A DNA stretch of 64,000 bases from Rickettsia bellii RML369-C. Its GTDB lineage: Bacteria > Pseudomonadota > Alphaproteobacteria > Rickettsiales > Rickettsiaceae. The DNA lies in contig NC_007940.1 of assembly GCF_000012385.1 (NCBI RefSeq), positions 1,458,077 to 1,522,076 of the forward strand. Direction: 5' to 3'. Below, in pieces: positions 1 to 64,000 of this stretch (position 1 is its first letter; every line of letters begins with the position of its first letter). The notes under the pieces are model-generated. The model saw only the letters and a list, made by a program, of their open reading frames with translations. It had not been told where the DNA came from and did not search any database. A program made the position numbers and the translations under genes.

Positions 1-664
1 AATTTTCAGGGAAAGTTACATTAACTTCTACTTCACTACCAGCTTTAGAACCTATTAATTGCTTTTCAAAACCAGGAATAAGTGCATTACTACCAATAAC
101 TACTTTAAAATCCGTAAGTTTGCCACCCTCAAAAGCCTCATCTTTAACATAACCAACTGCATCCATGGTAATTTGATCACCATCTTTAGCTTTTGCTTTA
201 CTTTCTTTGGTATAACTTTTCATCATTTCCGCAAGCTTTTTGAGTTGTTCTTCAACATCATCAGGGCTTACTTCTAATTTCGGACGATTTATAGATATTT
301 TCTTTAAATCTGGAATATCAATTTTAGGCAATAATTCCATTTTTATTGTAAATTCTAAAGGCTTATTAGGTTCGTTTTGCAAATCATCAATCTTTGGTCT
401 GCCGATAATATTTAAATTATGCTCCTTAATAACATGATTTACTGAATCATTGATTCTTTTTTCTATTATATCATTTCTGACAGAAGCACCATATTTTTTC
501 TCAACAATTGCAATAGGTACTTTACCAGCTCTAAAACCTGCTATTTTGACCTTTTTTGTTAAGTCGACCAGCTCTTTTTGAATATCATTATCTATTTCAC
601 TTAAAGGAGTTGAAATTTTAATATGAAAATCTAGCCCTTCATTTTTTAATATGGTAGTTGCCAT
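1..664 (-). CDS. tig: Trigger factor, N-terminal part (cut by window edge)
   Basis: Ribosome-bound chaperone and peptidyl-prolyl isomerase that meets nascent chains at the exit tunnel. The reading frame starts at ATG 662-664 on the minus strand ([18 protein letters not shown]) and runs off the left edge, giving about 221 residues. The ribosome-binding signature GFRAGKVP lies near residues 43-50 and the FKBP-like isomerase domain begins near residue 165 ([14 protein letters not shown]). No defect is visible in the part present. The family is well known, so the call is secure; the C-terminal domain is outside the window. Confidence 0.95.
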
Positions 665-903
665 TTGTAATAATCCGTTATTTATAAATAATTCAGCATA
701 TTAGTTTGCTAATCAAAATAAACTATAGAGCCAAAATATGCAATAGTTTTTGTAAACCAGACATAAGTAGGTTAAGAAATTAGAATTGCCAAACCATTAC
801 ATATCAATAATTTACAAAACTTGAATAAGTTTAAGATTTTACAATTTAAATTTGCATTTATATCTGATATAATTCTAAAGATTTTTTTAACAATTTACTA
901 AAT
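665..903. other. Intergenic gap between tig and the NACHT gene
   Basis: About 240 bases of AT-rich sequence between two divergent genes. It should carry both promoters. I see no RNA gene, palindromic element or convincing reading frame in it. Confidence 0.5.
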
Positions 904-2343
904 ATGCAAGAAAAAACCAAAGCCTTTAACGTGTTAAAAACTCTATATAGTTTCCAAGATACTTTACCGAAGCTAATAGAGGATGAGCAAATTAAAGCCT
1001 TATCTTTAGACGAGTATTATATAAAATTACAGATATTACTTAGCGAAGATAATGACTCGGTCAAAGCAGCATTACATGATAAAGTTACCGGCGAAAAGAA
1101 ACCGGTAGAAATAGAAAATATTTTTAAAGCTATAGATGTAGAAAATAGGATAAGAGAGCTACTTGAAAAGAATTATCAAGTTAGAGAAGAAATAATTAAT
1201 GATATAATTAAGCCACTAATCGAAGAAGAAAATAAGCTGAATCTACTTTATAGAAATATACCTAATAAAAGTGAATCGGAAATAAAGTATATAGCCGAAT
1301 CAATAAACAGAATACAAGCGGATGTCGGTAAAGTGCTGTTACTAGGTGGGGCAGGGATAGGCAAAACTACGTTAATGCACTATCTATCTTATAAATGGGG
1401 CAAAGATAATTTATGGAATGATAAATTTGATTATGTCTTTAGAATTAAGTTAAAGGAATTACTAAATGAAAATTGGAGTAGAGAATACGAAGCTAAGGAG
1501 CTACGTCAAAACAAACTAGCCTGTTTCATTCATTATTGCTTGAATTTAGAAAATATAGAACCGCACGAAATAATCAATATAAGCAACAAAGATAGAGTAT
1601 TATTATTGCTTGACGGTTACGATGAAGTAGCATTTTTATCCCAAGATAATCGTGATTACCGAGATATTATGGAGGCAGTATTTCAGTATAAAAACGTAAT
1701 AATGAGCTCTAGACCTAATGCAATCACAGAAAATATTAACAATAAGTTTGAACGCAAGGTAGAAAATACGGGATGGGATAGCGAAGGGATAAAGAAATAT
1801 GTATATAAGAGTTTTGAATATGATAAAGAATTTGGAACACCATTAAAAAGCTTTTTAGATACTCATAGCCAAATAAAAGAAATATGTGAAGCACCGATTA
1901 ATACGGCAATAATATGTTTAATTTGGAGTGATCAAGAAATAAGGCAAAATCTTCAAACAACTAGTAATGAAAATTTTAATATCAGTCGTTTATATAGTGA
2001 AATAATAAACTGGCTTAATAATAGGCATTTAGCAAAAAACAGGCATAAATATAAGAATAAAACAGAGGCTAATAATCATTTAAAAAATATAATGAGTTTT
2101 TTAGAGCAAATAGCTTATGAATCACTTAGCACAAGAGGAAAGTTAGTAGAAAGTAAATTAGTAGAAAGCAAAAAAAACACCCTAGATATAGACGAAGTTA
2201 TAGAACAAGGATTATTAAGAAGAGAGGGACAAAATTATCAATTTATTCACTTAACCTTTCAAGAATTTTTAGCCGCCCGTCATTTAAAAAATCAATTATT
2301 AGATAATTATACTAAAAGCAAAGCAGCAAGTTTTTATAGGTGA
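904..2343 (+). pseudogene. NACHT-domain NTPase, N-terminal fragment of a broken gene
   Basis: A signalling-type STAND NTPase fragment of 479 residues. Walker A is GGAGIGKTT at residues 148-156, and the Walker B-like LLLLDGYDEV has its first Asp near residue 237; both are typical of NACHT domains. The first 140 residues match no domain I recognise. The frame ends at 2343 just after a T5 run. Reading one base over from there gives IGEHRNEPKYLMTLKFLAG, which continues directly into the frame annotated at 2369. The original gene therefore spanned 904-6200 (about 1,765 residues) and is now split by single-base shifts. NACHT proteins act in innate immunity in eukaryotes and in some bacterial anti-phage systems; the role here is unknown. 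Confidence 0.8.
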
Positions 2344-2368
2344 GCATAGAAACGAACCAAAATATCTA

Positions 2369-3976
2369 ATGACTTTAAAGTTTTTAGCCGGAATAGCAAG
2401 TAATGATGATAGTAAAGAATTAATAGAAATATTTTGGGAATCTGCAACTTGCAATGTTAATGAGATATTAGAGTTAGACATCAAAAAGAAAATTATATTG
2501 TTAATGCACTTATTAGCTCAAAGCAAAATCAAGGGTGAATTTAATAATAGAATACCGCATTTAAAACAAATCCAAAATTTAATAGACGATATTTTATTAA
2601 GAGATATTACAATCTGGGAACAACATATAATAGATAGCGGATATTTATCAGAAAAGATAGTTGAAGCAGTAAATGAAAAATTACAAAATGGAAAAGCTAA
2701 CTTTCAGGAATTTAAAACAGCTGTAGAAATAATAACCGCTCTAACAAATAGAAATCAATGGGGCAATAAAACTAAAGTTTATGAAAGATTAATTTGCTTA
2801 TTAAAAATTAGAGATACACAATTACAGAAGTTAGTATTACAAAAATTAGCACAAATATTAGATGAGACAATAGATAAGAAAGTAGTACATGAAAGCTCAA
2901 GAAAGATAATATTATTGTTAAATAAAGAAGTATTAAATAAATATATAAAAATAATATTAGCAAAAACAATAATTTTTATACCTGGTTTGAGTGAAGAAGT
3001 ATTCAACAAAATACAAAAACTAAAAATTAAGTTCTTAAATAAAACCTTAATTATTACAGTTTTAACTGAGGTATTAATAGTAATGCCTACTCAAAAGGCA
3101 GTTAATATTTCAAAAAAGCTACTTGTAAACCCTAAATATGAACTTAGGTTTGTAGCTGCTACTGGCTTGTTTGAGATAGCAAAAGCAATGCCTACTCAAG
3201 AAGCGTTTATTATCTTGAAAGAACTATTTGTAAATCCTGATAATACAGTCAAGCATGTAGTTGCTAGAAATTTGACTGAGATAATGGAAATGATACCAAG
3301 CTTAATACAAGAAGCATTTGGTTTTTTAAAAGAACTAATTGTAAATCCTAATACCAGATATAATCTTAAGTCTGAAGCTATCACAAACATAGCAAAAATA
3401 GTAAGAACGACACCAAGTTTGGCATACGAAGCATTTATTTTTTTAAAAGAGATAATTCTAAGTTCTAATGGTGAGGATAATATAAGACTTGAAGCGATTA
3501 GAAACATATTAGTACCAGTAACAGCAGAACCAAGTTTAACACACGAAGCATTTATTTTTTTAAAAGAGATAATTATAAGTTCTAAAATTTATGATAATTC
3601 TAAGTCTAAAGCCATCGAAAGTATAGTATCGATAACACGAACAATGCCAAACTTAACTCAAGAAGTTTTTATTTTCTTAAAAGAGATAATTATAAATTCT
3701 AACTATAAATATGAGGTCAAATCTAAAGCAATTGAAAGTATAGTAGAAATAGTAAGAGCGATGCCGAACTTAACTCAAGAAATATTCACTTTCTCAAAGG
3801 CAATAATTACAAATATACATCCTGACGTTGACTATAATATTAATGCTAAAGCTATTGAAAGTTTGCTAGAAATAGTAGAAGAAGTACCAAGTTTAGCACA
3901 AGAGGCATTTATTTTCTTAAAAATAGTAATTACAGATTCTAAAAATGATCCATATATTATGGTCTATAGCTACTAA
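2369..3976 (+). pseudogene. HEAT-like repeat segment of the broken NACHT gene
   Basis: Middle piece of the gene that starts at 904. From about 3066 on it consists of tandem alpha-helical repeats of roughly 45 residues, with the pattern FLKE-I, then KS-AI--I--I, then P-L-QEAF, the layout of HEAT/ARM solenoids that bind proteins. Homology extends upstream of the ATG at 2369 in the same frame, so that ATG is internal and probably not a true start. The frame stops at 3976 in the middle of a repeat; the next repeat half (SIATNNISNIVRAMPNL) lies in another frame of the overlapping segment from 3945. The repeats are alike at DNA level, which would favour slippage and recombination. Confidence 0.75.
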
Positions 3977-6200
3977 CAATATATCAAATATAGTAAGAGC
4001 GATGCCAAACTTAGCCGAAGAAGCAGTTACTTTCTTAAAAAGAGTAAATATGACTCCTAAAAATAATTACAATATTAAATCTGAAGCTATTAGAGGTATA
4101 GCAGTAATAGCAAAAATGAAACCTACTCATGCAACATTTATCTTTTTAAAAACAGCAATTACAAATCCTAAAACTTACTCATATTTTAAGCCCATAATCG
4201 CTGAAAGTATAATAGGAATAGTAAAAATAATGCCAAGTTTAGCTCAGCAAGCATTCACTTTTTTAAGAGAGATAATTACAACTCTCAACACTTATAATAT
4301 TGAGAATTATGCTATTAGAAGTATAGCAAAGATAGTAGAAATAAATTCAAGCTTAGCTCTAAAAGCTTTCACTTTTTTAAAAGTGAGAGTTATAGATGAT
4401 AAAGATAAAATTAATTATGCAGCTGCTATAAGCTTAATTGAGGTGGCAGAGTCAGCACTATTTGATAAATCAAGTTATAAGCCGATTAATGAACTACTAA
4501 AAATTATTGAGTGGGCTGAGGCTAAAGATTCTTATGACAATCATCTACACACAGATGCAACCTTTGTCTTAAACAAAATAACCAACCATATCACTCAAGA
4601 ATATGAGAAAAGAAAAAACCCTAAAATGATAAAGTGGTTTAATGGATGCTTTAAGGAATTGCCGAATATAACTGAAACACGAGTATTTTTAAAGGAAATA
4701 TGTAAAACTATATTAAAGAGTGGGGTTATAAATCAGCTAGAAAGTCAGTTTATTTTAAACTGTGTAAAAAACTACCATTTTACTTTTACAGTAGCAGTTA
4801 ATAAAGATCACAAAAAAATAGCAGGCGAGATAATCTTTGAAGATAGACGCTATGAAATATTTAAAAATGATAACTTAGAGGAGTTTGCTACTATGTTACT
4901 TGCCGCAACTGATGATCCGTTAGCTGAGCAGTATAAAACGCATAAGCCGCTATTTCAAAGTAAGGGATTAGGACTTAAGATAGCGGCGAGTGATATTATG
5001 GAAGTAAATAGTATTACATACGAAAAAACAAAACTTCCTACCGAAGCATCCCTTTTATCTTATGTAAGAGACATTAAGGATAATTCCGTAATATTATTAG
5101 AAAAAAGAAATGTTTTTGGAAACCATCTAATATATAAGTTTAATAATAATAATTTTGAGAACGTCGCAACTATTTATCCGCCTTACATTAGTAACGAAAT
5201 AAGAAAACAAATATTTGAAGAGCTAGAATCTGAAAAATTAATTCCGTGCTTTATTAAGAATAAAATATTTAATTTTAATAGATGTGAGCTAGTAAACGAG
5301 AAGGGTAAGAGTTTTTTACAAAATGTAAAGAACATAATACAAGATGAAAAAGTAGAGTTACAAACTTCTAATTTTAAACTACTGAATGCAGGTACAGATA
5401 AAAGATTAGATACACATGAAGAAATAATAGATGATCTCGGGAAAGATTTAAAAGATGGCGGAATTACAAATAAAGCAGAAATCAATAGGGAAGTTGAAAG
5501 ATTAAAAGAAGAGAATCCTAAATTATACAATTATTGTAATGCACTTTTTTGGAATACAAAAAATATTTTAAAAGCTTGCGGTATTGCAGAAACTGAGTTT
5601 TTTAAAAATAATATTAAAAAAACTATAGGAGAAAGAATAATATTGTTTGGAATAAAATTTTTCAATCCAGTAATTAAAGATTTACCTTTTGTTGGAGCTA
5701 TAGCAGACTTTATAACTGATACAATAGAAGATATAATTTGTGTTTGGTTAGAAAAAAGACAAGATAGAAAACTTAAGAATGAAATAATTAGTATAAATAA
5801 TATTCTTCGCCATAAAATCGGAATGCAAGATGTAGAGGATTATTTTAAGAAAATAGCTATCACTATAACCCACGCACGTAAAAACGAAATAATAAACCCT
5901 AAAGAAATATCTCAACCTAATTCCCTCGTTCAAAAGTTTCAAGCTTGTGTACAAGAAGCAGGAAATATGATTTATGATAAGACAAGAAATATTCTACTCC
6001 CCGAAATTATAGAGAGTTGCGATAAAGATAATAAAGCCGTGCAGTTAGCGTTAAAAGATTCTATTGCGTTTATTAACTATTTATATACAAACTATGACGA
6101 TATATTAAATGACGATTTTGATTTATATGAACAATGTAAAAAAATTGTCGAAAACGGCACGCTAGATGCATTATTTACTCAAACTAACAAAAAATTTTAA
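3945..6200 (+). pseudogene. C-terminal fragment of the broken NACHT/HEAT gene
   Basis: Third piece of the gene. It begins inside a HEAT-like unit, holds about four more units, then a charged central region, then a C-terminal module from about 5520 (LYNYCNALFWNTKNILKACG) to about 6110 (LKDSIAFINYLYTNYDDI). The same module, in the same order, closes the TPR protein encoded at 8600-10723, so two neighbouring genes with different front ends share one tail. The tail has a hydrophobic stretch (FNPVIKDLPFVGAIADFI) that could contact a membrane, followed by helical segments. I do not recognise the module by name. All 751 codons are open, suggesting recent breakage, a sequencing slip or frameshifting. 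Confidence 0.7.
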
Positions 6201-6250
6201 CATTAGCTAGCATTGTTACATCTAATGGTATGCTATACTTCTCATAATAT

Positions 6251-7192
6251 TTATTTTTCTAAATCTTCTTTAGACAATTTTGTAATTTTTATAACAGACT
6301 CTAAAGAAAACCCTTCTTTCATCATTTCCTTTGCCATCATAACTTTTTCTTCTTGTACCTTCTCTGCCATTATAACTTTTTCTTCTTGCATTTTCTTTAG
6401 CATAATAGCTTTTTCTTCTTCTCTACCTTGTTGTATCCAATGATGAGCTATACTTTTCATAACGTTTTCTCTTTTTTTAGGATTTAATTTTGATTGAAGT
6501 AGTTTTTCTACTTCTATTATATCATCTTGTTTAATTCTGGTCAAAGTGTAGCATAAAATTAGTTCTATATGCTCAATACCAATATCTATTTTAGCAAATT
6601 TAGGCAAAAGATCAGCTACTTCTTCCCACCTTTTTAATAAATCACGCTCATGAATATGCTTCATAAAAAATTGCAAAATCCCAGACCATGCTTTTTCTTT
6701 CAATTTTTCGTCCGGAATATCATGTACATTGATTAATTGATAATCACCGCTCCATGTAGATTTTACAAGTTCACTATTCTCAAATAATTCCCATAGATTT
6801 CGTGGAGCATTATATTTTTGTACACCGTTATAAAATATTAATGGATATATAAAAGGAAATTTTTTGCTTTTTGTTGATTTCTTATGATATTCGGCGATTT
6901 TAAACATATACCGAAATAACCTCAAAGCCATTTTATACTCAGGTGTGCTTTGGTGTTCTAAAAGTAGATATAAATAGCCCTTTTTCTCTCCAAACTTAGC
7001 AGAAAATAAAATATCTACTATAGATTTCTTAAGTCTTTTATCTACAAAGCTGTCTTTTTCCATTTTCAGCTTTTCAAAGGAAATCAAATTTTGTATATGG
7101 GGAGGTAAATGCATCTCAAAAAACTCTTTAGAAACTAAAGGGTTTTCAAACGCACTTCGGATAATTTCGTCGTGTTTAGGCTTCTGGGACAT
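6251..7192 (-). CDS. Rpn-family recombination-promoting nuclease / PD-(D/E)XK transposase-like
   Basis: A 313-residue protein of the Rpn (PF04754-type) family, endonucleases that promote RecA-independent recombination and are often mislabelled transposases. Family hallmarks are DEIIRSAFENP near the N-terminus, SIVDILFSAKF then YLYLLLEHQS (the likely catalytic D and E), and FPFIYPLIFYNG. The C-terminus carries short imperfect repeats (EEKAIMLKKMQ, EEKVIMAEKVQ, EEKVMMAKEMM) and ends in the usual helical tail SVIKITKLSKEDLEK. Start ATG is at 7190-7192. A second, frameshifted Rpn copy of another subgroup lies at 51535-52402. No inverted repeats mark it as a mobile element. Confidence 0.85.
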   Translation of the reverse strand: MSQKPKHDEIIRSAFENPLVSKEFFEMHLPPHIQNLISFEKLKMEKDSFVDKRLKKSIVDILFSAKFGEKKGYLYLLLEHQSTPEYKMALRLFRYMFKIAEYHKKSTKSKKFPFIYPLIFYNGVQKYNAPRNLWELFENSELVKSTWSGDYQLINVHDIPDEKLKEKAWSGILQFFMKHIHERDLLKRWEEVADLLPKFAKIDIGIEHIELILCYTLTRIKQDDIIEVEKLLQSKLNPKKRENVMKSIAHHWIQQGREEEKAIMLKKMQEEKVIMAEKVQEEKVMMAKEMMKEGFSLESVIKITKLSKEDLEK

Positions 7193-7274
7193 AAGTAATA
7201 ATGATATGTTGCACTATAAATATATCATTATTACAATTATTTCAATTAAAGATTGAATTTTTTATTACAACGAA

Positions 7275-8597
7275 CTATAATTCTCTAACTGGTTTTAGTA
7301 CTAATTTTTTCTTGTTAAAAATATTTATTTTAGCTAATAAGCTGACTTTAGCTTTTTTTAAACTACGTTTATAATTCTCACCGGTTACTGCGTCATAGCT
7401 AGTGATTAATGACGGAATAACCTCATTATAATATATTTTATAAAGCTCATGCATAGTTTCCTTTGTTGTTAGATATCCCCACTTCATTACTTGCTGAGGT
7501 ACTCGTGCTAGTGCTTCAATGCAGGCTACTGCCTCTTCAATTTCAGGGTTTTTATTTTTATATACATCAGCTGACGGTGATAGATTAGCTTGCATATCTT
7601 TAAACATAGCATCAATCATTAATGCCATATATTTATCCGATTTAAATTTCCTGACAAAAACTAAACCATGTTTATTGCTATATCTTAAAAGCTTAAATTT
7701 ATATATAAAAATCATGAAATTTATTGCTAGAATTTTTAAACCACTTACTTTATTAGCATGATAAAATTTAAGCTTTGTCTCATAATCTAGCTGCTTTTTC
7801 ATGCCTGCTATAAGCAGTTTATGCAGTAAATTACGGCAATGTTCTATATCTTTTTTACGAGCAATACGTGCATTATCCGTTGCTTTAGTGCCAGAAAAAT
7901 TAGCCGAATGGCGGGTGATTTGCCTGCCTTTATTATCCCTTTTTATATCAGCAAAATGCCCAAGTTCTTGAGCTGCTATAATCTGCAATCTTGCAACAGC
8001 AGCAAAGCCACCACCATAAATCGGGTGATCCTTACTATTTTCAGCAAAAGGGTTACCACCACATGAGACAAAAATAGCCACATCTTTGCCGTTAGTGCTT
8101 TGCATTCCACTATTACCGCCTACTTTCTGCCAGTTAACCATATCCATCATATCGCCAATATTATGAGAGTAGGTTATAAATATTTCTGTTTTATCAAGAA
8201 GTAACCATCTTATGACGATCGGGTGAGCAGATTGTACAAAAATACGGGCTAACATTTCCATTACTTCTTTTTTGACTGGCTGTAGTTTATGGATTTGTTT
8301 TTTTAGATTATCGAAGACAGATTTTATTTTTTGATCGGTAGCAGAATTTCTATATAGATTTTGGAAAAGTTTTGTGGTTTCAGGGATTAAATGTGGATCT
8401 GTTAGCTCTTCTTTGCTAACCATCATACTAATATTAAAAGCAGGGTCACTAAATCTTGCAAAATTGCAACAATCATCGGTATCTATTCTTAGCTTTCCCG
8501 ACTTAATTATCTGCATTGCTAAATTCTCATACTCTATTTCCATATCCTCTTTATAAATAGCAGGAACGTGATCAAGAATATGGTATATAGTACTCAT
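7275..8597 (-). CDS. Conserved rickettsial protein of unknown function (probably DUF2748)
   Basis: A 440-residue protein without signal peptide or evident membrane segment. From memory it fits the rickettsial DUF2748 family; I cannot verify this. Residues 205-216 read QIIAAQELGHFA, which resembles a zinc-protease HExxH site with Gln in place of the first His (QELGH at 210-214). The surroundings (YGGGFAAVARL before, HSANFSGTKATDNARIARKKD after) look strongly constrained. The gene ends just upstream of the rpn gene and begins 3 bases after the stop of the TPR gene at 8600, so the two are probably co-transcribed. Function unknown. Confidence 0.7.
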   Translation of the reverse strand: MSTIYHILDHVPAIYKEDMEIEYENLAMQIIKSGKLRIDTDDCCNFARFSDPAFNISMMVSKEELTDPHLIPETTKLFQNLYRNSATDQKIKSVFDNLKKQIHKLQPVKKEVMEMLARIFVQSAHPIVIRWLLLDKTEIFITYSHNIGDMMDMVNWQKVGGNSGMQSTNGKDVAIFVSCGGNPFAENSKDHPIYGGGFAAVARLQIIAAQELGHFADIKRDNKGRQITRHSANFSGTKATDNARIARKKDIEHCRNLLHKLLIAGMKKQLDYETKLKFYHANKVSGLKILAINFMIFIYKFKLLRYSNKHGLVFVRKFKSDKYMALMIDAMFKDMQANLSPSADVYKNKNPEIEEAVACIEALARVPQQVMKWGYLTTKETMHELYKIYYNEVIPSLITSYDAVTGENYKRSLKKAKVSLLAKINIFNKKKLVLKPVREL

Positions 8598-8599
8598 AC

Positions 8600-10723
8600 T
8601 TACACATTACCTAAATTTAAGACCTCATTATACTCATCAGTATGTTTAAATATCTCAAAAGCCATCACACCATCTACGCCTACATTTTCATATTTTATAT
8701 TCATTCTAGCTTTTTCAGCTTGAGCCTTTCTATACTCATCTAGCTTAGGACATACTCTTTTTAAGCAACTTTCAACAAATTGGTCTGAAGATTTTAATTT
8801 TAGTATATCCTTTGCATCTTTTTTGTGCTTTTCATCTTGAATACATAAATCAATATTACGTTCTGTAACAAATAATTGAGGAGCCTGAGTTCTTGCTAAT
8901 TCAATTATATCTTTATTCTTTTTTGCAAAATTATGAATATTTTTTTCATAAGGTCCCTGAACTCCAATCAATTCATCTATGACTATTTCCATACTTCCAT
9001 GTTTCTCGTTATTATCATTAATTTCCTTTTTTAAAGTACGGATATTTTCATCATTAAGCTTACACATTTTATATAATAGCAATAACATAAAATGATTTAA
9101 ATCTTGTTCTTCACAAGGAATATTTTTTTTCTCACATTCTTTTTTATAATATTCCTTATTACAAAAATGATTAATTCCTCTTTGTTCACCTGACCAAGAA
9201 AGCTTTAAAAAATATAAAGACCAAGGATTAATTGAAATATAAGATAATGGAAGACTAGCCCATTGCCCTAGCTTCATTTTTTGAATTATAGTGTTAAATT
9301 CAGATAAATTATTTTCTATTTGTGAGAATTTATATTCTACAATATTAGCAGGATTACTTTTTACTACTTCTTCCCATGTTTTTCCTAATTTGGTTTTTAC
9401 TCTGCTGCCAATTTGAGCTAAAAATGGTGTAGACTCCTTTACCATCGCATCAGCATTATACTCTATATAATTTATCAAAGACGCAATATCATTAAAGGCT
9501 AATTTTACTATAGGATCATCTCCTTTATCCTTATTTTTAAAAAATCTATTTTGTATAGGCAGAATTTTTTGTTTACAAAAATTCCAAAAGCTATCCTTAC
9601 TATTTTCTGGTCCTATATTTAAAATCTCATCTTTTCTTAACTCAGTATAAAACAATGCTATTTGTTTCAAATGCCATTCAAAATCCATATTTTCATCATA
9701 TTGCTTACCGGCTATCATATAAAACTTCTTAAGCACCTCTGATACCTTACTTTCCACACGTGAGTTATAAATATTATCAGCAATATCATGAAAAACCGAA
9801 AGTCCTCCAGTTACAAAAGGTTTAAACCATCCCGCCGCAACCATATCTAACACAATACATATTCCTTTTTCAATAGAAGTTGTACGCTCCATATGCCCAA
9901 CATTTACTACTACTGCATCACTACTAGTAATACAAGAAGCCAAATATATAGACCGCAACCCTGAAAGAAAATGCTTATAATACTTATATAAATCGGAATC
10001 TTTCTTCTCTAGCTCTTTTATTTGTGTATTAATGCCATCTATAGTATCAATATTTGCATTAGATAACATTTTCTTTATCTTATCAATTTCTTGTTCTAAT
10101 GCACCAATTCTTTGTCCTTGTTCTTGTTGTACTATATTTTGTCTTTGCTGTTCTAAAAATAAATGACGAATTGCTTCTTGTATAATTTGAGGCGATATAT
10201 TATCATTATCTTGGATTGGATTAGCTATAACTAATTCTTGTGAATTCTTTTGCCCTAATTCTTGTGCAAGTTTATATAATCTAGTCTTTTGTAAAAATTG
10301 TAATGCTTTTTCTTCATTACCAGCGTTATTATATGCTGTTGCTATAAGCTGGTTTAGATCTTGCTCATTAAATATATCTTTCCGAAAGTTTGTTTGTGTC
10401 TCTTCAAAGCAATATGCGGCTGTTTCATAATATTGCTTTCGTTGAACTGGCTCCACTTCTTTCTGAGCCAGCTTATTATAGACTAAACCCGACTTATAGT
10501 CACAATGATGGACAAGTTTTTTCCGTTCAAATATATTTTCATGATTTGCGTCTAATTTTTTAGCATATTCAAATTGTTCAAGTGCTTCTTTATATTTTTT
10601 TTTTCTGTAAGATTTAGTCCCTTTTGTCAGAAAAAATTTTATACCTTCTGTTGTATCAAACTCCTGATATTCTCCGTCATCATTAACTGGATTTACCCTT
10701 TCTTTGCTCATATTAAAATCCAT
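8600..10723 (-). CDS. TPR and coiled-coil protein sharing a C-terminal module with the NACHT protein
   Basis: A 707-residue protein. Residues about 25-180 form tetratricopeptide-like helices (KGTKSYRKKKYKEALEQFEY; YNNAGNEEKALQFLQK). Residues about 190-245 are Gln/Glu/Lys-rich coiled coil. From DLYKYYKHFLSGLRSIYLAS (genomic about 9995) to NYIEYNADAM (about 9440) it matches the tail of the broken NACHT protein: the same start, a central hydrophobic FKPFVTGGLSVFHDIADNIY, then ALFYTELRKDEILN and DPIVKLAFNDIASLINY. A further 250 residues are unrelated to anything I recognise. It lies head to tail with the gene at 7275. No secretion signal is seen; a host-directed or self-nonself role is speculation. 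Confidence 0.65.
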   Translation of the reverse strand: MDFNMSKERVNPVNDDGEYQEFDTTEGIKFFLTKGTKSYRKKKYKEALEQFEYAKKLDANHENIFERKKLVHHCDYKSGLVYNKLAQKEVEPVQRKQYYETAAYCFEETQTNFRKDIFNEQDLNQLIATAYNNAGNEEKALQFLQKTRLYKLAQELGQKNSQELVIANPIQDNDNISPQIIQEAIRHLFLEQQRQNIVQQEQGQRIGALEQEIDKIKKMLSNANIDTIDGINTQIKELEKKDSDLYKYYKHFLSGLRSIYLASCITSSDAVVVNVGHMERTTSIEKGICIVLDMVAAGWFKPFVTGGLSVFHDIADNIYNSRVESKVSEVLKKFYMIAGKQYDENMDFEWHLKQIALFYTELRKDEILNIGPENSKDSFWNFCKQKILPIQNRFFKNKDKGDDPIVKLAFNDIASLINYIEYNADAMVKESTPFLAQIGSRVKTKLGKTWEEVVKSNPANIVEYKFSQIENNLSEFNTIIQKMKLGQWASLPLSYISINPWSLYFLKLSWSGEQRGINHFCNKEYYKKECEKKNIPCEEQDLNHFMLLLLYKMCKLNDENIRTLKKEINDNNEKHGSMEIVIDELIGVQGPYEKNIHNFAKKNKDIIELARTQAPQLFVTERNIDLCIQDEKHKKDAKDILKLKSSDQFVESCLKRVCPKLDEYRKAQAEKARMNIKYENVGVDGVMAFEIFKHTDEYNEVLNLGNV

Positions 10724-10731
10724 TAAATTAT

Positions 10732-11449
10732 TTATAGCATGTTATGACCGCCATTGATTGAGATAGTTTCACCCGTAATAAAACCGGCATTTTCATCAAC
10801 TAGAAATGCTACTGCTCTTGCGATTTCTTCAGGTTGCCCTAATCTTTTTTTCGGAATACTATTAACGATTTTTGCAAGCACATCTTCAGGTACTGCTCCT
10901 ACCATTTCCGTTGCAATATATCCAGGAGCTATACAATTAACCGTGATATTTTTAGAAGCAGTTTCACGTGCTAAGGCTTTAGTAAAGCCAATAATTCCAG
11001 CTTTAGCAGCAGAGTAATTAGTCTGCCCGATTTGTCCTGCTTGGGCGTTGATTGAGCTGATATTTACTATACGACCGTAATTTTGATTTCGCATCGGCTC
11101 GATTACGTTACTTGACATATTAAAGCAAGAATTGAGATTAACGTTAATTACATCGTTCCAATCTTGATGACTCATTTTATGCAGCATTTTATCTTTGGTA
11201 ATTCCGGCATTATTAACCAAAATGCTTACCGGCTGTTTATATTCCTATTCAATTTCTTTTATCGCTCTTCTGCAATCTTCAAAATCTGCAACATTCCAAC
11301 GTTTTGTTTTGATACCATATTGCTCTTCCATAGCTTTTGCAGCTTCATGATTACTAAAAAAATTAGCAATAACAGTTATTTTTTAATTCTTTGGCAATAG
11401 ACTCTCCTATTCCTCTAGTACCACCTGTTACAACTGCTAAATGCGACAT
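10732..11449 (-). pseudogene. phbB: Acetoacetyl-CoA reductase (short-chain dehydrogenase), disrupted
   Basis: NADPH-dependent reductase making 3-hydroxybutyryl-CoA for polyhydroxybutyrate. The 5' part (MSHLAVVTGGTRGIGESIAK, from 11449) has the Rossmann TGGTRGIG motif but goes out of frame at an A6 run about 22 residues in. The middle part (NFFSNHEAAKAMEEQYGIK) then reaches an in-frame TAG near 11248 between two Glu codons. The 3' part, open from 11220, keeps NNAG, the catalytic YSAAKAG and the C-terminal GGHNML. Two independent lesions make this a true pseudogene rather than one sequencing error. A bdhA-like gene acting on 3-hydroxybutyrate is intact at 25812. Confidence 0.88.
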
Positions 11450-11451
11450 TA

Positions 11452-13563
11452 TTACCTCCCTATATTATTATCTTTATTACGTTGATTTACTTTTTGTGCA
11501 AATGTAACATTAGAAGTAATTTTTTCTCCATTACCTAATTCCACTTTAGGATTATATATTATTTTTTGTTGAGCTTTATTTAAATCCGGTATTAGTTCAG
11601 TTAGTTCAGTTAGTTCAGTTAGTTCATTTTTTGGAGTAGTTACCACAACAGAAGGTGTTTGTATATTTGCAGTTATTTCATAATTTGTCGTTTGATACGG
11701 ATTAGGCGTTTCTTTAGCTTTTTTCTGCTCTACTGGTTCATTAATTACCTGACCTTTTTCAAGTTTCTTAATTTTATTATTAGCTCCCGATGGCTCAATC
11801 ATACTTTTTAATGATTCTTGTCTAGATTCAGGAAAACCTTGTGCCGTCACTTTTAATGTACCATAACATCCGATTGTAGCACCACCCGCATAAACTCCGC
11901 CAGCTTGACCAGCAGTATGACCTGCTTTTAAAAGCTGTTCATCAGCAGCTTTTACTTCTATTCCTAATCTATTAGCTATAGCAGTACTAGTTTGGTCATG
12001 TTCGGCAAGACCTGTACGATCCTTACCACTTGCACACATAGTAAGCGTTTCGTGCTTTGGAACATCTTTAAAAATAGAGTCATTAGAATTTGAGATTTGG
12101 TTGCTTAAGTAATTTAATTTTCGTGAAATGCTACTACTTATATTTTCTTTATCTGCACCTCTATAAAAAATTGCGTCAGCTTTTTCTATATCTTGTTTTA
12201 AACTAGCTGCATTAGTTAATATTTCATGAGCTTGCTTAGATAACCTACCTGCATTAAATTCTGTATTCAGCATTATTTTTAGATCACCTTTTGGTTTATT
12301 AATACCAAATAATCTTTCTAATTTACCACGTGGTTTTAAATGGGTCGCAATATCTTTGAAGTTAGCTTCTTTTGGTAAATTATTAGCCAAATCGTTAAGT
12401 TGTTCTTTTGTACCACCAAAATGATTAAAACCTGCGATTTTTCTAAATTTATTAAACGCTGTATTAGTATAACGACCTCCTACATGATCTATAGCTCTTT
12501 TAGTAAGAGTTACTAACTTCGCATCAGGGTGCGGCACTACAAAATTTGCAGCTCCACTATTTAAAGTATTAGCATGCAATTTATGATCGCCCATCCATTC
12601 TTGAGCTTGCTTAGTATTTAAATCTGTAATTCTTTGTTGTGATTCTTTATCACGAGAAATAGAAGCAAGAGTTCCTGCATGTTTAGAGTTATGTATTATT
12701 TCAATAGGTTTATTTTCTTCAGCTATTGCTGTAATTTTCTCAAAAGCGTTTTTCATTCCTACTATTTGACGCAATTGAGTAGGGATAACATGCTCACCTT
12801 CTTTGATTGTTTCAGCATATTTATTAACTAACTGTCTTTCCCAACTAGGCATTTTCTTGAACCAATCTTTATCGGCTCTATTCTGATATTCTGCTTTTTG
12901 CTCATCAGTTATACCCTTTAGTGCTACTTCTGCCTCAATAACAGTATGATCTTTACCATTTTTATCTTTAATATTTGAGAGCGTTGCTATATTACAATGT
13001 TCATCATTAAAATTCTGAAAATCTTTTGCTACATTTAGCTTTTTATGCACCTCTTTAATGCCATTATTTTCTAGCAGTATGGCTATATCATTAATCTTAT
13101 CCTTTACATTAGGAGAGATCTGCATTTGAGAATTTTTTTCATTATCTTTATGAAAGCTATCAATAAAATCTACTGCTTGTTTTTTTAATTCTGTTTTAAG
13201 TGCTTCCGGTTTTCCTTCGATTTCAGCTATGTCTATTGCTGCTCTTATGACATTTAAATATTGCATCTCAAAGCTTTCCGTTCCAAGCTCTCGAGGATCT
13301 TTAGCATTTCGTGCATCACGAATTATTATCGGTGTTGTACCTTCTATCAACGGATCAATTTTAGTAAGTGTTATACCGGTTCTTTCTTCACGTAAAATTT
13401 CAAGTTTTTGTAATGCTTCAGTAAAATTACCGCTTTTAACTGCTTCTCTAACTTCATCTCTGTTTGTATGTAGAGGATCTTGTTTGTTATTTGCTAAAAA
13501 TTCATTTGTTTGTGTTATGAGAAAATATTTATCTGCGTCGAATTGTTCTTTTAATGAGGACAT
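11452..13563 (-). CDS. Large protein with CX5R phosphatase motif, candidate effector
   Basis: A 703-residue protein with the P-loop CASGKDRTG at residues 510-518 (Cys510, Arg516). This is the signature of cysteine-based phosphatases and is closest by eye to the SopB/IpgD type of inositol-phosphate phosphatase (xCxSGKDRTG), secreted effectors that remodel host phosphoinositides. The preceding 500 residues are mainly helical and polar, without signal peptide. The stretch after the motif (HTAGQAGGVYAGGATIGCYG) is glycine-rich. Near residues 645-657 a 9-base repeat encodes ELT units (11592-11626). Substrate and secretion are inference; a tyrosine-phosphatase-like activity is the alternative. It ends 3 bases from the phbB pseudogene. 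Confidence 0.6.
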   Translation of the reverse strand: MSSLKEQFDADKYFLITQTNEFLANNKQDPLHTNRDEVREAVKSGNFTEALQKLEILREERTGITLTKIDPLIEGTTPIIIRDARNAKDPRELGTESFEMQYLNVIRAAIDIAEIEGKPEALKTELKKQAVDFIDSFHKDNEKNSQMQISPNVKDKINDIAILLENNGIKEVHKKLNVAKDFQNFNDEHCNIATLSNIKDKNGKDHTVIEAEVALKGITDEQKAEYQNRADKDWFKKMPSWERQLVNKYAETIKEGEHVIPTQLRQIVGMKNAFEKITAIAEENKPIEIIHNSKHAGTLASISRDKESQQRITDLNTKQAQEWMGDHKLHANTLNSGAANFVVPHPDAKLVTLTKRAIDHVGGRYTNTAFNKFRKIAGFNHFGGTKEQLNDLANNLPKEANFKDIATHLKPRGKLERLFGINKPKGDLKIMLNTEFNAGRLSKQAHEILTNAASLKQDIEKADAIFYRGADKENISSSISRKLNYLSNQISNSNDSIFKDVPKHETLTMCASGKDRTGLAEHDQTSTAIANRLGIEVKAADEQLLKAGHTAGQAGGVYAGGATIGCYGTLKVTAQGFPESRQESLKSMIEPSGANNKIKKLEKGQVINEPVEQKKAKETPNPYQTTNYEITANIQTPSVVVTTPKNELTELTELTELIPDLNKAQQKIIYNPKVELGNGEKITSNVTFAQKVNQRNKDNNIGR

Positions 13564-13604
13564 AGTGAAAGCTTTATATATTAATATTTAGTTTAGTTAG
13601 ATAG

Positions 13605-13732
13605 TAGACGAAGTTTTATTTGGAAAAGAGCAAGAAGTTTATAAGCACGAGGAACGGAGCATAGATAAACTACGTGAGTACCTCAGCACCTGTAGGACGT
13701 CGCCGTCAATTTTTCAAATAAAACGAGTATAC
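13605..13732. repeat. Rickettsia palindromic-element-like repeat (family with GTACGTGAG core)
   Basis: Starts AGACGAAGTTTTATTTGGAA, has a core with ACTACGTGAGTACC, and ends CAAATAAAACGAGTATACC, so its two ends are imperfect inverted copies. Related copies lie at 17661-17788, 31243-31370, 45922-46035, 56592-56711 and 59483-59608. It sits between the divergent genes at 13563 and 13941. Confidence 0.75.
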
Positions 13733-13858
13733 CGCAAATACTTCAAAAGTTGGTAAGTCAAATAAGCGGTGAGTCTGCGGAACGTAGATAAACTACGTGA
13801 GCAAAGACGAATCCCGAAATTTGGCTTGCCAAATCTTGAAGTATTAAAGGTATATACC
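13733..13858. repeat. Second palindromic repeat, adjoining the first
   Basis: Begins CAAATACTTCAAAAGTTGGT and ends CCAAATCTTGAAGTATTAAA, again inverted termini, with the shared internal GTAGATAAACTACGTGAG. A truncated relative of the left end (ATACTTCAAAATTTGGAAAG) is at about 43645-43700. Confidence 0.65.
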
Positions 13859-13866
13859 CTTGTATT
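13835..13866 (+). promoter_or_regulatory. Possible heat-shock (sigma-32-like) promoter for clpB
   Basis: CTTGAAG at 13835-13841, a 15-base spacer and ACCCTTGTAT resemble the sigma-32 pattern CTTGAAA / CCCCATnT. It lies about 75 bases before the clpB start and the -35 part is the end of a palindromic repeat. The match is partial, so this is a weak call. Confidence 0.3.
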
Positions 13867-13940
13867 ATAATTTTAAAGTAATTATATAAACAATATCTAT
13901 TAAAAAATTTTAATCTTATTAATTAAAATATATTATTTAT

Positions 13941-16517
13941 ATGAATATTGATAAATTTACTGCACATGCTAAATCAGCGATAACAAACTGTCAACATATT
14001 GCTGCTAAAAATGATCATCAGCAAATATTACCTTTGCACTTATTAGCTAGTCTTTTTAATGAAGATACTGGGATTATCAGAACGCTTATTAATAATAGCG
14101 GAGGTAACTTAAATATTTTAGCTGATCAAGTACAAGTAGAATTAAATAAAATTCCAAAAGTACAAGTTGATGGCGGAGGAACAATTTATTCTTCTGCCGA
14201 ACTCCTTAAAGTTTTACAAAGAGCTGATGACCTTGCTAAAAATAATGGGGATAGCTTTGTTACGATTGAGCGTATTTTGGAAGCTTTAAGTTTTGATAAT
14301 ACTATAGCTGGTAAAATTTTAACCAATAATGGAATCAGTAGTAAGAAGCTAGCGGCTAGTATTTTGCAGCTTCGTAAAGGCAAAAAAGCGGATACTGAAT
14401 CAGCAGAAAATAGCTATGATGCTCTAAAAAAATACGGCAGAGACGTAACTGAGCTTGCTGAAAGTGGTAAGCTTGACCCGATAATCGGACGTGATGAAGA
14501 AATCAGAAGAACAGTGCAAGTATTATCTCGTCGTATGAAAAATAACCCTGTGTTAATTGGTGAGCCTGGTGTTGGTAAAACTGCGATAATCGAAGGGTTA
14601 GCACAACGAATATTTAGCAAAGATGTGCCAGAAACTCTTATTAATTGCCGAATTATCGAGCTTGATATGGGAGCGTTGATTGCGGGAGCAAAATATCGTG
14701 GTGAGTTTGAAGAGCGGCTTAAAGCTGTTCTTGGTGAAATAAAAGAATCAAGTGGTGAGATTATTTTATTTATCGATGAATTACATTTATTAGTCGGTAC
14801 GGGTAAAACTGACGGAGCTATGGACGCATCGAACTTACTAAAGCCGATGCTTGCACGCGGTGAACTACATTGTATCGGAGCTACCACTTTAGACGAGTAC
14901 CGCAAATATATCGAGAAAGACGCCGCTTTTGCTCGTCGCTTCCAGCCTGTTTATGTTAGCGAGCCAACTGTAGAGGATACGATATCCATACTTAGAGGTA
15001 TTAAGGAAAAGTATGAACTGCACCATGCCGTACGGATTTCCGATAGTGCGATAGTTGCGGCAGCAACTCTATCAAACCGCTATATTACGGATCGTTTTCT
15101 ACCTGATAAAGCGATTGATTTAATTGATGAAGCTTGTAGCCGTATGAAAATCGAGCTATCAAGTAAACCTGAAGAACTGGACGAACTAGATCGCCGCATT
15201 ATTCAGATAAAGATAGAGCTTGCAGCTTTGAAAAAAGAAAGCGACGAACATTCTAAAAAGAAAATTGAGCATTTAACCGCAGAGTTAGAAAAGTTGGAAT
15301 CTAACTCTTACGATATGAGTTCTAAATGGCAAGCCGAAAAATCCAAGATTCAAGGGCAGCAGAAACTTAAAGAAGAGTTAGACCGTGCTAGGATTGATTT
15401 AGAGCGAGCAGAACGTGACGCTAATTTAGCTAAAGCTAGTGAGTTAAAATATGGAATCATTCCTGAGATTATGAAAAAAATTCAAGAAACCGAAAATGCT
15501 GACAGTAAAGGCTTGTTAAAGGAAATCGTTTCAGAAAGCGACATAGCAAGCATTATTTCACGTATCACCGGTATTCCGATCGATACAATGCTATCAAGTG
15601 AGCGTGAACGTTTGCTTGTGATGGAGCAAAAATTACGTGAGTCGGTAATAGGGCAGGATGAGGCAATTAAAAGCGTTAGTGATGCCGTTAGAAGATCACG
15701 TGCAGGTATTCAGGATATTAACCGTCCGCTTGGCTCATTTTTATTCCTTGGTCCGACGGGAGTAGGTAAAACAGAGCTGACTAAAGCTTTAGCTGGGTTT
15801 CTTTTCGATGATCGTAACGCCATCTTACGTATCGATATGTCGGAATATATGGAGAAGCATGCTATTTCTCGTTTGATAGGAGCACCTCCCGGGTATGTTG
15901 GATATGATCAGGGTGGAGTCCTTACCGAAGCCGTAAGACGCCGCCCTTATCAAGTTATATTATTCGATGAGGTGGAAAAAGCCCATCCCGATATTTTTAA
16001 TATTATGCTGCAAATCCTAGATGAGGGAAGACTTACCGATAGTCAGGGGATCACGGTTGATTTTAAGAATACTATTATTGTGCTAACCTCTAATTTAGGT
16101 GCTGAAATACTCGTTAACCAAAAAGAGGGTGAAGATACTTATAAGGTAAAAGACCAAGTTATGGAATATGTAAAAATGGTATTTAAACCTGAATTCTTGA
16201 ATAGGTTAGATGAAATTATATTATTCCATAGATTAAACCAAAGTAATATTCACGATATAGTAAAAATTCAGCTAGAGGGTTTAAAGAAAATCTTATCAGC
16301 ACAAAATATCATTCTTGAATTTGATGAACCGGCTTTAAACTATTTAGCCGAAAAAGGCTATGATCCGAGCTTTGGAGCAAGACCATTAAAACGTCTTATC
16401 CAGCGTGAAATACAAAATAACTTAGCTAAGATGATTTTAGCAGGCGAGGTAAGTAGCGGAAAAATAGTAAAAATAACCGCAAAAAAAGAAGAGCTGAAGA
16501 TCCAGATAATTGATTAG
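13941..16517 (+). CDS. clpB: ATP-dependent disaggregase ClpB
   Basis: Hexameric AAA+ chaperone that, with DnaK, pulls polypeptides out of aggregates after heat stress. The protein is 858 residues, the normal length. It has the N-terminal Clp repeat domain ([14 protein letters not shown]), first Walker [14 protein letters not shown] with Walker [10 protein letters not shown], a middle coiled coil (about residues 400-525), second Walker [14 protein letters not shown] with [13 protein letters not shown], and the conserved [15 protein letters not shown] near the C-terminus. It stands alone between repeats and a toxin-antitoxin pair. No defects are seen. Confidence 0.97.
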
Positions 16518-16532
16518 TTTTTATAATAGTGG

Positions 16533-16554
16533 TATAATATACGTATAATATACG
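16533..16554 (+). promoter_or_regulatory. Tandem TATAATATACG repeat at the toxin-antitoxin promoter
   Basis: Two perfect, directly adjoining copies of TATAATATACG (16533-16543 and 16544-16554) contain consensus -10 hexamers (TATAAT) and end 14 bases before the antitoxin ATG. A tandem site at this place is what a self-repressing antitoxin would bind. The promoter role is likely; the operator role is inference. Confidence 0.5.
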
Positions 16555-16568
16555 TGCAAGGTGAATAT

Positions 16569-16799
16569 ATGCAAAAAAAATTAACCATTTCTATAGACGA
16601 AGCTGTTTACCGCAATTTATATTCAGTAATTGGCGAAGGTAAAATTAGTAAATTTATAGAAAATATCATCAAACCATACTTAATTAATGAACAGCTTAAA
16701 GCATCTTATGAAGAAATGGCTCAAGATGAAAAGAGAGAAAAAGAGGCAAATGAATGGATAGAAGGGCTAATTCAGGACGATTTTAATGAAAAGAGGTGA
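16569..16799 (+). CDS. Antitoxin of a MazF/PemK-type pair
   Basis: A 76-residue acidic protein (MQKKLTISIDEAVYRNLYSV) with an N-terminal beta strand followed by helices, as in ribbon-helix-helix repressors, and a Glu-rich C-terminal tail to bind the toxin. I chose ATG 16569 because AAGGTG lies 5 bases upstream; a GTG at 16554 is in frame but lacks such a site. The stop overlaps the start of the toxin gene by 14 bases, the usual coupling of such modules. It probably represses its own promoter through the tandem repeat upstream. Confidence 0.8.
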   Translation: MQKKLTISIDEAVYRNLYSVIGEGKISKFIENIIKPYLINEQLKASYEEMAQDEKREKEANEWIEGLIQDDFNEKR

Positions 16800-17112
16800 A
16801 ATATGGTGGGTAAATTTTGATCCTTCCGTTGGGGGAGAAATAAATAAAATAAGACCTGCAATAATTATTAGTAATGATGCAGCAAATGAAGTATTAAATC
16901 GTATCCAAGTTATACCTTTAACCAGTAATGTAAGTAAATGTTACCCTTGGGAAGTTTATGTAATTGTAAATGGTAAACAAAGTAAAGCCATGACGGATCA
17001 AATAATGACAGCAAGTAAATTAAGGTTAAAATCTAAAATTTCTACAATAACCAGTCAAGAGATGCTATCACTTGAATATGCTTTAAAACTTCAATTAGGT
17101 ATATATTTATAG
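16786..17112 (+). CDS. MazF/PemK-family mRNA interferase toxin
   Basis: A 108-residue endoribonuclease-type toxin. The N-terminus MKRGEIWWVNFDPSVGGEINKIRPAIIIS is the family signature (GEIWWV, then RPAIIIS), with VIPLTSN and the DQIMTASKLRL strand following. Length and motifs are complete, so the pair appears functional. MazF enzymes cut single-stranded mRNA at short sequences; the target here cannot be predicted. It is one of two intact toxin-antitoxin pairs in the window. Confidence 0.9.
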   Translation: MKRGEIWWVNFDPSVGGEINKIRPAIIISNDAANEVLNRIQVIPLTSNVSKCYPWEVYVIVNGKQSKAMTDQIMTASKLRLKSKISTITSQEMLSLEYALKLQLGIYL

Positions 17113-17175
17113 TAAATTAAAGAGTTGTCTTATTGTCATTACTGCGTAAGGCTTGCCCCGCATGGATCAGTTTCC

Positions 17176-17286
17176 CGTCATTGCGAGCGACTGCAAGGAG
17201 CGTGGCAATCCAGAAAAAATAATAAAAATGCTATGCATTTTACTAGATTGCTTCGTCAAAACTTATAGTTTTTCCTCGCAATTACG
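17176..17286. repeat. Palindromic repeat (CGTCATTGCGAG family)
   Basis: Opens with CGTCATTGCGAGCGA and closes with TTTTTCCTCGCAATTACG, an imperfect inverted repeat around AGATTGCTTCGTCAAAA. The same family occurs at 19951-20040, 20359-20455, 30060-30173 and within 44985-45200. Confidence 0.75.
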
Positions 17287-17335
17287 ATATCTATACTTAG
17301 TTAGGAATGCTAACCACGCTCAATTCACTTACCGA

Positions 17336-17363
17336 TTGACTTTTTTAGGAAATGGAATATAAA
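17336..17363 (+). promoter_or_regulatory. Promoter of structured RNA element A
   Basis: TTGACT at 17336-17341, a 16-base spacer and TATAAA at 17358-17363. The related element B has TTGACT, exactly 16 bases and TAGAAT in the same place (29333-29360), which supports both as real sigma-70 promoters. Confidence 0.7.
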
Positions 17364-17369
17364 ATTGTG

Positions 17370-17626
17370 TTTAAAATAGTTAAAGCTATTTCGGGGTTTC
17401 AAAGCCTCTTTGCTATTATGGTATATGCATCAGCCATAAAATGGTGCAATCCTCAATACTTATGGTTGGGGATGATAATAGACATGTCCAGAGCTTAAAG
17501 TACTAACTTTAGGCTTAAAATCTATTGTAAACTGTTAGTAGCGGTTTCTTTGAACTCCCCAACCACCATGAATGTTTTGTGGTGGTTAAAACTTGAGCAA
17601 ATTAAGTTTATATTCAGCGGGGACAC
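17370..17626 (+). ncRNA. Structured RNA element A (leader or small RNA; related to 29367-29616)
   Basis: Predicted transcript of about 220-255 nt. Stems seen: AAATAG/CTATTT at 17374/17386; TATGG/CCATA in 17417-17440; ATAATAG/CTATTGT at 17475/17522; AGCTTAAAG/CTTTAGGCT at 17492/17507. Four segments can pair in exclusive ways: W (17449-17456) with X (17464-17473), X GGTTGGGG (17464-17471) with Y CCCCAACC (17557-17564), and Y' AACCACCA (17561-17568) with Z TGGTGGTT (17580-17587). Copy B keeps all of these with compensatory changes. Homology continues up to the ATG at 17627. No U-run follows the Y':Z hairpin, so it is not a standard terminator. I know no named family that fits. Confidence 0.7.
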
Positions 17627-18134
17627 ATGCTTAATACAAAAAAAATAATAATCTTCCTTATATACTCGTTGAACTTGAAAAATTGGCTACGTCGTCTAAC
17701 AAGTTCTGCGGTACTCACGTATTAAGTATACGCTCCGTTCCTCGTCTTGTTGTCTCCTTGCTCTTTTCCAAGTTGAACTTCGTATATTAAATCTTTATCA
17801 CTGTCAGCAAAATAATTTCCAAACATCAAAAATTATAGAGCAAAATTCATTCCATCATACTACTATACGTAAATTAATCGATGAAATAAAAAATGAGCCT
17901 AAAGGGACTTTTACTATTCTAATTGAGGATATAATACTAAACGATCCAAATAGTATAATTTTTACTTCAAGCCTTGGCACTTTATATTTGCTTGGGTTTA
18001 TTCATACAGAAATATATAAAAAATCTTTCCAAGAGATAAAATTATATGATGGAATAAACGCAAAAAATGATTTTTTAAGTATAGCAGATTTTTGCCTATA
18101 CTATAATTTGGCATGTTATAGAAACATAGAATAA
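17627..18134 (+). pseudogene. Small unknown gene after RNA element A, interrupted by a palindromic repeat
   Basis: An ATG at 17627, in the same position relative to the RNA as the gene at 29617, begins MLNTKKIIIFLI and runs straight into a palindromic repeat (17661-17788), where the frame meets a TAA. Behind the repeat, in another frame, 17805-18134 is open and reads QQNNFQTSKIIEQNSFHH and on to ILIEDIILNDPNSIIFTS, ending CYRNIE. Its pattern (T-IR-L, then ILI-D, then IIF-S-L--L-L) loosely resembles the second half of the 29617 product. The two are therefore possibly related genes, this one broken. Function unknown. Confidence 0.45.
17661..17788. repeat. Palindromic repeat inserted in a small gene
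   Basis: Minus-strand copy of the element at 13605: begins TATACTCGTTGAACTTGAAA and ends TCCAAGTTGAACTTCGTATA, inverted termini. It splits the reading frame at 17627-18134. Confidence 0.8.
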
Positions 18135-18209
18135 ATTATTTAGTCAACATATTGTTGACTAGTATTATAAGCTATAATATAATAAAATTAACTTATAAAT
18201 AATTCTCAA

Positions 18210-18470
18210 ATGGAATATACTCTTTGCTTTTCTAAAACTTCCTTAAAAAATTTGGTCAAAATTTTTGCAAATAAAAGAAAGGTTATATTAGAAAAATTAG
18301 AACAGCTAAGATTAGACCCTTATAAAACAAATAATAATATTAAAAAGTTAATAGGATACGATGCTTATAGGCTAAGAGTTGGAGACTATCGAGTTATATA
18401 TAAAATAAACCAAGGAAGATTAGAGATTTTAGTAATAAATATTGATGTTAGAGGAGAGGTATATAAATGA
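18210..18470 (+). CDS. RelE/ParE-family toxin
   Basis: An 86-residue toxin of the RelE fold. Basic helices (KRKVILEKLEQLRLDPYK) are followed by the strand motif YRLRVGDYRVIYKI, the family signature. RelE proteins cleave mRNA in the ribosomal A site, ParE proteins poison gyrase; the sequence alone does not decide. Toxin precedes antitoxin, as in HigBA-type modules, and the two overlap by ATGA. A broken paralogue with nearly the same core is at 35895-36049. Confidence 0.85.
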   Translation: MEYTLCFSKTSLKNLVKIFANKRKVILEKLEQLRLDPYKTNNNIKKLIGYDAYRLRVGDYRVIYKINQGRLEILVINIDVRGEVYK

Positions 18471-18829
18471 GCGATAAACATATAATAGAGTATCAAGGAA
18501 AACCAGCTTTTGTTGTTCTACCCTTTAATGAATATCAAGAGCTTATAAACTTTAAGAAACGTCACATTACCGATGAAGAATTATATCTTGAGGGAATTGC
18601 TAAAAATGAAGAATATTTTCCTGAAGAATTAGTGCAGAAAATTCTAAGCGGCGAAAATCCTATCAAGGTTTATCGTGAATATAGAGGGCTTTCCCAAGAA
18701 CAATTAGCTACTAAAATTGGTAAAACTAAACAATATATTTCTGCTATTGAAAAAGGATCACGTACCGGTACAATAGATACATTAAAGAAGCTAAGCACTG
18801 TTCTAAATATAGATTTGGATATGCTGTAA
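18467..18829 (+). CDS. XRE-family antitoxin
   Basis: A 120-residue DNA-binding antitoxin translated from the ATGA overlap with the RelE-type toxin. The N-terminal half (IIEYQGKPAFVVLPFNEYQEL) resembles a Phd/YefM-like toxin-binding strand-helix. The C-terminal half is a helix-turn-helix of the Xre/Cro type (GLSQEQLATKIGKTKQYISAIEKG, about residues 77-100). It should neutralise the toxin and repress the operon. Confidence 0.85.
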   Translation: MSDKHIIEYQGKPAFVVLPFNEYQELINFKKRHITDEELYLEGIAKNEEYFPEELVQKILSGENPIKVYREYRGLSQEQLATKIGKTKQYISAIEKGSRTGTIDTLKKLSTVLNIDLDML

Positions 18830-18880
18830 TTTAGTGGCACAACCCTAGTATATGATATATAATGAGTTAATTTCTAGCTT

Positions 18881-19723
18881 TTATATAGTTAGTAATAAAT
18901 GATGTTGATTAATTTTTAAGTTCATCTTTATTAATTCCTCACTATTAAAAAAAACTTGTAGATTCTCTCGAAGTTGTAGAGATTCTTCTTCAGTTATTAA
19001 GCGAGCTAAAACAACTCTGTCTTTAAATTCGTCATACCTAGCTAAAAGCAAGTCTTTATATTCATTAAAATCATAACTAGAAACATAATGTTCTACTTTT
19101 GAAAAAATATTCAAACTTTGACATATATTAGCTAACTTATTGCCTATGTCATAGTGAACCCCGTTAATTTACCCATAAGTCATGACAAGATTATAATAAC
19201 GTTTGAAACTTTCGTTAGTTTCCTGATTATTTAGTTTTTGAAGAGTTGAACTTAGATCAGATTCTTGTAACGAAATTATCCCTTCTTTTTTTAATAAAGA
19301 ACTCATCAGCTTTATAGCTTCAACAGGATTTTTCAGATGCATTAATAGTAATCTAGAATAGACAATATCGGCTTTGGGATAATCATTATTTGATAGTGAG
19401 TAAAGATCACTAACTATAAATGTAACATTTTTGAGTCCTGCATTCTTAATTCTTTGCTGGGCTATTTGGATTTGTTGCTCGCTAATATCAACTGCATATA
19501 CTTGCCCATTATCACCTACTCTAGATGCCATGATCTCAGTCATTGTACCATTTCCACAACCAATATCCCAGATAATGGTGCTTTCTTTTAGACCAGCTTT
19601 TTCAAGTTGCTCTATAGAATGCTGCTTTAACATCTGGTGCTGAAAATCTAAATTTTTAGCTCCTGCTTTTCCTACACCTAATATGTAAGAATTCTTTTGT
19701 TTTAAATTGTTATCATGAGTCAT
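18881..19723 (-). pseudogene. Class I SAM-dependent methyltransferase with internal stop
   Basis: The frame from 19723 encodes a Rossmann methyltransferase: motif I IIWDIGCGNGTMTEI, motif II VYAVDIS, motif IV DIVYSRLLLMHL. It stops at TAA 19169-19171 after LVMTYG, but the same frame continues without further stops through INGVHYDIGNKLANICQSLN to 18881. A single nonsense change has therefore removed the last third. The retained catalytic core might still fold. Substrate unknown; similar proteins methylate small molecules or quinone precursors. Confidence 0.8.
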
Positions 19724-19761
19724 AGTTCGAGACGTTCGTACAAATAGTAAAAACTGAAGAG

Positions 19762-19838
19762 TGGCACGCCCTAAAGGATTCGAACCTCTGACCTACGGAT
19801 TAGAAATCCGTTGCTCTATCCAGCTGAGCTAAGGGCGC
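19762..19838 (-). tRNA. tRNA-Arg (anticodon TCT)
   Basis: On the minus strand: acceptor GCGCCCT/AGGGCGT, D arm AGCTCAGCTGGATAGAGC, anticodon stem ACGGA/TCCGT around loop TTTCTAA, T arm AGAGGTTCGAATCCTTT, then G and an encoded CCA. It reads AGA codons. Confidence 0.97.
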
Positions 19839-19950
19839 TGAAATGGGTGGATATGGTTTATGTGTTTCAGTGCAGTGTTTTTATGGCTCTGAAACCGTTA
19901 TTATTAGTCATCCTGCGGTCAAGCCGGCATTGCCTGCGTGGATGCAAAAT

Positions 19951-20040
19951 CGTCATTGCGAGGAGCGAAGCGACGTGGCAATCTCAGAAAATAATGATGA
20001 GATTGCTTCGTCAAAACTTACAGTTTTTCCTCGCAATGAC
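19951..20040. repeat. Palindromic repeat (CGTCATTGCGAG family)
   Basis: CGTCATTGCGAGGAGCGAAG at the left pairs with TTTTTCCTCGCAATGAC at the right. The inner arms CAATCTCAG and GAGATTGCTTCGTC also pair. It lies between the two tRNA genes; further degenerate pieces cover 20100-20200. Confidence 0.8.
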
Positions 20041-20253
20041 AAGAAAATTACAAAGTAATTGTACGTACGCAATCCAGTAAAAAATACTAACTTATAACAT
20101 TTCTTATTATTTTTTCTGGATTGCCACGCTCATTTCATTCGCTCGCAATGACGATTTTCGATCCACGCAACAATTTCTCCCATGGCTTGGGAACTAGATC
20201 CAGAAAAACAACTTTTTAATACTAATATTTTTACAATTTCTCACCTATAAAGG

Positions 20254-20328
20254 TGGTGCCGGATATCGGATTTGAACTGATGACCTACCGCTTACAAGGC
20301 GGTTGCTCTACCACTGAGCTAATCCGGC
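20254..20328 (-). tRNA. tRNA-Thr (anticodon TGT)
   Basis: On the minus strand: acceptor GCCGGAT/ATCCGGC, D arm AGCTCAGTGGTAGAGC, anticodon stem ACCGC/GCGGT around loop CTTGTAA, T arm with GTTCAAATCC, discriminator A and an encoded CCA. It reads ACA codons. Confidence 0.97.
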
Positions 20329-20358
20329 TTATTTTTTATTTATTACTTGAACTGAAAA

Positions 20359-20640
20359 CGTCATTGCGAGGAGCAAAGCGACGAAGCAATCTCAGGAATT
20401 TTATACTACTTCGTAAGATTGCCACGTCGATGCTATGCATCTTCTCGCAATGACGATGGACGCCCCACCCACGCAGGCAAGCCTTAAGCGGGAATGACAC
20501 CAAGAGCTTTTTTCAAGCCATGTAACAAAAATTTGGTAAAAATTAAAATAACTTATTATAAGTTATTTTACTGGACCCCGCAGGTACAAGCCACGGGGTG
20601 ACAGGGAAAAATGGTCCACGCAACAATACCGCCACAGGAT
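20359..20640. repeat. Cluster of palindromic repeats between tRNA-Thr and rpsP
   Basis: 20359-20455 is a copy of the CGTCATTGCGAG family with both ends present (CTTCTCGCAATGACG on the right). 20460-20640 holds fragments of other families (CCCACCCACGCAGGCAAGCC; GACCCCGCAGGTACAAGCCA). No coding potential is seen. Confidence 0.65.
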
Positions 20641-20644
20641 GAAA

Positions 20645-20980
20645 TTACGCTTCTTTAGCTTCTTTTTTGCTTGGTTTAGCTTTACGGTTTTTTAGCTTAA
20701 CTTCCATCTCTTTTTTAACTTTCTCAGGAAGAGCTATACCGGCTTGCTCGATAAATCTTGCAACTCTATCTGTTGGTTTAGCACCAGATTTAAGCCAATA
20801 TTCTACACGATCCGCTTTTAGAACTACACGCTCATTACTATCTTTAGCAAGCATCGGATTATAAGTTCCAACTTTTTCTAAAAAATCACCATCACGTGGT
20901 GCGGTTGCGTTAGCTACTACTACACGGTAAAAAGGACGCTTTTTAGCACCGCCTCTAGCTAAACGAATTTTTACTGCCAT
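20645..20980 (-). CDS. rpsP: 30S ribosomal protein S16
   Basis: Small-subunit assembly protein. The N-terminus [24 protein letters not shown] is the family signature, followed by [14 protein letters not shown] and the [13 protein letters not shown] segment. At 111 residues it has the lysine-rich tail common in alphaproteobacteria. rpmG lies 13 bases upstream on the same strand, so they are probably one transcript. Confidence 0.97.
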
Positions 20981-20992
20981 ATATTACTTCGA

Positions 20993-21163
20993 TTATTTTA
21001 TTTTTTCTTCTTTAAAAAGAACATGTTTTCTTACTTTTGGATCGTATTTACGAAAAGAAAGCTTTTCGGTTTGCGTTTTTGGATTACGCTTTTTCACTAA
21101 AAAAAAGCCTGTACCTGCGGTACTTACTAACCTTACCAAAATGTTTTTATTTTTCTTTGCCAT
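20993..21163 (-). CDS. rpmG: 50S ribosomal protein L33
   Basis: A 56-residue protein starting [19 protein letters not shown] and ending [14 protein letters not shown]. The [19 protein letters not shown] stretch identifies L33. It lacks the paired cysteines of zinc-binding L33 forms. Start is ATG 21161-21163, stop TAA 20993-20995. Confidence 0.95.
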
Positions 21164-21289
21164 TAGCTTATCGCCTAATCAAGATATTATAATATTCTAA
21201 GTAGAGCAGAATAAAACTAAATTAAGAAATAGTCAAGAAAAAACTCGGTTAATGCGTTTTTTTATTAGACTCCTTGCATAACGCAGTTA

Positions 21290-21395
21290 ATAAAGAGGAA
21301 TTTGCAGGAAACACGCAGTACAGCACCGCAGCGTACAAAAAAGTACGTGAGGATGCGAGCAGCGGATTGACGCACAAATTACCTTTAGAAACAAG
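21290..21395. repeat. Degenerate palindromic element downstream of hemF
   Basis: CCGCAGCGTACAAAAAAGTA followed by GTGAGGATGCGAGCAGCGGA and ACGCACAAATTACCT matches the inner part of the element at 45922-46035. It abuts the hemF stop codon. Confidence 0.55.
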
Positions 21396-22235
21396 TTATG
21401 CCCACTTTACCTCCGGTGGTAGCGACATTAAGATTGCCTCAACATTGCCGTCAGTCATTAAACCGAACTTTGTGCCTCTATCATATAGCAAATTAAATTC
21501 TACGTATCTACCTCGTCTTATAAGCTGGTATTCTTTTTGCTCATCCGTCCAAGGTAAAAATAGCTTATTTCTAACGATTTCAGGATATACTGATAATAAC
21601 GCTTTGCCTACATCTTGCGTAAAAGAAAAATCTTGCTCAAAATTACCACTATTTAGATAATCGTAAAATATTCCGCCGACTCCTCTCGGTTCTTTTCTAT
21701 GTTTCAAATAAAAATATTCGTCACATTGCTTTTTAAATTTAGGATAATAACCAGAATCATATTTGTCGCACGCTTCTTTGAAAGCTGCATGAAATTTTGC
21801 TGTCTCGTCTTCTTCTGGATAAAAAGGCGTTAAATCACCACCGCCACCAAACCAGTTTTTTGAGGTTTCAATATAACGAGTATTGAAGTGCATTGCAGGG
21901 ATTAACGGAGATTTAAGGTGAGCAACTAATGAAATACCAGTAGCAAAAAACTTGCCGTCTAGCTCTGCTCCCGGGATTTCGGCACGAAACGCCTTTGAGA
22001 ATTCACCGAATACAGTGGATATATTAACGCCGACTTTTTCAAACACTTTCCCTTTCATGACGGACATAACACCGCCGCCACCGCCATCACGTTCCCAGCT
22101 CGAGCGGACAAACTTACCAGGCTTTAAACCTTTTGCCTTTGCGTATTCTTCTTCGATTTTTTCAAATTCTGCACATACTAAATCACGTAAATTAGTAAAC
22201 CAGCTACTTGTTACTTCTCTATTTTTTTTGTTCAT
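21396..22235 (-). CDS. hemF: Oxygen-dependent coproporphyrinogen III oxidase
   Basis: Haem pathway enzyme that decarboxylates coproporphyrinogen III to protoporphyrinogen IX with O2. The 279 residues include SSWERDGGGGGVMSVMKG, HFNTRYIE, WFGGGGDLTPFY and KHRKEPRGVGGIFYDYL, all family hallmarks, and GRYVEFNLLYDRGTKFGL near the end. The start overlaps the end of the transporter gene by 17 bases, indicating one operon. hemJ, hemH and hemE are elsewhere in the window. Confidence 0.96.
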   Translation of the reverse strand: MNKKNREVTSSWFTNLRDLVCAEFEKIEEEYAKAKGLKPGKFVRSSWERDGGGGGVMSVMKGKVFEKVGVNISTVFGEFSKAFRAEIPGAELDGKFFATGISLVAHLKSPLIPAMHFNTRYIETSKNWFGGGGDLTPFYPEEDETAKFHAAFKEACDKYDSGYYPKFKKQCDEYFYLKHRKEPRGVGGIFYDYLNSGNFEQDFSFTQDVGKALLSVYPEIVRNKLFLPWTDEQKEYQLIRRGRYVEFNLLYDRGTKFGLMTDGNVEAILMSLPPEVKWA

Positions 22236-23490
22236 AACTATATAACAACTGTTTGATTACTCTTCTCATCATATACATAATAATTAAAAATATAGCTGCA
22301 ATAATCATGATATAGAAAGCTGGAGCGTAAAATAATTTAGTATGCTCAACAAGCCAACGTGAAATAATCGGGGACGTACCGCCAAATATTGCTATCGCAA
22401 AGTTGTAGCTGAAAGCAACGCCGGTAAATTTTTGTTCTGCAGTAAATAGAGAAATAACGAATATATATGCCGTACCTGCTATACTTCCTGCAAGCATGCC
22501 AAGAACAGTAAGTGCTAGAATTTGCTGCCAAGTTTCTTCTGCCGACATAAGTAACATAGTCGGTAAGATCAATAGCAAAATTGCAGTACCAACTAACATA
22601 CTCATCTTAAACTTTCCGATAATATCGGCAGCACCGCCAGCAAGCGGCATCGCAACCATTGCAATAAACAAGCTATAAGCTGAATAGGATAAAGCAATAG
22701 CATTATCAAAATGCATAACATTGTAATAAAACACATTTATATATGTTTTTACTAAATACATAATACTGCTAGCTATGGCACCTATACATATGGTCAAAAA
22801 CATAGATTTCCAAGCTGTTTTTATTACGTTGGAAAAAGGAGCTTTAAGAACTTTTTTCTTTTTCTCAAGGATTTTAAAAATCGGCGTTTCTGAAACACGC
22901 AGTCGCAAGTAAAATCCGGCAAGTCCTATAAAACCGCCTAGAAGAAAAGCAAACCGCCACGCAAAATCAACATGGGAAAAATAACGCTCTATTATAATAC
23001 CGATAAAAATTGCTACTAATGTGCCAACAATATTGGAACCATGTACTAAACCTGCTGTAAAACCAGGTCTTAAATTTTGACGATGTTCTAAAATGAAAAT
23101 AGCAGCTCCTGTTCCCTCACCGCTAATACAAAGTCCCTGAATAAGCCGCATTATGATTAGAGTTATAGGTGCATAAACCCCAATATCTGCATATGAGGGG
23201 ATCAAACCCATGATAAAGGTCGGTATAGTCATACCAAGCATAGATATTATCAGGGCAATACGCCTACCATATCTATCACCAATATAACCAAATAATATAC
23301 CGCCGATAGGTCTTGTCAAAAACCCAACCGCAAATACCGCAAGGCTTAAAAGAATCTGGATAAATTCTGACTCCCCAGGAAAGAAAATTCGCCCTATAAT
23401 TGGCGAGAAAACTGAATATACAGTAAAGTCATAATATTCAAGTATATTCCCTGAAATGGCAGATAGAAAAATGAATTTAGATTTATTCAT
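22219..23490 (-). CDS. MFS transporter, ProP-like (proline/betaine type)
   Basis: A 423-residue inner-membrane permease with about 12 hydrophobic segments. GYIGDRYGRRIAL is the loop 2-3 motif of the major facilitator superfamily. The opening NILEYYDFTVYSVFSPIIG and the RLIQGLCISGEGTGAAIFI segment place it in the metabolite/proton symporter (ProP) group, of which rickettsiae keep many copies. Substrate cannot be read from sequence. It probably shares a transcript with hemF. Confidence 0.88.
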   Translation of the reverse strand: MNKSKFIFLSAISGNILEYYDFTVYSVFSPIIGRIFFPGESEFIQILLSLAVFAVGFLTRPIGGILFGYIGDRYGRRIALIISMLGMTIPTFIMGLIPSYADIGVYAPITLIIMRLIQGLCISGEGTGAAIFILEHRQNLRPGFTAGLVHGSNIVGTLVAIFIGIIIERYFSHVDFAWRFAFLLGGFIGLAGFYLRLRVSETPIFKILEKKKKVLKAPFSNVIKTAWKSMFLTICIGAIASSIMYLVKTYINVFYYNVMHFDNAIALSYSAYSLFIAMVAMPLAGGAADIIGKFKMSMLVGTAILLLILPTMLLMSAEETWQQILALTVLGMLAGSIAGTAYIFVISLFTAEQKFTGVAFSYNFAIAIFGGTSPIISRWLVEHTKLFYAPAFYIMIIAAIFLIIMYMMRRVIKQLLYSYEQKK

Positions 23491-23560
23491 CGAACTCTAA
23501 ATAACTTAATTACTAATTAGTTATTATAAACAAGTTCTATCATTTATAAAGTGTAAATTT

Positions 23561-24455
23561 TTATCTAATAAAATTTGCCCTTTTTGCACGTCGTGCATTT
23601 GTAGCTAAATCTCCAGTAGCCTTTTCATTATCTTGCTTTCTTTTTAATAATGTATCTTTTAAATCTTTACCTATTGTTGCTGCTTGTGTTACGGCAGTTT
23701 TCTTAGAAACATTTTTTAACTTAGCTTGATATTCTTTAATTTTTGATATTCGGTTTTCACGCAATTGTTCATAATGAGTTTTGCCACCTGTTCCTTGAAC
23801 CTTTTCTTCCATTTTTGCCACAAAATTCTTAAGAGGCTCAGGCTCTTTGTTCTGAATAAGAATTAAACAATTTTTGTCTAAAGCTCCTGGCATTTTTTCT
23901 TGTATCTTTTTTATCCCACGGTACATATCTAAAGGTTCTGGAGCATAATGCCCACTATTATCAGATATTAATTTTATTTTTCCAGCATCGATAGATATCA
24001 TTCCAGACATTTCAGCTGGTATACCACCTAAAAATGAAGCATGAGACAAGCTGGGGTTTTCTGGATCAACAGGCTGTCCTTCATGACTTCCAATATATAA
24101 ATTACCTTTCTTATCCATAATAAAAGCTTGTTGATCTTCTACTCCTTTACTTGTCTTACCAACAGTGCTAGCATGTTTTCCCTTATGATCTAATAACGCT
24201 TCTAAAGGTTTACTGTATGTTATCTGGTGATTGCGTAGCATCTCTTCCGACATTAACTAGCATAGGAAATTCAAATGTATAACGACCTATACTTTTCACT
24301 AACTTACCAGTAGCTATCTGTTCCAGATAATCTGAATGATCTGATTTTTCAGATATTCTTACCCTTACTGAATCAACTGGATCTCCTAACGCATGTCTAA
24401 ATTTATCAACAGCTTTCTTCCAACGATTTTCAGTGCCACTACCATTATTTTTCAT
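23561..24455 (-). pseudogene. Effector-like protein with SFLGG...SGHY motif, split by a frameshift
   Basis: Two overlapping frames: 24455-24210 (81 residues, MKNNGSGTENRWKKAVDKF) and 24253-23561 (230 residues). Read together with one shift near 24230 they give one protein of about 295 residues. The second contains LSHASFLGG, then MISIDAGKIKLISDNSGHYAPEP. This is a motif I know from many uncharacterised or secreted proteins of intracellular and plant-associated bacteria, where SFL-G--V--AGE and SGHY-P recur. The tail is Lys/Arg-rich. Two overlapping genes are the alternative reading. Role unknown. Confidence 0.55.
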
Positions 24456-24509
24456 AATACATTCTCTATTTATTGACTATTATTAAAGATATTCATGTTT
24501 TTATTATTG

Positions 24510-24775
24510 TCAAATTATATCGTGACTAGTAAAACCTGAGTCGTCTGAATCATAATCTGGAAGCGGTTCATTTAGTTTTAAAATATCTTTAATAGATAGA
24601 TTTTTAATCCCTTTGCTAGTATCAACCTGCATATCTCTATGAATTTTTGTTTCCTTTCTTCAGTATTATGATACTTCTTAATATGATCAGCAGCATTAGT
24701 TTTTATTTTAGGGCTCTTTTTAAATAATTCAGCCCTAAAATTACCTTTAAATCTTAATTTGTTTGTATAAAAATC
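24510..24775 (-). pseudogene. Gene remnant downstream of the 24780 gene
   Basis: No start codon, but open stretches in two frames join as TNKLRFKGNFRAELFKK, then HIKKYHNTEERKQKFHRD, then SIKDILKLNEPLPDYDSDDS, ending FTSHDII at TGA 24510-24512. An ATG at 24630-24632 would give only 40 residues of the end. It looks like the tail of a decayed gene of the same effector-like type as its neighbours. Confidence 0.35.
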
Positions 24776-24779
24776 AAAA

Positions 24780-25703
24780 TTATCTAGTAGGAACTTTTGG
24801 GGTTTCTACTTTTTTAAGTGCGGCAGCTTTCGGTTTTTTATTAATTCCTGCAAAATTCTTTTCTTGCTCTTTACGTAATTCTTCACCTATTTTTTTTGCA
24901 ACTTCTCTACTACCTTTTAAAGCACTTCTAGCTGGTTTTTTATCAAGACTTTTCTTACCTTTTGAAGTATCAACCTTTTCACTTTTATGAAAAGTTTTAG
25001 TTGCTGCTTTTTCTGATATTTTTACAGTTCGTTTATCGCTTTTTAAAGTATTTTTAGTAGCTTGCTTTTCATTTCTAACACTTCCTAAATAATAAATTTT
25101 ATTACTTTCTTGTTTAAACTGATTTTGATTTGGTATCGGTTTGCCTTTTAAATCTAAAAACTGATTATCCTTTTCTGCAGAAGCAGAAAATGATTTTAAA
25201 AACTCATTATTTTTCTTAATGGCAAATACTTTTCCATTTTTTTCAAGGATAGTTTCATCAAACTTAACACCCTCATCTAATATTACTTTTGCAAAATCAC
25301 CTACCTCTCCAACTTTTTTACCATTAATATCATAAGCATAAAGTTTTGTTTCATGAAAATCTAAATCGTCTAAAAAATTTTCTATTGATTTTTTATCTTT
25401 AGTAAAAGCACCTATAATTTGTTCTTCTTTTCGGACTGATTCTACTGGAAATATTTCATTTACAGTAATTTTTTCCGTACGTTTAATTATACCTAAAAAA
25501 GCTAGAACTTTTTTAAATTTACCTAAATCACGCTTTACTTCAATTTCTCGTTTTCTTTCTAGGTTTATTTTTTCTTTATGTTCTACTTCTCCTACGATTA
25601 AATGCCCATCTACAGCTTTGCCGTGTTCATCTTTAAAATGTAGTATTTTAGCGTTTTTTATTTGATTTAGTTCGGTTGTTTGTGGATGCTCTTTTTGTGT
25701 CAT
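24780..25703 (-). CDS. Unknown lysine-rich protein
   Basis: A 307-residue protein (MTQKEHPQTTELNQIKNAKI) that I do not recognise. Residues 1-200 are mixed alpha/beta with short hydrophobic strands (IIGAFTKDK; KLYAYDINGKKVGEVGDF). Residues 205-307 are highly basic and low in complexity (KSDKRTVKISEKAATKTFHK), as in nucleic-acid-binding or secreted proteins. There is no signal peptide or membrane segment. It sits between bdhA and the effector-like fragments on the same strand. Confidence 0.5.
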   Translation of the reverse strand: MTQKEHPQTTELNQIKNAKILHFKDEHGKAVDGHLIVGEVEHKEKINLERKREIEVKRDLGKFKKVLAFLGIIKRTEKITVNEIFPVESVRKEEQIIGAFTKDKKSIENFLDDLDFHETKLYAYDINGKKVGEVGDFAKVILDEGVKFDETILEKNGKVFAIKKNNEFLKSFSASAEKDNQFLDLKGKPIPNQNQFKQESNKIYYLGSVRNEKQATKNTLKSDKRTVKISEKAATKTFHKSEKVDTSKGKKSLDKKPARSALKGSREVAKKIGEELRKEQEKNFAGINKKPKAAALKKVETPKVPTR

Positions 25704-25811
25704 AACTCCCTCTTAAAAATAAAAATTAATTTATTTTAGTGTAATACACTTTTCAAGAAATTTCTAGCATTAGTTATTTCTTAATAGTTAATGTTTATTA
25801 AGAAATTTGGG

Positions 25812-26591
25812 TTATTGTGCTGTCCAGCCCCCATCTATCAAGAGTCCAGCTCCTGTTATAGATGATGCTTTTTCGTCACATAGAAATATTACTAAATCAG
25901 CTATTTCGCTTGCCTCCACGAATTTCTTTGTGGCTTGTGATTTTAATATTACGTCTTTTAAGGCTGATTCTTCGCTAATATGGCGAGCTTTTGCAGTATC
26001 TGCTATTTGGTTTTTTACAAGAGGAGTATTTACATAACCAGGGCAGATAGCATTAACGGTAATATTATTCTCAGCTACCTCTAAAGCAACAGTTTTAGTT
26101 AATCCAAGGATTCCGTGCTTTGCTGCCACATATGCGGATTTAAAAGGGGATGCAACGTATGCGTGAGCTGAAGCGATATTGACGATACGCCCAAAGCCGT
26201 TCTTTTTCATTATAGGAATAGCGTATTTTGTAGTATAGAAAGATGCTATTAAATCTATACGCAAAATCTGTTCCCATTTATCTTCTGGAAACTCATCGAT
26301 AGGGGCAACATGTTGAATGCCTGCGTTATTCACTAATATATCTATTTTTCCGAATTCTTTTACTATATTCTCAAACATAGATTTTATTTCACTCGGCTTT
26401 TCAAGATTTACTCCTTGATAAAATATTTCAGCTGCACCAAGCTTTTTTAATTCCATAGAAATTTTTTTCACTTCATCATCTTTTGCAAAACCATTAATAA
26501 CTAATTTAGTACCAAGTTTTGCAAAATGCTTGGCTATTTCAAACCCAATACCACTTGTTGAACCGGTTATAACTACTACTTTATCTTTCAT
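25812..26591 (-). CDS. bdhA: D-3-hydroxybutyrate dehydrogenase (short-chain dehydrogenase)
   Basis: NAD-dependent enzyme interconverting 3-hydroxybutyrate and acetoacetate. 259 residues with TGSTSGIG (cofactor), NNAGIQHVAPIDEFPEDKW, the catalytic Ser/Tyr/Lys set (IASAHAYVASPFKSAYVAAKHG) and CPGYVNTPLV. The IQHVAPIDEFP segment is typical of the hydroxybutyrate subgroup. It is intact, whereas the acetoacetyl-CoA reductase at 10732 is dead, so polymer synthesis is lost but ketone-body interconversion may remain. Confidence 0.88.
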   Translation of the reverse strand: MKDKVVVITGSTSGIGFEIAKHFAKLGTKLVINGFAKDDEVKKISMELKKLGAAEIFYQGVNLEKPSEIKSMFENIVKEFGKIDILVNNAGIQHVAPIDEFPEDKWEQILRIDLIASFYTTKYAIPIMKKNGFGRIVNIASAHAYVASPFKSAYVAAKHGILGLTKTVALEVAENNITVNAICPGYVNTPLVKNQIADTAKARHISEESALKDVILKSQATKKFVEASEIADLVIFLCDEKASSITGAGLLIDGGWTAQ

Positions 26592-26640
26592 TTTTACCTC
26601 CTGTTATGTTACTTCTAAAAAGACTTGTATGCAGTGTTCG

Positions 26641-26670
26641 ATGTCATTCCCGCATAGGCGGGAATGACAT
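26641..26670. repeat. Short perfect hairpin (ATGTCATTCCCGC family)
   Basis: Perfect 13-base arms ATGTCATTCCCGC and GCGGGAATGACAT around ATAG. The arms are those of the longer elements at 58173 and 58802, with the centre deleted. Confidence 0.8.
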
Positions 26671-26741
26671 CGGAGTCATACAACAACGCCACCACGGATG
26701 GCATGATAAGTATTAAATTGTCTTTTATTTAAAAGTAACTT

Positions 26742-26933
26742 ATGTTAGATGTTACTAAAAGAAAAATGTGTAAATCTATGGAAATTGTTAATAGTGTTGA
26801 TGCATCTGTATCTTGCTGCGGTAAAGAGCCGCCTTATGATCATCCAAGAGTTTATCTAGAAATTGATAAAGAAAAAAAAGAAGTTAGCTGCCTTTATTGT
26901 AGTAAGAAATTTAGATTAATAGAACCAAAATGA
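26742..26933 (+). CDS. Small zinc-finger protein (CHCC type, NDUFS6-like)
   Basis: 63 residues with the metal ligands Cys-x9-His-x14-Cys-x2-Cys (CCGKEPPYDHPRVYL, then VSCLYC). This family is widespread in alphaproteobacteria and related to the complex I accessory subunit NDUFS6. An internal ATG at 26778 (MEIVNSVDASVSCCG) may be the true start. The stop overlaps the mutL start by ATGA, so translation is probably coupled. Confidence 0.8.
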   Translation: MLDVTKRKMCKSMEIVNSVDASVSCCGKEPPYDHPRVYLEIDKEKKEVSCLYCSKKFRLIEPK

Positions 26934-28765
26934 CTATAAAGCTTCTTTCAGAAAGTACTATCAACCGCATTGCTGCCGGCGAAGTTATAGAGCGTCCCGC
27001 ATCGGTTGTAAAGGAATTGGTTGAAAATGCCGTTGATGCAGGTAGTACCAAAATTGACATTATCTTAGAGCGTGCCGGCAAAAATCTAATCATCATTTCC
27101 GATGATGGCGTCGGTATGACGGATAAGGAGCTAGAGATTGCCGTTGAGCGTCATACTACTTCTAAACTTGATGAGACCGATTTCCTAAATATACATACTT
27201 TCGGTTTTAGGGGCGAGGCATTACCATCTATTGCTGCTATTAGCAAAATGCTGATTACTTCTAAAAAACGTGATAATCAAAAAGCTTTTCAGATTAAGTT
27301 AATCGGTGGTGATGAGAAACAAATTGCTCCAGCTATCCATAATGAAGGTACTAAAATTGAGATAAGAGATTTATTTTTTGCTACGCCCGCACGTCTGAAA
27401 TTTTTAAGAACTGATAAAACCGAGCTTGCAGCTACTGTAGATGTGGTTAAAAAGATTGCACTCGCACATCCTGAAATATCATTTAGCCTAACACATGATG
27501 GTAAAACCTTGCTAAAGCTTAAAGGACAAAATAAGGACGCCGAAAACAACTTAAAACAAAGAATAATTGACGTAATAGGGGAGGATTTTATAAAAAATGC
27601 CTCTTATATAGATTTTAAATCCCCTGATTTCTCTATTTATGGCTATACGAGCATCCCAACATATAATAGAGCATCTAGCGAAGATCAGTTTTTATTCATC
27701 AATAACAGACCGGTAAAAGATAAATTGCTGCAAGTAGCTCTAAGGGTAGCATATCAAGATTATATGCCGCGTGATCGCTACCCGCTATGTGCCATATTCT
27801 TGCAAATCGATCCACAACTTGTTGACGTAAATGTCCATCCGGCAAAAGCTGAAGTTAGGTTTCATGATCCAAATTATGTGCGAAATTTACTTATAGATTC
27901 AATCAAAAATGCCTTGTCGAATAAAAGTCATATCGCATCAACTACTATCGCATCTAGTGCTATTGAATTATTTAAAAACCCATTCGTTAATAAAGAACCA
28001 GCTATAAGTAAACCCTTAAACGTGAATAGTAAACCTAGCGAATATCGACCTGCTACGTCACCTACTGTGCCTAAATATACGCCAAATAATAGCTGCCAAA
28101 AATTAATAGATACACTACCACATGCTAGAATCGAGCAGGAAGTAGAACAGCGTATCCAAAACGAACCACAAAAATCTTCGCAATATAGGCTGGGAGCTGC
28201 TAAAGCACAGCTTCATACTACTTATGTCATTTCACAGACGGAAGATAGTATAGTAATTACTGACCAGCATGCAGCACATGAGCGTCTTGGATATGAAAAA
28301 ATCAAGAATTATATTAAGAATGAAGAGCTGATAAAACAGCGTTTACTTATCCCTGAAATAGTGGAGTTACCGGACGAAAAAAGAGCAGATATTTTATATG
28401 AGAACAAAGATAAATTATCTAAATTAGGCTTAAGCTTAGAAAAATTCGGCGAAAAATCTATCATAGTAACCGAAATTCCCAATATTCTTGGTGATATAAA
28501 CGTACAAAAGCTAATTCAAGATTTAGCTGACCATTTAGCAGAATGCGGGGAAAATATAGCCTTGACTGAGTTAATTGAGCATGTTACCGAGACCTATGCT
28601 TGCCACTACTCTATCCGAGCAGGACGAAAATTATCAGCCGATGAAATGAACGCACTACTCCGCCAAATGGAAAACACGCCATTTTCAGGACAGTGCAACC
28701 ACGGCAGACCTACCTATATTGAACTTAAGCTTAAAGATATCGAACGTTTATTTGGTAGAAAATAA
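26930..28765 (+). CDS. mutL: DNA mismatch repair protein MutL
   Basis: GHKL ATPase that links MutS to downstream repair. 611 residues with ELVENAVDAGSTKIDI (motif I), DDGVGM (motif II) and GFRGEALPSIAAISK (motif III); the linker is about residues 340-430. The C-terminal dimerisation domain has DQHAAHERLGYEKI and ends with CNHGRPTYIELKLKDIERLF. It appears intact. The 3' end converges on a truncated toxin gene, and the spacer contains part of a palindromic repeat. Confidence 0.96.
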   Translation: MTIKLLSESTINRIAAGEVIERPASVVKELVENAVDAGSTKIDIILERAGKNLIIISDDGVGMTDKELEIAVERHTTSKLDETDFLNIHTFGFRGEALPSIAAISKMLITSKKRDNQKAFQIKLIGGDEKQIAPAIHNEGTKIEIRDLFFATPARLKFLRTDKTELAATVDVVKKIALAHPEISFSLTHDGKTLLKLKGQNKDAENNLKQRIIDVIGEDFIKNASYIDFKSPDFSIYGYTSIPTYNRASSEDQFLFINNRPVKDKLLQVALRVAYQDYMPRDRYPLCAIFLQIDPQLVDVNVHPAKAEVRFHDPNYVRNLLIDSIKNALSNKSHIASTTIASSAIELFKNPFVNKEPAISKPLNVNSKPSEYRPATSPTVPKYTPNNSCQKLIDTLPHARIEQEVEQRIQNEPQKSSQYRLGAAKAQLHTTYVISQTEDSIVITDQHAAHERLGYEKIKNYIKNEELIKQRLLIPEIVELPDEKRADILYENKDKLSKLGLSLEKFGEKSIIVTEIPNILGDINVQKLIQDLADHLAECGENIALTELIEHVTETYACHYSIRAGRKLSADEMNALLRQMENTPFSGQCNHGRPTYIELKLKDIERLFGRK

Positions 28766-28845
28766 ATAACCTTATTGCGTGGATCGACAAACGTCTTCAG
28801 CGTCACCCCGTGGCGGCATTGTTGCGTAGGCGGGAATCCAGCATA

Positions 28846-28950
28846 AAGCAAGATACCTAAGCTTTTAATAGTAAGTTGTAACTGTTTAGATAGTTTCTTA
28901 AGTTGCCTTTGAGCATTAGGTGCAAGCTCAATTTTATATTCAGAACGCAT
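28846..28950 (-). pseudogene. RelE/ParE-type toxin truncated by a palindromic repeat
   Basis: Starts at ATG 28948-28950 with MRSEYKIELAPNAQRQLKKL, the normal opening of this toxin family. After SKQLQLTIKSLGI it passes into repeat sequence (FPPTQQCRHGV) and then the antisense of mutL. The catalytic strand motif is gone, so it cannot be active as a RelE fold. It starts 10 bases after the stop of the antitoxin at 28961. Confidence 0.8.
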
Positions 28951-28960
28951 AGCTATAGCT

Positions 28961-29212
28961 TTATAATATTTCTTTTTTAAATTCATCTAAAGAAATAGTA
29001 CCCTTTAACTTTGCCTCTTTAACAGCTTCTTTGGCTTCCTCTATATCTAATTTATTTTCAATCATTTCTATTAATTTTAAGTCTTCTATAGGTATTACTG
29101 CGGCTAAGTCTTTACCTCGACGGCTTAAAACTATTCTTTCTTTTCCATAGCTACTACGATTTATTATTTCTGAAAAATGCTTTCTAGCAACCGAGGTAGT
29201 TATGTTTGACAT
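28961..29212 (-). CDS. Phd/YefM-family antitoxin
   Basis: 83 residues from ATG 29210-29212 (MSNITTSVARKHFSEIINRS), with the family strand RIVLSRRGKDLAAVIPIEDL and an acidic tail (DIEEAKEAVKEAKLKGTISL). A longer frame to 29248 is less likely, because homologues begin near SNIT. The partner toxin is truncated, so this is an orphan antitoxin that might still bind DNA or a related toxin. Confidence 0.85.
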   Translation of the reverse strand: MSNITTSVARKHFSEIINRSSYGKERIVLSRRGKDLAAVIPIEDLKLIEMIENKLDIEEAKEAVKEAKLKGTISLDEFKKEIL

Positions 29213-29332
29213 ATAAATCAATTTGTTATTTATAACCATATTGTACAATTCGTACTAATATTTGTCAAGGCTATTGTAAGTTACGCTTATATAAAGGGGG
29301 CTATTTTGTATAACAAAGTCTACAAAATCAGA

Positions 29333-29360
29333 TTGACTTATTTAAAGTTTTGCCTAGAAT
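29333..29360 (+). promoter_or_regulatory. Promoter of structured RNA element B
   Basis: TTGACT at 29333-29338, a 16-base spacer and TAGAAT at 29355-29360, in the same place and spacing as at element A (17336-17363). Confidence 0.7.
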
Positions 29361-29366
29361 CTTTTT

Positions 29367-29616
29367 GAAGCAGCTAAAGGCTGCTTTGGGGTGTCGAAAC
29401 CTCACGCCAATATGGTTGTATCTACCATAAACGATACGCCCTCAACTTTATTAGGGTTGGGGTGATAATAGCGTATGTCCAGGGTTTAAGGTGTAAATCT
29501 TAAACCTAAAGGCTATTATAGACTGTTATTGGCGGTTTTTCGAACTCCCCAACCACCATAAAATATTTTGTGGTGGTTAACACTTAAATAATTTAAGCTA
29601 GGAGAACTAAGCCGTT
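29367..29616 (+). ncRNA. Structured RNA element B (leader or small RNA; related to 17370-17626)
   Basis: Stems: AAGCAGC/GCTGCTT at 29368/29380 with the same TAAAG loop as in A but different paired bases; TATGGT/ACCATA around 29411-29428; ATAATAG/CTATTAT at 29465/29513; GGGTTTAAG/CTTAAACCT at 29482/29499; AGACTG/CGGTTT at 29520/29533. Exclusive pairings: W CCTCAAC (29440-29446) with GTTGGGG (29456-29462); X GGTTGGGG (29455-29462) with Y CCCCAACC (29547-29554); Y' AACCACCA (29551-29558) with Z TGGTGGTT (29571-29578). AGGAG at 29600-29604 precedes the gene start at 29617, so the element may be its 5' leader. Confidence 0.7.
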
Positions 29617-30033
29617 ATGAACAATATTGTAGAAAAAAGAGTAACCCTCATTGAGCCATATTTAGATTTTATCATTAGAAATGAAGAATTAATGCGTGAA
29701 ATTTATCCAAATGGCTTGGATAGGGATTTAATGATAGAATTTATTTTAGCTAAGAAACCTTATAAATCTTATGCTTATTATACTCTAATTCGTAGTTTAT
29801 TCAAATCGCCATGCAATAAAATTATACTTATAATTGATAAGCAACTTTTAAAATCTTTCTTAGGTTTATTCCGCTCTATTATCTTTGGTACTTTATCATA
29901 TCTCAAGTTAATTAAAATTTTCATCTATGATGAGAATGACTTTGCTCTAGATATAAAAGCCTTAAAAAGCAATGAAAATTACTTCTGGTCTTATAAAATT
30001 AATTACTTTAAAAAGCTGATTAATGGAGAGTGA
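29617..30033 (+). CDS. Unknown protein encoded directly after RNA element B
   Basis: 138 residues (MNNIVEKRVTLIEPYLDFII) that I do not recognise. The N-terminal third is helical and charged (RNEELMREIYPNGLDRDLMI). The middle has alternating hydrophobic and basic residues (NKIILIIDKQLLKSFLGLFR, SIIFGTLSYLKLIKIFIYD) without a clear membrane helix. There is no signal peptide. AGGAG lies 12 bases before the ATG. Its constant position after a conserved RNA suggests the RNA controls it, or that the two form one module. The equivalent gene at 17627 is broken. Confidence 0.5.
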   Translation: MNNIVEKRVTLIEPYLDFIIRNEELMREIYPNGLDRDLMIEFILAKKPYKSYAYYTLIRSLFKSPCNKIILIIDKQLLKSFLGLFRSIIFGTLSYLKLIKIFIYDENDFALDIKALKSNENYFWSYKINYFKKLINGE

Positions 30034-30059
30034 TTAGTTTTGCCTGCATGGATCGAGAG

Positions 30060-30173
30060 GCATCATAAGCTATGCGACTGTAAGGAGCGTGGCAATCCAG
30101 AAAAAATAATAAAAAATGCTATAAATTAGCATTTTTTATACTTCCTTACTTCGTAATTTCCTCGCAATGACGT
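30060..30173. repeat. Palindromic repeat between the unknown gene and sdhB
   Basis: Member of the CGTCATTGCGAG family: GCGACTGTAAGGAGCGTGGC on the left, TTCCTCGCAATGACG on the right, with an inner AAAATGCTATAAATTAGCAT stem. It lies between convergent genes and could help end transcription. Confidence 0.7.
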
Positions 30174-30185
30174 TCCAAACGAAAA

Positions 30186-30971
30186 TCACACTCCGTGCCG
30201 TTCAGCAATTAGACCTTTTATCTCAGAAATAGCCTTAGCAGGATTTAGACCTTTCGGACAGGTTTTAGTACAATTCATGATCGTATGACATCTATAGAGC
30301 TTGAATGGATCTTCTAAAGCCTCTAGACGCTCGCCTGTATGATCATCACGTGAGTCGGCAATCCATCTATATGCCTGAAGTAAAATTGCAGGACCTAAAT
30401 ATTTATCACCATTCCACCAATAGCTAGGGCAAGAAGTAGAACAGCACGCACATAATATGCATTCATATAATCCGTCAAGCTTCTCTCGATCTTTAATCGA
30501 CTGCAATCTTTCAGCATTGGATGGAGCTGGGCTATCGGTTTTAAGCCATGGTTCTATAGATTCATATTGTGCATAAAAATGAGACATATCCGGCACTAAA
30601 TCTTTTACCACTTTCATATGAGGAAGTGGATAGATCTTAATATCGCCTGAAATTTCTTCTATAGGCTTAATACATGCTAAAGTATTCGTGCCGTCAATAT
30701 TCATTGCACAACTACCACAAATTCCCTCACGACAAGAACGTCTAAAAGTTACAGTAGAATCAATTTCGTTTTTGATTTTAATTAAAGCATCTAAAACCAT
30801 CGGACCAGTTTTGCTTAAATCTATTTCAAAACTATCAATAGTAGGATTCTCATCAAGGTCAGGATCATATCTATAAATTTTTATTTTTCTAAGATTAGAT
30901 ACATCACCTTTTGCTTTATGTTCTTTACCTTTTTTTACAACTGAATTTGGCGGTAGCCTTAACTCTGCCAT
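30186..30971 (-). CDS. sdhB: Succinate dehydrogenase iron-sulfur subunit
   Basis: Electron-transfer subunit of respiratory complex II. The 261 residues carry the 2Fe-2S site [21 protein letters not shown] (in two parts: CREGICGSC and a later C) and the 4Fe-4S and 3Fe-4S cysteines in [16 protein letters not shown] and [17 protein letters not shown]. Complete and typical. Other sdh genes are not adjacent downstream; upstream is a decayed restriction gene. Confidence 0.97.
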
Positions 30972-30984
30972 ACTATATACTCTT

Positions 30985-31623
30985 CTAAAATTTGACGAAA
31001 TAATTAGCTAATTCATAATCTTTCATACCATCAACAAAATCTTTAATTTTAATTGAATGTTATTACCGGGGTGCTTAATTGAATCTTTAGGAATTGTTTT
31101 GCTTAAAGAACCATTACCACCTTTTCTCTGAATTATGATATAATTACCTATAATAATATTACCTTTATTTGTAAAAATAATATCATAATTTAAAGATTTG
31201 AGAATATCTTTCATTGTATTCTAATAAATCAAGAATAAATAAATATACGAAGATCAACTTCAAAAAGAGCAAGGCATCTTGAAGCTGATAACCGCAGCGT
31301 ACATATTAGTACGTGAGGATTATCAGCAAGAGATAACGTAGCCAATTTTTGAAGTTCATCGAGTATATAAGTTGATTATATGCGACTGCTTGTTTGTATG
31401 CTTTAATACTTATATCTATATTATGACCACAACTAAAACCTATTTTAACATCAGATTTTTCTGCGTACATGCCGGTATTAATAGCATGTAAAAAACTACC
31501 TTTTATTCCAAAAATACCTCTAACTTTATCAATTATGTCAGAATGATTAACGATACTATTCTTAAAAAGCAGTTCAGCATCTTTACCTATATACGCATTT
31601 CTATTACTCACTAATTGAGTCAT
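30985..31623 (-). pseudogene. Type II restriction endonuclease, interrupted by a palindromic repeat
   Basis: The frame from 31623 (MTQLVSNRNAYIGKDAELLF) contains KSDVKIGFSCG then DISIKAYK, spaced like a PD-(D/E)XK catalytic core. At about 31370 it runs into a palindromic element (31243-31370). After it, from 31214, the protein resumes (MKDILKSLNYDIIFTNKGNI), but a shift near 31040 moves the ending [19 protein letters not shown] into another frame. The start overlaps the methylase gene by 20 bases, as in restriction-modification pairs. The nuclease should be inactive. Confidence 0.7.
31243..31370. repeat. Palindromic repeat inside the restriction endonuclease gene
   Basis: ATATACGAAGATCAACTTCA on the left and TTTTTGAAGTTCATCGAGTA on the right are inverted, around the shared core CGCAGCGTACATATTAGTAC. 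Same family as 13605 and 17661. Confidence 0.8.
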
Positions 31624-32530
31624 AAATATTTGCTACTATTTGTGGAATTACTGCATTACCTAGTTGTCTATAGCCTTTTAAACCATTTGCAACGTAATGA
31701 TCTTTAGGGAAACCCATTAAAGATTTACATTCATTAATTGATAATCTTCTTACTCTATCATTTACATAATATAGACCTGTTCTAGCACCACCGCCAAAAG
31801 CTGATAAAGTAATAGAATGACCTAAAGGGCTGTAAATCCTTTCACCTTGACCACCTTTATTAACTTGTCCTATTCTAATTGGTTTTAACTGCTTCTCAAC
31901 AGAATTAGCATTTAAAACAATATCACTTCTATCAATATATAAATTCTTATCAATATCTTTCTCTAAAATATCATTGAGAAAAACATTTTCATATGATTCT
32001 TTTGGTTTTATATATTTCAGATTATACTCACTACTAAAGTCTTTTCGTAAGCAAACAAAATAAACTCTTTCCCGAGCTTGTGGCACGCCAAATAGAGAAG
32101 CATTTAATATATGTCTATATACTTTATAACCAATTTCTTCTAATTTTTGATCTATGGTTTTAATTACATTTCCGTTATCAATATTCAGAATGTTTTTTAC
32201 ATTCTCGAGCAATAATATATAAGGTTTATGATATTGTGCTATTCTTATTATTTCATAAAATAGTTTGCCGTTATTATCTTCTATACCACCTCTTTTACCT
32301 GAAATACTAAAAGATTGACAAGGGAAGCCAGCACATAAGATATCATGTTTAGGGATTTTATTTGCCGGCATCTCAGTAATGTCACCATGTGGTTTATCAC
32401 CAAAATTTCTTTTATATGCCTCTTGTACATCCTTATCTATGTCAGATGAAAAAACACACTCAAGGTTTTTGCTTTCAAGAGCCTTTCTAAAACCACCAAT
32501 ACCGCAAAATAAATCTATAAACTTATACAT
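31604..32530 (-). CDS. DNA (cytosine-5-)-methyltransferase
   Basis: Methylates cytosine at C5 in a restriction-modification context. Motif I FIDLFCGIGGFRKALE, the catalytic PC of motif IV in GFPCQSFSISGKRGG, motif VI LLENVKN, motif VIII QARERVY and motif X QLGNAVIPQIVANI are all present. I chose ATG 32528-32530 (MYKFIDLFCG); a TTG 12 bases upstream is in frame. The target sequence lies in the variable region (about residues 185-250) and is not predictable. With its nuclease dead, it is an orphan methylase. Confidence 0.92.
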   Translation of the reverse strand: MYKFIDLFCGIGGFRKALESKNLECVFSSDIDKDVQEAYKRNFGDKPHGDITEMPANKIPKHDILCAGFPCQSFSISGKRGGIEDNNGKLFYEIIRIAQYHKPYILLLENVKNILNIDNGNVIKTIDQKLEEIGYKVYRHILNASLFGVPQARERVYFVCLRKDFSSEYNLKYIKPKESYENVFLNDILEKDIDKNLYIDRSDIVLNANSVEKQLKPIRIGQVNKGGQGERIYSPLGHSITLSAFGGGARTGLYYVNDRVRRLSINECKSLMGFPKDHYVANGLKGYRQLGNAVIPQIVANIYDSISE

Positions 32531-32553
32531 TTGAATTCCCAAAAATACATTTA

Positions 32554-34470
32554 TTAGCTTTTATCTTCCTTTTTAGCTTTAATTGGTTTTGCTTTCTTAA
32601 GGTCTTTTTCTTCGGCTATTTTTATGGTAGATGATGCCGCACCAAAAGGAAAGTTATTTTCTTCTTCAGAGTCTAGCTGTCTGCTGCTAAGTAAATTTTT
32701 AATTTGCTGACCTGATAATGTTTCATATTCTATTAAGGCTTTAGCAAGTATATGAAGTTGATCTAAGTGCTTAGTTAAAATGTCTTTTGCTAAATCATAG
32801 CCGGTAGTAACAATTTTCTTTACTTCTTCATCTATTAACTCTGAAGTACTTTCTGATCTATCACTAGAACTATTTCTATTAGTATACATATCTTCACTAG
32901 CACTTCCATGGTACACAGGACCGACCTTATCGCTAAGCCCCCAATCGGTAACCATTGCCTTTGCCATTCTGGTTGCCATCTTTATATCTGATGATGCTCC
33001 TGAAGTTACCTTTTCTTTACCAAATATAATTTCTTCAGCTACTCTACCAGCCATGGCTACCGCAATATCTGCCTCCATCTTATCACGTGGCATCGAAAAA
33101 CGATCATTTTCTGGTAATCTCATAACCATGCCAAGAGCTCTACCACGTGGAATAATCGTAGCTTTATGAATAGGATCAGAGGCAAGACAATATAAACCAA
33201 CTAAAGCATGCCCTCCCTCATGATATGCTGTTAATTTTTTCTGCTCGTCGGACATAATCATTGAGCGACGCTCAACCCCCATCATGACCTTATCTTTTGC
33301 CTCTTCCAAATCATGCATTTCTACTTCTTTTTTATTACGCCTTGCAGCAATAAGAGTAGCTTCATTAACTAAATTAGCAAGTTCAGCACCAGAAAATCCT
33401 GGTGTTCCTCTGGCAATAATTCTTGGTACGATTTTAGTGCTGTATTTTACTTTCTTTAAATGCACTTGTAGTATTTTTTCTCGTCCATCAATATCAGGAT
33501 TTGAGACAGTAATTTGCCTATCGAACCTACCTGGTCTTAATAAAGCGTTATCAAGTACGTCAGGACGGTTAGTAGCTGCAATAATCACGACTCCTTCATT
33601 TGCCTCAAACCCATCCATTTCAACTAACATCTGATTTAGTGTTTGCTCACGCTCATCATTGCCGCCGCCCATACCAATACCTCTATGGCGACCTACCGCA
33701 TCAATCTCATCAATAAAGATAATACATGGAGCGTTACGCTTGCCCTGCTCAAACATATCACGCACACGGCTAGCACCAACACCTACAAACATCTCAACGA
33801 AATCAGAACCAGAGATGCTAAAAAATGGTACGTTAGCCTCCCCTGCGATTGCTTTAGCAAGCAGCGTCTTACCTGTTCCTGGTGGACCTATAAGCAAACA
33901 ACCTTTAGGTATTTTACCGCCAAGCTTTTGGAACTTGCTTGGATCTCTTAAAAAATCTACTATTTCGGTTAATTCGTCTTTTGCTTCGTCAATACCAGCT
34001 ACATCTTTAAAAGTTATTTTTGGCCCCTTATCCGACAAAAGCTTGGCTTTAGATTTACCAAACCCCATAGCTTTACCGCCGCCATGCATTTGTCGCATAA
34101 AGAAAACCCAAACACCGATTAACAAAAGCATCGGAAACCAAGAAATTAAGAAGCTTAAAAAGGTGTTCATTCTTGTTTCAGGCGGCACTACTTCTATATT
34201 AACGTCATTATTATTTAGACGATTTACTAAATCAGGATAATCAGGAGCATAAGTGCTAAAACTAGATCCATCATTTGAAGTTCCTTCTATTATTCTTCCT
34301 TGTATTTTAACCGAGTTAACAGTTTTCTCATCGACTTTTGTTAAAAATTCTGAGAAAGATATATTATTTTTACTGCTAAGTAACCCGTCAGACTGAAAAA
34401 CATTGAAAAGCAGTATTACAAAAACAAAAATTACTGCCCAAACTATAATATTTTTACCTTGATTATTCAT
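32554..34470 (-). CDS. ftsH: ATP-dependent zinc metalloprotease FtsH
   Basis: Membrane-anchored AAA+ protease for quality control and regulated proteolysis. From ATG 34468-34470 ([15 protein letters not shown]) it has about 638 residues. Two membrane segments (near residues 7-25 and 105-125) flank a periplasmic domain. Walker A is [13 protein letters not shown], Walker [12 protein letters not shown], and the zinc site is AYHEGGHAL with a downstream Asp/Glu ligand region. A longer start at 34488 is in frame but less likely. tilS follows upstream in the usual alphaproteobacterial order. Confidence 0.97.
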
Positions 34471-34537
34471 TGATACAAAACCTAACAAAAATCATTAATT
34501 ATAAACAAAAACATTTTTACCAGTTTAATTAACTGAC

Positions 34538-35830
34538 TCAGTAAAAATGTGTAAAACGAGATGTAAAATCCGGAGCAAAAGAGACGTTAAAACTCTTTAT
34601 GTCGTTATCATAGTACGATATATGTGGTATTGCTACAACTTTTTCAAGTATTTTAACAATAGGTAAGGTAAATAAAATCGCATTGTGGTTTCCACAAGAT
34701 AGGTTTTTTAAAACTTCTAGATCTAATTTTTCTTTGATTATTTTATAATCTTCCAGAGATAAATATGTTGCTACACAATTTTCTATGTTATGGTTTTTTG
34801 TAATACGAAAACGATTATCCCAAACAAGCTGCTTATCTAATAATAACTTACTTTCTGGTAGCTTTTTACCAAACTCCCGATATATTAATAATTTATTTTG
34901 CATACGCTTAATTACGCAACCATGCAGAGTATTTTTAAAATCTAAACTTTGCCTAATTAATTTTAAAATAGGCTCTACCGAATAGAAACGAGCCGAGCGT
35001 TGCTGTCCGCTAATTATTATCAATAAAAAGTTAATTAGCTGCACTCGTACTTCTTGTGAAAATCCGCTAAATTTAATTAAATCAAGAAAAGCAAAACCAT
35101 ATTCAGATATCTTTACCGATTCAGCTATTGCGGATATTAATTCCGGTTTAAACTTATTTTCTATTAATTCATTAACTTTAATCTGCTGAGTAATTATATC
35201 GTCTTTAATATAAACTTCCTCTTTAGCTAATTTCTGCCGAATAGTATTACGTCTGTATTTAGTCGATAAATTTGATTGATCTTCAAACCATTTAATATTA
35301 TTTGTAGCTAAATAATTTACTAATTCGCTTTTAGGAATATTAAACAGAGGTCTAATTATTTGCGTATTATTATGCCAGTTTACGCTGCTGCTGCTAAGTC
35401 CGAATACGCCGCTTTTACGCTCTAATCTAAGGCAAAAATTTTCTATGTAATCATCTTCATGGTGAGCAGTTAATAGAACTAATATATCAAGCTTCTGGCA
35501 CAATGAAGTCATTAAATCATAACGCCCTTTTCTTGCTCGCTCCTGTAAATTAGAAAAATTATTTTGATGATCGAAAAAAAGGCTATAAAACTTAAGCCCT
35601 AAATCGTTAGCAGTATTTTGGATATACTCAATTTCCTGCTTTGATTGATCTCTTAAATTATGGTCAACCGATAAAACAAATAACTCTATATTATTTTTTT
35701 TAGCCCAGATATTTGCAAGATAAAGCAGAGCTACAGAATCACTACCGCCAGAAACCGCAATAGCTATTTTAGATAAGCCAAAACCACCTATTAAATTATT
35801 GATGTTGTGTTCAAATTTTTCGTATAGCAT
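34538..35830 (-). CDS. tilS: tRNA(Ile)-lysidine synthetase
   Basis: Modifies C34 of the minor tRNA-Ile to lysidine so it reads AUA. The PP-loop [13 protein letters not shown] is near residues 28-40, followed by VDHNLR and [20 protein letters not shown]. The C-terminal domain is present; total about 430 residues from ATG 35830 ([10 protein letters not shown]). A start 21 bases upstream is also possible. It precedes ftsH on the same strand, as in related genomes. Confidence 0.94.
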
Positions 35831-35894
35831 AGAATTATTATATATAGACAACGTAAAAGTTTAAAGTGAAAAAGAAAGCAATAAAATTTTATTT

Positions 35895-36049
35895 TTGTCA
35901 AAAATTTCTACAAATAAGAGAAAAACTATATTAGAAAAATTAGAACAGTTGAGGCTAGATTCTTATAGAGAAAATAATAATATTAAAAAACTAGCAGAAT
36001 ATGACGAGTACAGATTAAGAGTCGGTGATTATCGTATTATATATAAGTT
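35895..36049 (+). pseudogene. RelE-family toxin fragment fused to toxin-array DNA
   Basis: Encodes KISTNKRKTILEKLEQLRLD and then EYRLRVGDYRIIYKL, nearly the same as the core of the intact toxin at 18210. The first 15 residues are missing or out of frame. Directly after IIYKL, at about 36049, the sequence becomes the antisense of a DUF637-type toxin gene (GTGCCGCTTTCGCCAGTGCC). This is a clean recombination junction; no antitoxin remains. Confidence 0.8.
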
Positions 36050-36944
36050 GCTAAGACCAGTGCCGCTTTCGCCAGTGCCGGAGAAAGCGTGGGCTGGGGA
36101 AGAAGTAAGACCGCTCAAAGCCTCACCCATACCGCCAGCACAAGCATACCTATAGCAACATTACCCTTGCTTGCCAAGGCGTACGTCCCACCAAGTGCCG
36201 AATGCATCATTACTTTGGCTGCTCCTCTTTCACTTAGACCATATCGCTGTCCGATATCCCCGATATAGCCTTGACCGACTGCTAAAGCCCCATGTAACAC
36301 CTCACTATCTTGAAGTTATCCCGAAGACTACCGCCCTTAATCGCTGTGTTAACGCCAGTCCGCAGCAGCACCCTCTCGAATATCCCTTGATTACGACCAG
36401 CTACCCCACCGAGCTTCGCCTTCTCTGCTACATTCCCAAAACCTGTCCCGTTCATTACTCCCGTCGTAATACCAGCTGCCAGCATATTCTTGCCAAGCGA
36501 TCTTAACGCTTCCTTACTGGTAGATGCCTTGATCCCTTTCCCTACATTCCCTCCATTATTTGCAGCTCCTACCACCACACTTGATGCAAATCCACTCACC
36601 CCAGCCGCTATAGCACTACTTACGCCTGTTCCAACTGCACCTCCAGCTCCTATACCTCCTGCAATACCTGCACCAATCGTACTACCTACTCCTGCTGTTG
36701 CTGCCGTTACTGCTGTCCCTATTACCACTTGAGCTTGAGGGGTTAATGTACGTGTCTTACGATCCCAGTGCTTACTTTCTCTCTTTATCTCACTAATATT
36801 TACATTCTGCTTGCTCTCCAACATACTCAACCATAAAGGCTTCTTACCAAATTCAACCTCTACATCAATACTGCTATTGCTGTTAATTGCTACTCCTGTT
36901 GATATTTCCGTTGCTTTTACTTCTTTCCGGTAATTCCCTCTACT
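36050..36944 (-). pseudogene. Third DUF637-type (CdiA/haemagglutinin) copy, start-less and toxin-less
   Basis: In the same frame as the immunity gene before it and starting right after that gene's stop, it reads RGNYRKEVKATEISTGVAI and continues VEFGKKPLWLSMLESKQNVN, then WDRKTRTLTPQAQVVIGTAV. The Gly/Ala-rich body (ANNGGNVGKGIK, GVMNGTGFGNVAEKAKLGG) shifts frame near 36300, continues as GALAVGQGYIGDIGQRYGLS, and ends at a junction with a relE fragment at 36049. It has no start codon of its own and no C-terminal toxin. This is the structure of an orphan cassette in a CDI-like locus. Confidence 0.75.
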
Positions 36945-37388
36945 TTACTTTGGTCGTTGGTAGCTTATGCATTCCTCTATTGTTTCTGGAATATTGCCAT
37001 ATTTTGAGCACTCTTCTTCTAGTAAGTGAGTAGGTAATTTATATTTTTTTCCTACATGAATTAGTGCTTCTAAAGCTCCTATCATAAAAATATCATATAA
37101 TAGCTCTAAATTATTCTGATCTGCCCATTCCAAGATCTCCATTTTAAGCTCTATTTCGATTGGTAAATCACCATACTTTTTATTTATTCTTTCATATTTG
37201 GGTATCAATAAATTTTTTGTACCATATAAATAAAGCAGCCCTACCCATTTAAATGGCATATCTTCAAAAAAATTTGAATCAATAAGTAATTGCTCTATTT
37301 TATCTTGCTCTACTACTTTTCCCGAATTTCTAACTCTTCCCATCACTAAAGCTACACCGCCCGGGACGTATTTTCTGTTATGTGCCAT
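36945..37388 (-). CDS. Immunity protein for the URI-type toxin (Imm39-like, tentative)
   Basis: 147 residues, start ATG 37386-37388, 11 bases after the toxin gene. The pattern FFEDMPFKWVGLLYLYGTKN, YERINKKYGDLPIEIE, then ALIHVGKKYKLP resembles the Imm39 group of polymorphic-toxin immunity proteins as I recall it. It should bind and block the toxin encoded at 37400. Position alone (toxin then small gene) strongly supports an immunity role; the family name is less sure. Confidence 0.7.
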   Translation of the reverse strand: MAHNRKYVPGGVALVMGRVRNSGKVVEQDKIEQLLIDSNFFEDMPFKWVGLLYLYGTKNLLIPKYERINKKYGDLPIEIELKMEILEWADQNNLELLYDIFMIGALEALIHVGKKYKLPTHLLEEECSKYGNIPETIEECISYQRPK

Positions 37389-37399
37389 TACTTTCTCCT

Positions 37400-39007
37400 T
37401 TAATGATTACTCTTATTACCAGGTAATGCATCATTACCATATAATTTTTTAAATCTTTTTATAAGTTTATTTTCATATTCATAAGCATCTTTTTTACTAT
37501 CAAAGGTTTTACGTATCTCTGTATCATAAAATTCCCCTGTTTCCCTTTCTAATTTTCTAGCTTGCTGCCTTGCTCTTTTTGATTCTCCATATTTAGTTAA
37601 CCCCTGTGCACTTTCACCTATTTTATATGTTTTTCCTTCTTTATCAAAAATATTATAAACATGCGTATCACCCACATGTTTATGTGAATTTTTATGTATC
37701 TTTTGAACTTGTTTTTCAACCGTTTTGATATTAGAAGTAACTGTTTTCTTAGTTTTACTTACAACCTCTTTTTTAATATTTTTATTTAAATTGGTTGTAT
37801 TTGATGTTTCAACCAACCTCAACCGTTTATTATCATTAGCAGGAGTGCCTATAATGTTAGTCAGTTTTGGGGAGGTTGTAAGGTCAGCATCCCTAGAATA
37901 TAGTTTCTCTGTAACACTTGCTTTTTTAGACTTACCTAAAGGATTAAGTGAGTAGCTTTTTATCTTATTTTTTGCCAAACCTAATCCAGTTTTAGCCACT
38001 TTAACAGTAGCACCTATAGCAGTACTAACAGCTAAATCAAAAGCTACTTCTCCGCCTTTCTCACTCATATAACCCGAGGTATTACCTTTTAAAGACGATA
38101 AAACCCTGTTGGACTCTATATTATGGTCATACTCCCCAAATGCTTGATTATATCCTTCTAAGGCGTACATTGTTGAAGTAGTAGCAATAAAAGCTCCTGG
38201 AACTGCACCGACTCCTGTCGAACCTAATACTCCTGAGGCTAATATTCCAGCACTCCCAGAAACTATTTTTGTGCTTCCTACTATTTGCGTTATAGTCTTG
38301 TCATTTCTAGCAAAAAAATCTTCTATAGCATCCCATTTACTATATTCTAGCAGATGTTCTTTACCCAAAGCTTTTGCATATACTTCAAGCCTTTCATTCG
38401 CTGCAACATTAGATCTACCTTGTTCAACTCTCTCTAATAGTTCTTTATTGTTAGTAGTTATACCTTTCTCAGCACCTCTTCTTGCTAGCATAGCATTATC
38501 AAGAGCTAGCTTTTCTTTATCAGAACAATCTTGCTTTACTATCTCTAAAAAATCTCTATGTTCTTGATGTAAGATGTTATTATACTCCACCACAGAGGAA
38601 GAGATTGTGGTGGCGGTGGAAATGTCAGAAGCAGAGCCGCCGGCAAGCATCGCAGTAGCTGCGACTATAGTGTCGTTCCAATTAGATAAGCCTGTGCTGC
38701 TTTCACCAGTGCCAGAGAAAGCGTGGGCTGAAGATTCAGGCGAGGTAAGACCGCTCAAAGCCTCGCCCATACCGCCAGCGAGCATTCCTATCGCCGCATT
38801 ACCCTTGCTTGCTAAGGCGTATGTCCCACCAAGTGCCGAATGCATCATTACTTTGGCTGCTCCTCCTTCACTTAGACCATATCGCTGTCCTATGTCCCCG
38901 ATATAGCCTTGACCGGCTGCTAAAGCCCCACGTAATGCCTCACTCTTGAAGTTATCTCGAAGACTACCCCCCTTAATCGCTGTGTTGACTGTGGTACGCA
39001 GCAGCAC
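37400..39007 (-). CDS. Polymorphic toxin, DUF637-type stalk with GIY-YIG/URI nuclease tip
   Basis: 535 residues from a GTG. Homology to the upstream copy starts earlier, at 39078 (GFGDVAARAKDGGVAGRNQG), immediately after the stop of the preceding immunity gene, so this cassette has no natural start. The shared stalk runs through SSAHAFSGTGESSTGL to YNNILHQEHRD and then diverges. The last 90 residues (HVYNIFDKEGKTYKIGESAQ, then DAYEYENKLIKRFKKLYGND, ending PGNKSNH) fit a URI/GIY-YIG nuclease: Tyr-x-Ile, YKIG, catalytic Glu and terminal Asn. Expression may require recombination with a complete upstream gene. Confidence 0.7.
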   Translation of the reverse strand: MLLRTTVNTAIKGGSLRDNFKSEALRGALAAGQGYIGDIGQRYGLSEGGAAKVMMHSALGGTYALASKGNAAIGMLAGGMGEALSGLTSPESSAHAFSGTGESSTGLSNWNDTIVAATAMLAGGSASDISTATTISSSVVEYNNILHQEHRDFLEIVKQDCSDKEKLALDNAMLARRGAEKGITTNNKELLERVEQGRSNVAANERLEVYAKALGKEHLLEYSKWDAIEDFFARNDKTITQIVGSTKIVSGSAGILASGVLGSTGVGAVPGAFIATTSTMYALEGYNQAFGEYDHNIESNRVLSSLKGNTSGYMSEKGGEVAFDLAVSTAIGATVKVAKTGLGLAKNKIKSYSLNPLGKSKKASVTEKLYSRDADLTTSPKLTNIIGTPANDNKRLRLVETSNTTNLNKNIKKEVVSKTKKTVTSNIKTVEKQVQKIHKNSHKHVGDTHVYNIFDKEGKTYKIGESAQGLTKYGESKRARQQARKLERETGEFYDTEIRKTFDSKKDAYEYENKLIKRFKKLYGNDALPGNKSNH

Positions 39008-39078
39008 CCTCTCAAATATCCCCTGATTACGACCAGCTACCCCTCCATCTTTTGCTCTCGCAGCTACATCACCAAAAC

Positions 39079-39486
39079 CTAGTCTTCCTTAGTTTCTTCT
39101 ATATCTTCTGTCCAGCTAGGATATTTAGAATATTTTGCTATCCAACCATCTTCACTATATAATTCTCCACATAAACCATCACTAATTTCTACTAAAGAAT
39201 ATTCATGATCATCTTCATCATACATATTTAACTGCATATCTTGTTCATGTTCTTGTAACATAAATAAGGTATAATGAAGTGATTTATCAACTGCTGAAGC
39301 TATTACAAATTTTAAAAGGTTTAGTTGATCAGGCATTAAATTTGCAATTCTTTTTTGTAATTTTTGGCTATAATAACCTTTATACTCATTATTTATAATC
39401 TGTTCCATCCCCTCCAATACATTATCACGTATAAAATTAATGTATGTCTTTCCAAATTTATCTAATAATTTTTGCTTCTTATTCAT
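39079..39486 (-). CDS. Putative immunity protein for the HNH-type toxin
   Basis: 135 residues, rich in acidic residues, start ATG 39484-39486, 18 bases after the toxin gene. It begins with helices (KQKLLDKFGKTYINFIRDNV) and ends with an Asp/Glu-rich part (QLNMYDEDDHEYSLVEI). I do not recognise the family. The position directly behind a toxin C-terminus and before the next truncated cassette indicates an immunity gene. Confidence 0.6.
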   Translation of the reverse strand: MNKKQKLLDKFGKTYINFIRDNVLEGMEQIINNEYKGYYSQKLQKRIANLMPDQLNLLKFVIASAVDKSLHYTLFMLQEHEQDMQLNMYDEDDHEYSLVEISDGLCGELYSEDGWIAKYSKYPSWTEDIEETKED

Positions 39487-39504
39487 ATTTCTACCTTTTG
39501 TTGT

Positions 39505-41916
39505 TTATTTTTTATTATACCAAGGGATATTGGTAGGTGCCAATACCTTATCTTTTCTTAACTGTTGCAAAGCTTTGGCTACAATATCTTTTGCTTGTTG
39601 CTCTGTTGCCCCTCCTGCTTTTAAAGCTTCAACCGCTATACGAGTATGTTCTTGCAAAGTGTTAGGTCTACCGCTTTTATATAGTTCACCAAATAATCTT
39701 CTCTGTGCAGTTGTCATATCTTCGTGTCGCAATTTATTTTCATGCATAAATTTTTCACTAATAGCGAAGCCTTTTTTAGGATCATAATTAACATGCCCTT
39801 CAAAAGCTTTTTTAGCATATGGATGATGACCTCCTACTTTACCATATGGTCCCATATCTAATTTAGTATTAGCTACCTTTCCTATTTTAGTTACCCTTTC
39901 TTCCACAACATTTTTAGTCAAACTAGTTGCAGATGTCGTAGTATTAGCAGGAGGTAAAGTAGGATAAAGTATATTTTGTGCATCTGCTATTTCATTCTGC
40001 AAATGGTTAAGCTTGGTGTCACGTTTATTATAGATATTAGTAATATCATCAGTTAGCTTTTCAATTTTATTTACAACCGCTTTTCCAGGATTGAAAAATC
40101 TTTCTACCTTCTCGACTTTACCTCCTACGTACTTTGTACCTTTATTCCACCCATTTACAGTAGAATTCTTAAGTGAGAAACCGATTTCCAAAGCTTCTTG
40201 TTTTAGCTGTTTTCCTTTTTGTGTTATATCTCTCAATGCTAATTTTGGATTTGCTCCATATTTTAGTGTTCCATCTATTAATGGAACACCATATCTATTT
40301 AATCCATATGACAAAGCTGCTATTATACTTGCATTAATAATTAGTTCAGGTGCTTTCTCTTCATAATATGTTGGTTGGTCTATTCTTGTGCTTGCAAGTA
40401 CTCTTGCTCCTTGCGTAGGTACATGCTGCGTATTTCCCCATAATTGGTTGTTCCCTTCAACTGCTAAATTATACCCAGATGCACCCCCAACTCCTGCTAC
40501 ACCAAGCCCTATCGTAGGAAATCCTACTGCTGATAATCCACCTCCAGCTAATACACTCCCATATATCTCACTTACCCCAATTCCAAGCTTAGCTGCTCCT
40601 TCTAACCTAAAATAGATTCCATCATATTCTGATACTTTATCTCTAACTTTTTGATAATTAGTTCTACCTAAACTATTTTCTTTTCCTAATTCTCTTGCTA
40701 CTTTCTTTATATGCTCTTGGGTTTCTCTATCTTCTTTTCCAAGCTTTACTCTACGATTTACTTCTTTATAATATAGATCGTGTGGTAATACTCCTACCTC
40801 TCCTCCCTGTATCGCTAGCATCACATTTTCAAGCTGCATTCTTTCTTCTACACTACCGCTTCTATTAGCTGCGGCAATTATATCTCTATGTTCTTGATGT
40901 AATATATCATTATACTCCACCACGGAGGAAGAGACAGTGGTGGCGGTGGAAATGTCAGAAGCAGAGCCGCCGGCAAGCATCGCAGTAGCTGCGACTATAG
41001 TGTCGTTCCAATTAGATAAGCCTGTGCCGCTTTCACCAGTGCCAGAGAAGGCGTGGGCTGAAGATTCAGGCGAGGTAAGACCGCTCAAAGCCTCACCCAT
41101 ACCGCCGGCAAGCATACCTATAGCAACATTACCCTTGCTTGCTAAGGCGTACGTCCCACCAAGTGCCGAATGCATCACCACCTTAGCAGCTCCGCCCTCG
41201 CTTAGACCATATCGCTGTCCTATGTCCCCGATATAGCCTTGACCGGCTGCTAAAGCCCCGCATAACGCCTCACTCTTGAAATTATCCCGAAGACTACCCC
41301 CCTTAATCGCTGTGTTGACTGTGGTACGCAGCAGCACCCTCTCAAATATCGCCTGATTACGACCAGCTACCCCGCCGAGCTTCGCTTTCTCTGCTACATT
41401 ACCAAAACCGGTTCCGTTCATTACTCCCGTTATAACACCAGCTGTTAGCATATCTTTGCCTAGCGATCTCATAGCCTCCTTGCTGGTAGCTGATTTAAGA
41501 CCTTTCCCTACATTCCCACCATTATTGATCGTTCCTACCACCACACTTGATGCAAAGCCACTCACCCCAGCCGCTATAGCACTACCTACAGCTCCGGCTC
41601 CAACTGCACCACCTACTTCCGCTGTTGCTGCCGTTACTGCTGTCCCTATTACCATTTGAGCTTGAGGAGTTAATGTACGTGTCTTACGATCCCAGCCTTT
41701 ACTCTCACCTTTTACCTCCGTAATATTTACATTCCCCCTGCCCTCTATCATACTTAGCCAGGCAGGCTTCTTACCTGCTTCTATCTCTACATTAATTGGA
41801 CCTCTAGCATTTATACTAACTCCTGCTGATATCTCAGTGCTCTTTATCTCCTTGCTATAATTCCCTTTGCTTATATGCGTATTCATCAACATATTCTTTT
41901 TCTTCACTTCTTCCAT
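39505..41916 (-). CDS. Polymorphic toxin, DUF637-type stalk with HNH-type nuclease tip
   Basis: 803 residues. Residues about 10-330 are the Gly/Ala-rich haemagglutinin/CdiA region (KKPAWLSMIEGRGNVNITEV, GFASSVVVGTINNGGNVGKG, GGSLRDNFKSEALCGALAAG). A variable linker follows after YNDILHQEHRD. The C-terminal 130 residues contain KVGGHHPYAKKAFEGHVNYD and SGRPNTLQEHTRIAVEALKA, consistent with an HNH-superfamily (GHH-type) nuclease toxin. No signal peptide, two-partner-secretion or filament domain is present, so this is either a displaced C-terminal part of a CdiA-like protein or a short secreted toxin. A start at 41886 (MNTHISKGNY) is also possible. Confidence 0.7.
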   Translation of the reverse strand: MEEVKKKNMLMNTHISKGNYSKEIKSTEISAGVSINARGPINVEIEAGKKPAWLSMIEGRGNVNITEVKGESKGWDRKTRTLTPQAQMVIGTAVTAATAEVGGAVGAGAVGSAIAAGVSGFASSVVVGTINNGGNVGKGLKSATSKEAMRSLGKDMLTAGVITGVMNGTGFGNVAEKAKLGGVAGRNQAIFERVLLRTTVNTAIKGGSLRDNFKSEALCGALAAGQGYIGDIGQRYGLSEGGAAKVVMHSALGGTYALASKGNVAIGMLAGGMGEALSGLTSPESSAHAFSGTGESGTGLSNWNDTIVAATAMLAGGSASDISTATTVSSSVVEYNDILHQEHRDIIAAANRSGSVEERMQLENVMLAIQGGEVGVLPHDLYYKEVNRRVKLGKEDRETQEHIKKVARELGKENSLGRTNYQKVRDKVSEYDGIYFRLEGAAKLGIGVSEIYGSVLAGGGLSAVGFPTIGLGVAGVGGASGYNLAVEGNNQLWGNTQHVPTQGARVLASTRIDQPTYYEEKAPELIINASIIAALSYGLNRYGVPLIDGTLKYGANPKLALRDITQKGKQLKQEALEIGFSLKNSTVNGWNKGTKYVGGKVEKVERFFNPGKAVVNKIEKLTDDITNIYNKRDTKLNHLQNEIADAQNILYPTLPPANTTTSATSLTKNVVEERVTKIGKVANTKLDMGPYGKVGGHHPYAKKAFEGHVNYDPKKGFAISEKFMHENKLRHEDMTTAQRRLFGELYKSGRPNTLQEHTRIAVEALKAGGATEQQAKDIVAKALQQLRKDKVLAPTNIPWYNKK

Positions 41917-42032
41917 ATTAATAAAGAATATTTTCTATAAGAACAGTGTGTTAAGGATTATTCAAAATTGATTGAGCATATGCATAAGGAAATAAGCCAT
42001 AATATAATTATACTAGATTACCATGTTCCAGA

Positions 42033-42972
42033 TTAATTCATTTCATTCTTATCAAATAAGAAAAAATTACCCACTTTCGGGATGATAAATTTATTGTCTG
42101 GGATGTTATGCTTTTTGATTGCTTGCTGTAACTCTAAAGGAGCTGCGTTAAAGGCTTCGTCAGCTAATTGAAAAACATCAAAATGGCTTGCTACAGAAAA
42201 TTTAGACTGCAAATCTAGATGAGCAAGTACTGCTTCCTCAGGATTCATATGTACCGGTTGCATGAACCATCTTGGTTCATAAGCTCCTATTGGAATAAGG
42301 CTAAGTAAAATGTTATATTTTTCGCCGATCTCTTTAAAAATATTTGCATTATAACCTGAATCGCCTATAAAACAAATATCACCCATCTTAGTTTTAATAA
42401 TAAAAGTTCCCCATAACGCTTCGTTCTTATCAAATATTCCTCTAGCTGACCAATGTTGTGCAGGCTCTAAGCAATATTCTATATTTTGATCTTTGTAAGA
42501 TTCACCCCACCCTAAAGTAATAATTTCAGCATCTTTAATATGTTTTTTTTATTATTATATCATTCTTAAGAGGAGTAATAATTTTAGGCTTATCTCGTAG
42601 CCATAAATCCTTAATCGTTTTAATATCTAAATGATCATAATGATTATGGCTTATTAGTATAAAATCAATTTTAGGTAAATCAGCAAAATCAATACCGGGC
42701 TTTACTATTCTTTTCGGTCCTGCAAAAGTAAAAGGGCTTGCTCGCTCCGACCATACTGGATCAGTTAAAATATTTAGACCTTGTACCTGAATTAAGAAAG
42801 TAACGTGACCTACATAGCTTACTCTTACATTTTTATCATGAGTTATTGGAGGAATATCGGTTGTGATAGATTCCGATAATGGTAACCATTCTGACTTTTT
42901 TGAAGTCATTTTCCACTTTAAGATATCAAGCAAATTTTTAGGCTTAATATTAGGATCAAGGTTATAAAACAT
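42033..42972 (-). pseudogene. Metallo-beta-lactamase-fold hydrolase (NAPE-PLD/UlaG-like), frameshifted
   Basis: The frame from 42972 (MFYNLDPNIKPKNLLDILKW) carries VSYVGHVTFLIQVQGLNILTDPVWSER and the zinc motif ISHNHYDHLD. It breaks at an A-rich run at about 42540-42550. The rest, AEIITLGWGESYK through the frame at 42386-42033, has CFIGDSGYN, GAYEPRWFMQPVHMNPEEAV and SHFDVF. Those motifs match N-acyl-phosphatidylethanolamine phospholipase D-like enzymes. One length change in a homopolymer separates the halves, so sequencing error is possible. Confidence 0.8.
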
Positions 42973-42981
42973 ATTTTTATT

Positions 42982-43464
42982 TTAACGTGATCTTTCTGTT
43001 TGCTTATTAGATCGTTTAGCTTGCTCTTTTTCTACAAAAGATTTTTTTGGCTCATTTGGCTTTTGTACTGCTTTATGTGCAAACCCTGCTGTTTTTTCTC
43101 TTACTTCCATAACAGATTGAAGTGCTTCTTTTGGTAGTTGAGTTAAAAATGCTGGTATCTTTGATTCTACTTCTTTCTTGTTAACATTTATTTCTTTCGA
43201 TTTCTTTAACTCTATTTCTTTAGCAAGATCTCTGCCAATAACATCATCTAATGCAGCTCCTATATAATCGGCAAACCGAACAATTGCTTCTGAGCTAGGT
43301 AATATTGTTTGTTCCTTTGTTATAAAATTTTTCCATAAAGTTTCATTGGTATTTGTTTCTGCAGCAAGTTTATATGCTGAAATACCTCTTTCTTTTAATT
43401 CTTCTTTTACCTTTTCTTTTAAATGATAACTTATATTATCTCTTAAATTTTCTTTATCGCTCAT
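42982..43464 (-). CDS. Putative helix-turn-helix regulator
   Basis: 160 residues, strongly charged. Residues 12-75 suggest an Xre-like helix-turn-helix (VKEELKERGISAYKLAAETN, then SSEAIVRFADYIGAALDDVI). The remainder is Lys/Glu-rich, with a basic tail. The frame begins 9 bases from the broken hydrolase gene. DNA binding is inference from the fold pattern. Confidence 0.5.
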   Translation of the reverse strand: MSDKENLRDNISYHLKEKVKEELKERGISAYKLAAETNTNETLWKNFITKEQTILPSSEAIVRFADYIGAALDDVIGRDLAKEIELKKSKEINVNKKEVESKIPAFLTQLPKEALQSVMEVREKTAGFAHKAVQKPNEPKKSFVEKEQAKRSNKQTERSR

Positions 43465-43704
43465 TATTTTTTCCCGTAAATATTCACTCCTAAAAAGCTT
43501 AAGAGTTATAACAATTTATTTCTAAATGATAAGAATTTATAGTTTGTATAGATTATTTATTAATATATAACTAATAAATGACAAATAGAAGATATTTCAC
43601 GATATAAGTAATAAGTTTTAAGATATTTTAATTAATTATACCGAAAATACTTCAAAATTTGGAAAGTTAAATAAGCGTTAATCCAAGATACATGTATTTA
43701 AGTG
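43465..43704. other. Gap with a truncated palindromic element
   Basis: AT-rich, no gene seen. 43638-43700 (ACCGAAAATACTTCAAAATT, then AAATAAGCGTTAATCC) is a cut-down relative of the element at 13733-13858. Confidence 0.5.
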
Positions 43705-44925
43705 TTAACAATGTCCTGTTTCAGATATTTTAAGAAGATCATATAAATCGAGAACTGTTTTCTCTACTTGTTTATCATTTATTAATAGAATAATCTTAAT
43801 TTCCGATATTTGTACCATTTGAACATTAATATTATCTTTTGCTAATTTTGATAATATCACTTCAAGCAATTTCAAATCATTTTTAATCCCATGACCAATA
43901 ATTGAAACTGTAGCAATTTCAGTATCAAAGGTAAAATTACTTATTTGATTATTATTTTTCAAATTAGTAAGTAGTATATGTAAACTATTTTTATCTGTTA
44001 AATTAGTAATAAAACTATATCTTTTGTTAGGCTCTATTTCTTGCATCACCTCAATATGATTATTATTTTGTGCAATGATACTCGCAACTTGAATAAAGTT
44101 TAACGAAGAGCTTTCTATAGTTATATATAATAAATTTTTATTAGAAGTAATACCGCTAATTATTCTTTTTTCCATAATTTTATCTTTTGAAGTGATTAAC
44201 GTGCAACCTGCTTCAGGTGCAAAAGTTGAAAGAATACGCATATCTATTTGATATCGCATTACTATCTCTGCTGCCCTTGAATGTAATACTTTTGCTCCAC
44301 TTAATGCTAGCTCTAGCATTTCTGAAAAGTCTATCTCATCTATCTTTTTTGCTTTTGGAATAATTCTTGGATCAGCAGCAAATACACCCTCTACATCCGT
44401 ATAAATATCGCACCTATCTGCTTTCATAGCGGCAGCAATTAAAGCAGCGGTAGTATCAGAACCACCTCTACCTAATGTAGCTAATCTATTATGTTTATTG
44501 ATTCCTTGAAAGCCAGCAATTATAGGAATAATATTTTGTTGTAAACATTCGTTCAATAAGTTTGTGTCAACTGATTCTACTAAAGCTTTACTGTGATTAT
44601 CATCAGTCAAAATTGGTAATTGCCACGCCAAAAATGATCTGGCATTTATATTTTCTTCTTGAAGAGCAAGTGCAAGCAATGAAGCCGTAACTATTTCACC
44701 GCTAGAAAGTGCTACATCATATTCTGCAAGTTGAGATGATTTATTAAGACTTGATACTTCATTACATAATGTAACAAGTTGATTAGTGACCCCTGCCATA
44801 GCAGAAACTACTATAATTACTTGATTATTTTTAGCTATTTCAGCTTTTATAATAGGGATGATTTTTTTTATTCTGTCAATAGTTGTAACGGAAGTGCCAC
44901 CAAATTTTTGAATTATTAAGGCCAT
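43705..44925 (-). CDS. lysC: Aspartate kinase
   Basis: First enzyme of the aspartate pathway, here probably feeding diaminopimelate for peptidoglycan (dapE is at 55367). 406 residues: [16 protein letters not shown] (kinase signature), [28 protein letters not shown], then two ACT domains ([20 protein letters not shown] and [19 protein letters not shown]) that bind the feedback inhibitor. Complete. Confidence 0.94.
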
Positions 44926-44974
44926 ATATAGAAGCCTATTACTGCTGTTTTTGTGGGGTATTAATATTGTTTAG

Positions 44975-45205
44975 TTTTTTCGTCATTGCGAGGAGATGCA
45001 TAGCTAAAGGTACGGCAGTCTAGTTAACTATAATGTCATTCCTGCGTAAGGCTTGCCCTGCGTGGATCAGTTTTTCCGTCATTGCGAGAAAATTACGAAG
45101 TAATTGACGAAGCAATCCATTTAAAGAATGCTAATTTATAGCATTTTTAACTGGATCCCGTGAATAAATCACGGGATGACAGAGAAAAAAGATCTACACA
45201 GGCAA
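44975..45205. repeat. Composite of palindromic repeats between lysC and rpmA
   Basis: Contains CGTCATTGCGAGGAGATGCA, then TGTCATTCCTGCGTAAGGCT, then CCGTCATTGCGAGAAAATTA and an ATCCCGTGAATAAATCACGG hairpin. Several repeat families are nested or adjoining. No gene is seen. Confidence 0.7.
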
Positions 45206-45221
45206 TCCCACAAATCCTTAA

Positions 45222-45482
45222 TTATGCACTAGCGATTTCTGTAACGTTTACTATTTTATGATCACGCTTAGTTAAAAACTCTACTCTTCCTGATGTTAAA
45301 GCAAAAATAGTATGATCCTTACCAATCCCAACATTTACTCCAGGATGGATTTTTGTACCACGTTGTCTAACTATAATATTGCCAGGTATTACATATTGTC
45401 CATCAGCTTTTTTAACGCCTAGTCTTCGACCGGCTGAATCTCTTCCGTTCCTAGAACTACCACCAGCTTTTTTGGTTGCCAT
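45222..45482 (-). CDS. rpmA: 50S ribosomal protein L27
   Basis: 86 residues; [20 protein letters not shown] is the invariant start, with [12 protein letters not shown] following. It lies near the peptidyl transferase centre of the ribosome. It follows rplU at the usual short distance (39 bases) in one operon. Confidence 0.97.
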
Positions 45483-45521
45483 CTTATGATTCCTTTATTA
45501 TTAACTTTTACAAAAATTCTA

Positions 45522-45839
45522 TTATTGTTTTGTAATATCTAATATTTTCAGCTCTGTCAATTCTTGACGATGACCGGCTTTACGACGATAATTTTTTCTA
45601 CGTTTTTTCTTAAAAACTATAATTTTATTATCTCTAAGCTGGTTAGTAATTTCAGCTGTAACAACAGCTCCTTTTACTAATGGAGTACCGATAAAAGAAG
45701 GCTTTGAATACTCACCCATCATTAAAACCTGATTAAGTTGAATTTTAGAGCCAAGCTCACCTTCAATTTTTTCGACTTTAATAACGCTGTTTTGGTCTAC
45801 TTTATATTGTTTTCCACCTGCTTTTATAACTGCGAACAT
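45522..45839 (-). CDS. rplU: 50S ribosomal protein L21
   Basis: 105 residues; MFAVIKAGGKQYKVDQNSVI is the family start and KKRRKNYRRKAGHRQELTEL the conserved RNA-binding tail. Promoter expected upstream of 45840, where the sequence is AT-rich. Confidence 0.97.
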   Translation of the reverse strand: MFAVIKAGGKQYKVDQNSVIKVEKIEGELGSKIQLNQVLMMGEYSKPSFIGTPLVKGAVVTAEITNQLRDNKIIVFKKKRRKNYRRKAGHRQELTELKILDITKQ

Positions 45840-45921
45840 GAAAAATATCTCTTTAAAAATTTATAAATATTTGTCGTATCATATTATTATATTGGCAATT
45901 AGTCAATGATAATTTAAAGCG

Positions 45922-46035
45922 ATATACTCGTTTTATTTGAAAAATTGGCTAAGTCATATTATAAGTGCTGCGGTACTCACGTAGTAAACCTACGTGAGGA
46001 TCCGAGTACCGGATTGACGTACAAATTACCTCTAG
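45922..46035. repeat. Palindromic repeat beside the pterin dehydratase gene
   Basis: ATATACTCGTTTTATTTGAA and the internal ACGTGAGGATCCGAGTACCG belong to the 13605 family. It ends three bases before the stop codon of the next gene. Confidence 0.7.
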
Positions 46036-46038
46036 AAG

Positions 46039-46380
46039 TCAATTTTGCAAAAGGTCTATCTTTGCGGCTAAAATAAAATCGCTCTCAGTAAGACCATCAA
46101 TTTTATGAGTCCATATTTCTACTATGCACGCTCCCCAAGATATAGTCAAATCCGGGTGATGTACTTCCTGCTCAGCAAGTGCGGCTATTTTATTAGCAAA
46201 TTCTATAGGTTGCATAAAATCAGGAAATTTATACTTTTTGTATAGATGTCCTGACTCATTCACTATCCATTCATTTTGTAATTCAGATAGTAATTTATCG
46301 ATTTCTTTTTTCTCAAGAGGTGGAACACCTCCCTCACATGGAATACATTTTTTATCACTTAGTGAACATGTTATTGTCAT
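46039..46380 (-). CDS. phhB: 4a-hydroxytetrahydrobiopterin dehydratase (pterin-4a-carbinolamine dehydratase)
   Basis: Regenerates the pterin cofactor after aromatic amino acid hydroxylation. 113 residues with [43 protein letters not shown] (the catalytic His pair EVHHPD) and [17 protein letters not shown]. It is directly behind phhA (21-base gap), forming the classic phhAB pair. Confidence 0.93.
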
Positions 46381-46401
46381 AATAAACCTATTTTTTAATT
46401 A

Positions 46402-47142
46402 TTATTGTTTTATCTTTTTCCAGTCTAGATTATTTAGCATATCAAATAGCTGTTGAAAACTTTTAATTACAAAATATGTTTTCTGGAAAGAATCCGTCTC
46501 ATACTCTGTTTTTATCACCTTATTTAAATCAAACTCCAAACGCATAGGAATTTCTGATTCTAAAGAGTAAATAGATTCACCTTTAGAGGAAATAATACCA
46601 GCTCCGTATATTCGCAAGCCATTATTTGACTGGATGAGTCCGAATTCAACCGTAAACCAGTATAAAGCTGAGGCAAATTTAAGCATACCCGCTTCAATGG
46701 CTTCTAAACCTTTTAGCCCAAATTGCTGCATAAAATCAGCAAATACAGGATTTACAAGTAACGGCACATGACCGAAAACGTCATGGAATATATCGGGCTC
46801 TTCCAAATAATCAAGCTGATGAGGCTGACGAATAAAACAGGTAGACGGAAATTTACGTTCTGCTAGAAATTTAAAAAATAAATCTTCAGGTATAAAACCT
46901 TTTACCGGTATTATAGAAAAATTGGTTTCTTTCATTAATATTCTATTAAGCTCCGTAAATTTAGGAATTCGATCGTTACAAATTTTTAATTTTTCTATTC
47001 CTTCTACTATTTCGTTTGTAGCTCTGTTTTTTAATAATTCGGTATGTCTGTTAAATAATGTTTTCCAAATTTCATGATCTGTTTCAGTAAATTTTTCCCA
47101 TTGCTCAGAACACACCATTGGGTGGTCTAATAAAGATGACAT
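46402..47142 (-). CDS. phhA: Phenylalanine 4-monooxygenase
   Basis: Non-haem iron enzyme converting phenylalanine to tyrosine with tetrahydrobiopterin and O2. 246 residues, the bacterial catalytic-domain length. The iron ligands are in PDIFHDVFGHVPLL (two His) and YWFTVEFGL (Glu); the substrate region FIRQPHQLDYLEEPD is conserved. Pterin synthesis genes are not in the window. Paired with phhB. An unusual function for a Rickettsia, as far as I know. Confidence 0.94.
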   Translation of the reverse strand: MSSLLDHPMVCSEQWEKFTETDHEIWKTLFNRHTELLKNRATNEIVEGIEKLKICNDRIPKFTELNRILMKETNFSIIPVKGFIPEDLFFKFLAERKFPSTCFIRQPHQLDYLEEPDIFHDVFGHVPLLVNPVFADFMQQFGLKGLEAIEAGMLKFASALYWFTVEFGLIQSNNGLRIYGAGIISSKGESIYSLESEIPMRLEFDLNKVIKTEYETDSFQKTYFVIKSFQQLFDMLNNLDWKKIKQ

Positions 47143-47572
47143 AGTTTCCTCGTAAGAATAATATTGTTTGATTTAATTTATTCTCTTTTGAAGTATTAAA
47201 AACGTCATAATTGTCATCCCGTGGCTTGTCCACGGGATGACACCGAATGCTTAAGACAAAGAAGTCAAATAATAATAAACAAAAGAGAATTTAGTTAATT
47301 GGTAATAATTTAGAATTCGATATTAATATCGATAATAAGAAACTTTGGTGTAGTAGTATGAGAATGGAGTGGTGAAAGATATTAAATTAGCCGCAACACA
47401 ACTAAATGTGAGGGATGGAATTTTTATAAGCTGGATAATTGGTGAGATAGACATTGTTTAAACCTGTTTGTTAAATTACATAATCGAGATATTTTTAAAT
47501 TTTGATAATAGTAATACATAATTTACTCCTTAATTAATCATAAATTAATTATAACATACTTAACATAAAGCT
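47143..47572. other. 430-base gap between phhA and pgpA
   Basis: Contains a perfect hairpin (GTCATCCCGTGG 47213-47224 with CCACGGGATGAC 47230-47241) of a repeat type also seen at 48560-48580. The rest, 47250-47570, is AT-rich and shows no convincing reading frame. Confidence 0.55.
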
Positions 47573-48172
47573 TCAATAGGTTTTATCAATTAACACAAAC
47601 ACAATCGCATATTGTGTTACTGCGGCAAAGATTGCAGCAGCTAGATCATCAACCATAACCCCAAGGCTACCTTTAATATTTTTATCAAGCCAATTAATAG
47701 GCCAAGGCTTTAATATATCAAAAAGACGAAATAAACAAAAAGGTAATATAAAAAGTAATATTATACTAACTTTTAAAGTACTAAAATACTTTATTAGATT
47801 TGATTCATTTGCAAAAACTACTGAGAAAAATACTAAAATAACAGTTAGCATTTGCCCTACTACCTCGTCAATTACTACTTCTTTCGGGTCTTTAGAATCT
47901 GTATAATTTAAGTATATTTTAGTAAAATATGTACCAAGTATTAGGAGTAATAGACATATAGCAGAGGCTATAATGACCACACTGACAAGCTGAGCTTCAT
48001 TAAGCGTAAGATTTGCAAAAGGAATAATTAGTTTATTATCAACAACAAAATACATTACAGCGTAACATAAAGGAAAAGCAGCAAGAGAGCCGAAAGTACC
48101 TGGGCAATATTTTATTTTTCCGATATAAAAGAAAGTAACAAAGAATTCTGAGAATTGTTTTTTGGTAAACAT
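47573..48172 (-). CDS. pgpA: Phosphatidylglycerophosphatase A
   Basis: Inner-membrane enzyme dephosphorylating phosphatidylglycerol phosphate. 199 residues, four hydrophobic segments, and the motifs YCPGTFGSLAAFPL, VVIDEVVGQM and FRLFDILKPWPINWLDK with a final GVMVDDLAAAIFAA, all diagnostic. It is divergent from tatA with 67 bases between them. Confidence 0.92.
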   Translation of the reverse strand: MFTKKQFSEFFVTFFYIGKIKYCPGTFGSLAAFPLCYAVMYFVVDNKLIIPFANLTLNEAQLVSVVIIASAICLLLLILGTYFTKIYLNYTDSKDPKEVVIDEVVGQMLTVILVFFSVVFANESNLIKYFSTLKVSIILLFILPFCLFRLFDILKPWPINWLDKNIKGSLGVMVDDLAAAIFAAVTQYAIVFVLIDKTY

Positions 48173-48239
48173 TTTTGCTCTGGATTAGATTTATAATATA
48201 TAATATAATAAAATTTTAACTTATATAGCAAGAAATACT

Positions 48240-48395
48240 ATGGGAATGAGCTTCAGCCATTTATTAATAATTCTATTAATTATTTTTGTATTATTTGGTG
48301 CTGGTAAATTACCACAAGTTATGTCCGACCTTGCCAAAGGTTTAAAAGCTTTCAAAGACGGCATGAAAGAGGATGACAGCACTAAAAAAGATTAG
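48240..48395 (+). CDS. tatA: Sec-independent protein translocase subunit TatA
   Basis: Only 51 residues. [20 protein letters not shown] forms the membrane helix, [18 protein letters not shown] the amphipathic helix with the conserved FGAGKLP hinge, and the tail is Asp/Lys-rich. It oligomerises to make the pore for folded proteins. The ATG begins at 48240. Confidence 0.92.
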
Positions 48396-48436
48396 ATATT
48401 GCTGAAATTTTATTTTGTGGTTTGAGAATTGCTTCG

Positions 48437-48578
48437 ATGTCATCCTGTGGCGGTATTGCCAGCGTGGATCATTCTTCCCCTGTCCATCCCGTGATTTATG
48501 AACTAGAGCCAGTTAAAAATACGTTAGTATTTTTTATTATTTTCTGGATCTAGTTAGCAAGCCACGGGATGACATCGA
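48437..48578. repeat. Palindromic repeat downstream of tatA
   Basis: GATGTCATCCTGTGGCGGTA at the left and AGCCACGGGATGACATCGAT at the right are inverted; the inner part (ACTAGAGCCAGTTAAAAATA, then TTTTTTATTATTTTCTGGAT) also pairs in part. Confidence 0.65.
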
Positions 48579-48589
48579 TGATGCACGAT

Positions 48590-48699
48590 ATGATAAAAAT
48601 TATAAAATTAGCAAAGAACAGCTGCTTTATCTTATTGAGCGAATAGAAAAATTAAAAGAAATTACCGAAAGAATTTGCATAGCAAGAATTGGTGGATAA
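48590..48699 (+). pseudogene. Short gene remnant, possibly GapR (DUF2312)-like
   Basis: An open stretch behind the repeat reads NYKISKEQLLYLIERIEKLK and ends RIGG at TAA 48697-48699. EQL--LIERIEKL recalls the start of the DNA-binding protein GapR. There is no start codon and the bulk is missing; this is a weak call. Confidence 0.25.
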
Positions 48700-48756
48700 T
48701 TAATAATTGAATTATATAAAAATATAGTTTATTAGTTAATATTGTATTAAAAAATT

Positions 48757-49263
48757 ATGAGGGTACAAATGTTTTCAGGTAAAGAAACTGGGGAATTTAT
48801 AGGGGGAAAAACTTCATTGCAAACTGAAGCGTACGAGAATGGGCTTAAGGATGAGGAATTGTATTACAATATAAAAGATGATTTAGGCTTAATATCTAGA
48901 GGAAATGTATATTTAGATAAAACTGCACAAACTATATTTTCTGAATTGTCTATTGCAATAGACAAAGGAAATTTAGAACCCCTAAAAAATTTTCTTAAGA
49001 ACAACAAACTTCAGCACAAAAAAGCAGATATAAATGCCAAAAATGGTTATGGAGATACCCCATTATGTTATGCTGCTGAAAAAAACAATTTCGAGGTTGC
49101 TAAAATCTTAATTAAGTATGGTGCTGATTTAACTATTCACAATGCTAAAGGAGAAACTCCTATAGAATTATTCTCGCAGTACGGTAACAGAGAGGCTGTA
49201 AATTATTTACAACATTGTTTGGATATATTAGGGAATAATTCTCTATATGAGGATACAATATAA
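48757..49263 (+). CDS. Ankyrin-repeat protein
   Basis: 168 residues. The C-terminal half has about two and a half ankyrin units (DINAKNGYGDTPLCYAAEKN, then NFEVAKILIKYGADLTIHNA, then KGETPIELFSQYGNREAV). The N-terminal 70 residues are unrelated to repeats and carry no signal peptide. Small ankyrin proteins in rickettsiae are candidates for host interaction, but nothing in the sequence proves it. Confidence 0.8.
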   Translation: MRVQMFSGKETGEFIGGKTSLQTEAYENGLKDEELYYNIKDDLGLISRGNVYLDKTAQTIFSELSIAIDKGNLEPLKNFLKNNKLQHKKADINAKNGYGDTPLCYAAEKNNFEVAKILIKYGADLTIHNAKGETPIELFSQYGNREAVNYLQHCLDILGNNSLYEDTI

Positions 49264-49300
49264 AAATATCTCTAATATCATCCTATGACTTGTTGCATGG

Positions 49301-49427
49301 TTTCTGTATCATTCTCAGCAATAGCGAGAATCCAGCATAAAGCGAGATAAATCGAGCTTTTAACTTTAAAAGCTTGCTGTATTTATACTTTTTTCCTAGA
49401 TTTCCGCTTGTGCAGAAATGACATTGT
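49301..49427. repeat. Degenerate long palindromic element
   Basis: Shares the interior AAGCGAGATAAATCGAGCTT then AAAAGCTTGCTGTATTTATA with the intact element at 58802-58916, but its outer arms (TATCATTCTCAGCAATAGCG and GATTTCCGCTTGTGCAGAAA) have diverged. Confidence 0.7.
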
Positions 49428-49478
49428 ACAATCTAAGAAAAATAATTTTCGTCGCAATAATTACTTTAAATTATCTAT

Positions 49479-50597
49479 TTAACTTCCAGAAACAGTAGTG
49501 TAAGTACCATTTTCTTTTCTAATAATATCATATTGTCTTTGGGCTATCGAATCGATAAAATGGATATTACCAGATAGTCCTATATAATTTTGTCTACTAT
49601 TTATTCTATTTAAAAATCTGCTTAAATCAAATTCATTTCCTATGAAGCTGGCAGTCATACGTCCTAAATCATAGGAAAGTAGATGCATAAACCCCATATG
49701 ATTAATTCCGAGGGCTTTTGCTCGCTCAGGAACGTTACTGTTAAGAGTATTTAACGAGCCAGTAAAGCTAATATCAATATTTTCTGGATAATCTACATCG
49801 ATGCGGTTATCACCGATTAGTATAGCTTTTTTATCTAAATTATATTTATTAATACTACCAGCAAGTAGGCTTAAATTTTTTGGATCATCCGATATATAAA
49901 TAATAGGCTTTGTTGTATCGCTGCGTTCATTTATAATATCGGTATTATCCGAAACATTTTTTACAGCCTTTGCAATAGATTCAGGATTATCTTCATAAAA
50001 TTCAGTAAGTGCTAAGGTGGCATTTTTCTGAATCAAAATATTTTGCATAACTTGGCTAACAGTTTGAGAGTGTTTGCCTGTAGGCAGTAATGCCATAAAA
50101 TCCTTATGACTACTTCCATAATAATTAACGATCCGGATTAGCTGCTTTAAAGGTGCATGACCAAATACGAATAATTTATCATCTGCAAGAGCTGGATTAT
50201 TTGACATAGTTATTATAACAATATTATTGGCTTTGGCTTTCTCGGCTATTAAAGAAGTAAAGTTAGAATATAAAGGACCTAGAATAATTTTAGTTTTGCG
50301 TGCTACTATTTTATCCATAGCAGCTAATACATTTTTCTCATCTGAACCATCATATGATGTAACATGGATATAAGATTTTACCCCATCATTAAGACCCATT
50401 TTAATCAAATCTTTATATTGCTTACCAACAATACCATCAGGACCTTGGTTAGGCATTAAAATTGCAATCTCAATTTCTTTTTGTGTTTTTTTTACAGGTA
50501 CAATAGTTTCTTCTTTGGAAGTTTGACAGGATGATAGATATAAGGAACAAAAAAACATTAAAATGATTTTTGCAAAGTTTCGTGTTATACTAGCCAT
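49479..50597 (-). CDS. Periplasmic-binding-fold lipoprotein (LpoA/LppC-like penicillin-binding-protein activator)
   Basis: 372 residues from ATG 50595-50597, chosen because MASITRNFAKIILMFFCSLYLSSC is a lipoprotein signal with lipobox LSSC; a longer frame to 50774 overlaps rsmI. The mature part has the type I periplasmic-binding fold (IAILMPNQGPDGIVGKQYKD, ILGPLYSNFTSLIAEKAKAN, IITMSNNPALADDKLFVFGH). In proteobacteria such proteins activate PBP1A from the outer membrane. Divergent from rsmI, with 25 bases between the starts. Confidence 0.82.
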   Translation of the reverse strand: MASITRNFAKIILMFFCSLYLSSCQTSKEETIVPVKKTQKEIEIAILMPNQGPDGIVGKQYKDLIKMGLNDGVKSYIHVTSYDGSDEKNVLAAMDKIVARKTKIILGPLYSNFTSLIAEKAKANNIVIITMSNNPALADDKLFVFGHAPLKQLIRIVNYYGSSHKDFMALLPTGKHSQTVSQVMQNILIQKNATLALTEFYEDNPESIAKAVKNVSDNTDIINERSDTTKPIIYISDDPKNLSLLAGSINKYNLDKKAILIGDNRIDVDYPENIDISFTGSLNTLNSNVPERAKALGINHMGFMHLLSYDLGRMTASFIGNEFDLSRFLNRINSRQNYIGLSGNIHFIDSIAQRQYDIIRKENGTYTTVSGS

Positions 50598-50622
50598 AAT
50601 ATTACTACAAGATTTAAAAATT

Positions 50623-51465
50623 ATGTTTTTAAAAGCAGGATTATATATTGTTTCGACACCGATCGGCAATTTTGAAGATATCACACTTCGTGCTATATCA
50701 ACCCTAAAAAACTCGGATATTATCTTATGCGAGGATACTAGAATATCACAAAAATTGCTAGCAAAACATGACATTCGTACTAAATTACAAGTTTACAATG
50801 ATCATAGTGATGAGAAAGACAGAGAAAATATTATAAATCTAATAAAAGCAAATAAGATAGTAAGCTTAATTTCTGATGCCGGCACTCCTTTAATTTCTGA
50901 CCCTAGATATAAATTAGTACGAGATTTAAGATCGCTAAATTTCCCCATAGATGTAGTGCCTGGTGTCTCTTCACCAATCACAGCATTAACATTATCTGCT
51001 CTACCTACTGATCGCTTTCTATTTTGCGGATTCTTACCCAAAACTATCGAAAGCAAGAAAAAGCTCTTTACTGAATTTGCAAACATTCGTGCTACGCTAA
51101 TTTTCTTTGAGGCTGCACCCCGCTTAATAAATACTTTATTAATAGCTAAGGAAATACTCGGAAATCGTGAAATATGTGTAGCACGTGAGCTTACTAAGCT
51201 TTATCAAGAAATTAAAACTGCAAATATCGATGAAGTAATAGCATTTTATCAAAATAATACTCTAAAAGGCGAGATAGTATTACTAATTTCGGGGGTTTTA
51301 CAAGAACAAGAAGAAAAGCTGGAACTCGATTTAATAGAATTAATAAAATCATGTTTGAGTAAAAATTTGAGTGCTAAAACTACTACTGACCTTGCTTATG
51401 AAAAATTTAAAAATACATATAGCAAAAAAGAAATATATAGATTGGTAAATAAGCAAAAGATCTAA
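50623..51465 (+). CDS. rsmI: 16S rRNA (cytidine-1402-2'-O)-methyltransferase
   Basis: Methylates the ribose of C1402 in the decoding centre. 280 residues from ATG 50623 (MFLKAGLYIVSTPIGNFEDI). STPIGN, EDTRISQKLL, SDAGTPLISDP and VVPGVSSPITALTLSALPTD are the SAM-dependent tetrapyrrole/RsmI fold motifs. An in-frame upstream start at 50563 would overlap the divergent gene and is unlikely. Confidence 0.94.
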   Translation: MFLKAGLYIVSTPIGNFEDITLRAISTLKNSDIILCEDTRISQKLLAKHDIRTKLQVYNDHSDEKDRENIINLIKANKIVSLISDAGTPLISDPRYKLVRDLRSLNFPIDVVPGVSSPITALTLSALPTDRFLFCGFLPKTIESKKKLFTEFANIRATLIFFEAAPRLINTLLIAKEILGNREICVARELTKLYQEIKTANIDEVIAFYQNNTLKGEIVLLISGVLQEQEEKLELDLIELIKSCLSKNLSAKTTTDLAYEKFKNTYSKKEIYRLVNKQKI

Positions 51466-51534
51466 CATAAATTTACGGTAGAACATTTACCTTAAAATAT
51501 GGTATAATTAAACAATAAATAAAATAAAAAAGAT

Positions 51535-52402
51535 ATGTATAAAGTTAATCCGAGAGTAGATTTAGCATTTAAAAAAATCTTTGGAGTGGAAGAGAATAAG
51601 GATTTATTGATATCACTTATTAATTCTATAGTAAGCAGTGAAGATCAGATAAAAGAAGTAATATTACTTAATCCATATAATCCAAAGAATTTTTTAAATG
51701 ATAAGCTTTCTGTTTTAGACATTAAAGCCAAAGGCGAAACGGGTAAAATGTTTAATATCGAAATACAGGTAACGGATGAAGCTGATTATGATAAAAGACC
51801 TTTATATTACTGGGCAAAGATGTATACACAGCAGCTAAAAGAGGGAGCAAATTATTCAGAATTAAACAAAGCAATAGGTATACATATACTATTTTACAAG
51901 CATTACAAATACGGATAATTATCATAATGCATTTCATTTAACTGAGAAGAAAAGTGGTATTACATATTTTAAGGATATAGAACTACATACTATAGAACTT
52001 AATAAGTTTGCCAGTAAGGCTAAAGAAGAACTATCTGATCTTATAAAGAAAGTTAAGAGTTCATTAGATATATGGGTTGCATTTCTAACACGTAATGACT
52101 TGTTAAATAAAGATAGGCTACCTAAAGAATTAAACAATAAAGAGCTAAAGAAAGCATTAAATGTGCTTGAGGTAATAAATTTAAGTGATGAAGAAAGAGA
52201 AGAATATGAGAATCGCTTAAATTGGCTTAGAATTGAAGCTAGTGCCGTTAAAAGAGCTGAAGAAAGAGGTAAAGCTGAGGGTAAGGTTGAGGGTAAGGCT
52301 GAATTAATACAAATGATGATAAAACAAGGTAAAACTATTGAACAAATAATAGAATTTACAGGATTACCTAAGGAAGAAATAGAAGAGTTGAAATTAGAAT
52401 AG
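51535..52402 (+). pseudogene. Rpn/PD-(D/E)XK nuclease family gene with one frameshift
   Basis: The first frame (MYKVNPRVDLAFKKIFGVEE) has the nuclease core VLDIKAKGETGKMFNIEIQV (Asp, then E-x-Q) and YYWAKMYTQQLKEG. It ends at 51918 after IHILFYKHYKYG. One base over, the protein continues FTSITNTDNYHNAFHLTEKK through to 52402, with a KAEGKVEGKAELIQMMIKQG tail typical of this group. The break is at a T4 run. A different Rpn gene, at 6251, is intact. Confidence 0.85.
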
Positions 52403-52407
52403 GAAAT

Positions 52408-52442
52408 AAATAGGTCGTTATGTTAAACGTAACGACCTATTT
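52408..52442. terminator. Bidirectional hairpin terminator
   Basis: Perfect 13-base arms AAATAGGTCGTTA and TAACGACCTATTT around a 9-base loop, between convergent genes. The A/T ends of the arms supply short U-runs in either direction. Confidence 0.75.
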
Positions 52443-52454
52443 AGTAACGATTTA

Positions 52455-52616
52455 TTAACTACAGCTACAACTTTTTTTAGGTTTGTTGTTTTCTGCTGAT
52501 TGTTCAAGTTTTTTACCCGCAGCTTGCATATCCTGCCCTGCTCCCTGCATTGTGTTACAAGCACTAGTTAAGAAAGCTACAGAGACTAATATAGAAGTTA
52601 GAATTATTGAACGCAT
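52455..52616 (-). CDS. Entericidin-like small lipoprotein
   Basis: 53 residues: signal MRSIILTSILVSVAFLTSAC with lipobox TSAC, then NTMQGAGQDMQAAGKKLEQS, the pattern of entericidin A/B (N-T--GAG-D---AG--I), and a Cys-rich end KKSCSCS. Predicted outer-membrane-anchored. The family has been linked to envelope stress and toxin-like functions; here the role is open. Start ATG 52614-52616. Confidence 0.82.
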   Translation of the reverse strand: MRSIILTSILVSVAFLTSACNTMQGAGQDMQAAGKKLEQSAENNKPKKSCSCS

Positions 52617-52698
52617 ATTTTACCTTTATCAAATTGAATTTAGATTTTATGAAGCAAATAAAAACTTGTCAATTTAAAATACAGGAAAAAGCATTATA

Positions 52699-53335
52699 TT
52701 ATTTACTTTTTGTACAATATCTCATTACTAATATACCAAACAACGCAGAAAGTAGCGAACCGATAATTACTGCTACTCTCATAGAGTTTGAGGGGCAACC
52801 ACCTTCAAACGTAATACCGCCTATAAATAAGCTTAAGGTAAAACCAATTCCTCCAAGAATTGCTATAGAATAAAATTTTAACCACGAAGTATTACTTGGT
52901 AGGCTACAGAAATTAAACTTCACGCATGGATAGGAAAATAGCATAACTCCTAAGTTGTTTACCTATGAATAAACCTAATATTATTCCAAAAGTTAAACTA
53001 GAGCAAACACTTCTAAAGGAGAAATCTTTTAGAAGAACTCCAGAATTCATAAACACAAATAAAGGTAAAATAAAATAATTTACAAAAGGCTGTATTAATT
53101 TTTCAAGCTTATGAAAAGAACTATTAATTTGTCCTTTAATATTAACTGGTATAAAAAGTGCTATTATAGCTCCGCATAAAGTTCCGTGAATACCTGCCTC
53201 GACCATACTTACCCATAAAAGCACCCCAACAATTGTATAATATAATAGATGCTTTACTTGCTTATAATTTAATATAAACAAGATAATTATGATCACAAAA
53301 GAAATAAACAAAGCCGGTATATTTATTGTTTTAGT
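52699..53335 (-). pseudogene. nhaA: Na+/H+ antiporter NhaA, N-terminally truncated and frameshifted
   Basis: Homology starts abruptly at TKTINIPALFISFVIIIIL near 53335, directly preceded by stop codons, so roughly the first half including the early ion-binding residues is gone. The rest (VSMVEAGIHGTLCGAIIALF, VFMNSGVLLKDFSF) shifts frame near 52930. It continues as VMLFSYPCVKFNFCSLPSNT and GGIGFTLSLFIGGITFEGG. Two lesions make this a true pseudogene. Confidence 0.87.
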
Positions 53336-53548
53336 TTATTATCTATACTCATGCTATTTAATATTATATCGAGATTATTAATATAAATTATTGAAACTTT
53401 TTAATAAAGTCAAAGTATAGTTTTTAATAGTAATTTATTCTTATAAATAGGATAAAAGTTGTTTTTATGCTTAAGTAACATTATAGTCTTGTACGAATAT
53501 ATATAGGAATATATAATTATTAATTAAGATATTTTAGTATTAAATTTT

Positions 53549-55102
53549 ATGCTAGCAGAACAACAAACTGAGTGGATTATCAGTAACAACCTAGTAAATA
53601 AAGGTTGGCATATAGATAATGATGTTAAAAAAAATGTTTATTTTCAAAAGCCTAAGTTAAAAACAGAACAAACTAAGTTAAAAGGAAAGCGACCAGATTA
53701 TATTTTATATGAAAGTAACACTGATAGACCTATTGCAATAATAGAAGCAAAGAAAACAGGTAAGGATTTAACTCAAGCTTTAGAGCAAGCAGCAGAATAT
53801 GCAAAATTGCTTGATATTCCTATAGTATTCGCAATGAACGGAGCTTATTGTGAAGCTCGTTTTGTCGCTAACAATAAAGAGCTTATATTAAACGGCGATG
53901 AAGTAAAAGAATTACTACGTGAAAAAGAATTATTAGCTTTTATAGACGTAAATAGCCACGAAGCTTGGACTATACCTAAAGAGGTCAAAGTCTCACGTGA
54001 GGAATTGATATCCGTATTTAAAAACTTAAATAACCTTTTAAGAAGCGAGGGGCTTCGAGCAGGGATAGAAAGATTTAGCGAATTTGCAAATATATTATTC
54101 TTGAAATTACTAAGTGAGAATAATGAAAAATCTTGGTGGAATAGCATCAAGGCTCAATCAGATGACGATATTATCGGTTACATTAACGGACATGTTATAG
54201 AACAAATTAAGAATAAATATGGTGGTGATGTTTTCACCCCTATTTCTCTAAGCAATTCCCATACTCTTCGTCATATTATCGACGCAATTGATCCTCTTAT
54301 TTTATCTTCAACAAATATAAAAGATAATGCGTTTGAGTATTTTTTAGAAAAAACTAGATCAACCTGTGATTATTTGGGTGAATATTTCACTCCTAAAAAT
54401 ATAATAAAGCTTACGATCAATTATGTAGACCCTAAATTTGGTGAAACAGTATATGATCCTTTTTGTGGCAGTGGAGGGTTTTTAACAGAAGCTTTTAAAT
54501 ATATCAAAGAAAATAATATAATTAACACTGACGAAGACTTGAAAAGATTAAGGCATAATACATTATATGGGCGAGAAATAACTACAACCGCTAGAATCGC
54601 AAAAATGAATATGATTCTACATGGTGACGGACATAGTGGAATCCAGCAGATAAACAGTCTTGAAAATTCAAAATATATCAGACCTACAACTAATCAAACA
54701 TTAAAATTTGATATAATCGTTACTAATATGCCTTTTTCTCAGGAAATTACTAAAAAGACTATTAAAAACGGTAAAACTGTAACAGAAAATCATATTGCAC
54801 ATCTTTATTATAATGGCATCGCTAAAAATAACGGTGATGCCGCTTGCGTCTTTCATTGTCTTCAGAATTTAAGAGAAGGCGGTAGGATGGCATTAGTAGT
54901 ACCTGAAAGATTTTTATTTAGAAGAGATACAGCTGCCGTTCGTCAGTTTTTATTATCGAAAGCAAAATTACAAACCGTTATTTCTCTACCGCAAGGTACT
55001 TTTCTACCTTATACGGGAGTAAAAACATCAATACTTTATTTCACTGACGCACATAAACCTAATTACCAAAGATACTATTGGTTTTATGAAAAAAAATACT
55101 AG
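53549..55102 (+). CDS. Restriction-modification fusion protein: HsdR-type nuclease domain plus N6-adenine methylase
   Basis: 517 residues. Residues 1-110 form a PD-(D/E)XK nuclease domain as in type I HsdR N-termini (KRPDYILYESNT, then IAIIEAKKTGKDL). Residues about 280-500 are an HsdM-like methylase: GEYFTPKNIIKL, motif I TVYDPFCGSGGFLTEAF, and motif IV as TNMPFS, where NPPF is usual. It stops at YEKKY where a specificity domain should follow; sequence to 55326 shows a degraded continuation. Methylase activity without a target domain is doubtful. Confidence 0.75.
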   Translation: MLAEQQTEWIISNNLVNKGWHIDNDVKKNVYFQKPKLKTEQTKLKGKRPDYILYESNTDRPIAIIEAKKTGKDLTQALEQAAEYAKLLDIPIVFAMNGAYCEARFVANNKELILNGDEVKELLREKELLAFIDVNSHEAWTIPKEVKVSREELISVFKNLNNLLRSEGLRAGIERFSEFANILFLKLLSENNEKSWWNSIKAQSDDDIIGYINGHVIEQIKNKYGGDVFTPISLSNSHTLRHIIDAIDPLILSSTNIKDNAFEYFLEKTRSTCDYLGEYFTPKNIIKLTINYVDPKFGETVYDPFCGSGGFLTEAFKYIKENNIINTDEDLKRLRHNTLYGREITTTARIAKMNMILHGDGHSGIQQINSLENSKYIRPTTNQTLKFDIIVTNMPFSQEITKKTIKNGKTVTENHIAHLYYNGIAKNNGDAACVFHCLQNLREGGRMALVVPERFLFRRDTAAVRQFLLSKAKLQTVISLPQGTFLPYTGVKTSILYFTDAHKPNYQRYYWFYEKKY

Positions 55103-55140
55103 TACCACCTCAAACAACAAAAAAAAGAAAAAATAATTCT

Positions 55141-55326
55141 TTCAATTTCAAAAAAGTCGTTGAAAATTCAAAAATTGATATGTTTGAATTTAGTTTTGAG
55201 AGGATAGACTTAAAAGAAGTAAAGAATAATAATTATAATTTAGTTGGCTCTGCATATAGAGATACTAAAAATATTATTCCTACTAACCAAAAAGATTGTT
55301 ATAGAAAAAATCACACTACTTGGTAA
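55141..55326 (+). pseudogene. Degraded tail of the restriction-modification gene
   Basis: In a different frame from the gene before it, this stretch reads FNFKKVVENSKIDMFEFSFE, then VKNNNYNLVGSAYRDT, ending NHTTW. The NYNL-GS-YR pattern is the usual junction between N6-methylases and their specificity partners. The frame is lost at the A-rich run at 55118-55135. No target-recognition domain follows. Confidence 0.6.
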
Positions 55327-55366
55327 AAAGATTTTAGCAACAACTAGATAGTCAAAAATAACTCTA

Positions 55367-56542
55367 ATGCACACTACCTACCTAAAAAACTTGATCGGGT
55401 TCGAATCCCTAACTCCCCAGAGTAACGGAGCTATTGAATATATTGACGATTTGCTTAAAGAACATGGCTTTAAGACCGAGGTAAAAATTTTTGGTGAGAC
55501 CGAGCAAGTTACTAATCTTTATGCTGTTTATGGCAATAGTAAACCTAATATTTGCTTTGTTGGGCATGTTGATGTAGTTCCTGCTGGTGATCCTAACCTT
55601 TGGCACAATTCTAATCCCTTTAAAGCTCATGAGCAGGAGGGAAAAATATATGGTAGAGGGACGGTTGATATGAAAGGGTCAATTGCATGTTTTTTAGCAG
55701 CTAGCTTAGACTTCATAAAAAATAATACCGATTTTGTAGGCTCTATTAGCTTTTTACTTACTAGCGATGAAGAGGGAAAGGCAAAGCACGGCACTAAGGA
55801 GATGCTACAATATATATATAATCAAGGACACGAAATTGATTTTGCTATTGTTGGCGAACCTACTTGCGAAAAAGAGATAGGGGACACAATTAAAATTGGC
55901 AGAAGAGGAAGTATTAATTTTAAGTTGGCTGTAAAAGGCTTAGGTGGGCATGTAGCTTATCCGCAAAAAGCAAATAATCCACTACCTTGCTTGATAAGAA
56001 TATTAAACGAACTAACAAATATTAAACTTGATAAAGGGACTGAATTTTTTCAAAATTCAAACCTCGAAGTAACAAATATTGACGTTGATAATAATACTAC
56101 AAATGTGATTCCTGAAACAGCAACTGTACATTTTAATATACGTTTTAATAACTTACATAGTGCAGAAACTCTAGCAAAACAGGTAGAAGAAATTATTAAA
56201 CAACACTGCCAAAAGCATAAATTAGATTATACGCTAGAATATAATAGCTCTGCCGATAGTTTTATTCAAAATCCTAATGATAAGATAAAAGAATTTGCTA
56301 CAATAGTAGAAAAAACTCTTAATATAAAACCAAAATTTTCTACAAGCGGCGGTACATCCGATGCAAGATTTGTTAAAAATTATTGCCCCTTAGTAGAATT
56401 CGGTTTATTATCAGACACTGCACATAAAATAAATGAATATACCAAAATTAGCGATTTACAAAAATTATACGATGTGTATTATAATTTTTTAATGGAAACA
56501 TTAAATGTTACTGGATCCCCGCCGTTGCTGGGAATGACATAA
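55367..56542 (+). CDS. dapE: Succinyl-diaminopimelate desuccinylase
   Basis: Zinc peptidase-family enzyme of the lysine/diaminopimelate pathway. HVDVVPAGD, GRGTVDMKGSIACF, the catalytic SDEEGKA and GRRGSINFKL, plus FSTSGGTSDARFV, are all present. 391 residues; the last ones (TGSPPLLGMT) are encoded by the start of a palindromic repeat (TGGATCCCCGCC, then GGGAATGACAT), so the repeat supplied the stop codon. Confidence 0.94.
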   Translation: MHTTYLKNLIGFESLTPQSNGAIEYIDDLLKEHGFKTEVKIFGETEQVTNLYAVYGNSKPNICFVGHVDVVPAGDPNLWHNSNPFKAHEQEGKIYGRGTVDMKGSIACFLAASLDFIKNNTDFVGSISFLLTSDEEGKAKHGTKEMLQYIYNQGHEIDFAIVGEPTCEKEIGDTIKIGRRGSINFKLAVKGLGGHVAYPQKANNPLPCLIRILNELTNIKLDKGTEFFQNSNLEVTNIDVDNNTTNVIPETATVHFNIRFNNLHSAETLAKQVEEIIKQHCQKHKLDYTLEYNSSADSFIQNPNDKIKEFATIVEKTLNIKPKFSTSGGTSDARFVKNYCPLVEFGLLSDTAHKINEYTKISDLQKLYDVYYNFLMETLNVTGSPPLLGMT

Positions 56543-56591
56543 CAGAAAAATTGAACGATACAGCCAATTTTTCAAATACTATAAAAAATAA

Positions 56592-56711
56592 TAGACGAAG
56601 TTTTATTTGGAAAAGAGCATGGAGTCTGTAAGCCGCGGAGCGTACAAAGGTATGTGAGCATCTAAGGATTTACAAAGACGACATAGCCAATTTTTCAAAT
56701 AAACGAGTATA
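56592..56711. repeat. Palindromic repeat upstream of tRNA-Leu
   Basis: AGACGAAGTTTTATTTGGAA to TTTTTCAAATAAACGAGTAT, the same termini as 13605-13732. It ends one base before the tRNA 5' end, so it is probably in the tRNA leader transcript. Confidence 0.8.
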
Positions 56712-56712
56712 T

Positions 56713-56797
56713 GCGGATGTGATGGAACTGGTAGACATGCAAGATTTAGGTTCTTGTGCCGCAAGGCGTAGGGGTTCAAGTCCCTTCATCCGTACCA
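56713..56797 (+). tRNA. tRNA-Leu (anticodon TAG)
   Basis: 85 nt with a long variable arm. Acceptor GCGGATG/CATCCGT, anticodon stem CAAGA/TCTTG around loop TTTAGGT, T arm with GGTTCAAGTCC, discriminator A and an encoded CCA. It reads CUA and other CUN codons. Confidence 0.97.
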
Positions 56798-56835
56798 CTT
56801 AAATTTTTTCTCATAAGAATAATATTAAGGTTTTT

Positions 56836-57297
56836 ATGCAGCAATTTAGTATTTATCAAACAAGTGATGAATTACTGCTGAAAGCAATTTTTCTTTTGAT
56901 AGAGAAGTGTTATTATTCTGATCTTAAGAGCGTTGTACTTACTGTTGATACAGAGCAGCAAGAAATGCTAAATAAAAACCTCTGGACTTATTCCCGCAAA
57001 CAATTTATCCCTCACGGCAGTAAAGTTGACCCACAACCTGAAAAACAGCCTATTTACATTACTGATACATTACAAAATCCCAATAACGCTAGTGTGCTTA
57101 TTATTATCTCACCGACTAACATAGAGAAAATTTTACAAGCTAAAGAGTATGTCAGCGATTTTAAAAGAATAATTATAATAACCTATTTACCGGAAGATTT
57201 AAAAAAGCTGAATTTAAAAATAAACCAAATTACTAAACAGGAAAACACTATAGACTGTTTTACTCAAGATCAACGTGGTTCGTGGAATAAAATATGA
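56836..57297 (+). CDS. holC: DNA polymerase III chi subunit
   Basis: Links the clamp loader to single-strand binding protein. 153 residues (MQQFSIYQTSDELLLKAIFL) with the family strand-helix order and LWTYSRKQFIPHG, the conserved W-Y/F-x-FIPHG segment. The stop overlaps the next small start by ATGA. Confidence 0.88.
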   Translation: MQQFSIYQTSDELLLKAIFLLIEKCYYSDLKSVVLTVDTEQQEMLNKNLWTYSRKQFIPHGSKVDPQPEKQPIYITDTLQNPNNASVLIIISPTNIEKILQAKEYVSDFKRIIIITYLPEDLKKLNLKINQITKQENTIDCFTQDQRGSWNKI

Positions 57298-57425
57298 CAT
57301 ATTTAATTACTGATGAAGATATACAAGAAACAATATTTGTAGCTTCTAACAAAGAATTAAGCGATTCGATCATTGAGGGATTAAACACTCCTATAGAAAA
57401 ATGCATCCCTATTAAGTTAACATAA
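57294..57425 (+). CDS. Unknown 43-residue protein after holC
   Basis: MTYLITDEDIQETIFVASNK and LSDSIIEGLNTPIEKCIPIK, translated from an ATGA overlap with holC. The overlap argues that it is translated. It resembles antitoxin-size proteins but has no motif I recognise. Confidence 0.5.
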   Translation: MTYLITDEDIQETIFVASNKELSDSIIEGLNTPIEKCIPIKLT

Positions 57426-57452
57426 AAAATATACTATCCAGCAGATGATAGA

Positions 57453-58154
57453 CTAATGCTTGTGATCATGGTGGTGAGTATAAAAGCCTAGAGAGGAAAG
57501 GGCGTTTGAAAAATCAGAATTTGGAGTTATAGCGTTTGGGGTTCCGGTGCAACATATATGACCGTTTAAGCATATTACTTGGTCAGAATTTTTAATTACT
57601 GTAAATAAATCATGTGAAATCATGAAAACAGTAATATCTAGCTTCTTACGGATTAAACTAATAAGTTGATAAAATTCTTGCTGGCTTGTGACATCTAAAG
57701 ATTGCAGTGGCTCATCTAAAATAATTAGATCGGGTTTGCTAAGCAAAGAGGATGCAAGAACTATCTTTTGAAACTGTCCGCCTGAAAGTGTAGAAATTTT
57801 TTGATCTTTTAAACGTTCTAAATCAATGAATGAGTGGATTTCTTTAATATCATTAGTAAGATTATTTGGTGCTAATAAATCTAAAAATTTCTTTACTGTA
57901 ATTGGCAAATCAGAACTTAGGTTAAATTTTTGCGGCACATAACCGATCTTTAATCTAGGATCAATTATAATTTCGCCACTTGTTGGTTTTTCAAGCCCAA
58001 GCATTAACCTAACTATAGTAGTTTTACCTGCCCCGTTTGGTCCTATTAAAGTGGTAATATTATTTTTTTTAACAGTGAAACTAACATTATTTATTGGTAA
58101 TTTATTACCGAATTTTTTAGATACGTTATGAAATTCTATTATGGGCTTTTTCAA
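57453..58154 (-). CDS. znuC: Zinc ABC transporter ATP-binding protein
   Basis: 233 residues with Walker [11 protein letters not shown]-loop GYVPQKF, signature [12 protein letters not shown], Walker B LIILDEP and the H-loop MISHD. The His-rich tail THHHDHKH supports a zinc role, probably powering ZnuB, which is not in the window. Palindromic elements flank it. Confidence 0.9.
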
Positions 58155-58172
58155 GACTAATTAACTCCCTAT

Positions 58173-58289
58173 GTCATTCCTGCGAAAGCAGGAATCCAGT
58201 AAAAATAAACATAAAAATAGAAAGTTTTTAAAATAAAAAGCTCGATATTATCTCGCTTTATGATGGATTCCTGCTTTCGCAGGAATGAC
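58173..58289. repeat. Intact long palindromic element, perfect 26-base arms
   Basis: 58173-58198 and 58264-58289 are perfect inverted copies (outer GTCATTCCTGCG and CGCAGGAATGAC; each arm is itself palindromic). The centre contains AGCTCGATATTATCTCGCTT. It looks like a recently moved MITE-like element. Confidence 0.9.
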
Positions 58290-58310
58290 ACAAAAAACTA
58301 AAAGAACTAT

Positions 58311-58775
58311 TTACGTCGAGTAAATACCTATCAGCTCCGCCTGCCCTAAAAGGTGCTTTTGCAAAGCCAGTACTAAATCCTGCTTACTAGCATTTTCTTC
58401 AAGTTCAAGATAATCATTTAAAGCATATAGCTTGAAAAAATACCGATGAGGTTTACCTGCTGGCGGGCATGGACCACCATATTTCTTTTCTTTCCAACTA
58501 TTATTTAAAACTTTAATATCATCATTTACTTCTCCTTCTTGGAGCTGCGTTATAGAAGCCGGAATATTGTAGATTATCCAATGATCCCATATGCCGTGCG
58601 GCGGTGCTAATTCTACCGGAGCATCTGGGTCATCCATAATTAAAACAAAAGATTTAGTATTTGAAAGGAAGCCGTTCCACTCTAAATGTGGAGAAATATT
58701 CTGACCTTTACAAGTAAATTTATCAGGAATACGCTCGTTATGCTTAAATGCCGTACTTGTTATTTCAAAAGTCAT
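58311..58775 (-). CDS. YbhB/YbcL-family (PEBP, Raf-kinase-inhibitor-like) protein
   Basis: 154 residues. SFVLIMDDPDAPVELAPPHGIWDHWIIYNIP holds the anion-binding DPDAP and GIWDHWI motifs, and YGGPCPPAGKPHRYFFKLYAL the GP-PP-G--HRY motif of phosphatidylethanolamine-binding proteins. Bacterial function is poorly defined. Confidence 0.93.
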   Translation of the reverse strand: MTFEITSTAFKHNERIPDKFTCKGQNISPHLEWNGFLSNTKSFVLIMDDPDAPVELAPPHGIWDHWIIYNIPASITQLQEGEVNDDIKVLNNSWKEKKYGGPCPPAGKPHRYFFKLYALNDYLELEENASKQDLVLALQKHLLGQAELIGIYST

Positions 58776-58801
58776 TGGTTGCTCCTGTGAATGTATAAAA
58801 T

Positions 58802-58916
58802 GTCATTCCCGCATAGGCGGGAATCTAGGCATAAAGCGAGATAAATCGAGCTTTTAACTTTAAAAGCTTGCTGTATTTATACTTTTTTTCTGGATTCCCG
58901 CCTATGCGGGAATGAC
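58802..58916. repeat. Intact long palindromic element, perfect 24-base arms
   Basis: 58802-58825 and 58893-58916 are perfect inverted copies (GTCATTCCCGCA...; GCGGGAATGAC at the right end). The interior matches the degenerate copy at 49301-49427. The same outer arms recur at 26641 and in the end of hemH. Confidence 0.9.
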
Positions 58917-58923
58917 ATAGGAC

Positions 58924-59403
58924 TTAATTAACAACTTGCCATTGTCCATCAGGTTGACGGCAGGCAGTGCCATAAGCTTTTTGTTGTTTTCCACCTACTA
59001 CAACTGTTTGGGTATATTCACGGCAATATTGACCGGTATTGTTTTTATAAGCTTTGCTTGGTGTTACAGTACCATAATTACCATTATCAGGATTACGCCA
59101 TTGTACACTGCTACCACTTGGTGCAGCTTCTAAAGCTCTTTGGGAGGTAAGCTCTGCAAGTTTTCTATCTTGTTCATCCATACCTGCACCAATTTGGTTA
59201 CCAAGGATTGCACCAAGTAATGCACCTGCTCCTACCGCAGCAAGACGCCCTGTACCACCACCAAATTGAGAACCTAGTAATGCACCTGCTGTTCCACCGA
59301 TTAGCGTACCACTACCTTGCTTATTCATGCCGCCCGGACCTTGGCATGCTTGCAACATTGAAGCTGCAAGTAATATAACAATAATTTTAGATATTATTTT
59401 CAT
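58924..59403 (-). CDS. omp: 17 kDa surface antigen lipoprotein
   Basis: Genus-specific outer-membrane lipoprotein. From ATG 59401-59403: signal [20 protein letters not shown] with lipobox LQAC, then [16 protein letters not shown], a glycine-zipper region ([30 protein letters not shown]) and [20 protein letters not shown] to the end GQWQVVN. The sequence is diverged from the spotted-fever and typhus forms I remember, which hints at a basal lineage. A start 12 bases upstream is also in frame. Confidence 0.96.
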
Positions 59404-59482
59404 ATGATTTCTCATTTTAAAGTACTATATATAACTAATTATACGGTTTTTGGAATTTTGTAAAGTATAAAACAATATAGAT

Positions 59483-59608
59483 AGACGAAGTTTAATTTAG
59501 AAAAGAGCAAGGAATCCACAAGACGAGGAACGCAGCGTATAATAATACGTGAGTACCGAAGTACTTGTAGGATGACGTAGCCAATTTTTCAAATTAAATG
59601 AGTATATC
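59483..59608. repeat. Palindromic repeat upstream of fieF
   Basis: AGACGAAGTTTAATTTAGAA to TTTTTCAAATTAAATGAGTA with an internal ATAATACGTGAGTACCGAAG; family of 13605. Confidence 0.8.
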
Positions 59609-59663
59609 ATTGAATTTTATATTTTCTTTGTTAAACTACTAAAAGGAATTAGAAATATTATTT

Positions 59664-60569
59664 ATGGACATTAATAGTCGGAATTTATTAATAAAATCGG
59701 CATCTTACTTATCAGTTACTACGGCATTAATTATTCTAAGCGTAAAAATATATGCTTGGTTTGTGACTGATTCGCAATCAATACTTGCTTCTTTGATTGA
59801 CTCAATGCTTGATATAACTTCTTCTTTTATAAATTTAATAGCTTTAAGATTTGCATTGCAACCACCAGATTATCATCACAGATTTGGGCATGAAAAAATG
59901 CAAGATTTAACACTTTTCTCTCAATCAATATTTTTCTTTGCCTCAGCTTTTTTTGTCGGTTTTTCCTCTATCAAATCCTTATTTGAAAAAACACAACCGG
60001 AAAATATTAGCGATGGTACGATGATAATGTACATATGTATATTTTTAACAATTATCTTAGTGCTTTATCAAACCTATGTAATAAAAAAAACTAAATCAGA
60101 TATAATTAAAGCCGATAAGTTACATTATTTTACTGATTTACTTACTAATGTTATAGTAATTATCTCTTTAAATTTAAGTGATCGTTTTTGGTTTGTTGAT
60201 CCTTTATTTGGGGTGGTTATTGCATTATATATATTTCATACTTCTTATTCCTTATTCAAAAAAGCTTTTAAAAATTTAGTTGACCATGAACTACCAGAAC
60301 AAGACAGACAAAAAATTATTGCAATAATTAATAAGCATCGAGGCGTGAAAGGTGTACATGAAATGAAAACTAGATATGCCGCCCAAAAAGCTTTTATACA
60401 ATGCCACTTAGAAATGGATGGCAATATGTCGCTTTATAATGCTCATGAAATTAGCGATGAAATTGCCTTTGATATATTACAAGAATTCCCTGACTCTGAA
60501 ATAATAATCCACCAAGATCCTTATGGGGTGGAAGAGCATGTCAATTATCGTGAATATATTGTCAGATGA
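59664..60569 (+). CDS. fieF: Cation diffusion facilitator (FieF-like)
   Basis: Inner-membrane divalent metal/proton antiporter. 301 residues, six hydrophobic segments; DSMLDITSS and [14 protein letters not shown] carry the TM2 metal-site Asp residues and the His motif. The C-terminal cytosolic domain ([20 protein letters not shown]) is present. Overlaps tadA by ATGA. Confidence 0.9.
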
Positions 60570-61024
60570 ATTTTGATAATTTTTTCATGCGAGAAGCCTT
60601 AAAACAAGCAGAAATTGCTTTTAGTAAAAACGAAGTGCCGGTTGGAGCAGTTATTGTTGATAGAGAAAATCAGAAAATTATATCTAAAAGTTATAACAAC
60701 ACAGAAGAAAAAAATAATGCTCTTTATCATGCTGAAATTATTGCAATTAATGAAGCATGCAGAATTATATCTTCCAAAAATTTAAGCGATTACGATATTT
60801 ACGTTACTCTAGAACCTTGTGCTATGTGTGCGGCAGCTATCGCTCATAGCAGATTGAAACGTTTATTTTATGGTGCTTCTGATTCAAAACATGGAGCAGT
60901 TGAGAGCAATTTGAGATATTTTAACAGCAAAGCCTGCTTCCACCGACCAGAAATATATAGCGGAATTTTTGCTGAAGATTCTGCCTTATTAATGAAAGGT
61001 TTTTTTAAAAAGATAAGAGACTAA
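60566..61024 (+). CDS. tadA: tRNA-specific adenosine deaminase
   Basis: Makes inosine at position 34 of tRNA-Arg(ACG). 152 residues with HAEIIAI (zinc His and catalytic Glu) and [11 protein letters not shown] (zinc cysteines). Translationally coupled to fieF. Confidence 0.94.
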
Positions 61025-61072
61025 GAAAACAACGTACTACGTGCGTTCAAATCAGTTTACTATTACTATATA

Positions 61073-61510
61073 TCAGTCAAAAGGTTTTACTATAACCATA
61101 ATAACCGCAACAATCATGCAAATGGCAGGAATTTCATTGACTATGCGGTAAAATTTTTCTGAATGAACATTCTTGCCAACGGCAAAATCTTTTCGCCATC
61201 TTGCAAGTAAACCATGAAATATTACTAAAATTAATACTGCAAACATCTTAACATGAAACCAAGCATCAAGGGCAGCAAATCCATAAATATAAGCGTTTAT
61301 TAAACCAAATATAAAGGTGCTAATCATTGCGGGATTCATGATGAATCTAAGGAGCTTTAATTCCATTATTTGGAAAGTCTTATCTGTTTCACTACCTACT
61401 TTGACCTTAGTATGATAAACATATATTCGTGGTAAATATAATAATCCAGCCATCCAGCATATTGTAGAAATTAGATGAATTGATTTAAACCATAGGTAGT
61501 AATTTGCCAT
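61073..61510 (-). CDS. hemJ: Protoporphyrinogen oxidase HemJ (CopD-like membrane protein)
   Basis: 145 residues, four membrane helices. MANYYLWFKSIHLISTICWMAGLLYLPRIYVYH has the conserved haem-ligand His and the WMAGLLYLPR motif; WFHVKMFAVLILVIFHGLLARWRKDF follows. It oxidises protoporphyrinogen IX in bacteria lacking HemY/HemG and lies next to hemH and hemE. Confidence 0.93.
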   Translation of the reverse strand: MANYYLWFKSIHLISTICWMAGLLYLPRIYVYHTKVKVGSETDKTFQIMELKLLRFIMNPAMISTFIFGLINAYIYGFAALDAWFHVKMFAVLILVIFHGLLARWRKDFAVGKNVHSEKFYRIVNEIPAICMIVAVIMVIVKPFD

Positions 61511-61535
61511 TTTCTATCCTTGTTTTTATAATTTT

Positions 61536-62600
61536 TTATTTACTAGATTCCCGCATAGGCGGAAATGAGGTAAAGCACAAACATTTACTAAATTTATCAG
61601 GACATATTCTTTCACCATTACTACTAGCTACTAAAAAATCATCCTCTTTTTTATTAATAAATTTTAATAAAATACTTGTCAAACTTTTAATAAAAATTTT
61701 ATTTGTACTAAGCGTTGGGGTTCTATTATATTTTATTTTATACTTATCTGCAATTAATTTATATTCAATATCGAGTTCAACTAATGTTTCTACATGTTCA
61801 GAAACGAAAGCTATAGGCACAATTATTATATTTTTATTTTGTTTCCCTGCTATTTCTATTTCATCTTCCGTATTTGGCTTTAACCATTCTACAGGTCCTA
61901 CTCTACTTTGATAAGTTACTTTATAATCTAAATCTTTTATATTTAACTCTTTAACTACTGCTTTTACTGTTTCTTCTACTTGAAAACTATATGGATCTCC
62001 TGCATCTATTATTTTTTGAGGCAAACCATGAGCTGAAAATAATACTCTAGAGTTTTTATCAAATATTTTTTCTTTTATTAAAGCAGTATGAGCTTTTATA
62101 AAATTTTCTTCTACTGGATAACAACAAACAACTTTAACCGGAATATTAATATTAAAGTTACTTAAAAAATTCTTTACCGATGAACCTGTAGTTGTTGTTG
62201 AAAATTGTGGATATAGGGGTAATAATATCACCTCTGTAGGATTATATTCTTTTATTTGCTTTATGGTTTCTTCTATTTTTGGTGAGGCATAACGCATATT
62301 TATAAAGATATTAAAATCTTCATTGGTAGCTTGTTTTAAATTTTCTGCCAATGCTAATTTTTGTTTCTCTGTTTCTTCAAGTAAAGGAGATTTTCCACCT
62401 ATTAAAGAATAGATTTTTTGAGATTTCTTTTCTCTCGTTGTAGATATTAATTTAGCAATAATATAACGTAATGGGTTAGGTAGATTAATAATAGCTTTAT
62501 CATAAAACAAATTAAATAAGAATGGTTTCACTGATTTAAGACTATCTGGACCTCCTAAATTGAAAAGCACTATTGCTATTCTTTTTTTATTTATATTCAT
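61536..62600 (-). CDS. hemH: Ferrochelatase
   Basis: Inserts iron into protoporphyrin IX. 354 residues: [45 protein letters not shown], the catalytic LFSAHGLPQ and [17 protein letters not shown]. The last residues ([11 protein letters not shown]) are encoded by palindromic-element sequence (TTCCGCCTATGCGGGAATC). The start overlaps hemE by 14 bases. Confidence 0.95.
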
Positions 62601-63609
62601 ATTCCCTAATACATTTTACTAAAAATTCTACATTTTCTGGTGGTGTTTCCGGTAAAATACCATGTCCTAAATTAAAAATAAAATTCTTATTTTCCATTAT
62701 TGATAAAATTTTATGGATTTTTTCTTTTATTATTTTTTTATTAGTAAGCAATATTACCGGATCTAAATTACCCTGCACTGTTACTTTATTACTCCACAGT
62801 TTCATTTTCTCAAGCGGTATTAATGGATCAATAGCTATAATATCTGTTGGTACTTCTTCTAAAAATTTTTCATATAAAAGCCCTGCACCTTTAGGAAAAG
62901 TAATAATAGGAATATCAGGAAAATATCCCTTTATACTCTTTATTATTTTCTTCGTTGGTTCTATTACAAATTTTTTAAATTCTTCTTCTGGTAAAATACC
63001 AGCCCATGAATCAAAGATTTTTATTATATTTGCACCTGATTTTATTTGATTTATAAGATGATGAATTGTTTTTTCTGTAATAAAATTAAGTAATTCTTTT
63101 GCTAAGTCTTTATTTTCATAAATAAATTTTTTGCTAACTCTAAAGTCTTGCTTACCTTTTCCTTCTAACATGTAAGTCATTACTGTCCAAGGACTACCTG
63201 CGAAACCTATTAGAGAAGTAGATTTAGGTAATTCTTTCCTTACTTTTTTTACTATTTCATATACTTTTTCTAATTTATCATTTGAATTATCTTGTAAATA
63301 TTTAAAATCTTCTTTTGATTTAAATTGCTTTAGTAACGGTCCAATATTTTCTTTAAAATCTACTTCCCAACCAAGAGCATGAGGCAATACTAATATATCA
63401 GAAAAAATTATCGCTGCATCAAAGCCAAAACGTTTTATCGGTTGGAGTGTTACTTCTGTTGCCTTATCTACATCATAACAAAATTCTAAAAAATTTTTCA
63501 CCTCTTTTCTTACTGCCATATATTCAGACAAATACCTACCAGCTTGTCGCATTAGCCAAATTGGAGGTTTGTTATCTAATCTTTTAATAGGACTGGAAAT
63601 TAATGTCAT
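62587..63609 (-). CDS. hemE: Uroporphyrinogen decarboxylase
   Basis: Converts uroporphyrinogen III to coproporphyrinogen III. 340 residues: [17 protein letters not shown] (family signature), [38 protein letters not shown] and [16 protein letters not shown]. First gene of the hemE-hemH-hemJ cluster, beside the origin as in R. prowazekii and Caulobacter. Confidence 0.97.
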
Positions 63610-64000
63610 GTTATTACTAATAAAATAAGTATAATATATTCTTTATTTGTTGTATATGTAAGTAGAATTATGTAGATTAAATGTTTTCTACATAGTTATC
63701 AACAAAATATATATAAAAAATATTCCTATAAAATAAGTAATTTTAATAATTATTCACATAAATTTGAGTTAAGTTTTTATAAGTGGATAACTAAGTGTAA
63801 TAGCTCTTTATTACTTAGAAAAGGTGATATTTTCAAAGAAAAATGTTACTTATTCACAATTTTATCCACAAACTGTTTGTTTAAAGTGAACAATACAAGA
63901 TTTACTTGATTTAATAAGGATTTTGGATATTTTTTAAAAAATTTTAATAAGAAAAATAATAAGTTATAAAAACTTTTATCCACATTAGTATGTGTAAAAT
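63610..64000. other. oriC: Probable chromosomal replication origin (oriC), cut by window edge
   Basis: About 390 very AT-rich bases without a gene. DnaA boxes: TTATCCACA at 63862-63870 and 63976-63984 (perfect), TTATTCACA at 63750-63758 and 63850-63858, and one-mismatch sites at 63696-63704 (TTATCAACA) and 63782-63790 (AGTGGATAA, reverse). The position upstream of hemE matches the origins described for Caulobacter and R. prowazekii. Confidence 0.85.

What the first reader, a model, noticed from the sequence alone, without database searches (positions are those of the whole stretch)
17336..17626. RNA element A: promoter-driven structured RNA with attenuator-like exclusive pairings
A sigma-70 promoter (TTGACT, 16 bases, TATAAA) precedes about 250 nt without coding potential but rich in stems. 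Four segments W, X, Y and Z are arranged so that W:X plus Y:Z competes with X:Y (GGTTGGGG with CCCCAACC). That is the 1:2, 3:4 versus 2:3 logic of attenuators and riboswitches. The final Y:Z hairpin has no U-run, so control of translation, RNA processing or a stand-alone RNA function is more likely than intrinsic termination. I know no named family that fits. With element B it is the best candidate for an undescribed system in this window.
Basis: partly seen in the sequence, partly recalled or inferred. Interest (0 to 1): 0.85.

Follow-up and report, generated by a model that had tools for sequence, protein, structure and literature searches.

The report
C4-like antisense leader RNA, Rickettsia prophage
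The stretch is a real, strongly conserved regulatory RNA at the start of a prophage integration operon; it carries an antisense core and its own matching target, in the manner of the immunity RNA of phage P1.

Summary
Element A (17369-17611) and element B (29363-29601) are copies of one structured 5' leader. A covariance model built from 55 copies of the genus finds it in 22 of 23 genomes of the genus, 97 of 343 of the order and 46 of 385 in a class sample. W:X, Y:Z and the competing X:Y are all conserved with two-sided changes in 96 copies.

No Rfam cut-off is reached. But class relatives match sRNA-Xcc1 (RF02221) below its cut-off exactly at X-to-Y (9 of 12 loci), and a model of that segment finds 8 of 30 sRNA-Xcc1 loci. 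Two further pairings reveal the plan: upstream a1 and b1 pair with a and b inside the X-Y body, within each copy far better than between copies. That is the layout of phage P1's C4 leader, without its second target pair a2/b2 at the ribosome site.

In intact prophages the leader precedes a recombinase-like small ORF and a large serine integrase. Best reading: a C4-type antisense leader giving copy-specific self-control or immunity; RNase P processing is inferred. No transcript data. New variant of a known kind.

The parts
17336..17363 (+). promoter-like: TTGACT (17336-17341), 16 nt, TATAAA (17358-17363)
   Evidence: read; scan; TTGAC and the AT-rich -10 region recur in the copies aligned
17369..17611 (+). 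element A, full leader model (243 positions)
   Evidence: R1 match 209.1 bits, E 2.8e-58 in the window
17373..17392 (+). P1 hairpin (17373-17380 with 17385-17392)
   Evidence: helix 1, 95.9% paired, two-sided changes in 8 of 8 pairs
17393..17408 (+). GGGG - a1 - CCTC: a1 (TTCAAAG 17398-17404) shown in the loop of a small hairpin, or GGGG and a1 paired with Y and a
   Evidence: local hairpin 94.5% of cells paired (weak covariation); pairing with Y and a 93.3% (helix 2)
17410..17418 (+). b1 (TTGCTATTA), pairs with the P7 loop
   Evidence: within-copy against swapped-copy complementarity
17419..17447 (+). pseudoknot: UGG 17419-17421 with CCA 17434-17436, and GCATC 17427-17431 with GGTGC 17443-17447
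   Evidence: helices 3 and 4 (91.3% and 93.5% paired; two-sided changes in all 8 pairs)
17451..17457 (+). W
   Evidence: helix 5 (W:X 96.0% paired, two-sided changes in 5 of 8 pairs)
17464..17568 (+). C4-like body, X to end of Y; starts GGU, ends ACCA
   Evidence: R2 match 17461-17568, 76.4 bits, E 1.4e-14
17464..17471 (+). X (GGTTGGGG); proposed RNase P cut before 17464
   Evidence: X:Y; the cut is inferred from C4 of P1, whose annotated 5' end is the first G of GGTGGGG after TAT
17477..17526 (+). P5 and P6 hairpin with conserved AUGUCCA internal loop
   Evidence: helices 6 and 7
17530..17546 (+). P7 hairpin, loop carries b (TAGTAGC 17536-17542)
   Evidence: helix 8; stem only 75.4% paired as aligned
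17548..17554 (+). a (CTTTGAA), pairs with a1
17557..17568 (+). Y (CCCCAACCACCA)
17580..17587 (+). Z
17590..17608 (+). terminal hairpin T
   Evidence: helix 10 (91.7% paired)
17618..17623 (+). Shine-Dalgarno-like CGGGGA before ATG 17627
   Evidence: read
17627..18137 (+). remains of the small recombinase-like ORF: N-terminal piece from ATG 17627, later piece 17799-18137, broken
   Evidence: G000:C1:1475875-1476213, one stop; described only, not mended
29363..29601 (+). element B, second copy of the leader
   Evidence: R1 215.8 bits; R2 29452-29558, 95.8 bits
29617..30033 (+). open small recombinase-like ORF after element B (138 aa)

Best explanation
Elements A and B are the 5' leaders of a prophage integration operon (leader, small serine-recombinase-like ORF, large serine integrase) and work like the C4 leader of phage P1. 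Shown: the leader holds a ~105-nt body (X to Y) whose segments a and b match targets a1 and b1 further upstream in the same leader, with specificities that differ from copy to copy, and X can pair either with W or with Y. Inferred: when X pairs with Y the body is a tRNA-acceptor-like stem (5' GGU, 3' ACCA) that RNase P cuts before X; the body then acts as antisense RNA on a1/b1 of sibling leaders with the same specificity, which changes the leader's fold and lowers expression of the ORFs behind it, giving self-control and immunity between prophages of one type. In the uncut leader a1:a, b1:b, W:X and Y:Z hold the body in an inactive fold. Which step of expression is blocked is not known, since the second target pair at the ribosome site is missing here.
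For: Covariation of both folds. a1:a 6.37 against 3.99 (sd 0.10) and b1:b 7.29 against 4.62 (sd 0.10) in 200 swaps between copies, 96 copies; b1:b was in no model. Same order and position of a, b, a1, b1 in annotated phage P1. Relation of the body to sRNA-Xcc1 in both directions; the 30 sRNA-Xcc1 loci themselves show upstream a1/b1 and downstream a2/b2. Position before an ORF: intact prophage order in L075-L077 and an ORF start near the leader's 3' end in each of 29 further loci (search confined to -20..+100). 31 of 40 bodies end in CCA and 31 begin GGT. 42 distinct (a,b) types among 59 genus copies.
Against: No transcript, processing or reporter data. No a2/b2 near the start codon: genus b 5.87 against 5.84 and a 4.94 against 5.02; others 5.94 against 5.76 and 4.86 against 4.73. 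No Rfam cut-off is reached; R1 finds 0 of 30 sRNA-Xcc1 loci and R2 finds nothing in the 50 kb of P1 with C4. The genes behind the leader outside the family are diverse, which immunity alone does not explain. 10 of 31 copies without an ORF of 100 codons have lost a or b complementarity at the threshold used. a1:a was part of the alignment model, so that count leans towards it.
Confidence: 0.7

Rival explanations
1. A purely cis-acting translational leader or riboswitch-like switch: a1:a and b1:b are tertiary contacts of one fold, W:X/Y:Z and X:Y are its two states, and a metabolite or protein chooses between them.
For: Leader lies right before an ORF start; tandem copies before one ORF in L188, L190 and L192; a conserved pseudoknot and AUGUCCA loop; no a2/b2; diverse downstream genes.
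Against: a and b are among the most variable parts while their complementarity is kept, 42 types in 59 copies, which fits recognition between RNAs better than a fixed fold; the body is related to sRNA-Xcc1, seen as a ~100-nt RNA on Northern blots (passages of PMC2996969); the downstream genes share no pathway.
Confidence: 0.2
2. A decayed mobile-element remnant: the copies are scars of prophages and the RNA has no present role in this genome.
For: Most copies in the genome lack the integrase, the ORF in the window is broken, and integrase fragments are scattered over 22 of 23 genomes.
Against: 21 of 31 copies without an open ORF keep both complementarities at a threshold that swapped pairs reach in 3.2% on average, at most 10.2%; the open-ORF group keeps 17 of 17.
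Confidence: 0.25
3. A guide or bridge RNA for the large serine integrase beside it.
For: It lies in the integrase operon.
Against: The same leader stands before unrelated genes, none of 11 viral contigs with related integrases carries it at E up to 1, and the variable segments are explained by a1/b1.
Confidence: 0.02

Closest known systems
C4 antisense RNA of phages P1 and P7 (RF01695) with c4-a1b1 (RF03163)
   Same: promoter, a1 and b1 upstream, body with closing stem that begins TAT|GGU/GGT, P2, P3 whose loop holds b, then a, then the 3' strand, then a small ORF and a phage gene
   Different: no a2/b2 at the start codon, longer P5/P6 with an internal loop, an added pseudoknot and W, below the Rfam cut-off (best 23.5 against 45 bits, L217), integrase instead of antirepressor operon
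sRNA-Xcc1 (RF02221)
   Same: closing helix equals X:Y, hairpin with internal loop, P3; body models find each other's members in part; upstream GGGG-a1 and b1
   Different: R1 finds 0 of 30 of its loci; sRNA-Xcc1 loci carry a2/b2, ours do not
C4-like Group 1 sRNAs of Acinetobacter baumannii (PMC5320573, passages read)
   Same: multi-copy C4-like RNAs processed from longer transcripts at a GGW motif, variable a'
   Different: described there without an assigned role for the upstream Region 1; I compared no sequences

Membership tests
sRNA-Xcc1 (RF02221) | score at or above the curated cut-off (53 bits) | tested here: not met
   window: no match up to E 10; class relatives 23.6-36.6 bits in 9 of 10 loci and 4 of 7; 9 of 12 distinct loci over both
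sRNA-Xcc1 (RF02221) | body with closing helix, hairpin with internal loop and third hairpin, at the same place | tested here: met
   the nine matches coincide with the X-Y segment on the same strand; R2 finds 8 of 30 sRNA-Xcc1 loci, two at E below 0.001, all at the annotated place
sRNA-Xcc1 (RF02221) | a2/b2 near the start codon (found here for that family) | tested here: not met
C4 (RF01695) | score at or above the curated cut-off (45 bits) | tested here: not met
   only L217, 23.5 bits, E 2.4; R2 finds nothing in P1
C4 (RF01695) | a and b in the body with targets a1 and b1 upstream | tested here: met
C4 (RF01695) | second targets a2 and b2 over the ribosome site | tested here: not met
C4 (RF01695) | 5' end made by RNase P at a GGW motif | not testable with these tools
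   motif present: X begins GGT in 31, GAT in 5, GGC in 4 of 40
intrinsic-termination attenuator | terminator hairpin with U-run after the switching helices | tested here: not met
   the scan's one terminator-like site is the a1 hairpin 17393-17408, none at Y:Z
riboswitch | shared pathway of downstream genes | tested here: not met
   ten downstream proteins, several unrelated families and some without a clear one
riboswitch | ligand binding | not testable with these tools
   -

The most novel reading that the evidence does not exclude
Rickettsia genomes keep a bank of orphan C4-type leaders, each with its own a/b specificity, as an inherited RNA immunity against prophages of the same type; the leader senses a matching body RNA and answers by switching W:X/Y:Z to the tRNA-like X:Y stem for RNase P.
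Probability: 0.25. Interest if true: 0.85.

Novelty: new variant of a known kind. Interest (0 to 1): 0.7.

Why it matters
It places C4-type antisense control in Alphaproteobacteria (46 of 385 sampled genomes), where two full-text searches found no paper that names C4 antisense RNA together with Rickettsia or with Alphaproteobacteria (open-licence PMC only). It gives sRNA-Xcc1, known as a trans-acting sRNA of integrons, a likely mechanism: its 30 sampled loci carry C4-type targets upstream and at the ribosome site, while Rfam gives it no clan. And it makes a testable case for RNA-based prophage immunity in obligate intracellular bacteria.

Tried and rejected

In the type count copies over 92% alike had been removed, so within-genome variety is overstated: L003/L004 and L005/L006 are same-type pairs.

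Full report
What was checked. The window lies in a 1,522,076-base genome (that this is the size of Rickettsia bellii RML369-C is recalled, no call names G000). The fold is more stable than all 200 shuffles. Rfam finds only tRNAs in the window at its cut-offs, and up to E 10 nothing credible in 17100-17900.

A multi-copy family. blastn found element A-like copies in G000 and in 20 of 22 other genomes of the genus, and in none of 35 genomes of other genera. A covariance model R1 from 55 copies then found 12 matches in G000, matches in 22 of 23 genomes of the genus, in 97 of 343 of the order, 49 of 134 genera, in 46 of 385 of a class sample, 40 of 277 genera, and in 9 of 299 of a phylum sample, all nine in the own class. 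Element B is the second copy in the window.

Where it stands. In the genome of G012, whose small protein is that of the Rickettsia endosymbiont of Ceutorhynchus obstrictus by database name, three copies stand in prophage-like surroundings (exonuclease, Sak4-like, RuvC-like, tape measure and integrase by PHROGs): leader, small ORF, large serine integrase; in one of the three the integrase is open over 518 aa, in the other two it is broken. Most other genus copies have the small ORF or its remains but no integrase beside them. In the window the small ORF is broken. Outside the family the leader stands before other genes: sodium:solute symporter, N6 methylase, DUF4268, PhyH, glycosyltransferase, outer-membrane barrel and others (ten proteins). 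In 29 loci looked at, an ORF of 50 or more codons starts -19 to +68 nt from the model's end, but only -20 to +100 was searched.

Structure. On 96 copies aligned to R1 the first state has 93.5% of cells paired and two-sided changes in 59 of 69 pairs (40.3 expected from shuffling). It includes a pseudoknot (UGG:CCA and GCAUC:GAUGC) and W:X and Y:Z. The rival helix X:Y, not in the model, has 97.5% of cells paired and two-sided changes in 6 of 8 pairs. The P7 stem is weak as aligned (75.4%). GGGG before a1 can also pair with CCUC after it (94.5%, weak covariation, 3 of 4 pairs).

Relatives. Of class relatives scanned with lax thresholds, RF02221 (sRNA-Xcc1) matched at the X-Y segment and strand in 4 of 7 (E up to 1) and 9 of 10 loci (E up to 10; chosen in part because), together 9 of 12 distinct loci, best 36.6 bits, E 0.005, cut-off 53. 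RF02221 itself occurs in 50 of 299 genomes of a phylum sample, 35 over cut-off, not in G000, and in 0 of 14 control genomes. R1 does not find 30 of its loci (0 of 30). R2, a model of the body from 40 copies, finds 8 of 30, nine matches, each at an sRNA-Xcc1 copy, E 8.8e-7 to 0.26, and nothing in the P1 stretch.

The C4 plan. P1's record annotates promoter, a1, b1, C4, a2, b2 and icd in this order; in the sequence a (CTGTCAA) lies between P3 and the 3' strand of the closing stem and b in the P3 loop. In our copies the corresponding segments pair with upstream a1 and b1: b1:b 7.29 against 4.62 (sd 0.10), a1:a 6.37 against 3.99 (sd 0.10) in swaps. Downstream there is no such signal in 59 genus and 37 other copies, although single loci such as L214 and L216 have a 7-nt match to a. 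In 30 sRNA-Xcc1 loci both signals exist: a1 at 8 or more in 22 (swapped mean 3.3, max 9), b1 at 7 or more in 27 (9.7, max 20), a2 at 7 or more in 12 (3.8, max 9), b2 at 7 or more in 18 (4.6, max 9). Four genus copies (L022, L128, L129, L148) have b1 of one type and b of another; two of these and others also lost a; they look like recombinants.

Specificity and persistence. 59 genus copies, near-identical ones removed, have 42 (a,b) types; in 19 of 20 genomes the retained copies all differ, trivially so in four with one copy. Copies with an ORF of 100 or more codons keep both complementarities in 17 of 17, copies without in 21 of 31, undecided ones in 11 of 11; swapped pairs 3.2% on average.

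Literature seen. Passages of PMC5320573 (C4-like RNAs of A. baumannii, RNase P at GGW, a' and b'), PMC12444791 (sRNA-Xcc1 upstream of symE in integron cassettes), PMC12189769 (seven sRNA-Xcc1 copies in Xylella, with C4 and isrK nearby in one strain), PMC2996969, PMC2864571 and PMC8201110. The 2011 sRNA-Xcc1 paper is not held. No paper held names C4 antisense RNA together with Rickettsia or with Alphaproteobacteria; one names it with sRNA-Xcc1.

Verdict. A C4-type antisense leader that works like C4 but lacks the second target pair and passes no family cut-off, so I do not file it as C4 or sRNA-Xcc1. Shown: conservation, alternative pairings, a/b complementarity, position. Inferred: RNase P processing, action in trans, immunity.

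Noticed in passing
window 16554-17112 and 18210-18829: Element A lies between two gene pairs that look by eye like toxin-antitoxin modules (MazF-like ORF 16786-17112; RelE-like ORF 18210-18470 followed by an Xre-like ORF). No family search was made.
   Followed up: no
L190, L192, L188: Two leader copies in tandem before one ORF (a lipoprotein-like ORF).
   Followed up: partly
L022, L128, L129, L148: Copies whose b1 and b belong to different types, as if recombined between copies.
   Followed up: partly
L219-L248: sRNA-Xcc1 loci carry C4-type a1/b1 upstream and a2/b2 at the start of the next ORF.
   Followed up: yes
L076 5985 and other integrase ends: The integrase C-terminus (RERDSNPRYSLTR) resembles peptides that arise from reading into a tRNA gene (recalled), which would put the attachment site in a tRNA gene; short matches to it recur.
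   Followed up: no
L080, L081, L083, window 29315-30056: A ~750-bp unit of leader plus small ORF at four sites with a common 3' end just after the ORF; how it spread is unexplained.
   Followed up: partly
window 17650-17800: The small ORF is interrupted by a stretch that recalls a Rickettsia palindromic element (recalled name).
   Followed up: no
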